Positions 1 to 64,000 of a stretch of DNA of 64,000 bases are shown piece after piece (the stretch's first letter is position 1; every line of letters begins with the position of its first letter). The translations under genes were made by a program, and so were the position numbers. The notes under the pieces were generated by a model. It saw only the letters and a program-made list of their open reading frames with translations, did not search any database and was not told the origin of the DNA. The stretch is from Balneolaceae bacterium (GTDB lineage Bacteria > Bacteroidota > Rhodothermia > Balneolales > Balneolaceae). The stretch spans positions 1 to 64,000 of the forward strand of contig JAXHMK010000008.1 of the NCBI GenBank assembly GCA_034521495.1, written 5' to 3'.

Positions 1-1
1 T

Positions 2-235
2 ATGATCAACGATTTAAAAGAGATTGAAAATTCAGCCCTGAATCTGAACAAAAAGGATAAAGCACGTCTGGCTGACAAATTACTGCAAAGCATTCATGGC
101 AAAATTGATCCTGAAGTTGAGCAAGCGTGGATTGATGAAGTCCAAAAGAGAAAAGAGTCACTTAAATTGGGAAAAGCTTCCCTTCATTCTGCATCGAATG
201 TCTTAAATGAAGCAAGAAAACGTCTTCAAAAGTGA
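2..235 (+). CDS. Addiction-module antitoxin-like protein (ParD/RelB role)
   Basis: A 77-residue charged helical protein that resembles the 'putative addiction module component' family (TIGR02574 type), whose members neutralise a ParE/RelE toxin. The N-terminal half (KARLADKLLQSI) and the DPEVEQAWIDEVQKR segment are typical of that family. Its stop codon overlaps the GTG start of the toxin gene by 4 bases, the usual antitoxin-first layout. The ATG lies at the second base of the window, so a slightly longer protein cannot be excluded, although 77 residues is a normal length. The function is inferred from sequence style and the neighbour. Confidence 0.75.
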   Translation: MINDLKEIENSALNLNKKDKARLADKLLQSIHGKIDPEVEQAWIDEVQKRKESLKLGKASLHSASNVLNEARKRLQK

Positions 236-522
236 CTATTAGATTTCATTCGGAAGCCCGAAAAGAATTTTTTAAAACGGCTGAATATTACGAAGAACAG
301 GTAGTTGGCCTTGGTGATAATTTTGTTGATGAAGTAGAAAAAGTGTTGGATGTCATTGAACAACAACCAGCATCGGGGACTAAAATCACGAATTCTGAAA
401 GAAGATTCTTGGTTTCTCGCTTTCCTTATGGAATAATTTATTCTGTTGAAGTTAGTCAAATTGTAATTTTCGCAGTGATGGATTTAAGACGAAAACCAGG
501 TTACTGGAAATCCCGAACATAA
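232..522 (+). CDS. ParE/RelE-superfamily toxin
   Basis: A 96-residue protein with the pattern of ParE-type toxins: an N-terminal strand and helices (FHSEARKEFFKTAEYYEEQ), a central GDNFVDEVEKVLDVIEQQP helix, and the C-terminal RFPYGIIYSVE...AVMDLRRKPGYW strands that form the toxin fold. It probably inhibits gyrase or translation, as in the family, and is held inactive by the upstream gene, with which it overlaps by 4 bases. The start is GTG at 232, fixed by the overlap. Which target it attacks cannot be read from the sequence. Confidence 0.8.
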   Translation: MTIRFHSEARKEFFKTAEYYEEQVVGLGDNFVDEVEKVLDVIEQQPASGTKITNSERRFLVSRFPYGIIYSVEVSQIVIFAVMDLRRKPGYWKSRT

Positions 523-873
523 ACTGTGGGTATAACCAGTGGTTCAAGCACACGAATTTGCGGTTCGGGGCTTTGGAAAGTTGGTAGTCTCGCTGCTTAG
601 CTGCCAGGTCATTAAATAAACTTTACTCAATTTTAAATTTAAGTAAAAAAGGGAATGATCAATGTTTGCAGAGCAATCAGATTATTCCTTTTGAGATGTA
701 CAACAAATCCTGTCTTATCTTCATTAAAAGAATCTCATCCATAACCTCGAAAAGAGATTTTAGCGGCTTTTCTTAAACCCAATATTGGCACCTATAAAAT
801 TCCTGTAAAACAATCCTGCCAAAGGGCTTAAAATTTCGTTATTTTCCATGCTCAATTTTATTTGAATAAAACA
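523..873. other. Non-coding stretch after the toxin gene
   Basis: No convincing gene on either strand. The first 90 bases hold ordered GC-rich sequence (TATAACCAGTGGTTCAAGC, then GCGGTTCGGGGCTTTGG) that faintly recalls a cassette recombination site, but I could not pair convincing arms. The 9-mer TGCCAGGTC near 606 recurs at 3880-3888 in the dapA-dapD spacer. I saw no lysine riboswitch in front of lysC. Confidence 0.4.
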
Positions 874-2223
874 ATGCCAGATTTAGTAAAAGTTGCAAAG
901 TTTGGCGGCACCAGTATGGCAGATCTTACAGCCATGAAACGGTGTGCGTCAATCGTATCGTCAGATCCGGACAAAAAAATTATTGTGGTTAGCGCCACGT
1001 CGGGGACAACGAATCTTCTCACGGAGTTAACCATTGAAAAATCGGTTGATGCCCGGAGCAAGATTGTCTCCGATATCAGGAAAAAACATCTCTCCATTTG
1101 TGCAGATTTGGGAAATCCTGACTCGCTTGTAGAAGATGTGGAATCCCTGGCAGAGGACCTGGAGTCAATTACTTCGCGCAAACAAATTATGACTCCAATG
1201 CTGCGCGACGAGATTCTCTCCTTTGGTGAGCGTTTGTCGTCTAAAATCTTTACCGAGGTTTTGAAGAAGGAATCCGGAAGTAATGTAAAATGGTTTGATG
1301 CGAGAAAAGTGATCAAAACAGATAATCACTTTGGAAGTGCGGAACCGGATATCCCGGAAATTGCAAAAGCCTCATCAGCGACGTTGCAATCTGTTTTAGT
1401 GGATGCCCGCGTTGTAACACAAGGCTTTATAGGATCGGAGCCAAATGGACATACAACCACACTTGGCCGTGGTGGAAGTGATTATTCTGCCGCACTTTTT
1501 GCTGAGGCTATAGATTCAGACGTTCTTGAAATTTGGACCGATGTAACAGCTATCTATACAACCGATCCCCGGATTGTTTCTGATGCGAGGCCCATAACAG
1601 AGATTAGTTTTGATGAAGCGGCCGAGCTCTCCGTTTTTGGTGCAAAAGTATTGCATCCGGCCACGATGGTTCCGGCTATCCGAAAAAATATTCGGGTTTA
1701 TGTAGGATCCAGTATCCACCCCGAAAAACCGGGTACGTGGATTGTCCGGGATACGAAAGACAAACCGGTCATCAGGGCTATTAGCCTTCGCCGAAATCAG
1801 ACTCTTTTGAAAGTCCACAGCCTTGATATGCTTCACCGTTATGGTTTTCTTGCAAAACTGTTTCAGGTTCTGGCTGAGCACAAAATTAGTGTGGACCTGG
1901 TAACCACAAGTGAGGTTAGTGTAGCACTTACTCTCGATACAGATGTAAATAAACCGGATCACCCGGTGATGGACACGGAAGTTCTGGAGCAACTACAAGA
2001 GTTTAGCGAAGTAGAAATTGTGAAGGATCTATCATTGATTGCACTTGTAGGTAATAACCTGGATGCAACGGCTGGTCTCAGCGGTCCGGTTTTTGGATCT
2101 CTTCAGGAAACAAACATTCATTTGATATGCCACGGTGCCAGTTCTCATAATCTCTGCTTTTTGGTTGCAGAAGATGAGGCCGAAGACGTTGTACGCATAT
2201 TACATAAACGATTTATAAAATAA
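874..2223 (+). CDS. lysC: Aspartate kinase
   Basis: Phosphorylates L-aspartate with ATP, the first step toward lysine, threonine, methionine and diaminopimelate. The N-terminus has the kinase signature KFGGTS (about residues 8-13 from ATG 874), then TTLGRGGSDYSAAL for aspartate/ATP binding and EIWTDVTAIYTTDPR. The last 150 residues form two ACT-type regulatory domains (RYGFLAKLFQVLAEH, LVTTSEVSVALTLD), so lysine or threonine feedback is expected from the family. At about 449 residues it is a stand-alone kinase, not fused to homoserine dehydrogenase. A TTG 12 bases upstream (862) could also start it; I prefer ATG 874. The stop shares one base with the dapB start. Confidence 0.93.
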   Translation: MPDLVKVAKFGGTSMADLTAMKRCASIVSSDPDKKIIVVSATSGTTNLLTELTIEKSVDARSKIVSDIRKKHLSICADLGNPDSLVEDVESLAEDLESITSRKQIMTPMLRDEILSFGERLSSKIFTEVLKKESGSNVKWFDARKVIKTDNHFGSAEPDIPEIAKASSATLQSVLVDARVVTQGFIGSEPNGHTTTLGRGGSDYSAALFAEAIDSDVLEIWTDVTAIYTTDPRIVSDARPITEISFDEAAELSVFGAKVLHPATMVPAIRKNIRVYVGSSIHPEKPGTWIVRDTKDKPVIRAISLRRNQTLLKVHSLDMLHRYGFLAKLFQVLAEHKISVDLVTTSEVSVALTLDTDVNKPDHPVMDTEVLEQLQEFSEVEIVKDLSLIALVGNNLDATAGLSGPVFGSLQETNIHLICHGASSHNLCFLVAEDEAEDVVRILHKRFIK

Positions 2224-2918
2224 TGACCCAATCAAACCAAAATAGAAAATATGCCGTTATTGGCACCGGTAAAACAGGCGGTACTGTAGCTGAACAGCTT
2301 GGAACATCAGCTATTCCTTTTGATGAATTCAATAAACCCACACCTGAAAAATTAAAAGGAGCAGACTGTGCCATTATTTTTGTGCCTGGTGCAGCAGCGG
2401 ATGAGATTATTGAGATCTTGCTTGAAACCGATATTCCTGCAATTTGGGGAACCACAGGATACCAATGGCCTGAAGAACTTCCTGAACAGGTAAAGGACGC
2501 TGGAAATCGCTGGATTATTGGCTCAAATTTTAGTTTGGGAATGAACCTGGTTCGGAAATCACTCGATATTTTGGGAAAGGGATCAGAATTCCTGGATAAG
2601 CCGAAGTTTCATATTCACGAAATCCACCACGTTCACAAACAGGATGCTCCCAGTGGCACAGCATTATCATGGAGAGATTGGCTCGGAAAGGATGCGTCAA
2701 TCTCATCAGACCGCCAGGGGGATGTTAAGGGGGTTCATGAATTACACTTAAAAACGCAGGGTGAATCGATCTATTTAAAACATGAAGCTCACGACCGGTC
2801 TATTTTTGCAGAAGGTGCTATTTGGACGGCAAATTATATACTTGATCATCCGGAGATAGAACCGGGTGTGTATCCGTTTTCAGAACTTTTTGATCGTGCA
2901 TATAAAGAACTGTTATGA
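2223..2918 (+). CDS. dapB: 4-hydroxy-tetrahydrodipicolinate reductase
   Basis: NAD(P)H-dependent reduction of hydroxy-tetrahydrodipicolinate to tetrahydrodipicolinate in the DAP/lysine pathway. The Rossmann glycine motif is YAVIGTGKTGGTV at the N-terminus, and the family signature EIHHVHKQDAPSGTAL (His-His plus Lys, near residues 137-152) is intact. At 231 residues it is shorter than the E. coli enzyme (about 273), as is usual in this part of the tree. It starts inside the lysC stop and ends with a 4-base ATGA overlap into dapA, so the three are translationally coupled. Confidence 0.93.
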   Translation: MTQSNQNRKYAVIGTGKTGGTVAEQLGTSAIPFDEFNKPTPEKLKGADCAIIFVPGAAADEIIEILLETDIPAIWGTTGYQWPEELPEQVKDAGNRWIIGSNFSLGMNLVRKSLDILGKGSEFLDKPKFHIHEIHHVHKQDAPSGTALSWRDWLGKDASISSDRQGDVKGVHELHLKTQGESIYLKHEAHDRSIFAEGAIWTANYILDHPEIEPGVYPFSELFDRAYKELL

Positions 2919-3793
2919 CTGATATTCAACTTTGGACAGCACTTATCACTCCCATGAATCATGATGGGAGTATTCATTTTAAAAATCTGGAGGATATAAT
3001 TTCCCGACAGGAGGAAGCCGGAAACGGAATTCTTGTTCTTGGGAGTACGGGTGAAGGCCTGGCACTTTCGGATGATGAAAAGAAAGAGATTGTTGATTTT
3101 GTATCCAACCGTAACAATACAGTACCAATTATGGTGGGGGTTGGCGGATTTAATCTTAAAACCCAAACAGACTGGATTTCATACTGTAATGGGAAAGATA
3201 TTGAATCTTTTCTGCTGGTAAATCCACTTTATTCCAAACCGGGATTGAAAGGACAAATTCACTGGTTCAAGACTCTGATGGATACAGCAGATAAACCGTG
3301 TATGATTTATAATATTCCTTCGAGGACCGGAGTGAAATTGTACCCGGAAGTATTGCAAGAGCTTAAACACCATTCAAATCTGTGGGCGGTAAAAGAAGCC
3401 AGCGGAAGTATTGCCGAGTTCCAGGAGTTTAGAAAAGCTGTGCCTTCAATTCCTCTTTTTAGTGGCGATGACGGACTTATGCCATTTTTTGCAACAGCAG
3501 GCGGAAGCGGACTTGTGTCGGTTGCATCAAATATTTGGCCAAAAGAGACGAAACTCTATGTTGAGAAATGTTTGAAAGGTCAAACCGCTTCACTCTTCCC
3601 GATCTGGACGGATGCTGTGAAAGCCCTGTTCTCGGCGTCTAATCCTATTCCGTTGAAAGTATTGATGAAAGAAAAAGGATTTATAGAAACATCGGTTCTG
3701 CGTTCTCCGCTAACGGATGAAGAGCTGTCATCGACCAAGCATCTGCGTGCTTCTGATGAAGCGATTACTAACTGGTATCAACTGAATAAATGA
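2915..3793 (+). CDS. dapA: 4-hydroxy-tetrahydrodipicolinate synthase
   Basis: Condenses pyruvate with aspartate semialdehyde. It is a TIM-barrel class I aldolase of 292 residues, the normal length. Visible motifs are GSTGEGLALSDDEK (substrate loop), YNIPSRTGV with the catalytic tyrosine, and the Schiff-base lysine in AVKEASGS. The ATG overlaps the dapB stop by 4 bases. After the stop comes a spacer with paired repeats, then dapD. The sequence gives no clue about lysine feedback. Confidence 0.94.
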   Translation: MTDIQLWTALITPMNHDGSIHFKNLEDIISRQEEAGNGILVLGSTGEGLALSDDEKKEIVDFVSNRNNTVPIMVGVGGFNLKTQTDWISYCNGKDIESFLLVNPLYSKPGLKGQIHWFKTLMDTADKPCMIYNIPSRTGVKLYPEVLQELKHHSNLWAVKEASGSIAEFQEFRKAVPSIPLFSGDDGLMPFFATAGGSGLVSVASNIWPKETKLYVEKCLKGQTASLFPIWTDAVKALFSASNPIPLKVLMKEKGFIETSVLRSPLTDEELSSTKHLRASDEAITNWYQLNK

Positions 3794-3805
3794 AATAGAA
3801 ATCAA

Positions 3806-3886
3806 CCTGTCAGAGTCCGATAGGTCCTGACAGAGTTGATTGGCAGACTCTGGCAGGAACCGAAAATTCGCCGGCACTCTGCCAGG
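3806..3886. repeat. Nested inverted repeat between dapA and dapD
   Basis: Two direct copies of CCTG(T/A)CAGAGT at 3806-3816 and 3826-3836 are followed by two inverted copies ACTCTG(G/C)CAGG at 3847-3857 and 3876-3886. The four can fold as nested or alternative hairpins. No T-run follows, so it is not a clear terminator. It may be a small mobile palindrome or an attenuation-like structure; the role is unknown. Confidence 0.7.
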
Positions 3887-3931
3887 TCTTTCACAGTATT
3901 AACAAATAAATTTTAAACTAAGAAACACCGT

Positions 3932-4678
3932 ATGAGCTGGGAAAAAATATTAGATCAACTGGAAGAAGGAACCGTTCGCGCTGCCAATCCCGCAGCCGAT
4001 GGATGGGAAGCGAATGTAGAAGTGAAAGAGGCGATTCTTGAAGCATTTAAAGCCGGTAAAAATGTAAACTACGGGGGAATCTACGATGGATTTGTTGATA
4101 AAGAGAATCTGCCGCCCCGAATATTTAATGCCGAAGATGGCGTTCGCCTGGTTCCCGGCGGGTCATCCGTTCGCAGAGGAGCGTTTGTTGCGGAAGGTGT
4201 GATTATTATGCCGCCTGCGTATGTAAACATCGGTGCATATGTAGATTCCGGTTCTATGATTGACAGCCATGCGCTGGTAGGATCATGTGCACAGATCGGG
4301 AAAAATGTACATTTGTCAGCCGGAGTGCAGATCGGCGGTGTTTTAGAACCGGTTGGTTTGAGTCCTGTTGTGATTGAAGATGATTGCTTTATCGGGGCCG
4401 GATCGGTAATTGTAGAGGGAGTTCTTGTGAAGAAAGGGGCCGTTATTGCGCCGGGCGTAACCCTCTCAAAATCCGTTCCTGTGTACGACAGCGTGAACGA
4501 AACTGTTCTTGGAAAAGGAGCAGCTATTCCCGAAGGTGCAGTGGTTGTGCCGGGTAGCCGACCCATTAATACAGATTGGGGAATTGAAACCAAATTATCT
4601 GTTTCTTGCCCCATTATTATTAAGTACAGAGATGAGGGCAGCGATGCCTCCTTAGTGCTCGAAGATGCCCTTCGATAA
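3932..4678 (+). CDS. dapD: Tetrahydrodipicolinate N-succinyltransferase
   Basis: Acylates tetrahydrodipicolinate in the DAP pathway, so the organism probably uses the acylated (succinylase) branch; dapC, dapE and dapF are not in this window. The protein is a left-handed beta-helix acyltransferase: hexapeptide repeats run from about residue 85 to 200 (GAYVDSGSMIDSHALVGSC, IGKNVHLSAGVQIGG, VIEDDCFIGAGSVIVEGV). The N-terminal helical domain is short (248 residues in total, against about 274 in E. coli). It lies 138 bases after dapA with the repeat between them, so it may be co-transcribed. The succinyl rather than acetyl donor is inferred from the family. Confidence 0.88.
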   Translation: MSWEKILDQLEEGTVRAANPAADGWEANVEVKEAILEAFKAGKNVNYGGIYDGFVDKENLPPRIFNAEDGVRLVPGGSSVRRGAFVAEGVIIMPPAYVNIGAYVDSGSMIDSHALVGSCAQIGKNVHLSAGVQIGGVLEPVGLSPVVIEDDCFIGAGSVIVEGVLVKKGAVIAPGVTLSKSVPVYDSVNETVLGKGAAIPEGAVVVPGSRPINTDWGIETKLSVSCPIIIKYRDEGSDASLVLEDALR

Positions 4679-4752
4679 AAAAAATCTGTAAGGGATCGTA
4701 AAATTTTGGTTCTTACAAGTAGAACAATAACAAAAATAAAAAACTACTTATT

Positions 4753-5190
4753 ATGAGTTCATTAAATAAAGCAATGATAATTGGCAGGCTTGGAGCCGAT
4801 CCCGAAGTACGTTATACACAGTCGAATACGGCAGTTGCAACGTTAAGTGTTGCTACGACCGAACGTTACAAAGACCGAAACGGTGAGCAGCAGGAAAGTA
4901 CTGAATGGCACAGAATTGTAGCATGGGGACGTCTTGCAGAAATATGCCAGGAGTATCTTAAAAAAGGGTCGTTAGCCTATTTCGAAGGCCCGATTCAAAC
5001 ACGCCAGTGGGAAGACAAAGAAGGTCAGAAAAAATACACAACCGAGATTAAAGCACTGAACATGCAGATGCTCGACAGCCGTGGAGATAAAATGGGTGGA
5101 GGCGGAGCACCTGCAAAGCCAAAAAATAGTTCGCCAACCGCAGAAATCGATGATTCATTCGATGATATGGATGACGATCTCCCATTTTAA
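4753..5190 (+). CDS. ssb: Single-stranded DNA-binding protein
   Basis: Binds and protects ssDNA during replication and repair. The OB-fold runs over residues 1-110 ([57 protein letters not shown]). A short Gly/Pro linker leads to the acidic tail ending DDMDDDLPF, the standard tip that recruits repair and replication proteins. At 145 residues it is slightly short but complete. It stands alone between dapD and a strong terminator. Confidence 0.95.
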
Positions 5191-5213
5191 AACAGAAGTT
5201 TTGTACATTTACA

Positions 5214-5246
5214 GGTGGCGATGGCTTTCATCGTCACCTTTTTTTA
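5214..5246 (+). terminator. Rho-independent terminator after ssb
   Basis: GGTGGCGATG and CATCGTCACC form a 10-bp stem (one G-U pair) around a 5-base loop, followed by seven T residues. It begins 23 bases after the ssb stop codon. Confidence 0.9.
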
Positions 5247-5464
5247 TTCATATTTAACAGACTTTAAATAAGTCTGATATATTTCAACACCATGGATTGT
5301 TTGGGGCAGATTGCTCCGCTGTGCTTAATATTTTGTCAGTTTGAGTGTGCTCGAGGCATTCCTTTTGAGACAGCGAATATGCAGGATGAATGAAGTCGCA
5401 AATAAATATGATATGTAGGTAACGATTTTTAACAAGCTTTATCTTTCAACCAACAAAATTATTA

Positions 5465-6859
5465 TTGGAATCTTTAGACGAACCTCCGAGTCATAATTTC
5501 AGGTTTTTTCTCGTGCTCTCCGCTGCATTTTTGATCGCCGCTGAACAGGTTGGAACGCTGCAGTTTGGTGAAATAGCTATGGAAGTGGGAGTCATGATTG
5601 TTGGCTTATTTTTAAGCGCATTGTATTCAGGCTCAGAAGTGGCTTTCTTTTCGTTGGTAAATCAGTTGGAAGATCTTCACGATTCTGGATTGCATTCAAA
5701 CACCGATAGCCGGATTCTGACTATGCTAAATAAGCCGCGCCGGTTGTTGGCCACCATCTTGATAGGTAATACATTTGCCAATATTGTAAGTTCTGTATTG
5801 GCGGCAGTTTTGGCAGGAAAAATTGCTGTTGCATATGATCTTTCAACATTTGTGATCTATACGATCCAGATTTTTGTGCTCACATTTATGATTTTGATTT
5901 TGAGCGAAATCACTCCTAAGGTCATTGCCATTAATAATCCGTTGAGGGTTTCCCGGAATATGAGTGGCTTTATTTATTTCAATTTTATCCTGTTTACTCC
6001 CATTTCTAAATTAATAGCAAACAGTACGTTAAGTCTCGAAAAAAATCTCCCCAAACCTGATAACAGAATGACCGCACAAGACCTGAAAACTATGGCGGAG
6101 ATGGGTGAGAAGGAGGGATCTCTCAAAGGGGATGAACGAGAGATTATTGAGAATGTAATTGAGTTTGGTAATACAACTGTTCGCGAAATTATGACCTCAC
6201 GAGTGAATATTGTGGCTGTAAATGTGGAATTGACTTTGCCGGAGGTGATTACCCTGATCCAGGAAAAGGGACTTTCCAGGATGCCACTTTATGAAAATGA
6301 TCTTGATACCATTCTCGGTGTGATCTACTCAAAAGATGTATTGCCATACATCAATACAAATTTGGAAAAAAGTGGAATCAACTGGAAGACAATTGCACGA
6401 AAAGCCCTCTTTATTCCCGCTACCAAAAAACTGGATGATCTGCTGCGGGATTTTCAGCATGAAAAAACGCACATCGCCATCGTTGTGGATGAATATGGCG
6501 GAACCGAAGGTATCGTTACGCTCGATGATATTCTTGAAGAGATTGTAGGAGATATCGGAGATGAATATGATGAGGAGGAAGAGAAGCTTTACACGAAGTT
6601 TAAAAACGGAATCTATATTTTTGATGCAAAGGTAGACCTGGATGACCTTGACGAAATTCTTGGAACTTCCATCTCTGCAGATGACGATGAATTTGAAACA
6701 CTCGGAGGGCTGGTATATCACCTTACAGAGCGAATTCCAAACGTAGGAGAACGCGTAACTTATAAAAATCTTGAGTTAACCGTCCATTCTGTAAAAAACA
6801 ATCGTGTACGAAAATTGAGAGTGAAGCCGCCGACATCCGTCAGAAATCAAAAGACTTAA
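5465..6859 (+). CDS. CNNM/CorC-type membrane protein with CBS domains (hemolysin family, GldE-like)
   Basis: Integral membrane protein of the DUF21-CBS-CorC/HlyC family. The hydrophobic DUF21 region lies in the first 200 residues (GLFLSALYSGSEVAFFSL, LVLTFMILILSEITPKVIAI), then two CBS motifs (VREIMTSRVNIVAVN..., AIVVDEYGGTEGIVTLDDILEEIVGDI) and a C-terminal FAD-like/CorC_HlyC domain (LGGLVYHLTERIPNVGERV). Relatives are linked to Mg/Co efflux; the Bacteroidota branch includes GldE of gliding and secretion. The start is uncertain: TTG at 5465 gives 464 residues with an extra hydrophobic leader, and ATG at 5579 is the first ATG. The ribosome site does not decide. The murB start lies 10 bases downstream. 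Confidence 0.82.
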   Translation: MESLDEPPSHNFRFFLVLSAAFLIAAEQVGTLQFGEIAMEVGVMIVGLFLSALYSGSEVAFFSLVNQLEDLHDSGLHSNTDSRILTMLNKPRRLLATILIGNTFANIVSSVLAAVLAGKIAVAYDLSTFVIYTIQIFVLTFMILILSEITPKVIAINNPLRVSRNMSGFIYFNFILFTPISKLIANSTLSLEKNLPKPDNRMTAQDLKTMAEMGEKEGSLKGDEREIIENVIEFGNTTVREIMTSRVNIVAVNVELTLPEVITLIQEKGLSRMPLYENDLDTILGVIYSKDVLPYINTNLEKSGINWKTIARKALFIPATKKLDDLLRDFQHEKTHIAIVVDEYGGTEGIVTLDDILEEIVGDIGDEYDEEEEKLYTKFKNGIYIFDAKVDLDDLDEILGTSISADDDEFETLGGLVYHLTERIPNVGERVTYKNLELTVHSVKNNRVRKLRVKPPTSVRNQKT

Positions 6860-6868
6860 TTCACCACT

Positions 6869-7906
6869 TTGAACAGAGATATTCCGGAAATTAAAACAAA
6901 CGTCGATCTATCACCTTATAATACCCTTTCCATTTCTGCAGTAGCAACAGAGTTTGTGGATATTACCTCGAAGAATCAACTTCAGGAACTATATAAGAGT
7001 GGTTTTTTTGAGGATAAACAACCGTTTGTTCTCGGCGGTGGCAGTAATATTCTATTTCTTGATGATCCCTCTCAACCAATAATGAAAATTTCGATCCGGG
7101 GAAAAGAGATTCTCGGGGAGGGTTCTGAATTTGTAAAGATAAATGTTGGAGCCGGTGAGAACTGGCATGAGTTTGTTACATGGGCGGTGGAAAATAATTA
7201 TGGAGGAACTGAAAACCTTGCGCTTATTCCCGGTACCGTTGGAGCTGCACCCATTCAGAATATTGGTGCTTACGGCGTGGAGTTGGAAAATGTGTTCGAT
7301 TCACTGGAACTGTTTGATATGCAAGAGGGTAGTTTCAAGACATTTTATAAGCACGATTGCAAATTCGGATATCGTGATAGTGTATTTAAACAAGATTTAA
7401 AGGGTAAAATCGTGGTTACCGGTGTAACACTGCGTCTATCAACAAAAAATCATACCATTGAAGATAGTTACAACTCACTTCAATCCTGTTTATCTGATAA
7501 GAAGATTTCCAATCCATCTATCCGGGATATTTATGATACGGTTATTGAAATACGGAGATCGAAGCTTCCCGATCCAAATTTAATTGGTAATGCGGGCAGT
7601 TTTTTTAAAAACCCGATTATGAATGCAAAAGACTTTAAGGTACTTCAGGAGAGGTACGAGGAGATACCGTTTTACAAGCTCAATCACAATCAGGTTAAAA
7701 TTCCGGCAGCATGGCTTATTGAAAAAACCGGGTGGAAAGGAAAGCGAATTGGTGATGTTGGAACCTATAAAAATCAGGCACTTGTCATTGTAAATCATGG
7801 GAGTGCAAGCGGTTCAGAAATCTTCAAATTTTCCAAAATGATATGTGAATCGGTACAAGAAAAGTTCGGTATTGAATTAGTACCTGAAGTAAATGTTGTA
7901 GAGTAA
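6869..7906 (+). CDS. murB: UDP-N-acetylmuramate dehydrogenase
   Basis: NADPH/FAD enzyme that reduces UDP-GlcNAc-enolpyruvate to UDP-MurNAc for peptidoglycan. The FAD-binding part shows FVLGGGSNILFL near residue 53 and ENLALIPGTVGAAPIQNIGA. The catalytic serine is in GNAGSFFKNP near residue 248, and PEVNVVE at the C-terminus carries the second catalytic glutamate position. The YRDSVFK motif and the length of 345 mark the type I (E. coli-like) form. It starts with TTG at 6869, as no ATG gives a full domain. It ends 2 bases before the next gene. Confidence 0.92.
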   Translation: MNRDIPEIKTNVDLSPYNTLSISAVATEFVDITSKNQLQELYKSGFFEDKQPFVLGGGSNILFLDDPSQPIMKISIRGKEILGEGSEFVKINVGAGENWHEFVTWAVENNYGGTENLALIPGTVGAAPIQNIGAYGVELENVFDSLELFDMQEGSFKTFYKHDCKFGYRDSVFKQDLKGKIVVTGVTLRLSTKNHTIEDSYNSLQSCLSDKKISNPSIRDIYDTVIEIRRSKLPDPNLIGNAGSFFKNPIMNAKDFKVLQERYEEIPFYKLNHNQVKIPAAWLIEKTGWKGKRIGDVGTYKNQALVIVNHGSASGSEIFKFSKMICESVQEKFGIELVPEVNVVE

Positions 7907-7908
7907 CT

Positions 7909-9789
7909 ATGCCTGAGAAAGAAACCATTGTGATAAATGACGATCTTTTTCTGAATACTGTATCCTGTCCGTTGAAGTTTACCCACATTACAAACAACTG
8001 CCTGAATCGGGATTCTTCAAAACTATATTTTCGGCAGCGAAATAAGTTGCATATAAGGGATGCAATTGCCAACCGGTTTGAAAATAACAGGCAAACCTCA
8101 AACTCCACGAAAGATGCTGCCAATGAGACGAAAACCTGGCTGAAGAGAGATCATGTATCGATCTGTGGTGCAGTTATCCAGCATAATTTATTGTTAACCA
8201 GAATTCCAATCCTGGTGAAAGAGGATGAAAAGCTGACAATTATCCAGGTTCATGGAAAATTGCGGAAACGATCTGAAGGAGATGAGATAAAACCGGGTAT
8301 CAAAAAAAGAAGTATTATTCGATACCTTTTGAAAGCAGCATATCGGCTGGAGGTGTTGAGAAGAAACTTCCCTGAAAGTGAGATTGATATTCATTTCTAT
8401 TTTCCGGATAAGCATTTCAAATCTTCTGCAGGGAACCTTCACCTGTTCGATCAGCCATCACTTTCTGGTTCTGAAAGAATAGAAAAGCAGCTTAATGAGC
8501 TTTTTAGAAAAGTTCGGGCCACAGATGCTGTGAAACATGTGAGTGAACAGATCCCCTCAGAACAGTCCTATCAAATATTCCATGGTAAATCGGTATCAGA
8601 AGCAATTCAAAAAATAGAATTGCTAAGGGAAGATTCCACAGAACAACCAAAAATTGATCGGCACAGGAGCTGCAAATATTGTGATTTTAGATTGCCGGGA
8701 GATAAGGGTGCTGAAGGATGCTGGAGTCAGTTTTTTCCGACAGAAAATATTCAACATCCTGAAAAACATATTTTTGAACTTATTGGACAGGGTAACAGAG
8801 CAGAATCAGAAAATGGTACGTATTACCAGGAGGAGGCAGAATTTTCCAGAAGTTTTGACTCCCTGAAGGATTTGACAGATAAGAATACTCCCACAATCAC
8901 TATTTTAAATCGCAGAAATTTGCAGATTCTAAAAGCCAGAGATCGGGAGATTCCAAGTTTATGGTTAAAGCAGAGAATAAAATTAATAGACGATCTGGCA
9001 TATCCTTTACATTTCCTGGACTTTGAAGCAGCTACATATGCTCTGCCCATGAAAAAAGAAACGCGACCTTACACACCGGCGTATTTTCAGTTTTCATGCC
9101 ATACACTTCGGGAAAACGGGGAGTTGATTCATACAGAGTGGTTGGATATGCAAGCGTGGGATACCCACCCACATGCAGAATTTGTTCAACAGCTGGGAAA
9201 GGTTCCCGGCATCTGTGAAGGAACAATTATGCAGTATTCACCCTTTGAAAAGCAGGGCGTTAATCGGTTGATAGCGGATTTAGGGCGGGAGGATATCAGG
9301 TACCAGGATGAACTGGAAATTCTTGAGAAAATCCGACGACCCAAGCCGCAGAAGTATGAGCATCGGTTTTTTGATGTGAGCAGAATTATTCGAGATTATT
9401 ATTTCAATGAATATTTAAATGACAGTCTTGGTTTGAAACAGGTGTTAAAAAGTATACTTCAGTGGGAACAAGCTTCGGAATTAACTGATTTCTTAGATGA
9501 TACGATGAATGAAATTTTATACGGCGAGACAAGAGATCAGCACAAAAAAAATTTAGATCCATATAAAAATTATCAGAACTCAAATTTTTCAATTAATGAT
9601 GGATCAGATGCAATGAATGCCTGGCTTTCATTCAAAAACGGCTTAATGTCGGAGGATGAGAAAGAAGTTTTACCGGGAATTCTAAAAAAATATTGTACTC
9701 TTGATTCCTATGCACTCTTCGTAATTTTCAAACATATCAAACAGTTTACAAAAGTAATGGGTGATGAAGATTATATCCTGTTTCAATAG
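7909..9789 (+). CDS. DUF2779 protein: Cas4-like iron-sulfur nuclease region plus RNase H-fold exonuclease domain
   Basis: A 626-residue protein I recognise only as a DUF2779 family member. The N-terminal 280 residues look Cas4-like: one cysteine near the start (C20 in SCPLKF) and three later (C255, C258, C271 in CKYCDF...GCW), the spacing used to hold a 4Fe-4S cluster in Cas4/AddB nucleases. From residue 365 comes the DUF2779 domain with LHFLDFEAA (D371, E373), YSPFEKQGV, FFDVSRIIRDYY and CTLDSYALF, the order of acidic motifs seen in DEDD-type 3'-5' exonucleases. Nuclease activity is an inference. No cas gene or CRISPR lies nearby. It follows murB by 2 bases, perhaps only by co-transcription. 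Confidence 0.75.
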   Translation: MPEKETIVINDDLFLNTVSCPLKFTHITNNCLNRDSSKLYFRQRNKLHIRDAIANRFENNRQTSNSTKDAANETKTWLKRDHVSICGAVIQHNLLLTRIPILVKEDEKLTIIQVHGKLRKRSEGDEIKPGIKKRSIIRYLLKAAYRLEVLRRNFPESEIDIHFYFPDKHFKSSAGNLHLFDQPSLSGSERIEKQLNELFRKVRATDAVKHVSEQIPSEQSYQIFHGKSVSEAIQKIELLREDSTEQPKIDRHRSCKYCDFRLPGDKGAEGCWSQFFPTENIQHPEKHIFELIGQGNRAESENGTYYQEEAEFSRSFDSLKDLTDKNTPTITILNRRNLQILKARDREIPSLWLKQRIKLIDDLAYPLHFLDFEAATYALPMKKETRPYTPAYFQFSCHTLRENGELIHTEWLDMQAWDTHPHAEFVQQLGKVPGICEGTIMQYSPFEKQGVNRLIADLGREDIRYQDELEILEKIRRPKPQKYEHRFFDVSRIIRDYYFNEYLNDSLGLKQVLKSILQWEQASELTDFLDDTMNEILYGETRDQHKKNLDPYKNYQNSNFSINDGSDAMNAWLSFKNGLMSEDEKEVLPGILKKYCTLDSYALFVIFKHIKQFTKVMGDEDYILFQ

Positions 9790-9849
9790 AAATAGTCGTT
9801 ATAATTGCAGGAAACTCTTACCTTTTAATCAAAATTTAATTTATTGGAT

Positions 9850-11340
9850 ATGCGTACAGTTCTGTCCTATCTGCTGATATTTTTTTCAATATTTATATTC
9901 ACAAATTCCTGTACAGTTCAAAAAAGTCCTGTAAGTGGAAATAAGCGGGCCTATGCTTATACATGGGAGGAAGAAATTCAAATTGGACAAGATGTTGATA
10001 AACAGATTATCGCCCAATATGGTCTCTACCAGGACGATGAACTGAGCCAATACGTGGAGAGCCTCAGCCAGGATATTCTGGCAAACAGCCACATGAGGCG
10101 TGAAGATACCCCCGCCAAATACAGAGATACGGAATTTACATTCAGAGTTTTGGACAGCCCGGTTGTGAATGCTTTTGCGCTGCCCGGTGGATATGTATAT
10201 GTAACCCGCGGTTTGATGGCGCACCTTGAAAATGAGGCCCAGTTTTCTGTGGTAATCGGGCACGAGATTGGCCATGTAGCAGCAAGGCACGCCTCACAAA
10301 GAGGACTCACACAGACAATTGGACAGGTGGTTGCCGTAGGCGGAGCTATTTTGGGCCAGGAGTTCTTAGGGTTATCCGGAGAAAATCTATTGGCCTTGAG
10401 CAGTCAGGCTGCCCAGTTATTGTATTTGAGCTATAGCCGAGATAACGAACGGGAATCGGATGAACTGGGTGTTGAGTATGCAGCCAAAACCGGGTATGCT
10501 GCTGCCGAAGGGGCGGAATTTTTTACCAGTTTGAAACGAATATCTGAAAACGCAAACCAATCGCTGCCTACATTTCTCTCCTCGCATCCCGATCCCGGAG
10601 AACGGGAAAAAACGATTCCGCGAAAAGCCCAAAACTGGGCAGAGCAGGGATACGAGCAAACCATTTATGATGCTGAAGAATACATGAACTATATTGACGG
10701 AATTATTTATGGAAATAACCCGCGGCATGGATTTACCGAAGACGGTCTGTTTTACCACCCGGATTTAGAGTTTCAATTTCCTGTTCCCGAAAACTGGCAG
10801 GTGATTAACCAGGCTCAGCAGGTAGCATTGGTGAGTCCCGAGCAGAATGCGGTGATGATTTTTCAAATTGATTCTGAGGCTTCCAATCCGCAAAAGTCTG
10901 TTCAGAATTTTTTGTCTTCAAATGAACTCCAGGCAGAGTCACAGCAATCCACAAGAAGCAGCGGACGATGGGATGCTTATGCAGCTACAACTACAGCACA
11001 AGGCGAACAACAAGATTTGGGTGTTCACGTGTATGCTGTAGAGTATGAGGGCAATATTTATAGATTTATTAATTACTCCTCAGTGGATCAATATTCAACT
11101 TTTGAACCTGATTTTAAAGAAACAACCACTGAGTTTGATCGCCTTACAGATCAGCAAATTTTAAATATCAATCCTGTGCGGCTTAAGATCATTTCTGTAG
11201 ACAGGAGAACACGATTTAGAGACCTTCTTCCAGGCTCTTTACCTATGGATATTCAACCCGAAGAGATTGCCATTCTGAACCAGGTTCAACTGGACGAGAT
11301 GATTGAAGCCGGCACAACCATTAAAATTCCAATTCAATAA
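9850..11340 (+). CDS. M48-family metalloprotease, predicted lipoprotein
   Basis: A secreted zinc protease of the M48/YfgC type. The leader [14 protein letters not shown] ends in a lipobox-like cysteine near residue 21, so it is probably a lipoprotein. The active site [15 protein letters not shown] has H138, E139 and H142, with the third ligand E202 in NERESDELG. The BepA/YfgC class acts in outer-membrane protein quality control. The C-terminal 170 residues form a separate domain ([16 protein letters not shown]...) common in this family outside Proteobacteria. ATG 9850 is preferred over TTG 9844. The purB ATG follows 7 bases after the stop. Confidence 0.88.
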
Positions 11341-11347
11341 TTTTTCA

Positions 11348-12640
11348 ATGATAGACAGATATTCCCGAGAAGAAATGGCCAACATTTGGACGGAACAAAA
11401 CCAATTCCAGGCATGGCTGGATGTAGAACTTGCCGCCTGCTGGGCGTGGAGTAAGATGGGAAAAATTCCCTCCAAAGATGTTGACAAACTTTACGAGAAA
11501 GCAACGTTCGAAGTCGACAGAATCAAAGAAATTGAGAAGGAAACCCGGCACGATGTTGTCGCTTTCACTCGAACAGTTTCAGAATCACTCGGGGATGAGA
11601 AGAAATGGGTTCATTACGGACTGACATCAACGGATGTTGTAGATACAGCCAACGGGTATCGGCTCAAACAGGCTAATGAGATATTAAAGAAAGGACTGGA
11701 CCGGTTTTGTAAAGCTCTTGCTGAAAAAGCAGAAGAACATAAATTAACGGTGATGATGGGCCGAACTCACGGCGTTCACGCTGAACCCACAACATTTGGC
11801 TTGAAATGTGCCTTATGGTATGCAGAAATGCAGCGAAATGTTGAGCGGTTTGAACGAGCCGCGAAAGATGTAGAGTTTGGAAAATTATCCGGCGCGGTTG
11901 GAACCTTTGCCCACATACCTCCAAAAGTGGAAGCACTGACATGTGAACGACTTGGAATTCAACCGGCGCCTGTATCAACCCAAACTTTGCAGAGAGATAG
12001 GCATGCCTACTACCTGGCAACTCTGGCTGTGATCGGATCAACCCTTGAAAAGATAGCTGTTGAGATTCGTCATCTGCAGCGAACAGAACTCAGAGAGGCT
12101 GAAGAGTTTTTCAGCAAGGGACAGAAAGGATCATCGGCCATGCCGCATAAACGGAACCCAATCAGTTCTGAAAATATTTCCGGTTGTTCGAGAGTGCTTC
12201 GGGGTTATATGATGTCATCCTACGAAAATATTCCGCTTTGGCATGAGAGAGATATTTCTCACTCTTCTGTAGAACGAATTATTCTTCCGGATGCAACTAT
12301 TTTGCTGGACTACATGCTTCACCGCTTCTCAGGTGTGATTGAAAAGCTGATGGTATACCCCGATAACATGAAAGAAAACATGCAGAAAACACATGGCCTG
12401 GTATTCTCTCAAAGACTGCTTTTAATGTTGGTTGAGAAAGGACTTTCACGGGAACACGCATACGATACCGTTCAGCCGCTGGCAATGAAAGCGTGGGAAG
12501 AAAAACGAGCATTTCGTGAACTGGTTGAAGCTGATTCTACCATTCGGGAAAATCTCTCCTCAGAAGAAATTGACGATGCGTTCGATCTCAACTATCACAC
12601 AAAAAGAGTGGACGAAATTTTTGAAAGAGCTGGTTTGTGA
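11348..12640 (+). CDS. purB: Adenylosuccinate lyase
   Basis: Cleaves SAICAR and adenylosuccinate, two steps of purine synthesis. It belongs to the fumarase/aspartase superfamily. The signature loop [11 protein letters not shown] (with the catalytic serine) is present, as are [14 protein letters not shown] and the N-terminal [14 protein letters not shown]. From ATG 11348 it is 430 residues, the usual bacterial length; an upstream in-frame TTG (11303) would run into the previous gene. It converges with fur across a pair of inverted repeats that may stop transcription from both sides. Confidence 0.95.
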
Positions 12641-12681
12641 TAGCCACGAAAAAAGAAAAACACGAAAAGTACGAAGTGAGA

Positions 12682-12755
12682 GTCATTCTGAACTTGATTC
12701 AGAATCTCCTTTTCTAATTTAAGTTTGGAGATGCTGAATCGAGTTCAGCATGACC
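12682..12755. repeat. Two inverted copies of a REP-like palindrome between purB and fur
   Basis: Copy one (12682-12709) reads GTCATTCTGAACTTGATTC then AGAATCTCC; copy two (12727-12755) is its near-perfect inverse, GGAGATGCTGAATC then GAGTTCAGCATGACC. Each copy is itself palindromic (TTCTGAA...TTCAGAA). Single copies lie at 23944-23972 and 30090-30117. Placed between convergent genes, the pair could form a large hairpin that acts as a two-way terminator. Confidence 0.85.
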
Positions 12756-12790
12756 TTAAAATGTGTTTTCGTTCTTTTATGGTAGAAAAA

Positions 12791-13303
12791 TTATTCCTTT
12801 TTCTCTTTCATTGATTTAATCTTATCGCCGCTCTCTTGTCGTTTTTTGCAAGCTTCGCGGTCTTTGCACCGCCCAAATAGGTGTAGGGTGTGCCCCTCAA
12901 CTTCAAAGTCATGGATTTTTTCCATCAGGTTTTGAATCTCAAGAATCCGGGGGTCGCAAAATTCAATCACCACACCGCACTCTTTACAAATTATATGATC
13001 GTGCTGCTGATAGGCATAAGATCGTTCGTAGTAGTATTGATTTTTTCCAAACTGTTGCCGCTGTACGAGTCCGCACTCAATAAGGAGGTCAAGCGTATTA
13101 TAAACTGTGGCACGTGATACTCGTGTACCGGCATTCTTCATATTGAAGAAAATATCATCGGCATCGAAATGTCCGTCTGAGCGATAAATCTCCTCCAAAA
13201 CCATAAACCGTTCTGGTGTTTGTCGTTGATTTCGTTCCTTTAGATAGGTTCTGAAAATCTGTTTGACCAATTGTATGGTTTCTTCTTGTGCGTGGTGTGC
13301 CAT
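12791..13303 (-). CDS. fur: Fur-family transcriptional repressor
   Basis: Metal-responsive repressor of the Fur/Zur/PerR family, 170 residues. The winged helix covers residues 1-90 (RQTPERFMVLEEIYRSDGHF, TRVSRATVYNTLDLLIECGLV). The dimer domain has the metal sites HDHIICKECGVVIEF and, near the C-terminus, RCKDREACKK, a second Cys pair giving a structural zinc site. Iron as the co-repressor is the default for the closest family; Zur or PerR cannot be excluded. It is divergent from the acyl-CoA ligase gene with a 151-base AT-rich spacer, in which I found no clear 19-bp Fur box. Confidence 0.85.
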   Translation of the reverse strand: MAHHAQEETIQLVKQIFRTYLKERNQRQTPERFMVLEEIYRSDGHFDADDIFFNMKNAGTRVSRATVYNTLDLLIECGLVQRQQFGKNQYYYERSYAYQQHDHIICKECGVVIEFCDPRILEIQNLMEKIHDFEVEGHTLHLFGRCKDREACKKRQESGDKIKSMKEKKE

Positions 13304-13454
13304 GAAATACGATATTAAAATGAAACTTTAGAAACCGAACGAAATTACTTGAATGTTCTTACAAAAAAAATTACTTACGTTTACAACAGTATATTAAAAA
13401 ACCTCGAAAATTTTATCTTATTTAAAATCTACCATATAAACGAATCTGAATAAT

Positions 13455-15336
13455 ATGCCTACACTCGTTGCTTTTGAGACTTTGACTGATCTGTTTTTAA
13501 ATCTCACAAAAAAATACGAAAATTCTGATAAAACGGCTTTTGCTTATAAACCATCTCCAAATGAAGAATATAAAACAGTAACATGGGATACAGTAAAGCA
13601 AGATGTAACGGCAGTTGCAAGTTATCTGCTGGACAAAGGAGTTGAAAAAGATGAGAGGGTGGCCATCCTCAGTGAAAACAGGTACGAGTGGATGGTGGTA
13701 GATTTGGCAATTCAGATGATTGGTGCTATCAATGTATCCCTGTATACAACTCTTCCTCCAAATCAGTGCGAATTTATTTTAAAAGATTCGGAGGCAAAAA
13801 TATTCTTCGTTTCAACAGGTATTCAACTAAAAAAGGCAGTAAAGGTTTTTGATAATTGCCCCGATTTGGAATCAATTATTGCGTTTGACGAGCCAAAAGT
13901 AAAGAAATACCTCGCGGGCAATCATGTAAAATTGTTTGATACCATTTGTGCAGCGGGCATGAAAGCAGAAACAAAAGTTCAGGATAAACTGAAAAAACGG
14001 GTAAAAAGTGTAAAACCTGAGGATGTTGCAACCCTGATCTATACCTCTGGTACAACCGGCCAGCCGAAAGGAGCTATGCTTACCCATCGCAATATAGTCA
14101 GCAATGTAAAATCCGCTCACGAAGCTATCAATATTAACGACAGTGATCGATGCCTTTCATTTTTACCGCTTTGCCACTCCTTTGAACGAACCGCCGGTTA
14201 CTATGCAATGATTGCAGGCGGTGCCGAAATCTACTATGCCGAAAGTGTGGATACAGTTGCCCGGAATATGACGGAGGTTCACCCCACAATTGTAGTTAGT
14301 GTACCGAGGTTGTTTGAGAAAATTTATAACCTGGTGAACAAAAATGTGAAAGAGGGCAGTGCCATCCAGCAATCGATCTTTTCATGGGCAATGAATGTTG
14401 GCGAAAAATACTGGGATGGCAAACGTGGGTTAACAACGATCCAGAAGAAAATTGCCGATAAACTTGTATTCGATAAACTGAAAGAACGCACTGGTGGACG
14501 AATCCGGTTTTTTGTGTCGGGAGGGGCAGCGCTTCCGTCTGAAATAGGTATTTTCTTTATGGCTGCAGGCCTGAACATTATTGAAGGATATGGGTTAACA
14601 GAAACCTCGCCTGTAATGTGTTGTAATCCATATGGAGATGAAGTAATTGGTACAGTAGGGCAGGTTATTAATGGAGTTACAGTTGGAATTCAAAGCCTGG
14701 AAGACAACCGGATTCTTGCCCAGGTGAGTGGTGAAGATTATCCGACAGATATAACCTCTGAGGCCGGCGAAATTTTAAATCGGGGACCGAATACCATGAA
14801 AGGTTACTGGAAAAACGAGGAAGCTACACGGGAGATGATTGATGACGACGGCTGGCTGCATACCGGTGATGTGGGACGGTTTGTAGATGGACGGCTCAAA
14901 ATTACAGACAGGATTAAACATATGATTGTAAATGCCGGAGGAAAGAATATCTATCCCGGGCCGATAGAAGATATGTTTAAAACCAGTCCCGTGGATCGAT
15001 CAGTTAGTTGTGGTTGGTGAGAAAAAAGCGTTTATGGCGGCTCTCATTGTTCCTGATTTTGAAGCACTTGAGAAACACGCCAAACAGGAAAATGTTGAAT
15101 ACTCTGAAATTGAAGAACTTCTGCAAAAAGAGTCTATTCAAAATATTTACAACAAAGAGATCCGGGAGTTCTCAAAAAAGCTGGCCTCGCATGAGAAAAT
15201 CCGGGATTTCCGATTGGTTCCAAATGAATTTACAGTTGAAACCGGAGAACTTACCCCCACACTTAAAGTGAAGCGGCGTATTATTGAAGACAAATACGGC
15301 CACCTGATTGAGGATATTTTTGCTGAGGATGTTTAA
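13455..15336 (+). pseudogene. Long-chain acyl-CoA ligase with a single frameshift
   Basis: AMP-forming long-chain fatty acid-CoA ligase. The adenylate motif LIYTSGTTGQPKGAML, the GYGLTETSPV motif and the TGDVGRF hinge are in frame 1, which stops at 15020. The last 100 residues (GEKKAFMAALIVPDFE to ELTPTLKVKRR, which carries the catalytic lysine) continue in another frame from about 15008 to 15336. Removing one base in the CCCG run at 14988-14991 restores the normal SPWIDQLVVVGEKK. Either a real recent mutation or a sequencing error in a C run. If the sequence is right, the enzyme loses its C-terminal lid and is probably inactive. Confidence 0.88.
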
Positions 15337-15340
15337 CACT

Positions 15341-15365
15341 AAAAAAAATCCCTCCTTGAGGAGGG
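15341..15365 (-). terminator. Hairpin with T-run for minus-strand transcripts
   Basis: CCCTCC-TTGA-GGAGGG is a perfect 6-bp stem with a TTGA loop. On the minus strand it is followed by eight T residues, a good rho-independent terminator for the 15492-15872 gene. It converges with the acyl-CoA ligase. Confidence 0.75.
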
Positions 15366-15482
15366 TGGGCAAATTCTGGGCTTTTCAGAATTTGGACGGG
15401 AGGTGTTACTTCAATTCATGAGAACACCCTTCTGAATTTTTAAATACCTTGTTGAAAAACTTTGTCTCTCCCTCAAGGGGAG
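15350..15482. repeat. Paired CTCCCC-TTGA-GGGGAG type palindromes
   Basis: The spacer is bounded by CCCTCCTTGAGGAGGG (15350-15365) and CTCCCTCAAGGGGAG (15468-15482), inverse versions of one hairpin core. The same core, CTCCCCTCAAGGGGAG, occurs at 28915-28930 inside a coding region. They look like members of one small repeat family. Confidence 0.65.
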
Positions 15483-15491
15483 AATTTAGCT

Positions 15492-15872
15492 CTACTCTTT
15501 CCGTGCTTTCCTCGCATCCACAAAAGATTTGATTCCCGCAATCAAGAAGATGATGCAAATGACAGCCATAATGGACTGGCTTACTGCGGCAGCCATTCGT
15601 TCCGGCATGGTTCCTGAAATAGCTCCGATCAAAGTTATTAATCCGCTAAAGGAACCTCCCAAGCCCAGGAGTGCTAATAATAAAGCGGCGTGCATTGTAT
15701 GTTTTCGCATCGACTCACTGCTATTGCCCCAGAAGCCAAGTCCGGCGAATACAATTCCAAAAAAAGCGGGGATCAATGCCGTAATGCTGACAAAATCGGT
15801 GAGGATATAGGAAAGAATTCCCAGCAGTATTAGCAAAATTCCAATGTTGATAGACATTTTCGGTATGCTCAT
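15492..15872 (-). CDS. Small four-helix membrane protein of unknown function
   Basis: A 126-residue hydrophobic protein with four likely membrane spans (residues about 8-26, 29-49, 63-84, 93-117), joined by short charged loops (RKHTMHAA between spans 2 and 3; DARKARKE at the C-terminus). I know similar small proteins from planctomycetes and other groups but no function. It starts 4 bases after the DUF1499 gene on the same strand, so the two are likely co-transcribed. Confidence 0.7.
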   Translation of the reverse strand: MSIPKMSINIGILLILLGILSYILTDFVSITALIPAFFGIVFAGLGFWGNSSESMRKHTMHAALLLALLGLGGSFSGLITLIGAISGTMPERMAAAVSQSIMAVICIIFLIAGIKSFVDARKARKE

Positions 15873-15876
15873 AATT

Positions 15877-16284
15877 TTATAAAATTTGTTGATGGATTGT
15901 TGATAGTATTTGTTGAATCCGCCGCCTGTTTACACCTAAATCACTTTCACCGATTCGGCTTGAACTTTTTACGTATAAAATACTGCCACCCGTTTCATCC
16001 GCTTTGATAATGATTCTCAAATCATCTTTAAATCCAAATACAGGAATTCGAAATACAGCATCTATTTGAAGAGATTTTGAATCGGCGTCCATTCTGTATG
16101 GTGATATGTTACGCATCACGGAATGAACAAGCTCAAATAACCCTGTTGCTTCCTTATCGATCTTTACGGCGTGATAGGTGCAATTTGGCGAATCGGGACA
16201 TTCTTTAAAGGGCGAATTCTCAACGGCTTGGTTAAAATCGTCCGGCGTTGAACCATAAAAGTAGGTGATGATGGATCGTATCAA
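15877..16284 (-). CDS. DUF1499 family protein
   Basis: A 135-residue protein with the two hallmarks of DUF1499: CPDSPNCTYHAV near residue 28 and SSSRIGESDLGVNRRRIQ near residue 105. The biochemical role is not known. The start is TTG (complement of 16282-16284); there is no ATG near the N-terminus, and an in-frame stop lies upstream. It leads into the small membrane protein gene 4 bases downstream. Confidence 0.85.
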   Translation of the reverse strand: MIRSIITYFYGSTPDDFNQAVENSPFKECPDSPNCTYHAVKIDKEATGLFELVHSVMRNISPYRMDADSKSLQIDAVFRIPVFGFKDDLRIIIKADETGGSILYVKSSSRIGESDLGVNRRRIQQILSTIHQQIL

Positions 16285-16322
16285 AGAAAAACCAGTTAGT
16301 TATCTAAAGATAAATTAAATGT

Positions 16323-16862
16323 TCAATTCACTGATTCACAAAACTCCAAACAATCCTCAAGCGTTTCGGCTATTTGTAAAATATTTCTGTTTTCCGGATT
16401 GATAAATCCGGTATCCACGGCATGGTCAATCATCTTAATAAGCGAATTGAAGTAACCGTTAAAGTTGTAAACCACAACCGGTTTATCAATAAGTCCAATT
16501 TGATTCCATGTGATAATTTCAAACAGCTCTTCGAGGGTTCCGAAACCACCCGGAAGTGCAAGAAATGCATCGGCACGGTCGGCCATAATTGATTTACGCT
16601 GATGCATTCCATCTACGGTAATGAGTTTGGAAATTCCCTGGTGAGCAATCTCATCTTTGAATAAATTTTTCGGAATTACACCAACCACTTCACCGCCGTT
16701 TTGCATCACCGAATCAGCCAGTACCCCCATAATGCCACGGGAAGCTCCTCCGTAAACAAGGTTATGACCTTTCTGGCACATCAGCTCTCCTAATAAAATA
16801 GCTTGTTCTTCAATCGCTTTGTTATTACCCGTCGAGGAACCGCAGTAAACGCAAATATTCAT
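16323..16862 (-). CDS. LOG-family protein (cytokinin riboside 5'-monophosphate phosphoribohydrolase-like)
   Basis: A 179-residue Rossmann-type protein. Motifs NICVYCGSSTGN, YGGASRGIMGVLAD and PGGFGTLEELFEIITW are those of the LOG (TIGR00730) family, which hydrolyses nucleoside 5'-monophosphates to the base plus ribose 5-phosphate. A bacterial role in nucleotide salvage is plausible; a role in cytokinin formation is not implied. It begins at the ATG complementary to 16860-16862. Confidence 0.88.
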   Translation of the reverse strand: MNICVYCGSSTGNNKAIEEQAILLGELMCQKGHNLVYGGASRGIMGVLADSVMQNGGEVVGVIPKNLFKDEIAHQGISKLITVDGMHQRKSIMADRADAFLALPGGFGTLEELFEIITWNQIGLIDKPVVVYNFNGYFNSLIKMIDHAVDTGFINPENRNILQIAETLEDCLEFCESVN

Positions 16863-17182
16863 ATTTTGAAAAAGTATTCGTCAGATCGAGCGCAGCGAAG
16901 CGTAGACGAGATCTCATGTGGTACCAAGAACTTCTCGACTTCACTCCGTTGCGCTCGAAGTGACGTTCTGAACTTTAATTTAGAGAATAGTGTCTTGTCA
17001 ATGCTGGAATGACAGATCATCATAGACTTCCGAAGTCTCCCGAACCGTTGCTAAAGTTAACTCCTCGTTACAATAAAGGAAGTATTCATCTTGTTCTGAA
17101 AGACTTCGGAAGTCTCATCTACATGACACGTTATTGTTGACACAACAATAGGAATGAATACAATGTTTGATGCAAAAACGAT
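16863..17182. repeat. Repeat-rich intergenic region
   Basis: No gene seen. It holds inverted-type repeats: GATCGAGCGCAGCGAAGCG near 16884 against TTGCGCTCGAAGTGACG near 16949, a form often found between genes in Bacteroidota. A second pair is AGACTTCCGAAGTCT at 17024-17038 and its inverse AGACTTCGGAAGTCT at 17101-17115; each is also nearly self-complementary. They could fold with each other or separately. Confidence 0.65.
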
Positions 17183-17848
17183 CTATAACCCCCACCAGGA
17201 AAATACCATCCAATTTTCTGCAGAATCGGCATATTGTGAAACTAATTCACGATTAATTTCAGGTACCTGTTGCTCCATCTCCGACTGCTTTTGTTCAAAC
17301 TGTTCCAGGTTTATGTTGTTAAAGTTTCCTTCGCTGGCAGTTTCGGCTATTTCGTCGATGTTATAAGAAAACAGTTCCATGCCCAGTGCGCTATAAAATG
17401 ATTGCTGGACAAATCGATATTCCTGCAAAGAGAAATCGTGCTCATTCAGGGCTTCCACCTGTATCTGTTTAGCATCAGAATAGAGATCAATAATATCCCC
17501 CCAGGCATTCATAATATCGGTAATGCCGGGTTCCTGGTTTTGGTTCTGAAGTTCCTGTTCAAGTTCTTCGTATTTCTGTTGAAATTCATTCAGACGATCC
17601 TCAACTCCACTTTGTATCTGTTTTTGAACGGATACAAAACGTTTGACCTGTTCTTCAGTCATGGCATTATCTGCGGGAGCTTCGTACGCAGACTGATCCT
17701 GTATCTGGTTGTTTGTCTGGTGAATTTCCTTCAATGAATTTACACTGCCCACCACCGGTTTATAGATATAATTGTAGGTTAAAAGGCCTCCGCCGATGAG
17801 CAGTACCAATCCAACTCCCAAACATCCAAGTGCAATTTTCTTTCCCAT
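17183..17848 (-). CDS. Membrane-anchored coiled-coil protein of unknown function
   Basis: A 221-residue protein. Residues about 5-27 form one membrane span (LGCLGVGLVLLIGGGLLTY), then a region rich in Gln, Glu and Asn that is likely outside the cytoplasm. Heptad-like runs near residues 68-105 (FVSVQKQIQSGVEDRLNEF) suggest a coiled coil. It superficially recalls LemA but lacks LemA's conserved N-terminal segment, so I leave it unnamed. It ends with WMVFSWWGL. Confidence 0.65.
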   Translation of the reverse strand: MGKKIALGCLGVGLVLLIGGGLLTYNYIYKPVVGSVNSLKEIHQTNNQIQDQSAYEAPADNAMTEEQVKRFVSVQKQIQSGVEDRLNEFQQKYEELEQELQNQNQEPGITDIMNAWGDIIDLYSDAKQIQVEALNEHDFSLQEYRFVQQSFYSALGMELFSYNIDEIAETASEGNFNNINLEQFEQKQSEMEQQVPEINRELVSQYADSAENWMVFSWWGL

Positions 17849-17925
17849 AGTAGTTTTTTATGATTTATAATAAATGCGTAATGTCCCCGAAAAACCTATC
17901 AGTGACTCAAGTGATAATAGCTAAA

Positions 17926-19104
17926 TCAACCGGCCATTGCCAACATCCGGTCCAAAATTCCTTCGAGCTTTTCAGCTAAATATTTTATCTCTTTTTTCGT
18001 GTTGTGCTTTCCAAAACTGATGCGAATACTCGAATTACAACGCTCCTGGCTCAATCCAATGCCGCTTAAAACGTGCGAAGGTTCCGTGGCTCCAGAGGTA
18101 CAGGCCGATCCGTTGGATACGCAAATTCCCTCAATATCCAGGTTCAGGAGTAACATTTCTCCATCCAGTCCTTTTTGATCCGGGGATAAAAATGCAACAT
18201 TCAGCACATGCGGGGCACCACCGGTTTTCGGTCCGTTGATATAAAACCGTTCGCCAAATCTTTCTTCAAGCTGTTGAATGGCAAACTCGCGGAGGGAAAG
18301 AAAGTGGCTTGCATTTTCTTCGAGCTCATCCAATGCAATTTCCATCGCTTTGGAAAGTCCCACAATTCCCGGCACATTCGAAGTACCCCCTCGTCGTTCC
18401 CTTTCCTGTGAACCGCCTTGTAGCCAGGGCTCCCATGGAGCGCCATTTTTCACATAAAGCACGCCAACACCTTTCGGACCATAAATTTTGTGCGCGCTGA
18501 TACTCAGTGCATCCATTCCAAGTTCTTTCACATCCACCGGAATTTTTCCAATGCTTTGAACGGTATCGGAATGGAATGGAACACCCTTTTCACGGCACAC
18601 CGCGGCAATCTCTTTGATAGGGTTGATGGAGCCAATTTCGTTATTCACGTGCATCAAGCTAACGATTGCAGTTTTATCAGAAATGGCTTCAGAAACTTGT
18701 TCCGCCGTGATAATCCCTGTCTCGCTCGGCTTTAGATATTTGACACTCACATCTTCATTTTCAAGAGCTTCCACCGGATGCAGAACCGCGTGATGTTCAA
18801 TCGGGGAGGTGATAATCTCTTTCTTGCCTGTTCCGGCAATCATACCTTTTATGGCGGCATTATCACTTTCCGTTCCGCCACTGGTGAAGATAATTTCCGA
18901 TGGTTCTGCGTTGAGCATCTTTGCAATATTTTCCCGGGCATCTTCAATCGCTACTTTGGAAGTGCGTCCCAACTGGTGAGCAGAGTTCGCATTCCCATAA
19001 TTTTCTTTCAGAAAAGGCATCATCGCTTCCAATACCCGGTCTTCAATTGGGGTTGTAGCAGCGTGATCAAAATAGATAGAGTCCATTTCCTTGATTTTTG
19101 GCAT
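17926..19104 (-). CDS. Cysteine desulfurase (NifS/IscS-like)
   Basis: PLP enzyme that takes sulfur from cysteine for Fe-S clusters and tRNA thiolation. YFDHAATTPIEDRV lies at the start, FTSGGTESDNAAIKG binds PLP, SISAHKIYGPKGVGV carries the PLP lysine, and the catalytic cysteine is in SNGSACTSGATEPSH. About 392 residues from the ATG complementary to 19102-19104; a second ATG at 19086 is just as plausible. No iscU, sufC or fdx lies beside it, so it may be a stand-alone NifS-type enzyme. Distinguishing IscS from NifS was not possible. Confidence 0.9.
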   Translation of the reverse strand: MPKIKEMDSIYFDHAATTPIEDRVLEAMMPFLKENYGNANSAHQLGRTSKVAIEDARENIAKMLNAEPSEIIFTSGGTESDNAAIKGMIAGTGKKEIITSPIEHHAVLHPVEALENEDVSVKYLKPSETGIITAEQVSEAISDKTAIVSLMHVNNEIGSINPIKEIAAVCREKGVPFHSDTVQSIGKIPVDVKELGMDALSISAHKIYGPKGVGVLYVKNGAPWEPWLQGGSQERERRGGTSNVPGIVGLSKAMEIALDELEENASHFLSLREFAIQQLEERFGERFYINGPKTGGAPHVLNVAFLSPDQKGLDGEMLLLNLDIEGICVSNGSACTSGATEPSHVLSGIGLSQERCNSSIRISFGKHNTKKEIKYLAEKLEGILDRMLAMAG

Positions 19105-19378
19105 TAATATCAATCCGAAAAATATCCAAAATGAACTTCAAATACAGGTGCAAATACTCTTCACCTGTCGATTGGTTTTTTCGATTGGCGAATCACAGTT
19201 TCCTACACCATGTATTCGGCACCCAAACTGGTACAAGTTTGCAACTTGGACCACTACGAATTTGCCAAAGTGGATTTGGCAGCCGAGGGAGTTTAAAAAG
19301 CGCACAAAAAACTTTCTTTTAGAGTATTTAAACCTGTATTTTTCATTAAATTAAATACGAAATTAAACAAATACCAGA
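19105..19378. other. Intergenic region upstream of pgk
   Basis: About 270 bases with no supported gene. TGGTACAAGTTTGCAACTTGGA is followed by AATTTGCCAAAGTGGATTTGGC, GC-rich ordered sequence with short inverted matches that may be a degraded mobile-element remnant. The last 60 bases before pgk are AT-rich and probably hold its promoter. Confidence 0.4.
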
Positions 19379-20572
19379 ATGGCTAAACTAACACTAAACG
19401 ATGTGGACCTGAAGGGCAAAACGGTCCTCATGAGAGTTGATTTTAATGTACCCATTAAAGATGGAGAGATCTCTGATGATAACCGAATTGTGCAAGCGCT
19501 GAAATCGATCAATTTTGTGGTTGATGCGGGTGCAAAATTGATTTTAACAAGTCACCTTGGACGACCGGGCGGCTCACCTGATCCTGAATTTAGTTTAAAA
19601 CCCGTGGCAGATCACCTCGCAACATTGGTAGATGTACCTGTGCATTTTGCGACAGATTGTATTGGTGATGTCCGCAGAGAAGTTGTTGACAATGCAAGTG
19701 AAGGTGAAATTGTTCTCCTCGAAAATGTGCGATTCCATGCCGGTGAAAAAGCAAATGATTCTGAATTTACCAAACAGCTTGCTGAAGGTGCGGATCTTTT
19801 TGTGAATGATGCGTTTGGCAGCAGTCACCGTGCGCATGCTTCTGTTGCCGGTGTTACGGAATACTTGCAGCCATCCGTTTCCGGATTCTTGCTTGAGAAG
19901 GAGATTAAATATCTTGAAGAGAGTGTGGAAAAACCGGAACGACCGTTTGTAGCCATTCTTGGAGGAGCCAAAGTTTCTGATAAAATTGGGGTGATTGAAA
20001 ACCTGCTTGGCAAAGTAGACAGCATCTTAATCGGCGGCGGAATGACCTACACTTTTTACAAAGCGAAAGGCCTGCCAATTGGAAATTCTTTGGTTGAAGA
20101 AGACAAAGTAGATCTGGCGAAAGAGCTGCTCGAAAAAGCTGAAGCAACCGGAGCTAATGTCATGCTTCCGATCGATTCAGTTGTAGCCAAAGATTTCAAC
20201 AACGATGCCGAGTATAAAGTAGTCGGTGAAGATGGAATTGAAGACGGCTGGATGGCCCTCGATATCGGTCCCGAAACGGCGATTGCATTTGGAAATACCA
20301 TCAAACAAGCAAAAACGATTGTTTGGAACGGCCCGATGGGCGTGTTCGAAATGTCGAACTTTGCCGATGGTACAATTGAGGTTGCCAAAGCTCTTGCCGC
20401 AGCTACAAAAGACGGAGCGATATCCATCATTGGCGGTGGAGATTCAGCCTCGGCAATCCGCATGGCCGGACTTGAGGATGAAGTTTCTCACGTATCAACC
20501 GGTGGTGGTGCAAGCCTCGAATACCTTGAAGGGAAGGAGTTGCCGGGTGTGGCTTATTTGACGGATAAGTGA
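19379..20572 (+). CDS. pgk: Phosphoglycerate kinase
   Basis: Glycolytic/gluconeogenic transfer of phosphate between 1,3-bisphosphoglycerate and ADP. 397 residues. N-domain substrate motifs are [13 protein letters not shown] and [10 protein letters not shown]-domain nucleotide motifs are [28 protein letters not shown] and the terminal [11 protein letters not shown]. All are intact. It stands alone; no gap or tpi gene is adjacent. Confidence 0.96.
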
Positions 20573-20614
20573 TTTTTGTGAGTGGGTGATAGGGTGATGG
20601 GGAGAGTGGGTGAA

Positions 20615-20935
20615 TTACTCCCCAATCGTCCATTGATCGGCCGATTGAACCATGTTGACAATCATTCCAAGAACATGTTCATATTTTTGGTTTAGTTCTA
20701 CGCAGGTTTCTGAAGTGATATAATTGCAGTCCCGGGCAAAATCAAGCCAGGTTTGAGTTTCGGCTGCTTCTCCTTCCGAATCCGACAATTTTGCGATAAA
20801 TGCTTTTTTATATCTTCTTTTTCTGAAGGCTTCTGCAAGATTAGCAGCCACTGACCTTGAACTTTTTCGAATTTGAGAAGTGAGAGCGTACTGTTTTTCT
20901 TTCGGAAATGCTTTAGATATTTTAAAAATCTCCAT
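20615..20935 (-). CDS. Four-helix bundle protein, N-terminally short
   Basis: Belongs to the four-helix-bundle family first seen as insertions in 23S rRNA genes (S23/IVP family): MEIFKISKAFPKEKQYALTS and IRKSSRSVAANLAEAFRKR are the family core. Usual members have 10-20 more residues at the front (an F-x-DL-x-VW start). Here an in-frame TAA sits 3 bases before the ATG, so the first helix is truncated or in another frame. Function is unknown. It sits at the left edge of the accessory island. Confidence 0.75.
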   Translation of the reverse strand: MEIFKISKAFPKEKQYALTSQIRKSSRSVAANLAEAFRKRRYKKAFIAKLSDSEGEAAETQTWLDFARDCNYITSETCVELNQKYEHVLGMIVNMVQSADQWTIGE

Positions 20936-21048
20936 CGCTTAATTGTATGAAAGCTGATAGATCAAATTTTAAAACAACTAAAACAATAATCAACGAGCAG
21001 ATAGCGTATAAATCCATTTGATTTGCTTACCATATCGCTTGTACTGGT

Positions 21049-21450
21049 TTATAGAGCAAATTCTTCAGGATGGATAGCGATGGCAGGAAATTCACGGAGA
21101 ATCTTTTTGTCAAATGTTACTAATGGCACATTTAAATCGTCAGCTAATGCTACAAATTCACAATCATATGCCGAACATGAAGAATCTGCAACAAGACTCA
21201 TAACCTGTGTTGAGTTTACTTCGAATTCATTGGCATCCATTAGCTGTTCGGCTTCTTCTGTTGCCTGCAAGACCACCGAGAATTCTAAAATTTCCTTCCG
21301 GAGATATATCGATAATACATTTCTAAATTCAGATCGCCAGAGAAGAGGGGCAATCCAATCATCATCTTTCTTAAGTACCTTATAAACCCATTCATCCATA
21401 TCGTTGGGTACCCACATGCCGGCAATCACATTCGTATCGACCACAATCAT
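21049..21450 (-). CDS. PIN-domain toxin, VapC-like
   Basis: A 133-residue PIN ribonuclease. The acidic metal-binding residues are visible in order: D5 (MIVVDTNVIAG), E41 (WRSEFRNVL), D96 (SAYDCEFVALA) and D114 (VTFDKKIL). VapC proteins cut tRNA or rRNA; the target here is unknown. Its start overlaps the end of the antitoxin gene by 4 bases. Confidence 0.88.
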   Translation of the reverse strand: MIVVDTNVIAGMWVPNDMDEWVYKVLKKDDDWIAPLLWRSEFRNVLSIYLRKEILEFSVVLQATEEAEQLMDANEFEVNSTQVMSLVADSSCSAYDCEFVALADDLNVPLVTFDKKILREFPAIAIHPEEFAL

Positions 21451-21689
21451 GGACGCCCTTGATCAATGGTTTGTTGAATTTCATCCATAGAGAGTGTGCC
21501 TTTCGCTTTTTGTTTAAGTTTTTTGGCACGGGTTATAACCTGATCAGGATCCCGGCGATTACTTTGGACTAACTTTTTCAAATAGACAATCACTTCACTG
21601 TTAATACTTCGGTGATGTAGTTCGGCCTGTTTTTTAATTTTTGCATACACTTCATCGGGGATGTCCCGGATTGTAATATTTGTAGCCAT
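21447..21689 (-). CDS. Ribbon-helix-helix antitoxin (FitA/VapB-like)
   Basis: An 80-residue protein with an Arc-type ribbon-helix-helix at residues 4-45 (ITIRDIPDEVYAKIKKQAEL, then HHRSINSEVIVYLKKL), as in FitA antitoxins. The charged C-terminus (TLSMDEIQQTIDQGRP) would bind and inhibit the PIN toxin. It is first in a two-gene operon, with a 4-base overlap into vapC, and would autoregulate its own promoter as the family does. Confidence 0.87.
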   Translation of the reverse strand: MATNITIRDIPDEVYAKIKKQAELHHRSINSEVIVYLKKLVQSNRRDPDQVITRAKKLKQKAKGTLSMDEIQQTIDQGRP

Positions 21690-21756
21690 GACGAATGAAT
21701 TTAATTTAGTTACAAAATAAAACTATAAAAAAAAGGCGATTATTACAACTAAAGAG

Positions 21757-21888
21757 GCATAACGACCTGCGGTTTAACCGGCTTGGCCTTATTGACAGGT
21801 AATGTAGTTAGAACTGGGAATTACTTTTAGCCAACAAATTTTGAACTGGCAAACAGCGGCCAATTCCGCGTTGAAACCGTTTTTAGGC
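21757..21888. repeat. attC-like imperfect palindrome upstream of the VapBC-like pair
   Basis: A 132-base element opening with GCATAAC and closing with TTTTTAGGC. The left arm (21757-21788: ...TGCGGTTTAACCGGC, TTGGCC) and right arm (21858-21888: GGCCAATTCCGCG, TTGAAACCG...) are imperfect inverse copies, ending in GGCC on both sides of a roughly 70-base centre. Size, arm bulges and end boxes resemble integron cassette sites. No integrase was seen in the window. Confidence 0.5.
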
Positions 21889-21935
21889 ATTTTTTTCTTA
21901 AGTTATTGCCCCAATAATTTCTCAAAAGTACTGGA

Positions 21936-23294
21936 ATGACAAAGAAGAAACTACCTAATTGGAAAACTTTCAAGGAAATCGGATTTATTTATACAGAGCA
22001 AGAACAAGATTATTTACATGCTATCTACACTAATCTTAATGATGAAACATGGAACCACTTCGTTCAACTTTATGGCTCTGAAAAAAGGTTTGTAGAAGCA
22101 TTTAGTAGGTTTGCATATTGGTTTGTCAAATATCAAAATGATCTGAATCAACCATTTAATCCTGTAGAATGGTTTAAGCACCAACATGATTTAGCAACCA
22201 AACTAAAAGAGGCTGTTGAAAAATCAGAGTTAGAAGTAGGGCTACAAATAATTTCAGATTTCAAAGAGAAATATGAAAATAAGGTAGTCTTTAACCTTTG
22301 GCGAAATGAGGACTATTATAAAATCATATCCAGAGATCTCTGTGAAATACTTGGAGATTTCGAAAAAAGCTGGGAGTTTCAAAAAACCAGAAAGCGAAAT
22401 CATGGTTTGCGTGAAACTTGGAGATATTTAAAGCAAATTTCTCCCAAACCATTAAGTGCAAATATCATCATTGCAAGCTTTGGTAAAAACTATTTGGGAC
22501 TTACTGATTATGGAATAAAAAATCTTACTTCCGTTGAAGTGTGTTGTTAATGAAATCCTTCAGAATTATTTTGAAGAACATGGTAATAACCCTATATATC
22601 AATTGGTAAACAAGTATAGAAAACCTATTCTGAATGGCGATAAATTTGATGATTTAAAAAAATATTTTTCTCTTAATGAAGAGTTTGAAGATTGGAAAAC
22701 TACAACATTAGAGTACTGTATAAATAATGAATCGAGTAAAGGGAATTGAAAACAGGATTTCCTCTTTTTTCTGAACCTTGGTTTAAAAATTTTGATCTAT
22801 ACGTTTCATCAGAGAATGACTACTTTCCCAATATACTCCATAAAGCTTTATCTAATTTTTTTGAAGACATGTTTAGAAAAGCGGAAAATGAGGTTAGATG
22901 TTAAACGAAAGGAATCCCCATGAATCTGCGATGAAGGTAGGAGTTAACGAAACTGCAGTTATATTAATGGAAAAAGAGTTTTTCAAGCTTTAAAATCGTT
23001 CAACATGCCACCCCGAAATGGCTAAATGGTCAGCATTTCGATATATATTTTCCAAATGAAAGAATTGCTATCGAGTACCATGGGAAGCAACATTTTGAAC
23101 CTGTAGAATTTTTTGGCGGTGAAAAGAGCTTTAAAGAGCAAAAAGAGAGGGACTTAAGGAAAGCCAAATTATCGAAAGAAAATAACTGCAAGTTGATCGT
23201 TGTTAGGAAAGGATATGATTTTGATAAAGTTAAAAAAAAATTAGCACCTATATTCAATCTTAAAAATTGCCGTGATTATCAGCTTTTTGAATAA
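21936..23294 (+). pseudogene. Broken gene with a restriction-endonuclease-like C-terminal domain
   Basis: Reading continues over three frames. 21936-22550 gives 204 residues of unknown type (TEQEQDYLHAIYTNLNDETW). The text shifts near 22540 to VVNEILQNYFEEHG, then near 22745 to TGFPLFSEPWFKNFDLYVSS, and after several stops (22902-23010) to FKIVQHATPKWLNGQHFDIY. The final part, PNERIAIEYHGKQHFEPVE plus FFGG...QKERDLRKAKL, is typical of Vsr/PD-(D/E)XK-like nuclease domains with a catalytic E-Y-x-G-x-Q-H region. At least three frame changes and several stops show true decay, not a single error. N-terminal function is unknown. Confidence 0.7.
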
Positions 23295-23782
23295 GCTCGG
23301 CTCCGATTTTTAGTTGCTCACTTCTTTCCTGATTAAATAATCTAAGTTTTGATTTTAAATCAATTTGTTCCTCGTTGATTACGGGGCAATTTTCATCAAT
23401 AAGGACAACCCAATAAACAAAAACCTTCATGTATATTGTTGGTTCATTTTTCAAGCCTTCATAATGAAAACAACACAACGCAAGTAGCTGATCATTAATT
23501 GTATCGTCAAAGTCATCTAAAATACCGTCAGGATCTTTGTCTGCATGTTTAAAAAAGTAGAAATCTTGATTAAATATTTTAAAAATTTCTTTTTGTGTTC
23601 ATCAGAAATGTTTCGTATATATAGAAGCTCGAATCTCCTTTAATCTCAGTTAAGTCACGTAATACTCTAAATGCAGCAGAACCAATTGTATGGACTACAA
23701 TAGGATCATATCCAAAAAAGTGAAGCTCAATGGCACTATCGATATGTCTTCTTGCAGATTCAATCTTTGTTATTGCTTTCAT
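23260..23782 (-). pseudogene. Frameshifted conserved hypothetical gene
   Basis: The first 67 residues (MKAITKIESARRHIDSAIEL, then FFGYDPIVVHTIGSAAFRVLRD) recall a helical family of short unknown proteins with a His-Thr 'VHT' motif. That frame stops at 23579. The remainder is in another frame: FYFFKHADKDPDGILDDFDD to EQLKIGAELIQKADNHG, ending at 23260. A single shift near 23580-23600, in a run of T and A bases, explains it. It overlaps the tail of the plus-strand broken gene by 35 bases. Confidence 0.65.
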
Positions 23783-23994
23783 AATTCAAGTATTGAGGAA
23801 ATGCCTAACATACAATTCCACGACAAATCACTTGCCGCATTTCATGTCGTAGAATATTCCATTTATGGTTTACTCGCAAAAACGATTTTTTTCAGTGAGG
23901 AAAGCATTCAGATGAAAGCCAGATCCATAATCATATAAAGTTTGGAGATTCTGAATCAAGTTCAGAATGACCTTTCTGCTGCCTTTGATTGATC
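23783..23994. other. Intergenic region with a hairpin and a REP-like copy
   Basis: No gene seen. AATTCCACGACA (23813-23824) pairs with TGTCGTAGAATATT about 25 bases on, and GCCTAAC lies just upstream, faintly attC-like. The REP-like palindrome GGAGATTCTGAATC / AAGTTCAGAATGACC lies at 23944-23972, just before the end of the beta-barrel gene. Confidence 0.5.
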
Positions 23995-26031
23995 TCAAAA
24001 CCTAACCCTCGCCTGAATCCCAAAATCACTCCTTCGATCTCCCTGAATCTCATTTAATCCGCTGCTGATGGTTCGACGATCTTCATAGATGGTGGTGGAA
24101 AGCTTCATCCAGAGTTCAAGCCAATCGGTCGGTTCGTAATTGAATAGAATGTACATCCGTTGGCCCTGATCGAAAGCATGGTGTTTGACAGCACGTAGAG
24201 CAGATCGTTTTCGAATTGATACACGCGTGAATCGTATCCTTCGGTTTCGAACATGGTGACCCTGGCGTCAATCTGAAATCGGTCGCTTACGTAGTACCGG
24301 ATATCCTGGAAAACGAGATATCCCCAACTGGTATCGCTGTTGGGTGGGGTTGCTTTTGCGAGGTCAAAACGGGTTCGCAGCCGTACGTTTGGATGAACTC
24401 GGTATTCGGCCTGGTAGCGAATCGAGCTTCGAATATCATCATCAAGAAGGCTGATTTCCCGGCCGAATTCATCTGTGGAATCGTATTCCTCTTCTCTTGT
24501 TTTGGAGCGGAAAAGCAGGTACATGTTCAAATCTGGATTGGGTTCATATTCTATCATCCCGAGCCAGTCGAACCCGGACGTAGGCTGACTTTGCAAAAAT
24601 CTCGCACCGGGAAATCGGAACTGATCGAAATAACCAGTGAGTTGAATTTGTTCGGTCAGTTCATGTTCAATTCCAATATAAAATCCCTCCTCGTTTCCCG
24701 GAGTGCCGGATTGCTCCCCGAAACCGGCGCCGAAAATGGATTGTAGCTGTTTATCATAATATCGGTAGGAGAGGGCAAGATTGGTTCGGTTTCCGACTTC
24801 AAAATCGGCCCCGGAAAGGAGTCCGTAACCGCCATTATCGGTATAGGCAAATTCTCCGAACAGGATGACATTTTGAATTAAGAACCGGTAGTCGGCAGAA
24901 TATCCTGAAAGCTCTTTGCCGGAGAAATCAAACACCTGGTAGGGTTGATTTCCTGCTTCAACGGTCATATCAAACCGATTGTGGTAGGCAGTAAGTCCAA
25001 GAAAGCCAAATGGGACACGGGCCCGGATTCGTCCGCCAAAGGTTTCCTGCCCAAGATTATTTCGGCGGCCCACCTCATTTTGTGTTCGGTGATAGCCGGT
25101 TTCTGTCGGAAAGTTTACCACGTTCTCTTCAATGAGACTGGCCGTTCGATTGCGGTTGGAGTAAAAACCACTCACTTGAATCTGATCGCCATACGTAGCC
25201 GCAATACCGCGAAAACCAATCGCTTCCTGGGCAGAGGTGAATGGGCGAATTCCCCGCTCATTTTTTGATACGCCGTTGGTCACATCGCGTCCTTTGCCAA
25301 AAGCTCCGCCACTCCAAAGTAAGCAAGCCCTGACCAAAGGAAATACTGTAGTCGCCAATCACCAAATCCTGCAAATTCCCAACATCATTCACGCCGATGT
25401 GCCAGGATGTATAATCAAAATCGGTGGGACCGGAAAGTGGTTCACCGGGATCTTTATCCTGGGTAATATTCAACGAGAGATGGTTGCTGGTATATCGAAA
25501 TCGCTGGTAGTATTTTGCCGGGCTGCCCAGGTATCCGCCCATCGAATCGGGGCGGGCGTATCCTTCCTGCTCCTGGAGTGTTCGTTGATATCGGGTGAAG
25601 CCCTCAAAACGCCCGTTATTCGTCCAGTAATTTGGGTTTAGATAAAGATCCCGGCTCAATTCCATTCCGGTTCCAACAGTGATGTAGGGACGAATTCGGC
25701 TGAGAGTTGCCGGTCCGATTCCGGGTACATTGGTGAGATCATCAACGGTAGAAAAGGGTACCTGATTGGATCGATATTGAACAATTCCCTGAGCGAGACG
25801 GAAATTCAATCCCGGAATCTGCATCAAATCATCTACAGACGCCCGATTGATGTTAATTGGGTTATTGGCAAGGCTCTCAAGGAACTCAACCAGTTCTTCG
25901 AGGTCCAGGTCAGATTCTTCGGGATCGATCTCTTCAATCGCTTCTTCAAGATCGCGTTCTATTTGCGTTCGAACGGTGTCAGCTTCCTGGGCAAAGGATT
26001 CAAGTGGAAGAAGAGTACCGAGAAGAAACAA
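23995..26031 (-). pseudogene. Helix-hairpin-helix plus outer-membrane beta-barrel protein with two frameshifts
   Basis: One gene in three frames. 26031-25322 encodes a signal-like leader ending SFAQEAD, an acidic stretch, then two helix-hairpin-helix motifs (NINRASVDDLMQIPGL; STVDDLTNVPGIGPATLSRI), followed by barrel-like strands to YSISFGQGLL. An extra A near 25320 shifts frame; LLWSGGAFGKGRDVTNGVSK continues. A missing T near 24173 shifts again to FDQGQRMYILFNYEPTDW, ending in the outer-membrane type GIQARVRF with terminal Phe at 23998. Total about 678 residues. The start is not certain: TTG 26031 leaves a leader without positive charge, and the frame is open back to a TGA near 26100. The role is unknown. 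Confidence 0.75.
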
Positions 26032-26350
26032 GAGGCAGAATAATAAACTTGCCAGAAGATCTTCCCTTGAAAATAGTTTGCGTTGTGTCTGTTGTGCCCA
26101 TCAAAATAATAGTTTTTAACGACATAAAAAATGTCGAGTCCTTGCCAACGTTGCGAATGATCTTATTACTCAATCACTCCTGAGAATATAAATTATGAAC
26201 TTCCTAAAACCTGAAGCTTTTAAAAAGAAGAAATAGCGAGTTGATGAGCATTTACACAAAAACTCACCAACTCAATAACTCACAAACTAATCAACTCACC
26301 AACTCACAAACTATCCAACTCATCAATCAAAAAATAAATGCTCTAAATTA

Positions 26351-27478
26351 TTATGTTGCCGGATTCATAGCAGGCTCAGGTGCCTCTTCCTCATCCAGTT
26401 CTTCTTCTGTTTTTCGTCGCCAATAGTTGGCAAGAGTCGAACCTGAAATATTCATCCAGGGGCCAAAAATTGCCGGCGCAAGACCAACGGTTGCCAGTCG
26501 GCCCATCTCTTGGGCAAGCCCGGAGGCCATTCCGCCATTTTGCATTCCTACTTCAAATGCAATGGTACGGCATGATTTTTCATCCATACCAACAAGACGG
26601 CATCCCCAATATCCAAACAGGTATCCAAGAGCATTGTGAATCACAGCTGCAAGAATCAGCAGAAGACCGATTGAAACCAGTGAGTCGCGACCAGCCGCGG
26701 TAATTACAGCAATAATAAAGGCAATCCCAGCCATGGATACGACCGGCATAATATCATCCAGCCATTTGATTTTTCCATGCAGAAAGTGATTAAACAACAA
26801 TCCAAGCACAATTGGTAGAATAATCATATTCAGGATGCTGATCATCATTCCATAGGTATCAATCGGCACAAACTGACCGGCCAGGAGCTGCATCAAATAG
26901 GGAGTAGCCAATGGTGATAACATGGTTGAAACGGCCGTGAGCGTAATAGACAATGCAAGATCTGCTTTTGCGATAAAGGCCATTACATTTGAGGCCACAC
27001 CGCCGGGACAGGAACCAATCAATACAACTCCGGCAGCAACTTCGGCCGGAAAACCAAAACTCAAGGCGAGGCTTATTCCAACAACCGGCATGATGGTGTA
27101 TTGGCAAATGATACCTACACCCACACCTTTTGGTTTTTTGAATACGCCTTTAAAATCCTGCATGCTCAATTGAGTTCCCATCCCAAACATAATGAGCTGG
27201 ATAAGCGGAACAATCAGGTTGCTAAGGTCATAACCTCCCCAGGATGTCATGTATTGCGGATAAAACATAGAGAATGTTACGGCCGCAAATATCCAGAGGG
27301 AGAAGGCGAAGGATTTAAAGAGGGTCTCTGTGCCTCTCACTCCTATTGCCAGTGAGATAAACATACCGGTTGTGAACACAGCCATTAATGGGGAACTGCT
27401 GTCCACAAACAGCATGACGATCATACCGATGAAGCAAATCAGACTCAGCCAAAGAAGTGATTTCAAAACAGATTTCAT
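26351..27478 (-). CDS. Bile acid:sodium symporter (BASS) family transporter
   Basis: A membrane transporter with 9-10 predicted spans, about 375 residues from the ATG complementary to 27476-27478, 1 base after the stop of the preceding gene. BASS motifs include LIMFGMGTQLSMQDFKGVF and VVLIGSCPGGVASNVMAFIA (the cation-binding crossover), and NGGMASGLAQEMG. Members carry bile acids, pantothenate, pyruvate or other organic anions with sodium. As it follows a mandelate-racemase-like and an RraA-like gene, it may import the sugar acid or ring acid those two act on. The C-terminus is acidic (EEELDEEEAPEP). Confidence 0.88.
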   Translation of the reverse strand: MKSVLKSLLWLSLICFIGMIVMLFVDSSSPLMAVFTTGMFISLAIGVRGTETLFKSFAFSLWIFAAVTFSMFYPQYMTSWGGYDLSNLIVPLIQLIMFGMGTQLSMQDFKGVFKKPKGVGVGIICQYTIMPVVGISLALSFGFPAEVAAGVVLIGSCPGGVASNVMAFIAKADLALSITLTAVSTMLSPLATPYLMQLLAGQFVPIDTYGMMISILNMIILPIVLGLLFNHFLHGKIKWLDDIMPVVSMAGIAFIIAVITAAGRDSLVSIGLLLILAAVIHNALGYLFGYWGCRLVGMDEKSCRTIAFEVGMQNGGMASGLAQEMGRLATVGLAPAIFGPWMNISGSTLANYWRRKTEEELDEEEAPEPAMNPAT

Positions 27479-27479
27479 A

Positions 27480-28964
27480 CTAACTCCAGGTTCTGTCCCA
27501 TGTTCGGATTTCGTTCCATTCCGGTGTTGGCTCGAAATAATCGGCATCTTCAATCAGGTGTTCGCGAACGGCTTCTTCGTTGATCTCAACACCAAGACCC
27601 GGTTTTTCGGGAACGGGTGTGTATCCATCCTGGAAAATCGTGCTCTTGTCCTCCTGGATGAGATCATACCAGTTTGGCGTATCTACGGAGTGATGTTCAA
27701 GCGCGACAAAATTTTCGGTTGCGGCCGCCGCATGAACACTTGCCATAAATCCAAAAGGAGATCCTGCGTAGTGCAGCATCATGGCAATACCGTTTTGCAT
27801 GGCATAATCGCCAATTCGTTTGGTTTCCAGGATTCCGCCGGCAGAGCCGAGATCGGGGTGAATCATATCCACCGCTTGTTTATCGATCAATTCTCTGAAG
27901 CCATCGAGCAGGTAGATATCTTCGCCGGTCATGGTGGGAGTGGTTGTTGATTCAGAAATCTCTTTCCATTCATCTACATACTGCCAGGCGATAAGATCCT
28001 CAACATAAGCAAGCGTGTAAGGCTCAGTTGCACGGGCAATTTTGATCGCTTCATTCTTATCGAAATGTCCCCAGTGATCGGTTCCCATTGGAATTTCGTA
28101 TCCAATTGTGTCACGCATTACACGCAAATATTCCATCATTCGTTCGAGGCCTTTTTCTGTAACCTGGACTCTCGTAAACGGGTGATCAATCTGTCCGTAA
28201 TCACCCTGTTCACCGGAATATTGAGACCGCAATTCGCGCTGTCCCTTCGGACCGTACTCCCGGGTATTGGCCAGCGATCCCTCTTCATCATCCACCAGGC
28301 CAATTCCCATATCCATCTTTAAAAAAGTGTAGCCCATATCCACACGCTCCTGCATTCGCCGGGCGTATTCGTGCGGATCATCTGAAGTGGTTGTATCACA
28401 GTAGAGGCGCACTTTGTCGCGATATTTTCCACCCAATAGTTGATAAACCGGAACTCCATATGCTTTCCCGGTCAGATCCCAAAGAGCGGTTTCCACACCG
28501 GAAACTCCGCCACCCTGGCGTCCATGTCCTCCAAATTGTTTGATGATTTTGAAGACCTTCTCAACATTGCATGGATTTTCACCCAAAAGCCTGCTTTTCA
28601 GAAACAGAGCGTATTCTTTCGCACCACCATCCCTAACTTCACCATATCCCGAAATTCCCTGGTTGGTGTCAATTCGAATCAGCGGCACCCGAAATGGAAT
28701 TCCATCAATTTCTGCAATTCGCAGGTCGGTAATTTCAAGGTCGGAGGGGCTTGAGTTCCTGTTTACATTTTGTGCGAGATGACTGATTTGATCTTCAAAA
28801 GGGAGAGCAAACATGCCAAATAATCCGAGTCCACCGGCACCGGCTTTTTTGATGAAATTGCGTCTGTCAACTTTGTTAGGCTGGACACCCCTCCCTCCGA
28901 CATCCGTCGGAGTACTCCCCTCAAGGGGAGATCTACTTGTGCCATTGCTTTTTTTATTGCTCAT
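27480..28964 (-). CDS. Mandelate racemase/muconate lactonizing enzyme family protein with Tat signal
   Basis: Enolase-superfamily enzyme, 494 residues. After an unusual leader comes a Tat signal (RRNFIKKAGAGGLGLFGMFA, R34-R35), so it is exported folded. The barrel shows FLKMDMGIGL, PMGTDHWGHFD, AYVEDLIAW, TGEDIYLLDGF, DMIHPDLGSAGGI and MMLHYAGSPFGFMA, the metal-binding Asp/Glu/Glu set plus a late His. Substrates are sugar acids or cyclic acids; dehydration of a sugar acid is a guess. Residues 12-27 match a palindromic repeat inserted in frame (see findings). It runs from 13 bases after the RraA-like gene to 1 base before the transporter. Confidence 0.85.
   Translation of the reverse strand: MSNKKSNGTSRSPLEGSTPTDVGGRGVQPNKVDRRNFIKKAGAGGLGLFGMFALPFEDQISHLAQNVNRNSSPSDLEITDLRIAEIDGIPFRVPLIRIDTNQGISGYGEVRDGGAKEYALFLKSRLLGENPCNVEKVFKIIKQFGGHGRQGGGVSGVETALWDLTGKAYGVPVYQLLGGKYRDKVRLYCDTTTSDDPHEYARRMQERVDMGYTFLKMDMGIGLVDDEEGSLANTREYGPKGQRELRSQYSGEQGDYGQIDHPFTRVQVTEKGLERMMEYLRVMRDTIGYEIPMGTDHWGHFDKNEAIKIARATEPYTLAYVEDLIAWQYVDEWKEISESTTTPTMTGEDIYLLDGFRELIDKQAVDMIHPDLGSAGGILETKRIGDYAMQNGIAMMLHYAGSPFGFMASVHAAAATENFVALEHHSVDTPNWYDLIQEDKSTIFQDGYTPVPEKPGLGVEINEEAVREHLIEDADYFEPTPEWNEIRTWDRTWS
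28882..28930. repeat. Palindromic repeat inside a coding leader
   Basis: Two adjacent hairpins: CTCCGACATCCGTCGGAG (28895-28912) and CTCCCCTCAAGGGGAG (28915-28930). The second has the same core as the hairpins at 15350 and 15468. Length is about 49 bases, and it keeps the frame open in the minus-strand gene. Confidence 0.75.
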
Positions 28965-28976
28965 AATCTATTCCTC

Positions 28977-29921
28977 CTAAATTTCTTCGGTTTCAATGAT
29001 GCGGTCGATGGTTGATTCGCCAATTCCGTACTCTTCGTGAAGCATTGTCCGATTTTCTTCAAGCCAGTTTAAAAAGTCTTGACGGATCGATTCAGTCCAG
29101 TCCGTATCCATCTGGCCGGCCGTATACGTTCCTTCCTGGACTCGTTGGTGAGCAAAAATATCGGTAAGACGAATCACGTCAGATTCATTCACAACTTTTT
29201 CAGCAAGATGAGCGGGAATAAATATAACTCCGGTCTCTTTAGCCAGAACTACATCGCCGGGCAGTACGGTCGCCTCACCAATCATGATGGGCGTATTCAA
29301 TCCCATCAGCATCATCTCCTGGAGGAATGAAGGATCCCACTCGCGGACAAAAGCATTAAACCCATCTATAGCTGAAAGTCCTTCACGGTCTCGCGATGAT
29401 CCGTCAAATACAACGCCATTGCCGGAATTGGCGTAGATTGTATTTCCGAGCCGGTCGCCGATCAGCGTTCCGTCTTTAATTTTTCCAAATCCATCGGCAA
29501 CATATACATCTCCCTGGACCAACACATCAATTGGCCAGGTATTCATCGGGCCGGAGCGACCGTCTTCCATTCCTTGAGCAATAATGGTTTCCTCGAGTGC
29601 GGGCCGGCTCGGCATATATTGAGCGGTTACAGCGCGACCGACCACAGCTTCCCCGGGATTCAAAATTTCCCAGTCTCCGCCCGTAAATTGATTGTGGTAT
29701 CCAAATCCCCGGATGATGCCCCAGGCTTCCTCAATCGAAACATGTTCCATTCGTTCAAGAACATCATCAGCAACTTTAGGTCTGCCGTCCTCAAACCGTT
29801 CACCTTCCCATTGGGGGGTGAGCCAGATCATTTTTTCTTTTGAAATGGTTTGAGCTTCGGCAGGTATGTAAGTCGCAAATATCAGAGCAGATAAAAATAG
29901 TAGTGAGATCAGTTTTTTCAT
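28977..29921 (-). CDS. RraA-family protein with signal peptide
   Basis: Related to RraA/HMG aldolase proteins. Residues 1-24 from the ATG complementary to 29919-29921 are a signal peptide (MKKLISLLFLSALIFATYIP, then AEAQ), so the mature protein is periplasmic, unlike RraA of E. coli. The metal/substrate motif is IGDRLGNTIYANSGNGVVF followed by DGSSRDREG, near residues 175-200. Members include 4-hydroxy-4-methyl-2-oxoglutarate aldolases and oxaloacetate decarboxylases. At 314 residues it is longer than E. coli RraA (161), with an N-terminal helical part. First gene of a unit with the Tat-exported enolase-like enzyme and a BASS transporter. Confidence 0.82.
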   Translation of the reverse strand: MKKLISLLFLSALIFATYIPAEAQTISKEKMIWLTPQWEGERFEDGRPKVADDVLERMEHVSIEEAWGIIRGFGYHNQFTGGDWEILNPGEAVVGRAVTAQYMPSRPALEETIIAQGMEDGRSGPMNTWPIDVLVQGDVYVADGFGKIKDGTLIGDRLGNTIYANSGNGVVFDGSSRDREGLSAIDGFNAFVREWDPSFLQEMMLMGLNTPIMIGEATVLPGDVVLAKETGVIFIPAHLAEKVVNESDVIRLTDIFAHQRVQEGTYTAGQMDTDWTESIRQDFLNWLEENRTMLHEEYGIGESTIDRIIETEEI

Positions 29922-30129
29922 GTTAAACGATATGGTTGGATTTGTTACTGTTTGCGCAGCAATAACGAAGCGCTTTTTCAAATAAGAATTTAGTTTGAAT
30001 TAATCAATATTTCAGGGAAATAAGGTGGAAGATAGTAAGCTATTACATAGATTTTGATGAAAACCAGATTACATTTTGATATCACATTGGGAGATTCTGA
30101 GTCAGGCTCAGAATGACGAAATTTGAAAT
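29922..30129. repeat. Spacer with one REP-like copy
   Basis: About 208 bases with no gene; it holds the promoter region for the RraA-like unit. A REP-like copy (GGAGATTCTGAGTC / AGGCTCAGAATGAC) lies at 30090-30117, close to the 3' end of the next minus-strand gene. Confidence 0.6.
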
Positions 30130-30951
30130 CTAAAACTTCACCGCCAGATCAAGTGCAGGGCTTAGTCCAAGAGGATTGTGCTGCTGTAGGGCAAAGTTTA
30201 CATTCCACATGTTGGATTGATATCCAAATCCAAACGAATACGTTTCCGGTTGGGTGGTAATGCCGGCACGAATAAAGAGAGACTGAATAATTTCAAACTG
30301 AACGCCGCTACGGAAGGAGAGAGGGAACATCACATCTTTTACAATTTCTGCGGTAACCAGGGCTTCGGGAGTGAGCATATAACTCAAGCCGGTGGCCAGT
30401 TCTCGGGGCAGTTCCTCATCTGTATCACCGTAGGAGGGTTGATTGAGATTGGTTGCCCGGGCACCAAACCATAAATCTTCCGTGATTTCTGCAGCCAGCC
30501 CCAAATCGAAACCGATAGCCCCGGCCGCACCATAATCACCCCCCTGAAATATGTGGGTATACGATACAGATGCTCCATAATGAAAGCGATCGAGATTGTT
30601 CTTGTATGCAAGCAGAAATCTGTTTTCGTTGAAGAGATTGAAGCCATACCGGTGAACACCTGCACCGACAGTTCCCCAGCTTGTTTGAGTGGTAAGGTTG
30701 GCCGCCATGTCGGTAATCTCCGCAATGCCTACATATCGAAAACCGTAAAATGAAACACGGTTCCCATCCGTCGGCATCAGGGCTACATTAGAAAAGAGTG
30801 ACCAGTTGGAGTTGGGTACGGCGACACCGGTTTGGCCCATTGCAACAGAACTTGCACCGAGGCTTGTTTGAGCATGTACCTGAGAGCAAATCCCCAAAAA
30901 TGTAACAAGTAAAACACCCAGGAAGTAATTAAGCCGAATCCTTTGTATCAT
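30130..30951 (-). CDS. PorV/PorQ-like outer-membrane beta-barrel protein
   Basis: About 273 residues from the ATG complementary to 30949-30951, which places a signal peptide (RLNYFLGVLLVTFLGICSQV, then HAQ) at the very front; the longer reading from 31044 does not add to it. The mature part starts TSLGASSVAMGQTGVAVPN, the typical opening of PorV/PorQ/UPF0164 barrels, and ends in alternating aromatic strands (YSFGFGYQSNMWNVNFALQQ; final DLAVKF). Family members carry type IX secretion cargo or are simple porins. A PorD-like gene is divergent next to it. Confidence 0.75.
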   Translation of the reverse strand: MIQRIRLNYFLGVLLVTFLGICSQVHAQTSLGASSVAMGQTGVAVPNSNWSLFSNVALMPTDGNRVSFYGFRYVGIAEITDMAANLTTQTSWGTVGAGVHRYGFNLFNENRFLLAYKNNLDRFHYGASVSYTHIFQGGDYGAAGAIGFDLGLAAEITEDLWFGARATNLNQPSYGDTDEELPRELATGLSYMLTPEALVTAEIVKDVMFPLSFRSGVQFEIIQSLFIRAGITTQPETYSFGFGYQSNMWNVNFALQQHNPLGLSPALDLAVKF

Positions 30952-31050
30952 AAAAGAAATCAAATTATGCCACGTAGTAAGCATCCCCAAAAGACAGTAG
31001 TTTTGTTTGAACAGTAGTATCATAAGATGGAAGCTAAACATCAACTAAAC

Positions 31051-31947
31051 ATGATTAGAATTTTAATTTTTTCACTTTTTGGTTTGATTTTGCCGTCCGT
31101 TGGTGTAGCCCAGGAGTTTCAATGCGATGTATCTCTCAACACCCGCCAGATTAGCGGTACATCGTACGATTATATATCTGAACTGGAAACTGCCCTTGAA
31201 AATTATATCAACGATTACCGCTGGACAAATGATCGTTACCAAGATCATGAGCGTATTCGATGCAGTTTTCAAATTGTACTTACAGGAGTGGATAATAATT
31301 TTAATTACACTGCAGAAATCGCTCTGTCTGTCCGCCGGCCTATCTACAATACCAACCAGGAGTCGCTTGCTATTCTGCTAAGTGATAACAATTGGCGGTT
31401 CCATTATCCACAAAATAACAACCTCATTCACGATGATCTTCAGTTCGATGATCTGACCAGTTTTGTAGACTTTTATGTATATGTGATGCTTGGATACGAT
31501 TACGATACGTTTTCTGAACTTGGCGGAACCCGTTATTATAGCCAGGCACAATCAATTTTTGAGATTGGCCAGAATTCAGGTTCCCAGGGCTGGGGGCGAT
31601 CTATCGGGGCCCAGCGCAATCGGTATGGGCTGATTAATGATATTACCAGTCCGGCGTATGAAGAGTTCAGAAAAGCAATCTACCGGTACCACCGGCTTGG
31701 GCTCGACCAGTTTACAACTCAACCGGAAGAAGCGCGAAACCAAGTATTAGAAGCCCTTGAAATGATCCAGGAGAACAAACAGCTTACCAATAATAACTAC
31801 CTGTTTGATATTTTCTTTAGTGCAAAGTACACAGAAATTGTCGCAATTTTTCGCGATGCGGATGCCCAAATGAGAACCCGTGCCTATAATATTCTGAGAG
31901 ATGTTGATCCTGCCCACACCTCTGAATACGAAAATTTACAAAGCTGA
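31051..31947 (+). CDS. DUF4835 (PorD-like) family protein
   Basis: A 298-residue secreted protein: signal MIRILIFSLFGLILPSVGVA, then QEFQCDVSLNTRQISGT, the standard DUF4835 opening. The middle has FVDFYVYVMLGYDYDTFSELGG, the DUF4835 core. PorD of Porphyromonas belongs here and is needed for type IX secretion, although its exact role is unclear. ATG 31027 would add eight residues with no effect on the signal. No other type IX genes are in the window except the PorV-like neighbour. Confidence 0.85.
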   Translation: MIRILIFSLFGLILPSVGVAQEFQCDVSLNTRQISGTSYDYISELETALENYINDYRWTNDRYQDHERIRCSFQIVLTGVDNNFNYTAEIALSVRRPIYNTNQESLAILLSDNNWRFHYPQNNNLIHDDLQFDDLTSFVDFYVYVMLGYDYDTFSELGGTRYYSQAQSIFEIGQNSGSQGWGRSIGAQRNRYGLINDITSPAYEEFRKAIYRYHRLGLDQFTTQPEEARNQVLEALEMIQENKQLTNNNYLFDIFFSAKYTEIVAIFRDADAQMRTRAYNILRDVDPAHTSEYENLQS

Positions 31948-32068
31948 AAAAGGTGTTTTTTATGTCGATGTCTGATGAAGATTCCGTTTCATGGTTCCGA
32001 TAAAATTTCCGTATTCTTGAGATGTTTGAGAATCCCGTCAAATAAATACTAATCGAAAGTAAGATTTC

Positions 32069-32776
32069 ATGAAAGGAATAATATTAGCCGGGGGAACCGG
32101 TTCGAGATTGTACCCACTCACCAAAGTGACAAATAAACACCTGCTGCCTGTTGGCAACAAACCGATGATCTACTACCCCATCGAGAAGTTAACGAGTGCC
32201 GGAATTGAAGAGATACTGATTGTAACCGGAACCGAACATATGGGCGATGTTGTAAATCTTTTGGGATCTGGCAAAGATTTTGGTTGTCGGTTTACCTATA
32301 AAGTGCAGGATGAAGCCGGCGGTATAGCCCAGGCACTTGGATTGGCAGAAAACTTCTGCGGGGATGAACCGATGACTGTAATCCTGGGGGATAATATTTT
32401 TGAAGCAGGGCTCTCCAAAGCTCTTGAGAATTTTGATGGGTCCGGCGCTCAAATTCTGATCAAGCAGGTGGAAGATCCCGAAAGATTTGGTGTTGCCGAG
32501 CTTGAGGGTGATAGAATTGTGGGTATTGAAGAGAAGCCCGATCAGCCCAAATCGGAATTTGCAGTAACGGGTATATATATGTACGATCCGCAGGTTTTCG
32601 ACCTGATTAGAAACCTGGAGCCTTCGGACCGTGGCGAACTCGAAATTACGGATGTAAACAATCACTACATCAAAAATGGGGCGATGAAATATTCCATTCT
32701 GGATGGATGGTGGACGGATGCGGGAACCCCCGAATCGTATAAAGTGGCGAATAATCTTGCCCATAAATTGGTTTAA
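32069..32776 (+). CDS. rmlA: Glucose-1-phosphate thymidylyltransferase, short form
   Basis: Makes dTDP-glucose, the first step of dTDP-L-rhamnose. Motifs are IILAGGTGSRLYPLTKVTNK, the KHLLPVGNKPMIYYP loop, TVILGDNIFEAG (metal) and EEKPDQPKSEFAVTGIYMYD. At 235 residues it lacks the C-terminal 55-60 residues of typical RmlA (about 290) that take part in the allosteric dTDP-rhamnose site; this may mean weaker feedback. The assignment is supported by three rml genes directly behind it (rmlD, 3 bases downstream). Confidence 0.88.
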   Translation: MKGIILAGGTGSRLYPLTKVTNKHLLPVGNKPMIYYPIEKLTSAGIEEILIVTGTEHMGDVVNLLGSGKDFGCRFTYKVQDEAGGIAQALGLAENFCGDEPMTVILGDNIFEAGLSKALENFDGSGAQILIKQVEDPERFGVAELEGDRIVGIEEKPDQPKSEFAVTGIYMYDPQVFDLIRNLEPSDRGELEITDVNNHYIKNGAMKYSILDGWWTDAGTPESYKVANNLAHKLV

Positions 32777-32779
32777 CCG

Positions 32780-33664
32780 ATGAAATTTTTGATCACCGGA
32801 GCCACGGGACAATTGGGCCAAGAGTGGGTTCATTTTTTGACTGAAAAGAGCTTGCCGTTTGAAGCTTTTTCTTCTGGTGAACTGGATATTACGGACAGAA
32901 CAAAAGTGGCTGAAATACTGAGCGAGATTAAACCGGATGTGGTGATCAATTGTGCGGCGTACACGGATGTTGATGGATCAGAATCCGAATCAAAAAAAGC
33001 CTTTCTGGTGAATGAAAGGGGAGTCCAAAATCTGGCAAATGGGTGTGAATCGGTCGGCGCAAAGTTGGTTCACTACAGCACCGACTATGTTTTTTCCGGC
33101 AGTAAGGAGGATCAAAAAAAATATCCCGGCGGATATCCGGAAGAAGCTGAAACAGATCCGGTGAATGTGTATGGAAAATCGAAAGAAGCGGGTGAAAAAA
33201 TTCTTCAGCAATCGAATGGTGAGTGGATGTTGGTGCGGGTGTCGTGGCTGTGCGGGCGATTTGGAAATAATTTTATAAAAACGATGCTTCGGTTAGGTTC
33301 AGAGCGGGATAGGTTACAGGTTGTGGAGGATCAAACCGGCTGTCCCTCGCTGGCGTTTGATGTAGTTGAGAAAACATTTCAGCTTCTTAAAAAAGATTTA
33401 ACAGGAATATTTCATATCAGTTGTGAAGGAAAAATAAGCTGGGCAGATTTGGCTGAAGAAATTTTTGAACAGAGTGACCTGAATGTGAATGTAAATAGAA
33501 TTACCTCCGACCAATATCCATTTACTGCAACCCGGCCAATGTTTACATTACTGTCCACCAAAAAAGTTGAAGCAACGGGATTAAATCCTTTGTGGTGGGC
33601 ATCTGGAGTAGATAAATTATTGGATCAGATTGAAGAACTCAATGAACAGAAAAAAGCTCTTTGA
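32780..33664 (+). CDS. rmlD: dTDP-4-dehydrorhamnose reductase
   Basis: NAD(P)H reduction of dTDP-4-keto-rhamnose to dTDP-L-rhamnose, the last step. Rossmann motif ITGATGQLGQEW, SDR catalytic YSTDYVFSG and YGKSKEAGEK (Tyr-x3-Lys), length 294. Extended SDR family. It follows rmlA by 3 bases and precedes rmlC by 9. Confidence 0.93.
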   Translation: MKFLITGATGQLGQEWVHFLTEKSLPFEAFSSGELDITDRTKVAEILSEIKPDVVINCAAYTDVDGSESESKKAFLVNERGVQNLANGCESVGAKLVHYSTDYVFSGSKEDQKKYPGGYPEEAETDPVNVYGKSKEAGEKILQQSNGEWMLVRVSWLCGRFGNNFIKTMLRLGSERDRLQVVEDQTGCPSLAFDVVEKTFQLLKKDLTGIFHISCEGKISWADLAEEIFEQSDLNVNVNRITSDQYPFTATRPMFTLLSTKKVEATGLNPLWWASGVDKLLDQIEELNEQKKAL

Positions 33665-33673
33665 ATAGATAGC

Positions 33674-34222
33674 ATGCAATTTGAAAAAACATCGCTGGAT
33701 GAAGTTTGGTTGATTAAACCCCGAATTTTTGAGGATGACAGGGGACATTTTCTTGAATCGTTTCGAAAAGAGATTTTTAAAGAAAAGGGCGTGGAGTACG
33801 ATTTTGTACAGGATAATATCTCAACATCGACAAAGGGCACGGTTCGCGGGCTTCATTATCAAAAACATCCGTACAGCCAGGCAAAACTGGTGATGGCCAT
33901 TTACGGCGAAATACTGGATGTAGCTGTTGATATACGAAAGGATTCACCCACTTTTGGCAAATATTTTTCTGCGATTTTAAATGATCAGAATCGATATATG
34001 ATGTTGGTGTCATCTGGCTTTGCCCATGGATTTTCTGTTCTTTCTGATCAAGCGACGGTAGCGTATAAATGCAATCAATATTATCACAAGGAATCGGAGC
34101 GGGGTGTTCTCTGGAATGATCCGGCTCTGCAGATCGACTGGCAAACCAAATCACCTATTTTATCAGAAAAAGATAAACAGCAACCGTTATTAAAAGACAT
34201 TCAACCAAACGACCTATTCTAA
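33674..34222 (+). CDS. rmlC: dTDP-4-dehydrorhamnose 3,5-epimerase
   Basis: Double epimerisation of dTDP-4-keto-6-deoxyglucose. Cupin of 182 residues with KGTVRGLHYQKHPYSQAKLV (the catalytic His), VDIRKDSPTFGKY and GFAHGFSVLSDQATVAYKC (catalytic Tyr and Lys region). Normal length. Starts at ATG 33674, 9 bases after rmlD. Confidence 0.95.
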   Translation: MQFEKTSLDEVWLIKPRIFEDDRGHFLESFRKEIFKEKGVEYDFVQDNISTSTKGTVRGLHYQKHPYSQAKLVMAIYGEILDVAVDIRKDSPTFGKYFSAILNDQNRYMMLVSSGFAHGFSVLSDQATVAYKCNQYYHKESERGVLWNDPALQIDWQTKSPILSEKDKQQPLLKDIQPNDLF

Positions 34223-34241
34223 CAAACCTGGAAAAAGAGAT

Positions 34242-35243
34242 ATGAAATTAATTGTAACCGGCGGTGCCGGATTTATCGGTTCGAACCTGATTCTTTACCT
34301 CCACAATAACTATCCCGATATAGAAATTGTAAATATCGATAAACTTACCTACGCTTCCGATTTGAGCTACCTGGAGCCGATTAAACAGTCGGACCGGTAC
34401 CGCTTTAAAAAACTGGATATCGTGGACAGGGATGCCATTCGCGACCTGTTTAAGAAATGGCATCCGGACGGAATCATCCATCTGGCGGCTGAATCTCACG
34501 TGGATAATTCAATTAAAGGACCTGAACCGTTTGTGTACTCAAACATGGTGGGTACGTTTAACCTTCTGGAAGAAAGCCGGCTGATTTGGGAGCAATACGA
34601 AAAAGATCTGAAGCCCAAGCGGTTTTTGCATATCTCAACAGATGAAGTGTATGGAACTCTTGGAGATGAGGGAAGCTTTAGTGAGTCCACTCCGTATGCT
34701 CCAAACTCTCCCTATTCGGCATCGAAGGCGGGAAGTGATTTTTTAGTTCGCTCGTACCATCACACCTTTGGAATGAATACGGTGATTACCAACTGCTCAA
34801 ACAATTACGGTCCGCACCAGCACGATGAAAAACTGATTCCAACCGTGATTCGAAAAGCTTTGAGCGGAGAAGATATTCCCGTTTATGGGAAGGGCGAAAA
34901 TGTGCGCGACTGGCTCTTTGTGGAGGATCACTGCCGGGCACTGACCACAGTTTTTTTGGAGGGAAAATCCGGCGAGCAGTATAACATCGGCGGAGATAAT
35001 GAGTGGCAGAATATAGAGCTGGTGAACCATATCTGCGAAATTTTAAATAATGAAATAGGTGACGGGCCAGATGGAGATTACAAGAACCTAATCAGCTTTG
35101 TAACCGACCGCCCCGGCCATGACTACCGCTATGCCGTGGATGCCTCAAAGATTAAACAAGAGCTGGGGTGGACACCTTCGCAGGAATTTGATAACATGCT
35201 TAGAGAAACGGTTCGTTGGTATATTGACCGGTATGCTAAGTAA
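34242..35243 (+). CDS. rmlB: dTDP-glucose 4,6-dehydratase
   Basis: NAD-dependent conversion of dTDP-glucose to the 4-keto-6-deoxy sugar. Rossmann motif VTGGAGFIGSNLI, active-site STDEVYGTLGDEGSF, YSASKAGSDFLVRSYHH (Tyr-x3-Lys) and RDWLFVEDHCRAL. 333 residues, full length. Last of the four rml genes in the order A-D-C-B, 19 bases after rmlC. Confidence 0.95.
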   Translation: MKLIVTGGAGFIGSNLILYLHNNYPDIEIVNIDKLTYASDLSYLEPIKQSDRYRFKKLDIVDRDAIRDLFKKWHPDGIIHLAAESHVDNSIKGPEPFVYSNMVGTFNLLEESRLIWEQYEKDLKPKRFLHISTDEVYGTLGDEGSFSESTPYAPNSPYSASKAGSDFLVRSYHHTFGMNTVITNCSNNYGPHQHDEKLIPTVIRKALSGEDIPVYGKGENVRDWLFVEDHCRALTTVFLEGKSGEQYNIGGDNEWQNIELVNHICEILNNEIGDGPDGDYKNLISFVTDRPGHDYRYAVDASKIKQELGWTPSQEFDNMLRETVRWYIDRYAK

Positions 35244-35261
35244 TCAAAAGGATTACTCGGC

Positions 35262-35351
35262 ACTGGCGCAAGCGTCCGCTTGTGTCAGTTATACTTGTAA
35301 CCCGGAGAGTTGCCCCAATTAAATGAAAATGAACAGTAGTTATACTTGTAA
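35262..35351. repeat. REP-type hairpin and 14-base direct repeats after rmlB
   Basis: ACTGGCGCAAGC (35262-35273) and GCTTGTGTCAGT (35278-35289) form a 12-bp stem with G-U pairs around a GTCC loop; such sequences are associated with REP-type transposases. AGTTATACTTGTAA occurs twice, at 35287-35300 and 35338-35351. No T-run terminator follows. Confidence 0.7.
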
Positions 35352-35358
35352 AAAAAGT

Positions 35359-36057
35359 TCAGTTATCTTTTACACAACGGCAAGATTGTCCATTTGATTT
35401 CATCAACGAGGGAGGTAATGACATAGATTTACCCGATCTTCTTAAAGATAATCCAACAGCTGTGGGTCCTGCATAACCGGTGCTTTCCGTAGAAGACCAA
35501 AAATATGCCATTTCCCCCTTATCCATAAAACCATGGCTTTGTGTGTGCTCTCCTTTTTGTATGTATATTCCACTTCCAAATGCAGACCATCCTGAGCTGT
35601 TACTGGCGCCAACATTAGGTTCATTCCATCCTGTAAGTCCTTTTAATTTACCACCGGCAACGTCTGTTCCACCTAATGTATTCGCTAAAACCAGCCACTC
35701 TTCTTCACTGGGTAAATGCCATCCATCAGGACAGGCAGATTGTGCTGTTTGCCAGTCATATAGTCGCCCCAGGCTTTTACAATTTTCGGAATCATTGTCG
35801 TAGCACCAGCTATTACCGGTATTATAGTTCAAGTTTTCAGCAAACCAGGTTTGATCGCCGATACAAGCTAATTCATATTCTTTGTTGTTTCGTGGATCAG
35901 TAAACGTTCCGCAACTGTAGCTGTAATCAGCGTCAAAATAATGGTTCAAAAACAGAGGTTTCTTTGCACTTTGTTCATCATATCTTCTGAAGCTAATGGA
36001 ATCACTTACAGATAAAAGTCTGAATTGTAATCGAGATCGAAATGACCTTCGATACAT
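35359..36057 (-). CDS. FISUMP-domain protein, probably missing its true N-terminus
   Basis: The C-terminal 180 residues are the Fibrobacter succinogenes major paralogous domain: YSYSCGTFTDPRNNKEYELA, IGDQTWFAENLNYNT, LYDWQTAQSACPDGWHLPSE, AYFWSSTES and the final GQSCRCVKDN. Family members are exported lipoproteins, but here the first 45 residues (MYRRSFRSRLQFRLL...) show no signal peptide. Some 700 bases upstream on the same strand lies a lipoprotein start (36746) in a broken gene, so this may be the severed tail of a longer gene. Confidence 0.65.
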   Translation of the reverse strand: MYRRSFRSRLQFRLLSVSDSISFRRYDEQSAKKPLFLNHYFDADYSYSCGTFTDPRNNKEYELACIGDQTWFAENLNYNTGNSWCYDNDSENCKSLGRLYDWQTAQSACPDGWHLPSEEEWLVLANTLGGTDVAGGKLKGLTGWNEPNVGASNSSGWSAFGSGIYIQKGEHTQSHGFMDKGEMAYFWSSTESTGYAGPTAVGLSLRRSGKSMSLPPSLMKSNGQSCRCVKDN

Positions 36058-36310
36058 AAACGGCTGAGGCTATGTACTTCGACTAAATCGCTACTTTTGA
36101 GAATCATAACGATTCTGAATGGAAAAGACTTAGTATACTATCGAAGCAAGGCTCGAAGATGCTATGTCCATCAAAAGCATTTACCAATACAGCATCATTA
36201 AATGCAAAAAGGTAGTTTTCAGTCCAGACAGCAATGAAACAATCTGTTTTTCGAAATCAGACAAGCGGCAATGAAAGGATCTTGGAACATAAAGCTTCAA
36301 TAATACCTGG

Positions 36311-36561
36311 AGTATCAAGTATCTTGAAAACAGGCTTCATGAATTAGCAAAAAAGCTAATCGCTACAATATTGAAAACAATAACACTCCTACTCAATCAT
36401 CTATTTCTGAACCTGATCAAGCGGAAATGGAAGAATTTCTCGAGAACATTAAAATGCTTGTTAATACGCTTGGCCATAAAGTTTTTGAAGAAAAAAGGGA
36501 CTTCAGATCTAAACACAAGAAAGAAACTTTTTTTATAAAAGCAGCAAGGGGAGCAGATGCA
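36311..36561 (+). pseudogene. Remnant of a GIY-YIG/DUF4357-type protein
   Basis: SIKYLENRLHELAKK, then after a frame change near 36355 NRYNIENNNTPTQSSISEPD, QAEMEEFLENIKMLVNTLGH and TFFIKAARGADA. This order is that of the linker and DUF4357 start of GIY-YIG nuclease family proteins. The N-terminal nuclease and C-terminal end are missing. It lies between two minus-strand fragments. Confidence 0.6.
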
Positions 36562-36746
36562 ATATCATTCGTCTCTTTCAATGCTTTACGGTATACCAGT
36601 CCGGCACCCTGCTGGATATTCAGAATGTCGGCTACCTTTTCTTGGGTTGGGTCACTGCTGCCGCCGTTAAGCGGAGATTCCCCGCAGGCACTCAAAATCA
36701 GCAGGATTACACAGACACTGAGAAGTAGAGTTAATATATTTTTCAT
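36417..36746 (-). pseudogene. N-terminal fragment of a lipoprotein
   Basis: From the ATG complementary to 36744-36746: MKNILTLLLSVCVILLILSA then CGES, a clear lipoprotein signal with the lipobox cysteine, and GGSSDPTQEKVADILNIQQG after it. Only about 62 residues look native; from about 36560 down the frame reads through the inverse of the DUF4357 remnant. What protein it belonged to is unknown; a FISUMP lipoprotein is possible. Confidence 0.6.
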
Positions 36747-37114
36747 GGATTGAATGTTTTGAATAAAGAGAATAATTGGAGCAAAAAGCCCCATATACAT
36801 TAAATGCAACGAAATCGTAGAAAAAGGATCATTGTCATAAATTTTTGTGTTACCCCCTATAGATTCATCTCTATAAATTTCTAACAATACGTTTTGAATC
36901 TTTTTCCCAAAATGTTTAAATCCAATAACTGCAAAGAACACCCAAAAGCAAACATTGTCTTTTTGAGTTACAGGGAATAGGTTATTTAAAGACCTGAATG
37001 ATTACTACTGAAATACGGAATCGCATAATTTTCATACTATTCAGTTTTTAAAATAGATTTGTTTTATCATTGTCATACTGTAATTTTACAGATTAAGAGA
37101 AATTATAATGCGAT
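36747..37114. other. Non-coding stretch upstream of the M20 peptidase gene
   Basis: About 370 AT-rich bases. The minus frame stays open to 36941 but its residues look like read-through, not a family I know. No repeat, terminator or RNA gene seen. Confidence 0.4.
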
Positions 37115-38578
37115 ATGGCCAAAAAAATTCTGTTTATACTTCTGGGAGCTTTCCTAACATTTGTAGTTGTGGTTCTCGTGAGAACTTTTCAGCTCGGAGA
37201 CACTCAAATTGAACCACAAGCGAATCCGCAGGTAACATGGGATGAGGATGCGATGATTCGCCGTTTTTCGGAATCCGTTCAATACCAAACAATATCCGGG
37301 GATGATGGTGCAGAAATGGATTCAACTGCTTTTTATGATTACCTGGATTTTCTAAGAGTATCATTCCCGCGTGTACATAATACTCTGGAAGATACTCTCT
37401 TCAATGATTTAACTCCCCTGTATTACTGGGAAGGAACCGATCCATCCCTGGATCCTGTCTTATTAATGGGACATTATGATGTAGTGCCTGTGGATTCTTC
37501 AGATATTGATGGTTGGACATATCCCCCGTTTTCGGGAATTGTACAGGATGGATTCATCTGGGGACGGGGTACAATGGATAATAAATTCAATGTGATGGGA
37601 CTATTGGAAACGGCTGAATACCTGATTGCTGAGGGATATCAGCCCACGCGGAGTATTTACTTTGCATTTGGTCATGATGAGGAGATTGGTGGAGATCAGG
37701 GAGCAAGAGCCGTATCGAGATACCTGCAAGACAATGGCGTTTTCCTGCAGACAGTACTGGATGAGGGCGGGAGAGTAGTTGAAGGAGCGTTCCCTCTTGA
37801 CCGGCCTGTTGCCATGGTGGGGATCGCCGAAAAGGGATATTTGTCACTTGAATTGATTGCAAAATCTTCCGGCGGCCATTCTTCAAGGCCCTCAAAGCAA
37901 AATTCTGTTGCAATTCTAAGTGAGGCGATTGTAAATCTTTCGGAGAACCAGTTTCCCGCCCGAATTGACGGAGTTGTTGAACAGATGTTTAATTCGTTTG
38001 CGGATGAAATGCCATTTAGCTTTAAGATTGTCTATGCGAACAGATGGTTAACAGAAGGATTCTTCCGAAATCAGTTATTATCTGATCCGGCCACTGCAGC
38101 AATGATCCGAACCACAATTGCTCCAACCATGGTAAGAGCCGGCGTGAAAGAAAATGTACTACCAAATGAGGCAAGAGCAATCGTCAATTTTAGAATTCTC
38201 CCCGGGGATACATTTGAAACGGTTACGAGCCATGTGAGAAATGTGATTGACGATGAACGAATCAGCATTCAGCGGTACGGTGATATCCAGGTTTTGCCTT
38301 CCAGCATATCCAATGTAAACAGTTCCGGGTTTGAATCATTACAACAAACCATTATGGATGTCATGCGGGATGTGTACGTTGCACCCTATCTTGTCTTTGG
38401 AGCCACTGATTCAAGACATTTCTCATCCATATCCGACCAGGTTTATCGATTTGCCCCGATGACCATCTCAACAGATGATTTGAGCCGCATGCATGGAACC
38501 GGCGAACGTGTGAGCGTGGAATCCTACTTGAATACAGTTCGGTTTTATTCGCACTATATTCGCCTGAATACTGAGTAG
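37115..38578 (+). CDS. M20-family peptidase (carboxypeptidase S-like), membrane anchored
   Basis: Zinc metallopeptidase of 487 residues. An N-terminal span (ILFILLGAFLTFVVVVLVRT) anchors it, with the enzyme outside. Metal motifs are LMGHYDVVPV, WGRGTMDNKFNVMG (bridging Asp), FAFGHDEEIGGDQG (catalytic Glu-Glu) and a late His in RMHGTGERVS. The dimerisation domain contains the conserved GGHSSRPSKQNSV. The closest class is yeast CPS1-type, cutting peptides or N-acyl amino acids. It is preceded by a fragment region and followed 75 bases later by the EVE gene. Confidence 0.9.
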   Translation: MAKKILFILLGAFLTFVVVVLVRTFQLGDTQIEPQANPQVTWDEDAMIRRFSESVQYQTISGDDGAEMDSTAFYDYLDFLRVSFPRVHNTLEDTLFNDLTPLYYWEGTDPSLDPVLLMGHYDVVPVDSSDIDGWTYPPFSGIVQDGFIWGRGTMDNKFNVMGLLETAEYLIAEGYQPTRSIYFAFGHDEEIGGDQGARAVSRYLQDNGVFLQTVLDEGGRVVEGAFPLDRPVAMVGIAEKGYLSLELIAKSSGGHSSRPSKQNSVAILSEAIVNLSENQFPARIDGVVEQMFNSFADEMPFSFKIVYANRWLTEGFFRNQLLSDPATAAMIRTTIAPTMVRAGVKENVLPNEARAIVNFRILPGDTFETVTSHVRNVIDDERISIQRYGDIQVLPSSISNVNSSGFESLQQTIMDVMRDVYVAPYLVFGATDSRHFSSISDQVYRFAPMTISTDDLSRMHGTGERVSVESYLNTVRFYSHYIRLNTE

Positions 38579-38653
38579 CGGTTTGTTGGAATGCAGGATA
38601 GTGCCTCGTTGTTTTTAAGCAGTAAATCTTAAACAAAGTACAGAAAAATAGTT

Positions 38654-39127
38654 ATGAGTAAACGACAGTATTGGTTGATGAAGTCAGAGCCGGATGTCTA
38701 CAGTATTGATGATCTTGAAAAAGATGGAACCGAACCATGGGATTCCATTCGAAATTATGAAGCGAGAAACAACATGAGAGATGAGATGAATGTGGGAGAC
38801 CGTGCTCTGTTTTATCATTCTAATGTGCGTCCACCTGTTATAACCGGAGTAATGGAAGTTTGCAGTGAATCCTATCCCGATCCCACACAGTTCAATCCGG
38901 ATCATGATTACTTTGATCCGAAAAGCAGTGAGGAAGATCCCACCTGGCATTTAGTGGATGTAAAGTTTATCCAAAAATTCGACAATCCTGTCACAAGAGA
39001 TGAGTTGAAAAAGCATGATGATCTGTTGGAAATGCAACTTTTTAAACGAAACAGACTTTCGATTACCAAGGTAAGGGAATCTGAGTATAAGAAGATCTTA
39101 AAACTTGCCGATGCCGAAGAAAAATAA
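38654..39127 (+). CDS. EVE-domain protein
   Basis: A 157-residue single EVE (PUA-like) domain: YWLMKSEPDVYSIDDLEKDG, WDSIRNYEARNNMRDEMNVGD, ALFYHSNVRPPVITGVMEVC and the C-terminal LSITKVRESEYKKIL. EVE domains bind modified bases in nucleic acids; in bacteria they often sit in modified-base restriction, but here it stands alone next to recG. Full length. Confidence 0.9.
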   Translation: MSKRQYWLMKSEPDVYSIDDLEKDGTEPWDSIRNYEARNNMRDEMNVGDRALFYHSNVRPPVITGVMEVCSESYPDPTQFNPDHDYFDPKSSEEDPTWHLVDVKFIQKFDNPVTRDELKKHDDLLEMQLFKRNRLSITKVRESEYKKILKLADAEEK

Positions 39128-39149
39128 ACTCAGGTAATTTTAATGGTTT

Positions 39150-41216
39150 TTACCCAATCCCAAAAAATTCTGCCCTCTCTTTAAAATAAGGTTCAAAAAC
39201 TTTCTTGAGTTTTTGATGTTTGGATGATCTCAATTCAGAATCCAATTGAATAATCTCTCTTGCGGAGTTTTTTGCACTTTCCAGGAGCAGACGGTCTTCG
39301 ATAATATCAGCATACTTAAACTCGGGCAGGCCACTCTGTTTCGTTCCGAGAAAATCGCCGGGACCGCGGAGTTTCAGATCTGCCTCGGCAATTTCAAAAC
39401 CGTCTGTTGTTTCTACCATTTTCTTTAAACGAAAGCGCGCGGATTCTGTCAATTTTTGATCGGGTAACAGAATGCAGTAGCTCTGCTTTTTACCCCGCCC
39501 GATTCGTCCCCGAAGCTGATGAAGTTGAGATAATCCAAATCGTTCTGCGTGCTCAATCATCATGATTGTGGCATTCGGAACATCCACGCCAACCTCAATC
39601 ACTGTAGTAGAAACCAAAATCTGAGTTTCTCCCTCCGAAAATTTTCTCATTTTGGATTCTTTTTCACTCGAATCCATTTGACCGTGAAGTAGATCGATCG
39701 AAAAATCAGGAAACCGTTTTTTTAGCTTTTCATATCCCATGGTAGCATCTTTCAGATCCATTACTTCGGATTCTTCAATCAGTGGGAAAATTACATAGAC
39801 TTGATCTCCGGATTCAACTTGCTGCTTTACAAAACTATAGACGGCTTCGCGTTCACTGTCAGATCGCACAGCTGTTTTTGCCGGTTTTCTTCCTGATGGC
39901 AGATCTTTGATAACGGAGATGTCCAGATCACTATAAATCGTCATAGCCAACGAGCGGGGGATGGGAGTAGCAGACATTACTAACAGATGAGGGTGATCAC
40001 CTTTCTGTAAAATCTCATTTCGTTGTTTCACGCCAAACCGGTGTTGCTCATCAATCACTACTAATCCCAGTTTGTTGAACTGAACTTTATCCTGGAAAAT
40101 GGCGTGAGTACCAACAGCAATCTGGCAAGTACCCCCGGCAATATCAGAAAGAACATCATTTCGCAATGATGTGGACTGACTTCCCGTAAGCAAGCGGAAA
40201 TTGACCCCGAGTTGTTCGAGGTACTCTTTGATGGTATAGTAGTGCTGCTCAGCCAGAATTTCGGTTGGAGCCATAAAGGCAGTTTGCCAGCCGTTGTCAA
40301 TCGCCATTAACATAGCTCCAATGGCAACAACTGTTTTTCCGGCGCCAACATCTCCCTGTATCAGCCGGTTCATTTGGGTACCGGACTGGAGATCTTGCTT
40401 AATATCAGAAAGTGAGGTTCGTTGTCCATCCGTTAACTGAAAAGGAAGAATCTCATTAAAGAACGTTTTTGTAAGCGTACCTGGCTGCAATTGAATTCCC
40501 GGCGCTCGTTCAATGCGCTGCCGTTTGATCTTCATCATGCTTAGTTCAAACAGGAAGAACTCCTCAAATTTAAACCGTTCAAGGGCACGGGTAGCCTGTT
40601 GTCTTGTTTTGGGTTGATGGATCATCTGAAAAGCCTTTCCGCGCGCTGGAAAATTATGGTTTGATAGGATATTCTCAGGTAGAAAATCCTCAAATGATAC
40701 TGTTTCAAGAATTTCCTGGATCCAGCCGGTTACAATTTTGTTGGAGATGTACGCTTTTGAGAAATGTTTATTCGATGGATAGATAGGAATCAGTGTATCC
40801 GGTATTTTCATCTTATCCAGGCTTTCAAGCTGCTCCACTTCAGGATGAGCCATACTCATATACTTACCATACTTTTTGGCTTTGCCATAGAGAGAAACCC
40901 ATGAGCCTTCTTCAAACTGATTAATGAAATATTTCCACCCTTTAAAAAAAACAGCTTTGCACACAGCGGTGTTATCCTGAACCAAAACCTCGAGTCGCCG
41001 TTTGTATTTATAACCGGCTACATTTTTGGATTTAACTTTCCCCACTATGGTTACAGGATCTGAAAATTGATACAAATTTTTAATCGGTTGGATATTTGAT
41101 TTATCAATATATCTCCGCGGGAAGAGGGTTAACAGATCAAGAGGGGTTTGAATGCCGCTTTGATGAAGAGCTTTGAGCCGTTTTTGACTTAGGTTATGGA
41201 GATCAAGTAGTTTCAA
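39150..41216 (-). CDS. recG: ATP-dependent DNA helicase RecG
   Basis: Branch-migrating helicase that remodels stalled forks and Holliday junctions. The N-terminal wedge domain (about residues 1-250) includes an OB region (VTIVGKVKSKNVAGYKYKRR). Helicase motifs: GDVGAGKTVVAIGAML (Walker A), VIDEQHRFG (DExH), VMSATPIPRSLAMTIYSDLD, STTVIEVGVDVPNATIM and QLRGRIGRGKKQS. 688 residues, normal. ATG complementary to 41214-41216. It converges with the EVE gene, 22 bases apart. Confidence 0.95.
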   Translation of the reverse strand: MKLLDLHNLSQKRLKALHQSGIQTPLDLLTLFPRRYIDKSNIQPIKNLYQFSDPVTIVGKVKSKNVAGYKYKRRLEVLVQDNTAVCKAVFFKGWKYFINQFEEGSWVSLYGKAKKYGKYMSMAHPEVEQLESLDKMKIPDTLIPIYPSNKHFSKAYISNKIVTGWIQEILETVSFEDFLPENILSNHNFPARGKAFQMIHQPKTRQQATRALERFKFEEFFLFELSMMKIKRQRIERAPGIQLQPGTLTKTFFNEILPFQLTDGQRTSLSDIKQDLQSGTQMNRLIQGDVGAGKTVVAIGAMLMAIDNGWQTAFMAPTEILAEQHYYTIKEYLEQLGVNFRLLTGSQSTSLRNDVLSDIAGGTCQIAVGTHAIFQDKVQFNKLGLVVIDEQHRFGVKQRNEILQKGDHPHLLVMSATPIPRSLAMTIYSDLDISVIKDLPSGRKPAKTAVRSDSEREAVYSFVKQQVESGDQVYVIFPLIEESEVMDLKDATMGYEKLKKRFPDFSIDLLHGQMDSSEKESKMRKFSEGETQILVSTTVIEVGVDVPNATIMMIEHAERFGLSQLHQLRGRIGRGKKQSYCILLPDQKLTESARFRLKKMVETTDGFEIAEADLKLRGPGDFLGTKQSGLPEFKYADIIEDRLLLESAKNSAREIIQLDSELRSSKHQKLKKVFEPYFKERAEFFGIG

Positions 41217-41335
41217 ATCGATATAAAGTTATATATCAGTATAATATAAAATTAAAGCTTTTTAGGTAGTTAAATCATTGGATAGAGCTAAATATGCCTG
41301 ATTGTAGATATTTTTGTAAAAAATAGATTAAATTT

Positions 41336-41368
41336 TTTGCAATCTGTTGTAGAAAATTAGTACCTTTA
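41336..41368 (+). promoter_or_regulatory. Candidate promoter of the ribosomal protein operons
   Basis: TTTG at 41336-41339, 21 bases, then TACCTTTA at 41361-41368, matching the Bacteroidota -33/-7 pattern (TTTG and TAnnTTTG). It ends 38 bases before the rpsL GTG. The rRNA operon has the same spacing and the same TACCTT core. Confidence 0.5.
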
Positions 41369-41406
41369 TAAGCTCTTGAATTTACGAAAACAAACAAGGT
41401 AAATCC

Positions 41407-41781
41407 GTGCCAACAATACAACAACTCATTCGCAAAGGTAGAAAAAGCAAGACCAGTAAAACAACTGCTCCTGCTTTACAAAGCTCCCCGCAAAAACGCG
41501 GTGTTTGCACACGTGTTTATACAACAACACCCAAAAAGCCGAACTCAGCACTCCGTAAAGTTGCAAGGGTTCGATTAACGAACGGCTTTGAAGTAACCGC
41601 TTATATTCCAGGTGAAGGTCACAATCTCCAGGAGCACAGTATTGTGCTTATTCGTGGCGGTCGTGTGAAAGACTTGCCTGGTGTTCGGTATCACATTGTT
41701 CGTGGTACGCTGGATACTGCTGGTGTAGATGACAGAAAGCAAGGAAGAAGTCGCTACGGCACCAAGAAACCAAAAGGGTAA
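41407..41781 (+). CDS. rpsL: 30S ribosomal protein uS12
   Basis: Decoding-centre protein, 124 residues. [11 protein letters not shown] at the start, [13 protein letters not shown] and [18 protein letters not shown] in the middle; both lysines whose changes give streptomycin resistance elsewhere are present in wild-type form. It starts with GTG at 41407, fixed by family alignment. First gene of the str operon, 24 bases before rpsG. Confidence 0.97.
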
Positions 41782-41805
41782 CAAGGATTTTTAACCTTAT
41801 ATATT

Positions 41806-42273
41806 ATGCGAAGAAAAACAGCTGAAAAAAGAGAAATTCAACCCGATCCAATTTTTCATGACAAACTGGTTACACGGTTTGTGAATAATCTGATGAGGGA
41901 TGGAAAGAAAGGAGTAGCCAGAAAGATTTTATACCAGGCTTTTGAAATGGTCGAAGAAAAAACCGGCGAACAACCTCTTGAAGTATTTAAATCTGCTTTA
42001 AGTAATACTACACCGGTTGTTGAAGTTAAAAGTCGTCGGGTAGGTGGAGCTACTTACCAAGTGCCTGTTGAAGTACGTACGGACAGGGGAACGGCTCTTG
42101 GAATGAGATGGATAATTAGTGCCTCGAGACAGAGAAATGATAAATCGATGGCCATAAGGTTAGGCCGTGAACTGATTGATGCCGCTAATAATGAAGGTGG
42201 TGCGGTTCGCAAGAAAGATGAAACCCACAGAATGGCAGAAGCGAACAAAGCATTTGCTCATTTCAGGTTCTGA
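41806..42273 (+). CDS. rpsG: 30S ribosomal protein uS7
   Basis: Head protein of the small subunit that nucleates the 3' domain of 16S rRNA, 155 residues. MRRKTAEKREIQPDPIF, LVTRFVNNLMRDGKKGVARK and the C-terminal KDETHRMAEANKAFAHFRF are the family landmarks. Ends 42 bases before fusA. Confidence 0.97.
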   Translation: MRRKTAEKREIQPDPIFHDKLVTRFVNNLMRDGKKGVARKILYQAFEMVEEKTGEQPLEVFKSALSNTTPVVEVKSRRVGGATYQVPVEVRTDRGTALGMRWIISASRQRNDKSMAIRLGRELIDAANNEGGAVRKKDETHRMAEANKAFAHFRF

Positions 42274-42315
42274 TTAAACAAATTTACAATAACTACCAGT
42301 AAAAATTTTTTTGAA

Positions 42316-44460
42316 ATGTCTGAAGTAACGACGAAAACAGATCCCAAAATTTTAGAACGAATTCGCCGCACGCGAAATATCGGAATTATGGCTCATATTG
42401 ATGCCGGTAAGACAACGGTAACTGAGCGTATACTTTATTATACAGGGCGAAGCCACCGAATGGGTGAGGTGCACGATGGTGCAGCCACAATGGACTGGAT
42501 GGAGCAAGAGCAGGAGAGAGGTATCACTATTACTTCGGCTGCCACCCACTGTCACTGGAAAGATCACAGAATTAATATTATCGATACACCGGGTCACGTT
42601 GATTTTACCGTTGAGGTAGAACGTTCACTTCGTGTGTTAGACGGTGCAATTGGAGTTTTCTGTTCTGTAGGTGCAGTACAGCCTCAGTCAGAAACCGTAT
42701 GGCGTCAAGCAAATAAATACAATGTGCCGCGAATGGCATTTGTAAACAAGATGGACCGGACCGGCGCCGACTTTTTCAATGTAATTCACCAAATGAGAGA
42801 AAAACTGAATGCGAATCCTATTCCCATTCAGATTCCAATTGGTGCTGAAGACAATTTCCAGGGCGTTGTAGACCTTATTAATATGAATGGAATTGTTTGG
42901 GATGATGAATCTCTCGGTGCGAAATATGAGATTGTTGATATCCCTGAAGATTTGCAGGAAAAGGCTGAAGAGTACCGAAAGATAATGCTCGAAGCTATTG
43001 CTGATCACGATGATGAGCTGATGGAAAAATATCTCATGGAAGAAGAAATTTCTGAAGATGAGATTAATGCGGCGATTCGTAAAGCAACATTAGCCCAGGA
43101 TATCACACCTCTGCTTTGTGGTACTGCTTTGAAAAATAAAGGTGTACAGATTCTTCTTGATAAAGTGATTGAATACCTCCCAAGCCCAATGGATGTTGAG
43201 GCTGTAACAGGTACGGAGCCAGGCAATCCTGATAATAAAATGACACGAGAGCCTGATATTAACGCTCCGTTTTCTGCTTTGGCCTTTAAAATCATGACGG
43301 ATCCCTATGTGGGTAAATTGACTTTCTTCCGTGTGTACTCTGGTACGCTTGAGAAAGGTTCCTATATACTAAACTCTGCAACTGGAGAGCGGGAACGAAT
43401 TGGCCGTCTTCTTGAAATGCATGCAAATGACAAGAAAGACATTGATGTTGTTCGTGCCGGAGATATTGCTGCCGCTGTTGGAGTGAAAAAAGTAGGTACA
43501 GGAGATACATTCTGTGATGAAGAGAATCCTGTACTGCTTGAGAAAATTACATTCCCCGAGCCAGTTATTAAATTGGCTGTTGAGCCAAAATCTAAAGCGG
43601 ATGCTGAAAAACTGACAACCGGTTTGATTAAACTGGCTGAAGAGGATCCAACATTCCAGGTTAAAACTGACGAAGAAACTGGTCAGACAACGATTGCCGG
43701 AATGGGTGAGCTGCATCTCGAAATTATTGTAGATCGACTGAAGCGAGAATTTAAAGTCGAAGCGAATGTAGGCGCTCCACAGGTATCATATCGCGAAACG
43801 ATTACCAAAGCGATTGATCACCAGGAAGTTTACAAGAAACAGACAGGTGGTCGCGGTAAATTTGCTGATATGGAGTTTGAAATTGGCCCAATTGAACATT
43901 TCGAACAATATGATGACGATGATAAAAAAGTTACCGTAAGTGAGGGTTTTAAATTTATTAATGAAATTGTAGGTGGTAATATTCCAAGAGAATATATCCC
44001 CTCAGTTGAAAAAGGATTCCGCGAGTCAATGAAAGGTGGAATTCAAGCGAACTACCCGGTACAAAATATAGGAGTGCGATTGTTTGATGGATCCTACCAC
44101 GATGTAGACTCTGATGCATTTAGTTTTGAGCTTTGTGCCAAAATTGCGTTCAGAAATTCTGCAAGAAAAGCAGGACCACAATTGCTTGAACCGGTAATGT
44201 CCGTAGAGATAACAACTCCCGAAGATTATATGGGAGATGTAATTGGTGATTTGAATGGTCGGCGGGGAATAATTTCCAAAATGGACAATAACGCAGAAGG
44301 TTCTGTTGTGAAAGCGAAAGTTCCATTATCTGAGATGTTCGGATACTCTACCGATCTCCGTTCAATCACACAGGGACGTGCAGTTTATTCAATGGAGTTT
44401 GCAGAATATGCCGATGTTCCAGATTCAAAAGCAGAAGAAATAATAGAACAACAAGGATAA
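42316..44460 (+). CDS. fusA: Elongation factor G
   Basis: GTPase that drives translocation, 714 residues. G1 [17 protein letters not shown], switch [16 protein letters not shown]3 [14 protein letters not shown]4 [11 protein letters not shown]; domains II-V follow, with [20 protein letters not shown] of domain III/IV and domain [11 protein letters not shown]. The only fusA in the window, 16 bases upstream of tuf. Its base composition is that of the region (27/60 and 24/60 GC in two lines I counted), unlike tuf. Confidence 0.96.
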
Positions 44461-44476
44461 TAAAACCTAATTAACC

Positions 44477-45664
44477 ATGGCAAAAGAGACATTTCAACGT
44501 ACCAAGCCGCATGTAAACATTGGTACGATCGGTCACGTAGATCACGGCAAGACAACGCTAACGGCGGCGATTACGACGGTAATGGCCAAGCACTATGGGG
44601 GTGTAGCCAAACAGTTTACAGATATTGATAATGCACCTGAGGAGCGCGAGCGTGGAATTACCATAGCGACGGCTCACGTGGAATATGAAACCGACCAGCG
44701 CCACTATGCCCATGTGGACTGTCCGGGACACGCCGACTATGTAAAGAATATGGTGACCGGCGCGGCCCAGATGGACGGGGCGATTTTGGTAGTAGCGGCC
44801 ACAGATGGCCCGATGCCCCAGACTCGTGAGCACATTCTTCTGGCCCGCCAGGTAGGGGTTCCCCAGATTGTTGTGTTTATGAACAAGACCGACCTGGTAG
44901 ACGATGAGGAGTTGATTGAGCTGGTAGAACTGGAAGTTCGCGAGCTGCTGACCTCCTATGAATTTGACGGGGATAATATTCCGGTGATCCAGGGAAGTGC
45001 CCTGAATGCCCTGAACGGCGATGCCGACAGTGAGCAGGCAATTCTGGACCTGATGGATGCCGTCGATGAGACCGTGCCTACACCGGAGCGGGATATTGAA
45101 AAGCCGTTCCTGATGCCGGTTGAAGATGTGTTTTCAATTACCGGCCGTGGTACGGTAGCCACCGGGCGAATTGAGCGGGGTGTTGTAAAGCTCAACGACG
45201 AGGTGGAAATTGTCGGGATTGTAGAAGATCCGATGAAGAGTGTGGTTACCGGGATTGAGATGTTCCGCCGTTTGCTGGAGGAAGGTCAGGCAGGCGACAA
45301 CGCCGGGATCTTGCTTCGGGGAATTAACAAAGAGCAGCTGGAGCGGGGGATGGTACTCTGCAAGCCGGGCTCGATTACCCCACACAAAGAGTTTGAATGC
45401 GAGGTATATGTACTGAGCAAAGATGAAGGAGGCCGTCACACGCCGTTCTTCAAAGGATATCGTCCGCAGTTTTATTTCCGGACCACAGATGTGACGGGAG
45501 CCTGTGAGCTACCCGAAGGAGTGGAGATGGTGATGCCGGGCGACAACGTGAAGATGAATGTAAAACTGATCCAGCCGGTCGCCATGGAGAAAGGACTTCG
45601 GTTTGCGATTCGCGAAGGCGGACGCACCGTTGGAGCTGGTGTAGTTACTAAAATTAACGACTAA
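44477..45664 (+). CDS. tuf: Elongation factor Tu
   Basis: Delivers aminoacyl-tRNA, 395 residues. G1 [16 protein letters not shown]2 [18 protein letters not shown]3 [18 protein letters not shown]4 [13 protein letters not shown]. Domain II/III signatures such as [15 protein letters not shown] and [16 protein letters not shown] are intact. Codon choice is distinctly GC-richer than in fusA and rpsJ on either side (one line counted at 35/60 GC), suggesting gene conversion or import. Normal str-operon position. Confidence 0.97.
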
Positions 45665-45677
45665 GAGGTTTTAATAC

Positions 45678-45989
45678 GTGGCAACACAACAAAAGATCAG
45701 AATAAAACTGAAATCATACGATCATAACCTGATCGATAAATCGGCAGAAAAGATTATTCAGACAGTAAAATCTACAGGCGCGGTAGTGTCTGGTCCGATT
45801 CCATTACCGACCAAGAAAAATATCATTACTGTGAATCGATCTGTTTTTGTGGATAAAAAATCACGTGAACAGTTTGAATACAGATCACATAAACGGCTGA
45901 TAGATATTCTTTCAACCGGATCGCAAACTGTTGATGCTTTGATGAAGCTGGAGCTTCCATCAGGCGTAGATGTGGAAATTAAAGTTTAA
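45678..45989 (+). CDS. rpsJ: 30S ribosomal protein uS10 (NusE)
   Basis: 103 residues; also the antitermination factor NusE that works with box[21 protein letters not shown] opens, [20 protein letters not shown] and [13 protein letters not shown] follow. Starts with GTG at 45678, 13 bases after tuf; first gene of the S10-type block. Confidence 0.97.
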
Positions 45990-46011
45990 GATAACAGACA
46001 GAGATAGTTTA

Positions 46012-46647
46012 ATGAGTGGTTTAATTGGAAAAAAGGTTGGGATGACAAGTATCTTTGATGACCTTGGAAGAAGTATTCCTGTTACGGTTATTGAAGTTGA
46101 ACCCTGTACCATTACTCAGATAAAAACGGACGAAACGGATGGATATAATGCCGTTCAACTCGCCGCTTTTGATAAGACCGGTAAGAATACGTCCAAAGCT
46201 GTTGAGGGGCATTTCGCAAAAGCCGATACATCTCCCAAAAAAATAGTTTCAGAATTCAGAGATTTCATTCCGGAAGGACTTGAACTTGGAGATCAGCTTA
46301 CTATTGAAGACGTTTTTAATGTAGGCGACATGGTTGATGTAGTGGGTATATCAAAAGGAAAAGGTTTTACCGGGGTAATAAAGCGGCATAATTTTCACGG
46401 TGTTGGTGATCAAACTCACGGACAGCATGATCGTGAAAGAGCTCCGGGGGCGATTGGTCAGGCTTCGGATCCTTCGCGGGTTTTTAAAGGAACGAAAATG
46501 GCCGGACGATCCGGAAATGCACGAACGAAAGTGAAAAACTTATCTGTTGCGAAAATTTTATCTGAATCTAATATGATTCTCATAACAGGTTCAGTGCCCG
46601 GAGCAAAAGGCGGGTATTTGGAAATTTATAATCAATCAGAGGAATAA
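46012..46647 (+). CDS. rplC: 50S ribosomal protein uL3
   Basis: Large-subunit protein near the peptidyl transferase centre, 211 residues from ATG 46012 (MSGLIGKKVGMTSIFDDLG). A longer reading from 45970 would run back into rpsJ. The loop THGQHDRERAPGAIGQASDP reaches toward the catalytic site. Last residues QSEE; rplD follows in 5 bases. Confidence 0.95.
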   Translation: MSGLIGKKVGMTSIFDDLGRSIPVTVIEVEPCTITQIKTDETDGYNAVQLAAFDKTGKNTSKAVEGHFAKADTSPKKIVSEFRDFIPEGLELGDQLTIEDVFNVGDMVDVVGISKGKGFTGVIKRHNFHGVGDQTHGQHDRERAPGAIGQASDPSRVFKGTKMAGRSGNARTKVKNLSVAKILSESNMILITGSVPGAKGGYLEIYNQSEE

Positions 46648-46652
46648 ACCTC

Positions 46653-47303
46653 ATGAAATTGACGATTTATAAAACTGACGGAAAAAGCAGTAGTAAGAAA
46701 GCTGAATTGAATGATGCTATTTTTAGTATCGAACCAAATGAAACGGTTCTCTATGAAGATGTTCGGCGAATTCTTGCTAATAAACGCCAGGGAACGGCCA
46801 GTACAAAAGAGCGTGGTGAAGTTCGCGGCGGTGGTAGAAAAGCATACAAACAGAAAGGAACGGGTATGGCCCGTCGTGGATCGATCCGATCTCCACTTTT
46901 GAAAGGCGGTGGTACAGTTTTTGGACCAAAACCAAAAAATTATACTGTTCGTCTTACGAAAAAAGCGAAAAGTCTTGCAAGGAGATCCGCACTCTCTCTA
47001 AAAGCTACTGAAGAGGGGATCATCATCACTCAAGATTTTACGTTTGAAGAGCCAAAGACAAAACAAGTTGTTGAAATTCTGGAAGCACTTGAACTGAGTG
47101 ATAAAAAGGTATTGTTCTTAACAGCCGAAACGGATAAAAATCTTTATCTGTCTGTAAGAAATATTCCTGGAGTATCAGTCATTGAAGCGAACAAACCCAC
47201 ATCCTATCAAATTATGAATGCAGATGTTCTTGTAATTCAAGAAGGGGCTTTGGCTGTACTTGAAGAAAATTTTGAGCCTAAAGTTGAGGAGGAAGCAGCA
47301 TGA
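46653..47303 (+). CDS. rplD: 50S ribosomal protein uL4
   Basis: 216 residues. The extended loop KGTGMARRGSIRSPLLKGG, which lines the exit tunnel and in other bacteria allows autogenous control of the S10 operon, is complete. A 4-base overlap with rplW. Whether autoregulation exists here cannot be seen. Confidence 0.96.
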   Translation: MKLTIYKTDGKSSSKKAELNDAIFSIEPNETVLYEDVRRILANKRQGTASTKERGEVRGGGRKAYKQKGTGMARRGSIRSPLLKGGGTVFGPKPKNYTVRLTKKAKSLARRSALSLKATEEGIIITQDFTFEEPKTKQVVEILEALELSDKKVLFLTAETDKNLYLSVRNIPGVSVIEANKPTSYQIMNADVLVIQEGALAVLEENFEPKVEEEAA

Positions 47304-47590
47304 GTGTTTTAGTTCAACCATTAATTACTGAAAAATTAACACGGCTTCAGGAAGAGCATCAACAATATGCTTTTGAAGTAGATCGAAATGCAACTAAACC
47401 TGATATTCGCCAGGCAATTGAAGATAAATATCCCGATGTGAAAGTAGGCCGGGTTAACACAATGATTATGCCTTCAAAACCGAAAGGACGATATACCCAA
47501 AGTGGATTTGTGGAAGGACGAAGTAAGGTTTGGAAGAAAGCGATTATTACATTGAAAGAAGGCGAAATTGATTTCTTCGCAGAAATTTAA
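47300..47590 (+). CDS. rplW: 50S ribosomal protein uL23
   Basis: Exit-tunnel protein that docks SRP and trigger factor, 96 residues. LVQPLITEKLTRLQEEHQQY, AFEVDRNATKPDIRQAIEDK and PSKPKGRYTQSGFVEGRSK identify it. ATG 47300 overlaps the rplD stop by 4 bases; rplB follows 13 bases later. Confidence 0.95.
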   Translation: MSVLVQPLITEKLTRLQEEHQQYAFEVDRNATKPDIRQAIEDKYPDVKVGRVNTMIMPSKPKGRYTQSGFVEGRSKVWKKAIITLKEGEIDFFAEI

Positions 47591-47603
47591 AACGATTTAG
47601 ACA

Positions 47604-48440
47604 ATGGCTACTAAGAAAATAAAACCAAATACTCCAGGGCAACGGCATAGAACGGCACCCGTTTTTAATGACGTTACAACGAATAAGCCCAACAAGAAGC
47701 AAACAAAGGGTATTCATAAAACCGGCGGACGAAATAATCGAGGCCGGATGACTATGCGCCATCGTGGTGGCGGTCATAAACGCAAGTACCGGGTCATCGA
47801 CTTTAAGCGTGACAAAATGGATATTCCGGCAAAAGTTCAGACCATTGAGTACGATCCGAACAGAACGGCTCGTATTGCACTACTTTCATATGCTGATGGA
47901 GAGAAAAGATATATCATTGCACCTAACAAATTGAAAGTAGGTGATACGGTGCTAAGTTCCGAAACAGCACAACCGGAAGTTGGAAATGCAATGCCAATGA
48001 TGAAAATGCCTCCCGGTACATTTATACATAACATTGAATTACAGCCTGGTAAAGGCGGGCAGCTATGCAGAAGTGCAGGAACTGTTGCCCAGATGGTTGC
48101 AAAGACAGATCGGTATGTTACGGTAAAACTTCCATCTGGAGAATCACGACTGATATTAGGTAAATGTTTTGCTACTGTTGGAGCTACCAGCAATCCTGAT
48201 CATTTCAATACATCGAAAGGGAAAGCGGGCAGAAGCCGATGGCTCGGACGGAGGCCACGTGTTCGTGGTGTTGCGAAAAACCCGGTGGATCACCCAATGG
48301 GCGGTGGAGAAGGAAAAGCTTCCGGAGGTCATCCAAGATCTCCCTGGGGACAGTCTGCTAAAGGTTTGAAGACAAGACATCCAAACAGATTGTCGTCTAA
48401 GTACATTGTAAGACGAAGAAAAACTAAAAAAGCTAAATAA
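47604..48440 (+). CDS. rplB: 50S ribosomal protein uL2
   Basis: Needed for subunit joining and peptidyl transfer, 278 residues. [20 protein letters not shown] near the front, [20 protein letters not shown] carries the conserved His of the MGGGEG loop, and the tail RRRKTKKAK is basic. 8 bases before rpsS. Confidence 0.97.
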
Positions 48441-48448
48441 GTTAGAGT

Positions 48449-48718
48449 ATGCCAAGATCATTAAAAAAAGGGCCTTACGTCTATTATAAGCTGCAGCGCA
48501 AGATTGATGCGATGAATGACAGCAGTAAAAAGAACGTCATTAAGACGTGGTCCAGAAGTTCAATGGTAACACCAGACTTCATCGGATTAACGATTGCAGT
48601 GCATAATGGAAAGCAATTTATACCTGTATATATAACTGAAAATATGGTCGGACATAAACTGGGTGAATTTGCAGCAACCAGAACATTCCGTGGCCATCCT
48701 TTAAAAAAGGCAAAATAA
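48449..48718 (+). CDS. rpsS: 30S ribosomal protein uS19
   Basis: 89 residues, head of the small subunit. [38 protein letters not shown] and [17 protein letters not shown] are standard. 13 bases before rplV. Confidence 0.96.
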
Positions 48719-48731
48719 TTTAGATTGATTC

Positions 48732-49106
48732 ATGGAAACGTCAGTATTAGAAGCAAGAGCAATCCAACGCCATCTTAGAAAGTCGCCAAGAAAAGTTCGG
48801 CTTGTGGCCGATGTTGTTCGTGGTGAACGAGTAGATAAGGCATTGAAAAAACTTTCATTTTTGAATAAGGCTGCATCTGTAGATGTATCAAAAGTAGTTC
48901 GCTCTGCTGCAGCAAATATTAGAGATAAGTTCCAGGAAGAACGTCTTGATGATGATCAGATCTTCGTCAAAACGATCTATGTAAATGAAGGAACGACTCT
49001 AAAACGAATCCAACCGAGAGCACAGGGACGGGCAAACAGAATCAACAAGCGAAGCTGCCACATAACTGTTGTTGTAGCTAAGCAAGAAGAAACTTTAACT
49101 GATTAA
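48732..49106 (+). CDS. rplV: 50S ribosomal protein uL22
   Basis: Exit-tunnel protein, 124 residues. [20 protein letters not shown], then the beta-hairpin ending [20 protein letters not shown] that narrows the tunnel. A usual-length member, 14 bases before rpsC. Confidence 0.96.
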
Positions 49107-49120
49107 TAAACGAGGATAAT

Positions 49121-49861
49121 TTGGGACAAAAAACCAATCCAATCGGACTTAGACTTGGAATTATTCGAGGGTGGGAATCCAATTGGTATTCCGAAGACAA
49201 CAAACAAGAAGTATTGTATGAGGATACCAAACTAAGAGAGTATCTCCATGCTCGACTCAGAAATGGAGGCCTCTCCAATGTGGTAATTGAACGGACTCCG
49301 AAAAGAATACTTTTGACCCTTAATACGTCTCGACCGGGTGTTATCATTGGTAAAGGCGGCGAACAGATTGAACTGCTCCGTGAAGAGTTGAAAAAAATCA
49401 CTAACAAAGAAGTACAGATAAATGTTAGTGAAATTAAAAGACCTGAACTGGATGCAAGCTTGGTTGCTCAAAATATTGCTCAGCAGTTAGAAGCACGGGT
49501 TTCTTTCAGAAGAGCAATGAAAACGGCTCTTTCATCAGCTATGCGAATGGGAGCTAAAGGAATTAAAATTCGATGTGCCGGCCGATTGGGAGGTGCTGAA
49601 ATGGCCCGAACTGAACAGTATAAAGAGGGTCGCGTTCCACTGCACACACTTCGTGCAGATATTGACTATTCCAATACAACAGCCAACACCATTTATGGTT
49701 CTATTGGCGTAACTGTTTGGATATTCAAAGGTGAAATTATCGGAGATGTAGACTTGTCTCCAGGGGCGAAAGCCAAGCAGGAACAAGATCAGGGCAGAAA
49801 ACGCTCTGGCGGCCGGGGAGGCAGAAAATCCCGAAGAAGCAGAAGACGTTCACGTAACTAA
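49121..49861 (+). CDS. rpsC: 30S ribosomal protein uS3
   Basis: mRNA-entry helicase component, 246 residues. [20 protein letters not shown] opens and a KH domain contains [20 protein letters not shown]. The start is TTG at 49121, required to give the conserved N-terminus. The C-terminal tail [16 protein letters not shown] is an Arg/Ser-rich extension beyond the usual end. Confidence 0.96.
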
Positions 49862-49875
49862 AAGGATTAGAAAAA

Positions 49876-50301
49876 ATGTTAGAACCCAGACAAATTCACA
49901 GACGCCGCGTTCACCGCGATAAATTAAAGGGGAATGCACAAAGAGGTCATACTTTGGCTTTTGGAAGTTTTGGATTGAAAGCACTTGAACCAAAATTCAT
50001 TACCTCCAGGCAGATTGAAGCTTGCAGGGTAACTATTGCACGAACCTTGCAACGTGAAGGGAAAACATTTATAAGAATTTTTCCTGACAGACCCATTACT
50101 CGTAAACCTGCTGAAACCAGGATGGGTAAAGGTAAAGGAGCTTTAGATCATTTTATTGCCGTTGTAAAACCCGGAAGAATTCTATTTGAAGTTTCCGGTG
50201 TGGATGAAGATTTGGCAAAAGAAGCATTGAGACGAGCATCTCATAAACTTCCGATTAAGACAAAATTTATTAAACGTCGGGATTACAATAGCGAAATTTA
50301 A
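49876..50301 (+). CDS. rplP: 50S ribosomal protein uL16
   Basis: 141 residues, close to the A-site tRNA elbow. [40 protein letters not shown] and [20 protein letters not shown] are landmarks. 14 bases before rpmC. Confidence 0.95.
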
Positions 50302-50315
50302 GACGGACAAATACA

Positions 50316-50513
50316 ATGAAAGCACACGAAATGCGTGATTTATCACTGACGGAATTAGAAGCAAGATTGAATGATGAAAAAGAGGCACTGTCCGATCTTC
50401 ACTTCAATCAAGCCATTGCCGGTCAGGTTGAGAATCCTGCAAGAATTAAAAATACACGTCGGGAAATTGCCCGATTGAAGACGATTATTAATGAAAAATT
50501 AAGTGCTGAATAA
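50316..50513 (+). CDS. rpmC: 50S ribosomal protein uL29
   Basis: 65 residues, two helices: MKAHEMRDLSLTELEARLND and RIKNTRREIARLKTIINEK. Contacts uL23 at the tunnel exit. Only 3 bases separate it from rpsQ. Confidence 0.94.
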   Translation: MKAHEMRDLSLTELEARLNDEKEALSDLHFNQAIAGQVENPARIKNTRREIARLKTIINEKLSAE

Positions 50514-50516
50514 ACT

Positions 50517-50783
50517 ATGGCAGAAGCACAACAAAGATCACAAAGAAGAACACGTACCGGTAAAGTTGTCAGCAATAGAATGGATAAAAGTATTACAGTT
50601 GCTGTAGACAGACAGATAAAACATGCTATTTATGGCAAGTTTATCACTAAAACAACAAAATATATGGCACATGATGAGAATAATGATGCCAATCCCGGTG
50701 ATACTGTTCTTATTATGTCAACACGACCTTTGTCTAAGCGCAAATCCTGGCGTTTGGTTGAGGTATTGGAAAGAGCAAAATAA
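50517..50783 (+). CDS. rpsQ: 30S ribosomal protein uS17
   Basis: 88 residues, OB fold. [40 protein letters not shown] and [19 protein letters not shown] are typical. 22 bases before rplN, which begins the spc-type block. Confidence 0.95.
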
Positions 50784-50805
50784 CGATCAATTTGTAAGGT
50801 AGATC

Positions 50806-51174
50806 ATGATTCAAACGCAATCTTTACTGAATGTTGCTGATAACAGCGGCGCCAAAAAAGTATATTGTATTAAAGTTCTGGGAGATTCCAGAAAACGATA
50901 CGCACGTATTGGCGACCTTATTTCTTGCTCCGTAAAAACTGCAATACCGGGTGGTACTGTTAAGAAAGGAGAAGTTGTAACTGCTGTTGTTGTTAGAACA
51001 AAAAAAGAAATTCGACGCCGCGACGGAAGCCATATACGCTTCGATGAAAATGCGGCGGTAATTATTAACAAAGAAAACGAGCCTGTTGGAACACGTATTT
51101 TCGGTCCCGTAGCAAGAGAACTTCGGGAAAGAAATTATATGCGCATTGTTTCATTGGCTTCGGAAGTACTTTAA
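50806..51174 (+). CDS. rplN: 50S ribosomal protein uL14
   Basis: 122 residues; binds RsfS and bridges to the 30[41 protein letters not shown] and [20 protein letters not shown]. Exact family length. Confidence 0.97.
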
Positions 51175-51186
51175 ACCGAATTCGTT

Positions 51187-51540
51187 ATGCCCAGAAAGTA
51201 TAACACTAAAAAGAAATTACATGTTAAAAAGGGTGATGACGTTTTAGTCATCGCCGGAAATGATAAGGGACAGCGAGGCCGTGTACTCATGGTAAACCCT
51301 CAAAAAGAACGAGTTCTTGTAGAGGGTATTAATATGAGAACTCACCACGATCAGCCAACCCAGGAAAACCCTCAGGGTGGCCGTCTTAAAAGAGAAGCCC
51401 CTGTTCACATATCAAATGTGATGGTTATCGACCCCACAACGGATGAACCTACCAGAATAGGTAGAAAACGAATTGATGAGGAAGGTGGTGGCCGTTGGGT
51501 ACGATATTCCAAAAGCAGTGGCGAAATTATTGATAAATAA
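51187..51540 (+). CDS. rplX: 50S ribosomal protein uL24
   Basis: 117 residues with the KOW motif [20 protein letters not shown]; assembly initiator of the large subunit. The C-terminus is somewhat longer than in E. coli (104 residues). 11 bases before rplE. Confidence 0.95.
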
Positions 51541-51551
51541 GTTTAACCAGA

Positions 51552-52097
51552 ATGGCAGAAGCAAGACTTTACACACAGTATAAAGAAGAGATCGTACCAA
51601 AGTTAAAGGAAGACTTTGGATATGAGAACATTATGGCAATTCCCAAGCTCCAGAAGATTGTAATTAATGTGGGAGCCGGAGAAGCTATCAACGATACTAA
51701 ATATTTAGATACAGTTGTTGAGAATGTAGGTGCGATTACCGGGCAACAGCCGATTAAAACCAAAGCGAAAAAATCTGTTTCTAATTTTAAACTTCGTGAG
51801 GGTGTACCCATTGGCTGTAAAGTAACTCTTCGAAAGAAAGTTATGTTTGAATTTCTGGATCGATTGATTAACCTGGCTCTGCCCAGAACAAGAGACTTTC
51901 AGGGAGTTCCCAACAAAAGTTTCGACGGAAGGGGTAATTATACAATGGGGATTAAAGAACACACCATTTTCCCGGAAATTGATGTTGACAACACAAAAAT
52001 AGTACATGGGATGGATATAACATTCGTAACAAATGCTGAAACTGATGAGGAAGCATTCGCGCTTCTGAAGCATTTTGGAATGCCCTTTAAGAAGTAA
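51552..52097 (+). CDS. rplE: 50S ribosomal protein uL5
   Basis: Binds 5S rRNA and the P-site tRNA, 181 residues. [40 protein letters not shown] and [20 protein letters not shown]. Full length. 29 bases before rpsN. Confidence 0.96.
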
Positions 52098-52126
52098 TTT
52101 TAATTTGATAATAAAGCAATAATACA

Positions 52127-52396
52127 ATGGCTAAGAAATCCTGGATTGCTCGTAACGAAAAAAGAAAACGAACAGTTGAAAAATATGCTGAAAAACGTCG
52201 TGAGCTGAAAGAAGCCGGCGATTATGAGGCATTGCAAAAATTACCGAGAGATGCCAGTCCTACAAGAGTGGTAAAAAGATGTGCTCTTACCGGACGAGCT
52301 CGCGGATATATTAGTGAGTTTGGTGTTTCAAGGATCAAATTCCGCGAACTGGCACTGAATGGAAAAATTCCCGGTGTTCGAAAAGCAAGTTGGTAA
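52127..52396 (+). CDS. rpsN: 30S ribosomal protein uS14, zinc-free form
   Basis: 89 residues: the long, cysteine-poor version, with [20 protein letters not shown] in place of the two CxxC zinc pairs of the short form. Together with the cysteine-free bL36 it points to a zinc-independent set. 17 bases before rpsH. Confidence 0.95.
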
Positions 52397-52413
52397 AACA
52401 GATATAACAGAAC

Positions 52414-52809
52414 ATGAATAGCGATACGATATCAGATTATTTAACACGAATTAGAAATGCTCAGCAGGCAGGACACCGTCGAGTTGATATTCCCGCTTCT
52501 AAAGTAAAAAGAGCAATGTCTAAAATTCTTGTTGATAAAGGTTACATCAGCAGGTTTATAGATATTGAAGATAATAAGCAGGGTGTATTGAGACTTTTCC
52601 TGAAGTATGATGCATACGGACTACCGGTTATTAAAGAAATGAAACGAATTTCAAAACCCGGTCTCAGAAAATACAGCGACAGTGATAACTTGCCGAAAAC
52701 CTATGGTGGATTGGGAATTGTAATTATTTCAACCTCCAGAGGAGTTATGACTGATAAAGAAGCACGAAAATTAAAAGTAGGTGGAGAAGTCCTCTGCTCA
52801 GTTTACTAA
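52414..52809 (+). CDS. rpsH: 30S ribosomal protein uS8
   Basis: 131 residues. SDYLTRIRNAQQAGHRRVDI, the RNA-binding core, and the C-terminal GGLGIVIISTSRGVMTDKEA. In E. coli it represses the spc operon; this cannot be judged here. 18 bases before rplF. Confidence 0.95.
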   Translation: MNSDTISDYLTRIRNAQQAGHRRVDIPASKVKRAMSKILVDKGYISRFIDIEDNKQGVLRLFLKYDAYGLPVIKEMKRISKPGLRKYSDSDNLPKTYGGLGIVIISTSRGVMTDKEARKLKVGGEVLCSVY

Positions 52810-52827
52810 AAAAAGATTGATACGATT

Positions 52828-53382
52828 ATGTCGAGAATAGGAAAACGTCCTGTCCCATTTACAGATAAAGTTGAGCTCAGTATTGGGGCCGACAATGTAG
52901 TAACTGTAAAAGGCGAAAAAGGTACCGGAACGGTACGAATTCACCCAGACATTACGGTAGAAACCAAAGACAACGAAATTGTAATCACCCGGCCGAGTGA
53001 ATCCAAAGAGCATAAGTCTTTGCATGGACTTTACAGGTCTCTGTTGAGTAATATGGTTGAAGGTGTAACTGAGGGGTATAAGAAATCCCTGGAAATTATC
53101 GGAGTTGGTTACCGGGCTACATATACAAATGGTATACTGGAACTCAACCTTGGATATTCGCACCCAATCTATTTTGTGCCACCTGAAGGAATTGATATTG
53201 AGGTTGATACAAAAAGCCGGAAAAATCCAGTGATACATATTTCAGGAATCAATAAAGAATTGGTAGGCCAAGTGGCTGCTAAATTAAGATCACTTAGAAA
53301 ACCAGAGCCATATAAAGGTAAAGGCGTTCGATACCTGGATGAATATGTAAGACGAAAAGCTGGTAAATCTGCAGCTAAATAA
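52828..53382 (+). CDS. rplF: 50S ribosomal protein uL6
   Basis: 184 residues, two related domains. MSRIGKRPVPFTDKVELSIG, LHGLYRSLLSNMVEGVTEGY and the C-terminal signature KPEPYKGKGVRYLDEYVRRK. Lies at the factor-binding site. 20 bases before rplR. Confidence 0.96.
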   Translation: MSRIGKRPVPFTDKVELSIGADNVVTVKGEKGTGTVRIHPDITVETKDNEIVITRPSESKEHKSLHGLYRSLLSNMVEGVTEGYKKSLEIIGVGYRATYTNGILELNLGYSHPIYFVPPEGIDIEVDTKSRKNPVIHISGINKELVGQVAAKLRSLRKPEPYKGKGVRYLDEYVRRKAGKSAAK

Positions 53383-53402
53383 TCCATTAAGAATCTGAAA
53401 CA

Positions 53403-53771
53403 ATGAGAAAAAACAATTTAAAACAAAAGCGTAGAAGTAAGATTCGGAGACGAATCCGTTCTACCATACGTGGAACAGCAGACCGACCAAGATTGTGCAT
53501 TTACAAAAGCAACAAGCATGTATATTTGCAATTAATCAACGATCGGGAAAGCGTAACAATTTTATCTGTTTCAACTCAGACTGCAGATTTGCAAAAAGAG
53601 CTGAAAGATAAAGAATCAGTTGAAGCAGCAAAGATTGTAGGAAAAACACTTGCAGAAGCTGCTACGGACAAAGGAATTTCAAAAGCTGTTTACGATAGAA
53701 GTGGTTACAAATACCATGGTATTGTAAAAGCTGCAGCAGATGGTGCTCGCGAAGGAGGTTTAGACTTATAA
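53403..53771 (+). CDS. rplR: 50S ribosomal protein uL18
   Basis: 122 residues; binds 5S rRNA with uL5. RRSKIRRRIRSTIRGTADRP, LCIYKSNKHVYLQLINDRES and the C-terminal KYHGIVKAAADGAREGGLDL. Confidence 0.95.
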   Translation: MRKNNLKQKRRSKIRRRIRSTIRGTADRPRLCIYKSNKHVYLQLINDRESVTILSVSTQTADLQKELKDKESVEAAKIVGKTLAEAATDKGISKAVYDRSGYKYHGIVKAAADGAREGGLDL

Positions 53772-53782
53772 ATAATTGAATT

Positions 53783-54307
53783 ATGCCAAAAGTAAGACGT
53801 AAACATAATATACCCGCAGCAAACTTAAATCTTGAAGAAAAACTGGTTCATATTAACCGGGTTTCTAAAGTTGTAAAAGGTGGACGCCGATTCAGCTTTA
53901 ACGCAATTGTTGTGGTTGGAAATGGTGAAGGTGTTGTAGGCCACGGTTTAGGAAAAGCCAATGAGGTAGCTGATGCTATCCAAAAAGGATTTGATAACGC
54001 GAAGAAAAATCTCATTAAAGTACCTTTAACGAAAACGGGAAGTATTCACCACCCAGTTGTAGGAAAAGCCGGAGCTGGTAAAGTTTTATTAAGACCCGCT
54101 TCAGACGGTACAGGAGTAATTGCAGGCGGTGCAGTTAAGTCCATTTTGGATGTTGCCGGTGTACAAAATATTCTTTCCAAGTCTCTTGGATCACCAAATC
54201 CACACAACATGGTGAAAGCTGCTTATGAAGCTTTAAAGCAGGTTACAGATCCTGTTGAAGTTGCTCAGCGGCGTGGGATAAGCGTAAATAAAGTTTTTGA
54301 AGGATAA
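53783..54307 (+). CDS. rpsE: 30S ribosomal protein uS5
   Basis: 174 residues; part of the mRNA-entry and proofreading region. [40 protein letters not shown] and the end [10 protein letters not shown]. In most relatives rpmD follows; here only 26 bases separate it from rplO, with no rpmD. Confidence 0.96.
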
Positions 54308-54333
54308 GAAATAGATTTAATACGGACTGCATT

Positions 54334-54786
54334 ATGAAATTACACAATTTAAAAGCACCCGCAGAAAATAAAAAAAAGCGGAAACGAGTAGGTCGCGGAC
54401 AAGGATCTGGTATGGGCGAACAGTCCGGCCGGGGACATAACGGACAGAATTCTCGAAGCGGTGGTGGTGTAGGTGTCTGGTTTGAAGGCGGACAGATGCC
54501 ACTACAGCGTAGAATTCCAAAGTTTGGATTTACAAATAATTTCAGAACCGAATATCAGGTTTTGAATGTCCAGAAAGTTGCAAACTTTATAGAGGCCGGA
54601 AAACTCTCTGATGAGATTTCAATTGAAGATCTTATTCGTGCAGGAATTGTTAACAAAAATGAGAAAGTAAAATTGCTCGGTTCCGGTGATATAGACAAGA
54701 AAGTTAGCATTGAAGTTCATGCAAGCAGTGATTCAGCAAAAGAAAAAGTTGAAGCTGCAGGCGGATCAGTTACAATCATATCCTAA
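54334..54786 (+). CDS. rplO: 50S ribosomal protein uL15
   Basis: 150 residues. The Gly/Arg-rich N-terminal extension KRKRVGRGQGSGMGEQSGRG threads into the rRNA core, and FEGGQMPLQRRIPKFGF follows. It comes directly after rpsE because uL30 is missing, and is 30 bases before secY. Confidence 0.96.
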   Translation: MKLHNLKAPAENKKKRKRVGRGQGSGMGEQSGRGHNGQNSRSGGGVGVWFEGGQMPLQRRIPKFGFTNNFRTEYQVLNVQKVANFIEAGKLSDEISIEDLIRAGIVNKNEKVKLLGSGDIDKKVSIEVHASSDSAKEKVEAAGGSVTIIS

Positions 54787-54816
54787 TAATCAAAAGTCCT
54801 TTAGGACTATTTTTAC

Positions 54817-56124
54817 ATGAGCATAATTGAGAATTTTAGAAACATCTTTAAAATAGAGGACCTGAGAAACCGCATTCTTTATGTGGTAGGTGTTCTTTTG
54901 GTTTATCGTATTGGAAGTTTCGTAACAATGCCCGGGGTAGATGCCAGCATGCTTACCCAGCAGACAGGGAATGCTTCGAGTCTTCTGGGGCTTTTTGACA
55001 TGTTTGTTGGAGGTGCATTTTCCAGAGCCGGAGTATTTGCACTTGGAATTATGCCCTATATTACCGCGGCTATTATCATCCAGTTGATGGGAGCTGCTGT
55101 TCCCTACTTCCAGAAATTACAGCGGGAAGGCGAAGAAGGACGTAGAAAAATTAACCGTTTAACCAGGTACGGTACCGTAGGAATTACTGCCGTTCAGGCT
55201 ATTGGATTTGCTATCAACTTGATGGCTACTTCACCAAATGCAATTGTTGTTAGCAATACAGCATTTATTCTTACATCCATTATCGTATTAACGGCTGGTA
55301 CAACCTTTGTAATGTGGCTGGGTGAGCGAATTACAGATCGGGGAATTGGAAATGGTATTTCATTGTTAATTATGATTGGTATTATAGCCGTTCTTCCAAC
55401 AAACTTGATTAATGAAATTACTACAACCAATAATGCAATAATTGTAATTATAGAACTGGCTGGACTCGCACTGGTAATTGCTTCATGTGTGTTATTGACT
55501 CAAGGTGTTCGAAAAATACCCGTTCAATATGCGAAACGTGTTGTAGGCCGAAAAGTGTATGGCGGAACAACCCAATATTTACCTTTACGTGTAAATGCTG
55601 CAGGTGTAATGCCGATTATATTTGCTCAGTCCATTATGTTTATCCCAAGTACAGTTGGTACATTTTTTCCTGAGAGTCAAACCGTGCAATGGTTAACGGC
55701 TTGGTCAGCCGACTTTACGGGCGTTACATACTCAATTATCTTTTTTATTGTCTGTGTGTTCTTTACGTTTTTCTATACGGCTATCGCTATCAATCCAAAA
55801 GAGATGGCTGATACCATGAAACGGCAGGGTGGATTTATCCCTGGCGTAAGACCGGGAAAACAAACAGTAGAATTTATTGACAATATTTTGACAAAGATTA
55901 CATTACCGGGTTCTTTGTTTCTCTCTTTTGTTGCAATTCTACCTGCAATTATAGCAAACATGGGTGTTACACCCGGATTTGCTCTTTTCTACGGAGGCAC
56001 AAGCCTCTTAATTATCGTAGGTGTTGCATTGGATACGCTTCAACAGATAGAGAGCCATCTGATGATGAGACACTACGACGGATTTATGAAATCCGGAAAA
56101 ATAAAAGGTAAACGAAGATCTTAA
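54817..56124 (+). CDS. secY: Preprotein translocase subunit SecY
   Basis: Channel of the Sec translocon, 435 residues with ten membrane spans. GIMPYITAAIIIQLMGAAVP, the cytoplasmic loop LQREGEEGRRKINRLTRYGT and FTFFYTAIAINPKEMADTMK are standard landmarks. It overlaps the map start by one base (TAATG), so the two are coupled. No adk lies between them, unlike in many bacteria. Confidence 0.97.
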   Translation: MSIIENFRNIFKIEDLRNRILYVVGVLLVYRIGSFVTMPGVDASMLTQQTGNASSLLGLFDMFVGGAFSRAGVFALGIMPYITAAIIIQLMGAAVPYFQKLQREGEEGRRKINRLTRYGTVGITAVQAIGFAINLMATSPNAIVVSNTAFILTSIIVLTAGTTFVMWLGERITDRGIGNGISLLIMIGIIAVLPTNLINEITTTNNAIIVIIELAGLALVIASCVLLTQGVRKIPVQYAKRVVGRKVYGGTTQYLPLRVNAAGVMPIIFAQSIMFIPSTVGTFFPESQTVQWLTAWSADFTGVTYSIIFFIVCVFFTFFYTAIAINPKEMADTMKRQGGFIPGVRPGKQTVEFIDNILTKITLPGSLFLSFVAILPAIIANMGVTPGFALFYGGTSLLIIVGVALDTLQQIESHLMMRHYDGFMKSGKIKGKRRS

Positions 56125-56933
56125 TGATTTTTCTGAAAAGTGAATCTGAAATTAAAAAGATGCGTGCTGCAGCTCAGTTGGTTTCAAGAACTCTTGCTGA
56201 AGTTGCTAAAGCAATAAAACCCGGCATTGAAACAGGTGCACTTGACAGGATAGCAGAAGATTATATCAAAAAAAACGATGCGCGCCCCGCTTTTAAAGGA
56301 TATGGGCCTAAAAGTAATCCATTTCCAGCAACATTGTGTATTTCTGTGAATGATGAAGTTGTTCATGGTATTCCGGGAAAACGAAAATTGAATGAAGGTG
56401 ACATTGTTTCCATTGATTGTGGTGTAAAGAAAGATGGTTTCTTTGGCGACCACGCATATACATTTTCCGTTGGAGAATGCTCTGCGGAAGACAAAAAATT
56501 ATTACGAGTAACTCTTGAATCGTTATACAAAGGTATCGACAAAGCCATACACGGAAATAAAATAGGTGATATTGGCAATGCTGTTCAAACTCATTGCGAG
56601 AATAACGGTTTTGGAGTTGTACGGGATCTTGTAGGGCATGGAATTGGAAAAGATATGCACGAAGATCCATCCGTACCCAATTTTGGGAAACCCGGACGCG
56701 GAGAACGCTTGCGCTCTGGAATGGCACTTGCAATCGAACCCATGATTACACGAGGTAATTGGAAAGTGCAAACAATGGACGATAAATGGACGATCAAGAC
56801 AGCCGATGGATCTAACGCAGCACACTTTGAACACGATATAGTAGTGCGAGAAGGAGAGGCTGAAATTCTCAGTACATTTGATTATATTACCGAGATAACG
56901 AAAAATGAAATTATAGAACCAAGTTATGGCTAA
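56124..56933 (+). CDS. map: Methionine aminopeptidase, type I
   Basis: Removes the initiator Met from new proteins, 269 residues. Metal ligands are visible as [17 protein letters not shown] (His), [17 protein letters not shown] (two Asp), [14 protein letters not shown] (His), the Glu in LAIEPMI and the last Glu in HFEHDIVV. It lacks the N-terminal SH3-like extension of eukaryotes. It starts within the secY stop and overlaps infA by 8 bases. Confidence 0.96.
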
Positions 56934-57144
56934 ACAAGAGCCGATTAAGCAAGACGGAAAAATTTTAGAAGCATTACCCAATGCTCAGTTTCGAGTAGAA
57001 TTGGATAATGGACATGAAATACTGGCTCATGTTTCTGGTAAAATGAGAATGTATTACATCAAAATTTTACCGGGAGACAGAGTAGCAGTTGAAATGTCTC
57101 CATACGACTTAACAAAAGGAAGAATAACTTATAGGTATAAATAG
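56926..57144 (+). CDS. infA: Translation initiation factor IF-1
   Basis: 72 residues, OB fold: [40 protein letters not shown] and [18 protein letters not shown]. Blocks the A site in initiation. ATG 56926 lies 8 bases inside map. 11 bases before rpmJ. Confidence 0.96.
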
Positions 57145-57155
57145 GTGATATTATT

Positions 57156-57272
57156 ATGAAGACTAAATCTTCAGTTAAGAAACGAAGTTCAGACGATAAA
57201 ATCGTACGAAGAAAAGGACGAGTATACGTCATTAACAAAAAAAATCCACGACATAAACAGCGACAAGGCTAA
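57156..57272 (+). CDS. rpmJ: 50S ribosomal protein bL36, cysteine-free
   Basis: A 38-residue gene, easily missed because of its size. [20 protein letters not shown] and [18 protein letters not shown] follow the bL36 pattern exactly, but the four zinc ligands (three Cys and one His in most bacteria) are not kept: the positions are Ser, Asp, Asn and an offset His. This is the zinc-independent (C-) version. It sits in the normal place between infA and rpsM. Confidence 0.9.
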
Positions 57273-57290
57273 AAATAAAACTTTTGTTCT

Positions 57291-57671
57291 ATGGCAAGAA
57301 TTGCAGGGGTAGATTTACCCAAACAGAAAAGAGGTGTAATTGGTTTAACATATATCTTTGGGATTGGTAGAACTACTGCCCAACAGATATTAGAAGAGGC
57401 CGGCATCGATCCAGATATTAAAGTTGAAGACTGGGAAGAAGACCAGGTTTCAACACTTCGAAATATCATAGATAATGATATGAAAGTGGAAGGTGCACTC
57501 CGTACAGAAATAAATGCCAATATTCGTCGATTGATTGAGATTGGCAGTTATCGTGGTGTACGCCACAGAAAAGGCTTGCCCGTAAGAGGACAGCGTACAC
57601 AAACCAATGCCCGGACAAGAAAAGGCAAGAGAAAAACTGTGGCTGGTAAAAAGAAAGCACCTAAAATATAA
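57291..57671 (+). CDS. rpsM: 30S ribosomal protein uS13
   Basis: 126 residues, head protein touching the P-site t[43 protein letters not shown] and [19 protein letters not shown]. First gene of the alpha-type block. Confidence 0.96.
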
Positions 57672-57693
57672 AATGCTAAATATTTGATCGAAA

Positions 57694-58104
57694 ATGGCTA
57701 AACGACAAAAAAGACCTACCGATAAATCGGTTCGTAAAAAAAGAAGAAAACAGGTTGCTAATCCTAACGGAATGGCATTTATCAAAGCCACATTTAATAA
57801 TGTGTTGGTAAGTGTTACAGACGCCAACGGAAATGTGCTTTCATGGTCATCATCCGGAAAAGAAGGATTCAAGGGATCTCGTAAAAACACACCATATGCA
57901 GCACAACTTAGTGCTGAAACTGCAGCAAGAGCTGCTTATGATATGGGACTCAGAAAAGTTGAAGTTTTTGTAAAAGGTCCTGGATCTGGTCGCGAAGCTG
58001 CTGTACGGGCGTTAGCTACCAGCGGTCTTGAAGTAACATCAATTAAAGACAGAACCCCGATTCCGCATAATGGATGTCGGCCACCGAAAAGAAGAAGAGT
58101 TTAA
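57694..58104 (+). CDS. rpsK: 30S ribosomal protein uS11
   Basis: 136 residues. [40 protein letters not shown] and [20 protein letters not shown] identify it. Platform protein next to the mRNA exit. 18 bases before rpsD. Confidence 0.96.
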
Positions 58105-58122
58105 AACAATAAGTATATACTA

Positions 58123-58728
58123 ATGGCAAGATATAGAGGACCCAAACAAAAGATAGCCAGGCGTTTCAAAGAACCCATATTTGGTCCCAGTAAAGCTTTA
58201 GAAAGAAAGCCGTACGGACCTGGACAACATGGACGCAGCAGATTTAGACGTAAGTCTGAATATGCAATTCAGCTTGATGAAAAACAGAAAGCCAAATACA
58301 CATATGGCCTGCTCGAAAAGCAATTTAGAAATGTATATGAGAAAGCTACCAGACAGGAAGGTGTAACTGGCGAAGTATTATTGCAACTGTTAGAATCCAG
58401 ATTAGATAATGTTGTTTATCGTTTAGGATTTGCAAGATCAAGAAGACAAGCAAGGCAGTTAACTACCCATAAGCACATTGTTGTAAACGGACAAGTAGTT
58501 AACATTCCGTCATACCAGGTTAAACCAGGTGATGTGATCAGTTTGCGTCCAAAATCTAAAGATCTGCAACTAGTTATTGAAACTCTTGAAAGCTATTCAA
58601 CCAGTAAATACAAATGGCTTGAAACAGACAAGAAAACCAAAACAGGGAAGTTTCTGAATCTGCCTGTGATGGAAGAGATACCGGAGAACATCAACGTACA
58701 GTTGATTATAGAGCTTTATTCTAAATAA
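58123..58728 (+). CDS. rpsD: 30S ribosomal protein uS4, zinc-free form
   Basis: 201 residues. [20 protein letters not shown] opens without the CxxC motifs of the zinc form, and the S4 RNA-binding domain is [20 protein letters not shown]. Nucleates 30S assembly and often regulates the alpha operon. 26 bases before rpoA. Confidence 0.95.
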
Positions 58729-58754
58729 TTTTAATCTGCTTATACTAGTTCATT

Positions 58755-59732
58755 ATGAATAATTATAGTTTACAAATGCCTGAATCTCTGGAAGTTGAAA
58801 AAGATTCAGAAAATTTTGGAACATTCATTCTTCAACCACTCGAAAGAGGATTCGGAGTAACGATTGGAAACTCTTTTAGAAGAGTTCTTCTGTCGTCACT
58901 GCCGGGATTGGCAATTACTGCTGTTCGAATTAATGGAGTTGAACATGAATATTCCAGTATTGATGGAGTGAAAGAGGATGTTTATGAAATCATTCTTAAT
59001 CTGAAGCAAGTTCGATTTAAGCAGGTAGAGCAGAGTGGTGGCGTTATAAATCTAACCAAAGAAGGCCCTGGTATATTAACTGCTGGAGATATTGGTGAAT
59101 CGACTGCTGATTTTGAAATTCTGAACGCTGAACAGACGATTGCAACGCTGTCTGATGGTGTTACACTTGAAATGGAATTTCGGGTTGGCAGAGGACGCGG
59201 TTATGTACCGGCCGAAGAGATGGCGTCTGATTTTGAAGACGAAGTTAATCTTCTGCCTATTGATGCAATTTTTACTCCGATCAAGTCAGTTCAGTTTGAT
59301 GTAGAAAACGTTCGAGTTGGACAAAGAACTGACTATGAAAAATTGGTTATGAATGTAACTACTGATGGTTCTTTAAATGCAAAAGAAGCATTAACAATTT
59401 CCGGAAAGATTCTCAAAGAACATATTGAGAAATTTATTACCGAAAAAATTGAAGAACCATTTACCCAAGAGGAAGAAGAGGTAGATGCAGAGTTTCAACG
59501 CATTCAGAACTTGATGAAGACGAGTATCGAAGACCTGAATTTGAGTGTTCGTGCTTATAACTGTTTGAAATCGGCAAATATTAACACAATTGCCGAGTTA
59601 GTTTCCAGAGATGAGCAGGATCTGCTGAAATTCAGAAATTTTGGTAAGAAATCACTTGCCGAATTGGTAGAAGTAATTGAAGAAAAGAATCTTGAATTTG
59701 GAATGGACGTTTCCAAATACACTGAAAAATAA
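58755..59732 (+). CDS. rpoA: RNA polymerase alpha subunit
   Basis: 325 residues. N-terminal assembly domain (PLERGFGVTIGNSFRRVLLS, SSLPGLAITAVRINGVEHEY) to about 235, then an acidic linker (FTQEEEEVDAEF) and a C-terminal domain with LSVRAYNCLKSANINTIAEL and FRNFGKKSLAELVEVIEEKN for UP elements and activators. 15 bases before rplQ. Confidence 0.97.
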   Translation: MNNYSLQMPESLEVEKDSENFGTFILQPLERGFGVTIGNSFRRVLLSSLPGLAITAVRINGVEHEYSSIDGVKEDVYEIILNLKQVRFKQVEQSGGVINLTKEGPGILTAGDIGESTADFEILNAEQTIATLSDGVTLEMEFRVGRGRGYVPAEEMASDFEDEVNLLPIDAIFTPIKSVQFDVENVRVGQRTDYEKLVMNVTTDGSLNAKEALTISGKILKEHIEKFITEKIEEPFTQEEEEVDAEFQRIQNLMKTSIEDLNLSVRAYNCLKSANINTIAELVSRDEQDLLKFRNFGKKSLAELVEVIEEKNLEFGMDVSKYTEK

Positions 59733-59747
59733 GAGGAATTTATAATT

Positions 59748-60314
59748 ATGCGTCATCGTGTAAAAGGCAGAAAATTAAGCAGAACTACGTCACATAGAAA
59801 AGCTACATTTCAGGCATTAAGTGCTGCTCTGATTAAAGAACACAGAATTCGTACAACTTTGGCAAAGGCAAAAGAACTACGAATGTTCATTGAACCTTTA
59901 ATTACAACTGCCAAAGTTGATAATGTACATAATAGAAGAAAAGCCTTCTCTAAACTCCAAAATAAGGAAGCAGTAACTGAACTGTTTGATACAGTTGGGC
60001 CTGCAGCTGAAGGAAGGCCTGGTGGGTATACACGAGTATTAAAGCTTGGTGCCCGCTCAGGTGATTCGGCAGAGATGGCCGTTATTGAGCTTGTGGATTT
60101 CAACGATATTAAACCAGAAACGAAAAGCTCGAAGAAGAAAAAAACAAGAAGAGCTGGTAAGTCTAATAAACCAACTTCATCCGACGACACGTCTACTAAA
60201 TCTGATTCTGACAAAAAGAAAACCAAATCTAAAGAATCGGATTCAGAAGCGAAGGAGCAGAGTAAATCTGAATTGAGCGAAAGCTCTTCCTCTGACGATA
60301 CTGAGGAAAAGTAG
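59748..60314 (+). CDS. rplQ: 50S ribosomal protein bL17 with long low-complexity tail
   Basis: Residues 1-120 are normal bL17 (MRHRVKGRKLSRTTSHRKAT, RTTLAKAKELRMFIEPLITT, GGYTRVLKLGARSGDSAEMA). The last 65 residues are Ser, Lys, Asp and Glu only, in long alternating patches (SSDDTSTKSDSDKKKTKSK, SESSSSDDTEEK at the end). The total of 188 compares with about 127 in E. coli. The tail would extend from the tunnel-exit area. Last gene of the ribosomal block, about 190 bases before 16S. Confidence 0.95.
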   Translation: MRHRVKGRKLSRTTSHRKATFQALSAALIKEHRIRTTLAKAKELRMFIEPLITTAKVDNVHNRRKAFSKLQNKEAVTELFDTVGPAAEGRPGGYTRVLKLGARSGDSAEMAVIELVDFNDIKPETKSSKKKKTRRAGKSNKPTSSDDTSTKSDSDKKKTKSKESDSEAKEQSKSELSESSSSDDTEEK

Positions 60315-60349
60315 ACTATAAGAAATAAGTTAAAAATTTGTCATTAATA

Positions 60350-60382
60350 TTTGGCATTTAGATATACTTATTCTTACCTTAT
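60350..60382 (+). promoter_or_regulatory. Candidate rRNA operon promoter
   Basis: TTTG at 60350-60353, 21 bases, TACCTTAT at 60375-60382. Same layout as the rpsL promoter candidate. It lies about 120 bases before the mature 16S end. Confidence 0.5.
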
Positions 60383-60407
60383 GAATCTGCCTTGAAAACG
60401 AAGGCAA

Positions 60408-60418
60408 TGTTCTTTAAA
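60408..60418 (+). promoter_or_regulatory. boxA-like antitermination site in the 16S leader
   Basis: TGTTCTTTAAA matches the boxA pattern (TGCTCTTTAAC). A related GTTCTTTGACAT lies before 23S at 62632-62643. uS10/NusE is encoded in this same window. Confidence 0.6.
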
Positions 60419-60425
60419 ATATTGA

Positions 60426-60460
60426 AACACAAACAGACATAAACAGATTGTTGAGTGAGC
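60426..60460 (+). other. 5' arm of the 16S processing stem
   Basis: The leader AACACAAACAGACATAAAC... to GAGTGAGC is complementary, over about 30 bases, to 62066-62097 in the spacer (GCTCAGCAATCTGTTTATG...TTTGTGTT). The two arms would pair across the 16S gene and be cut by RNase III. Confidence 0.75.
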
Positions 60461-60501
60461 TGGGGGATGTAATTTTCCAGAGTGTACTATTAAGTAGATA
60501 T

Positions 60502-62039
<1,538 letters not shown>

Positions 62040-62065
62040 GCTAAGAGGAAATTGATCGCCCGGCC

Positions 62066-62097
62066 GCTCAGCAATCTGTTTATGTTTGTTTGTGTTT
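62066..62097 (+). other. 3' arm of the 16S processing stem
   Basis: Complement of the leader at 60426-60460; it begins GCTCAGCAATCTGTTTATG. Lies 26 bases after the 16S end. Confidence 0.75.
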
Positions 62098-62132
62098 TGA
62101 AGTGGACAGGAGTCCTCCGCAGGAGCGCAGCA

Positions 62133-62224
62133 GGGCTTTGTAGCTCAGGTGGTTAGAGCGTCCCGACAGGGTTGGCGGGAAGGTCGCATTTTTCGACCGG
62201 TCTGACTTCCGGGGAGCAAGCCAC
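62133..62224 (+). pseudogene. Degenerate tRNA-Ile-like copy in the spacer
   Basis: GGGCTTTGTAGCTCAGGTGG and TTAGAGCG match the first 27 bases of the intact tRNA-Ile 100 bases downstream (one extra T), and AGGTCGCA of its variable region recurs. The anticodon arm is replaced by TCCCG(A...G)CGGGA with a 10-base loop, and the T arm by unrelated sequence. CAAGCC near the end could still pair with the start. It cannot be a normal tRNA. Confidence 0.7.
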
Positions 62225-62231
62225 AAAATAT

Positions 62232-62305
<74 letters not shown>

Positions 62306-62375
62306 CTTTGGATTTTCGATTGATGAATGTTGATTGCCGGTTTAATCAATCGGCAATAATAAATCAACAATCAAA

Positions 62376-62430
62376 GGGGCTATAGCTCAGCTGGTTAGAG
62401 CATCCCGGCACGGCCGGGAGGGTCCGGCGG
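62376..62430 (+). pseudogene. Degenerate tRNA-Ala-like copy in the spacer
   Basis: GGGGCTATAGCTCAGCTGG and TTAGAGCA match the 5' part of the intact tRNA-Ala 78 bases downstream, and GGGTCCGG of its variable loop recurs. The anticodon arm is replaced by TCCCGGCACGGCCGGGA, a 5-7 bp hairpin. There is no T arm or acceptor 3' strand. Confidence 0.7.
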
Positions 62431-62453
62431 GCAATAAACCTGGAAGAAATTTT

Positions 62454-62527
62454 GGGGCTATAGCTCAGCTGGCTAGAGCACCTGCTTTGCAAGCAGGGGG
62501 TCCGGGGTTCGAATCCCCGTAGCTCCA
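62454..62527 (+). tRNA. tRNA-Ala (TGC)
   Basis: 74 bases. Acceptor GGGGCTA/TAGCTCC, D arm GCTCAGCTGGCTAGAGC, anticodon arm CCTGCTTTGCAAGCAGG with TGC, T arm CCGGGGTTCGAATCCCCG. CCA is not encoded. Confidence 0.97.
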
Positions 62528-62631
62528 CAAGCCGGGCGATGGCCGGCAGGCTCAGTATTCAAATGACAGATGGTGCCGTTGAGGCATCATGTGTGATTTA
62601 AATATTGATTCATTCCGCCGTTGGCGGAAAC

Positions 62632-62643
62632 GTTCTTTGACAT
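62632..62643 (+). promoter_or_regulatory. boxA-like site before 23S
   Basis: GTTCTTTGACAT, the second boxA-like element of the operon, about 140 bases before the 23S start. Confidence 0.55.
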
Positions 62644-62783
62644 AGTGGTAGTAAATGCTGTGTATGTGTGTGTTATTATTATTCCTCACACACGTACCAA
62701 TTTTATGATTAGATCGAGGTAAAAAATCGAGCTCATTGCTTATGTGCGGGTTTGCTCAACCAGGTGTTGTGCAAACCATGCAA

Positions 62784-64000
<1,217 letters not shown>

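Follow-up and report, generated by a model that had tools for sequence, protein, structure and literature searches.

Gene content of the locus

Within the window, the 64,000-nucleotide stretch of DNA analyzed here, three genes follow one another on the minus strand and encode, in order, an RraA-like protein, an enolase-superfamily enzyme of the mandelate racemase subgroup (MR/MLE) and a transporter of the BASS family (Table 1). The gaps between them measure 12 bases and 1 base, respectively, confirming the compact unit outlined in a preliminary description. The longest BASS open reading frame (ORF) begins at 27553, within the neighboring gene; the coordinates given here start from the ATG. Promoter and terminator scans scored at the level of shuffled sequence (8 vs. 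7.3 and 5 vs. 4.4, respectively).

Table 1. Features of the three-gene locus, with the basis of each assignment
Feature	Position	Strand	Basis
BASS (sodium/organic-acid symporter), 375 aa from ATG	26351..27478	-	PF01758; nearest NCBIfam model is PanS, under its cut-off; nearest solved structure is Neisseria ASBT
Enolase-superfamily (mandelate racemase subgroup) enzyme, 494 aa, proposed aldonate dehydratase	27480..28964	-	PF13378/PF02746; kept site residues; 2QQ6 match
Twin-arginine motif RRNF, residues 34-37 of Tat leader	28854..28865	-	Sequence; both arginines (R34, R35) invariant in two alignments (11 and 29 sequences)
Dispersed palindromic repeat, in frame within Tat leader	28879..28943	.	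26 full or partial genome matches, own copy included
RraA-like enzyme, 314 aa; candidate substrate, a 2-keto-3-deoxy sugar acid	28977..29921	-	PF03737; AF2 model; 3NOJ fold match; D-X20-R-D kept
Codons of Arg177-Asp178 (aligned with Arg123-Asp124 of HMG/CHA aldolase)	29388..29393	-	Arg in 97/97, Asp in 96/97; alignment to 3NOJ
Codon of Asp156 (aligned with Asp102 of HMG/CHA aldolase)	29454..29456	-	Asp in 89/97 relatives; alignment to 3NOJ
Sec-type leader of RraA-like enzyme, about residues 1-23	29853..29921	-	Sequence; hydrophobic leader MKKLISLLFLSALIFATYIPAEAQ

The RraA-like protein scored 59.7 bits against PF03737. Its AF2 model (pLDDT 93.5) matched the HMG/CHA aldolase 3NOJ with a Z score of 22.3 (2.3 Å over 200 residues, 18% identity) and thus has the fold of the RraA-fold class II pyruvate aldolases; structures outside the RraA fold reached only Z < 7. 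The protein stays below the NCBIfam cut-offs for HMG/CHA aldolases (PRK09262, 47.5 vs. 179 bits; ligK, 46.2 vs. 304.5 bits). Asp156, 20 intervening residues and the Arg177-Asp178 pair make up what we take to be the metal and enolate site, here named D-X20-R-D, and the full motif is present in 89 of 97 relatives. Gly155, aligned with Gly101 of the aldolase, is kept in 97/97, and Thr128 aligns with active-site Asn71 of 3NOJ, one position off the invariant Asn127. In the HMG/CHA aldolase, Arg123 is essential, Asp124 is a metal ligand and Gly101 lines the pyruvate pocket (PMC5065237); the window protein shares the fold and the places of Arg123, Asp124, Asp102 and Gly101, but differs in its low sequence identity, its predicted signal peptide and a sugar rather than aromatic neighborhood.

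The MR/MLE enzyme exceeded the cut-offs for both the N and C domains of its superfamily (PF13378, 163.4 bits; PF02746, 42.4 bits), and its closest structure is 2QQ6 (Z 47.4, 1.7 Å over 369 residues). The metal ligands Asp296, Glu322 and Glu348 and the His398-Asp371 dyad, roles assigned by alignment to 2QQ6 and in part presumed, were kept in 33 of 33 sequences. D-galactonate and D-mannonate dehydratases of the mandelate racemase subgroup carry a D-x-H motif on the third strand. The D-x-H histidine of 2QQ6 is not kept here (position 298 is His in 1/33 sequences, His297 and His300 being conserved instead), so that the dehydratase step is uncertain. D-galactonate dehydratase PRK14017 scored below its NCBIfam cut-off (211.9 vs. 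311 bits), yet was the top model.

Export marks had been noted on both enzymes, and each indeed bears a predicted leader, Sec-type in the RraA-like protein and Tat-type in the MR/MLE enzyme (motif DRRNFIKKAGAGGLGLFG at residues 33–50). Under explicit rules, Tat-like leaders were found in 26/29 MR/MLE proteins versus 37/615 other ORFs in their loci, and Sec-like leaders in 78/82 RraA proteins versus 324/615 other ORFs; because so many of the latter also score, the Sec-like leader alone is a weak mark. The palindromic repeat in the Tat leader is absent from a near-identical relative (L022).

The transporter (PF01758, 140.2 bits) combines an SBF domain with sodium-site residues: Ser163 and Asn164, together with Glu309 and Gln313, which we presume to belong to the same site, are kept in 71/71 proteins. 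The assignment as a sodium-type organic-acid importer is supported. Against PanS, the pantoate transporter and best model, the protein scored 261.8 bits (NCBIfam cut-off, 400). In ASBT-NM, Ser114 and Asn115 are sodium ligands (PMC10645422); their places, and those of Asn265 and Gly267 at the pantoate, are likewise kept in 71/71, so that the window BASS retains the sodium-site and carboxylate-site residues of the group comprising ASBT-NM, PanS and plant BASS2. It departs from them at the place of ASBT-NM His294, which is Met in 71/71 proteins, uniformly across the two gene sets described below, as if the cargo were identical in both. Plant BASS2 is cited with pyruvate, and BASS5 with 2-keto acids, as cargo; ASBT-NM bound pantoate and not ketopantoate (PMC10645422), so that 2-keto acid binding by the window BASS is not a given.

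Conservation of the unit and its neighbors

One scan confirmed at least 572 relatives of the RraA-like protein, and the loci of the best 80 among the matches listed were compared. RraA and BASS share a stretch in 60 of these best 80 loci and lie within two ORFs of each other in 59, in keeping with the conserved functional unit envisaged in the preliminary description. The MR/MLE-type gene set occurs in 24 of the 80 loci, 16 of them with BASS. Relatives carrying all three genes together thus exist, and the three-gene association is more than chance; in one of the 16 (L087), BASS lies more than two ORFs from RraA. RraA and BASS are also the common core of a second, commoner gene set with a DgaE-like ammonia-lyase, missed in the preliminary description: an exported amidohydrolase, RidA and/or the ammonia-lyase accompany RraA in 47 of the best 80 loci, 38 with BASS. 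Nine loci have neither set, six of them with BASS. Two members of each enzyme were tested: the amidohydrolases exceeded the PRK09237 cut-off, and the PLP enzymes resembled the DgaE family with scores short of its cut-off. Of the 20 loci among the best 80 that lack BASS, only three end less than 3 kb from RraA, and most absences are therefore local and real. In L048, L050 and L061 a TRAP transporter occupies the BASS place (Pfam identified DctP in each of these loci; DctQ and DctM were assigned by Pfam in L050 and by cluster in L048 and L061). RraA is associated with further enzymes that carry signals and belong to families producing 2-keto-3-deoxy acids; judging by family, the expected product of either gene set is a 2-keto-3-deoxy sugar acid formed outside the inner membrane.

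Pfam-tested neighbors in relatives comprised a PQQ-type dehydrogenase, SGL lactonase, UxuA, KDG-type kinase, SusD, AGE epimerase and sulfatases. A sugar acid or an aromatic acid had been proposed as substrate; since these neighbors are sugar enzymes, the sugar-acid part stands, and we reject the aromatic-acid pathway as the main reading.

Across 58 genomes, the own genome included, strong RraA matches (E < 1e-90) were found in 10; at E 0.001 there were 12, two of these short and weak. The close BASS clade (at least 62% identity) is present in 10/10 genomes with strong RraA versus 2/48 others (Fisher p 1.3e-9, in a test that ignores kinship). The more distant BASS genes of G032 and G052 are adjoined by none of the query genes, the one in G052 sitting among three DHDPS-family genes; in G012, the BASS contig measures 3463 bases, a length too short to reveal the gene's setting. 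Rhodohalobacter sulfatireducens (L037, the same sequence as G015), a cultivated relative, has the genes at 92–95% identity. In a sister genome (G011), the locus (L023) holds BASS, RraA, SusD, an SGL lactonase, a PQQ-type dehydrogenase with cytochrome c, a KDPG aldolase, a KDG-type kinase, two Tat MR/MLE enzymes and two UxuA-like mannonate-dehydratase relatives with RR leaders.

A putative extracytoplasmic sugar-acid module and its alternatives

From family, leaders and conserved residues we infer reactions, substrates and a transported product. Outside the inner membrane, the Tat-exported enzyme would dehydrate an aldonate, giving a 2-keto-3-deoxy acid. The secreted member of the RraA family would then use this acid as substrate, retro-aldol cleavage into pyruvate and a short aldehyde being the likeliest reaction, and BASS would bring in a 2-oxo acid together with sodium, the likeliest cargo being pyruvate. 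That the three genes form one such module of an extracytoplasmic sugar-acid pathway is our tentative preference, at somewhat under even odds. Points that speak against it include the eight of 97 RraA proteins without Asp156, Thr128 at the place of Asn71 and the 20 loci without BASS.

Possibly, though we consider it unlikely, BASS instead imports the uncleaved 2-keto-3-deoxy acid and the route is completed in the cytoplasm by KDG kinase and KDPG aldolase, i.e. a semi-phosphorylative Entner-Doudoroff pathway with exported dehydration, RraA having a side role such as keto acid removal or isomerization. The kinase and aldolase in the G011 locus itself and the TRAP transporters in place of BASS argue for this arrangement. 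It also fits the presence of KDG-type kinase matches in 31/31, and KDPG aldolase matches in 30/31, module-genome rows (10 relatives plus 21 of the 80 loci picked as named isolates; one genome counts twice, G058 being G015 again), as well as the commoner occurrence of the kinase with RraA (10/10 relatives vs. 14/48 without RraA). However, relatives of the L023 kinase and aldolase were found in none of the best 80 loci among the matches listed (E 1e-12), as expected if RraA does their job, and G076 has no KDPG aldolase match and a partial kinase match. In the own genome, moreover, kinase and aldolase share a locus with UxaC, UxuA and their own TRAP transporter, which is a hexuronate route. Import of the uncleaved acid would also leave RraA without a main role, although it is common to both gene sets.

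It is rather improbable that RraA acts as a Weimberg-type dehydratase on the 2-keto-3-deoxy acid, with BASS importing a product resembling α-ketoglutaric semialdehyde. A precedent is the flavobacterial FlDet, an RraA-family KDGR dehydratase/decarboxylase that turns 2-keto-3-deoxy-glucarate into α-ketoglutaric semialdehyde, dehydrating and decarboxylating without cleavage; its sequence identity is 26% to RraAS2, an RNase E inhibitor from Streptomyces, and 20% to HMG/CHA aldolase (PMC8563752). By sequence and by VIA-align, the window RraA likewise comes closest to RraAS2 (5X15); Foldseek ranks 3K4I first. Yet the FlDet substrate is a C6 diacid, and FlDet is compared here with the window protein by family and substrate class. 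The FlDet gene neighbors one for an alginate lyase, and the available part of the report mentions no export signal (PMC8563752).

A non-catalytic RraA that serves the exported dehydratase as a partner or as a regulator is very unlikely. In its favor, some MR/MLE-paired copies have lost Asp156 (GN..RD in L024, L025, L027 and L028/L116; GE..RN in L026), and four of these five genomes keep an intact second copy beside BASS. Against it, the full motif predominates, and both the fold and the Arg/Asp pair agree with an aldolase.

Relation to known pathways

Sugar-acid breakdown is usually depicted as a cytoplasmic process. In Entner-Doudoroff variants with an aldonate dehydratase, an aldonate gives a 2-keto-3-deoxy acid that then undergoes aldol cleavage. 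The proposed module would share this scheme, but export signals are present on both its proposed dehydratase and its RraA-like enzyme, and the search of the best 80 loci found no KDG kinase or KDPG aldolase. A literature search found no description of such extracytoplasmic sugar-acid breakdown with keto acid import.

The second gene set resembles the ong pathway for oxidative chitin use in a Pseudoalteromonas strain, where on the GlcNAc1A route a deacetylase and a deaminase (OngB and OngC) turn an amino-sugar acid into KDG, alongside RidA and an importer of the sodium symporter family (PMC9537276). There, however, OngB and OngC are predicted to be cytoplasmic, the SSS-family importer acts before them and KdgK finishes (PMC9537276), whereas the module has export signals on its enzymes, a BASS importer and an added RraA. 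The window itself holds the MR/MLE set rather than the amino-sugar set, and no ong-type deacetylase, deaminase, RidA or KdgK is among the direct neighbors of its genes.

More broadly, and doubtfully, many Bacteroidota and some other bacteria might possess an Entner-Doudoroff-like pathway located entirely outside the inner membrane, comprising a PQQ-type or cytochrome-c-fused dehydrogenase, lactone opening, aldonate dehydration or amino-aldonate deamination, and cleavage by secreted RraA, with carbon entering as pyruvate with sodium and not as sugar. If true, dehydration or deamination, perhaps with C-C cleavage, outside the inner membrane would alter uptake models for marine and soil Bacteroidota, give a function to the large secreted RraA family and predict substrates for an uncharacterized BASS group. 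The gene of about 580 residues in the amino-sugar set was considered as a glucose/methanol/choline oxidoreductase, which we reject, as Pfam gives a GSDH domain and cytochrome c in three members tested; in L042, its place is taken by a sodium/proton exchanger.

Genes and leaders of the unit

The preliminary description had placed genes for an RraA-like protein, an enolase-superfamily (MR/MLE) enzyme and a BASS transporter in a tight run, and all three were recovered on the minus strand at those positions, 12 and 1 bases apart. Pfam and NCBIfam concur on the family of each, while none of the three window proteins passes its NCBIfam cut-off.

Coordinates of the three genes in the window
Gene	Position	Strand	Family assigned by
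RraA-like	28977-29921	minus	Pfam, NCBIfam
Enolase-superfamily (MR/MLE)	27480-28964	minus	Pfam, NCBIfam
BASS	26351-27478	minus	Pfam, NCBIfam

The window RraA-like protein bears a hydrophobic leader, and in the MR/MLE protein a mildly hydrophobic segment comes after the twin-arginine motif RRNF. Leaders of relatives were scored by one explicit rule, with 615 other ORFs of the same loci as background. A Tat-like leader was present in 26 of 29 MR/MLE relatives vs 37/615 background ORFs; the three lacking it are two gene fragments (L045, L087) and a distant paralogue (L091). The Sec-like signal of RraA relatives (78/82) is weak on its own, because 324/615 background ORFs also score. In a second gene set found around RraA and BASS, Sec-like leaders were scored in 45/47 amidohydrolases and 51/63 RidA proteins, and Tat-like leaders in 35/42 DgaE-like proteins.

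A dispersed palindromic repeat (28879-28943; 26 full or partial matches genome-wide) is read in frame within the MR/MLE Tat leader and is missing from a near-identical relative, L022. Overlapping minus-strand ORFs at 24105-25358 and 25258-26031 cluster with a single 701-aa ORF of L022 (5229-7334) and reflect either a frameshift or faulty assembly of a gene for a helix-hairpin-helix protein.

Conservation and gene contexts

The RraA, MR/MLE and BASS unit is conserved. Among 58 genomes (the window's own and 57 relatives), RraA matches at E < 1e-90 occurred in 10 (weaker ones at E 0.001 in 12), close MR/MLE matches (at least 64% identity) in nine (weaker at E 0.001, 19) and close BASS matches (at least 62% identity) in 12 (weaker at E 0.001, 42). 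Each of the 10 RraA genomes also has a close BASS (by Fisher's test, p is 1.3e-9 across the 58 genomes and 8e-6 inside the genus, neither corrected for kinship). Scanning genome contigs with the RraA alignment confirmed at least 572 RraA relatives, the best 80 of which served as the gene-context sample; two of these loci coincide with relative genomes (L037 with G015, L116 with G022). The best 80 are mostly labelled as Bacteroidota, the others including Luteitalea and Acidobacteriota (L039, L041), Planctomycetota and Phycisphaerae (L085, L111) and one labelled as a cyanobacterium (L078).

Among these best 80 of at least 572, BASS is present in 60 loci, in 59 of them at most two ORFs from RraA. 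MR/MLE lies within four ORFs of RraA in 24 loci (16 with BASS); amidohydrolase, RidA or DgaE-like genes occur in 47 (38 with BASS), all three together in 39, and nine loci carry neither gene set (six with BASS). Gene order varies (RraA-MR-BASS or MR divergent from BASS-RraA; amidohydrolase-BASS-RraA-RidA-DgaE-RidA or RidA-DgaE-amidohydrolase-RraA-BASS), so the module genes stay together despite rearrangement. As only three of the 20 BASS-less loci (L045, L085, L110) have less than 3 kb on one RraA side, most of these absences are locally real. In three of the 20 (L048, L050, L061), the amino-sugar set is followed by TRAP genes; Pfam identifies DctP in each, whereas the assignment of DctQ and DctM is by Pfam in L050 and by cluster in the other two. 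L091 carries a symporter of the SSF type. TRAP and BASS are both present in L058.

The window's genome holds a second RraA-Tat MR/MLE pair on contig C4 (L029, 10194-11480 and 11588-12694; RraA 50% and MR/MLE 36-43% identical to the window proteins), adjoined by an RR-leader alkaline phosphatase gene; the window copy is its sole BASS match. On contig C9 (L031, 8235-9461 and 9696-11048), a DgaE/SelA-like and an MR/MLE enzyme, each with an RR leader, adjoin one another; the 20-kb stretch around them showed no RraA. In G052 (contig C130; L119, 1883-7970), a distant BASS, 49% identical to the window's, sits amid three genes of the DHDPS family, which includes pyruvate-yielding lyases; no RraA was seen near them.

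Enzymes and their neighbours

No description of an exported RraA/dehydratase/BASS unit was found in open-licence PMC titles and abstract starts. In MR/MLE proteins, D296, E322, E348, H398, D371, K216 and D218 are kept in 33/33; the position of the D-x-H His of 2QQ6 varies (His in 1/33), and the conserved histidines are H297 (32/33), H300 (31/33) and H261 in a long loop (32/33). The enzyme represents a distinct subgroup. Among NCBIfam models, galactonate dehydratase scores highest for it without reaching the cut-off; our best guess is a putative aldonate dehydratase, and a cycloisomerase or epimerase would still be compatible.

The RraA model (pLDDT 93.5) has RraAS2 (5X15; Z 25.0), 3K4I (23.5) and 5IR2 (23.2) as its nearest VIA-align neighbours, with HMG/CHA aldolase 3NOJ at Z 22.3 (2.3 Å over 200 residues); the top Foldseek match is 3K4I. 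In an alignment of 97 rows, two genomes being counted twice, the aldolase positions Arg177 (97/97), Asp178 (96/97), Gly155 (97/97) and Asp156 (89/97) are kept, and the Asn71 position of 3NOJ is Thr128 in the window protein, one residue off the invariant Asn127. The Asp156 exceptions are GN..RD (five rows, four genomes), GE..RN, GA and GS (one each). GN/GE copies stand beside MR/MLE in five genomes, four of which (G010, G017, G020, G054) also have an intact BASS-adjoining copy; G022 (81% complete) has an altered copy only. Loci with such an altered copy include L024, L025, L026 and L027, where the MR/MLE-paired RraA lacks the catalytic Asp and an intact copy adjoins BASS in the same genome; L024, L025 and L027 carry an AGE-epimerase-like gene. 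FlDet, a flavobacterial RraA-family enzyme, is reported in PMC8563752 to dehydrate and decarboxylate 2-keto-3-deoxy-glucarate. The substrate class therefore has precedent in the family, and the reaction may be cleavage or dehydration.

The second gene set explains the first. Both amidohydrolases tested passed the PRK09237 cut-off of 371 (416.4 and 448.5 bits), and the two PLP enzymes tested scored 205.6 and 196.9 bits against the DgaE family, under its cut-off of 385.3, and are therefore DgaE relatives rather than certified members. K241 of the DgaE-like protein, which we take to be the PLP lysine, and the leader RR pair are kept in 47/47. A GSDH-cytochrome c cluster gene (three members Pfam-tested) occurs in 31 of the best 80 of at least 572 loci. 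In the ong pathway, as reported in PMC9537276, a deacetylase and a deaminase yield KDG, and a RidA protein of unknown role is required for growth. In G011, SusD, two UxuA-like enzymes with RR leaders, a PQQ-type dehydrogenase with cytochrome c and an SGL lactonase accompany the MR/MLE set; its kinase is nearest to KDG/KDGal kinases, below cut-off, and its KHG/KDPG aldolase exceeds the PRK07114 cut-off. Thus, RraA is adjoined by signal-bearing proteins of three unrelated families, each with 2-keto-3-deoxy acids as the product of its known members.

Cargo of the BASS transporter

The window BASS core aligns with that of ASBT-NM, a Neisseria BASS structure. Those residues of the sodium and pantoate sites that were tested are kept in 71/71 BASS proteins, the His294 place being Met in 71/71 and the Thr112 place Leu, Val or Met. 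Both gene sets share this pocket, which suggests a common product. According to PMC10645422, ASBT-NM binds pantoate and not ketopantoate, which argues against a keto-acid cargo, whereas pyruvate and 2-keto acids are cited for plant BASS2 and BASS5, which argues for one.

We place pyruvate production by RraA first, although not by far, ahead of import of the uncleaved 2-keto-3-deoxy acid, which would need KDG kinase and KDPG aldolase downstream. Matches to the kinase were found in 31/31 rows and to the aldolase in 30/31 (one genome entering twice), and the kinase goes with RraA (10/10 vs 14/48 genomes without it, p 4e-5; inside the genus 9/9 vs 9/19, p 0.01). However, G076 has no KDPG aldolase match and a partial kinase match, neither gene was found in the module loci (0/80 at E 1e-12, best 80 of at least 572), and in the window's genome kinase and aldolase lie in a hexuronate-route locus that also holds UxaC, UxuA and TRAP genes.
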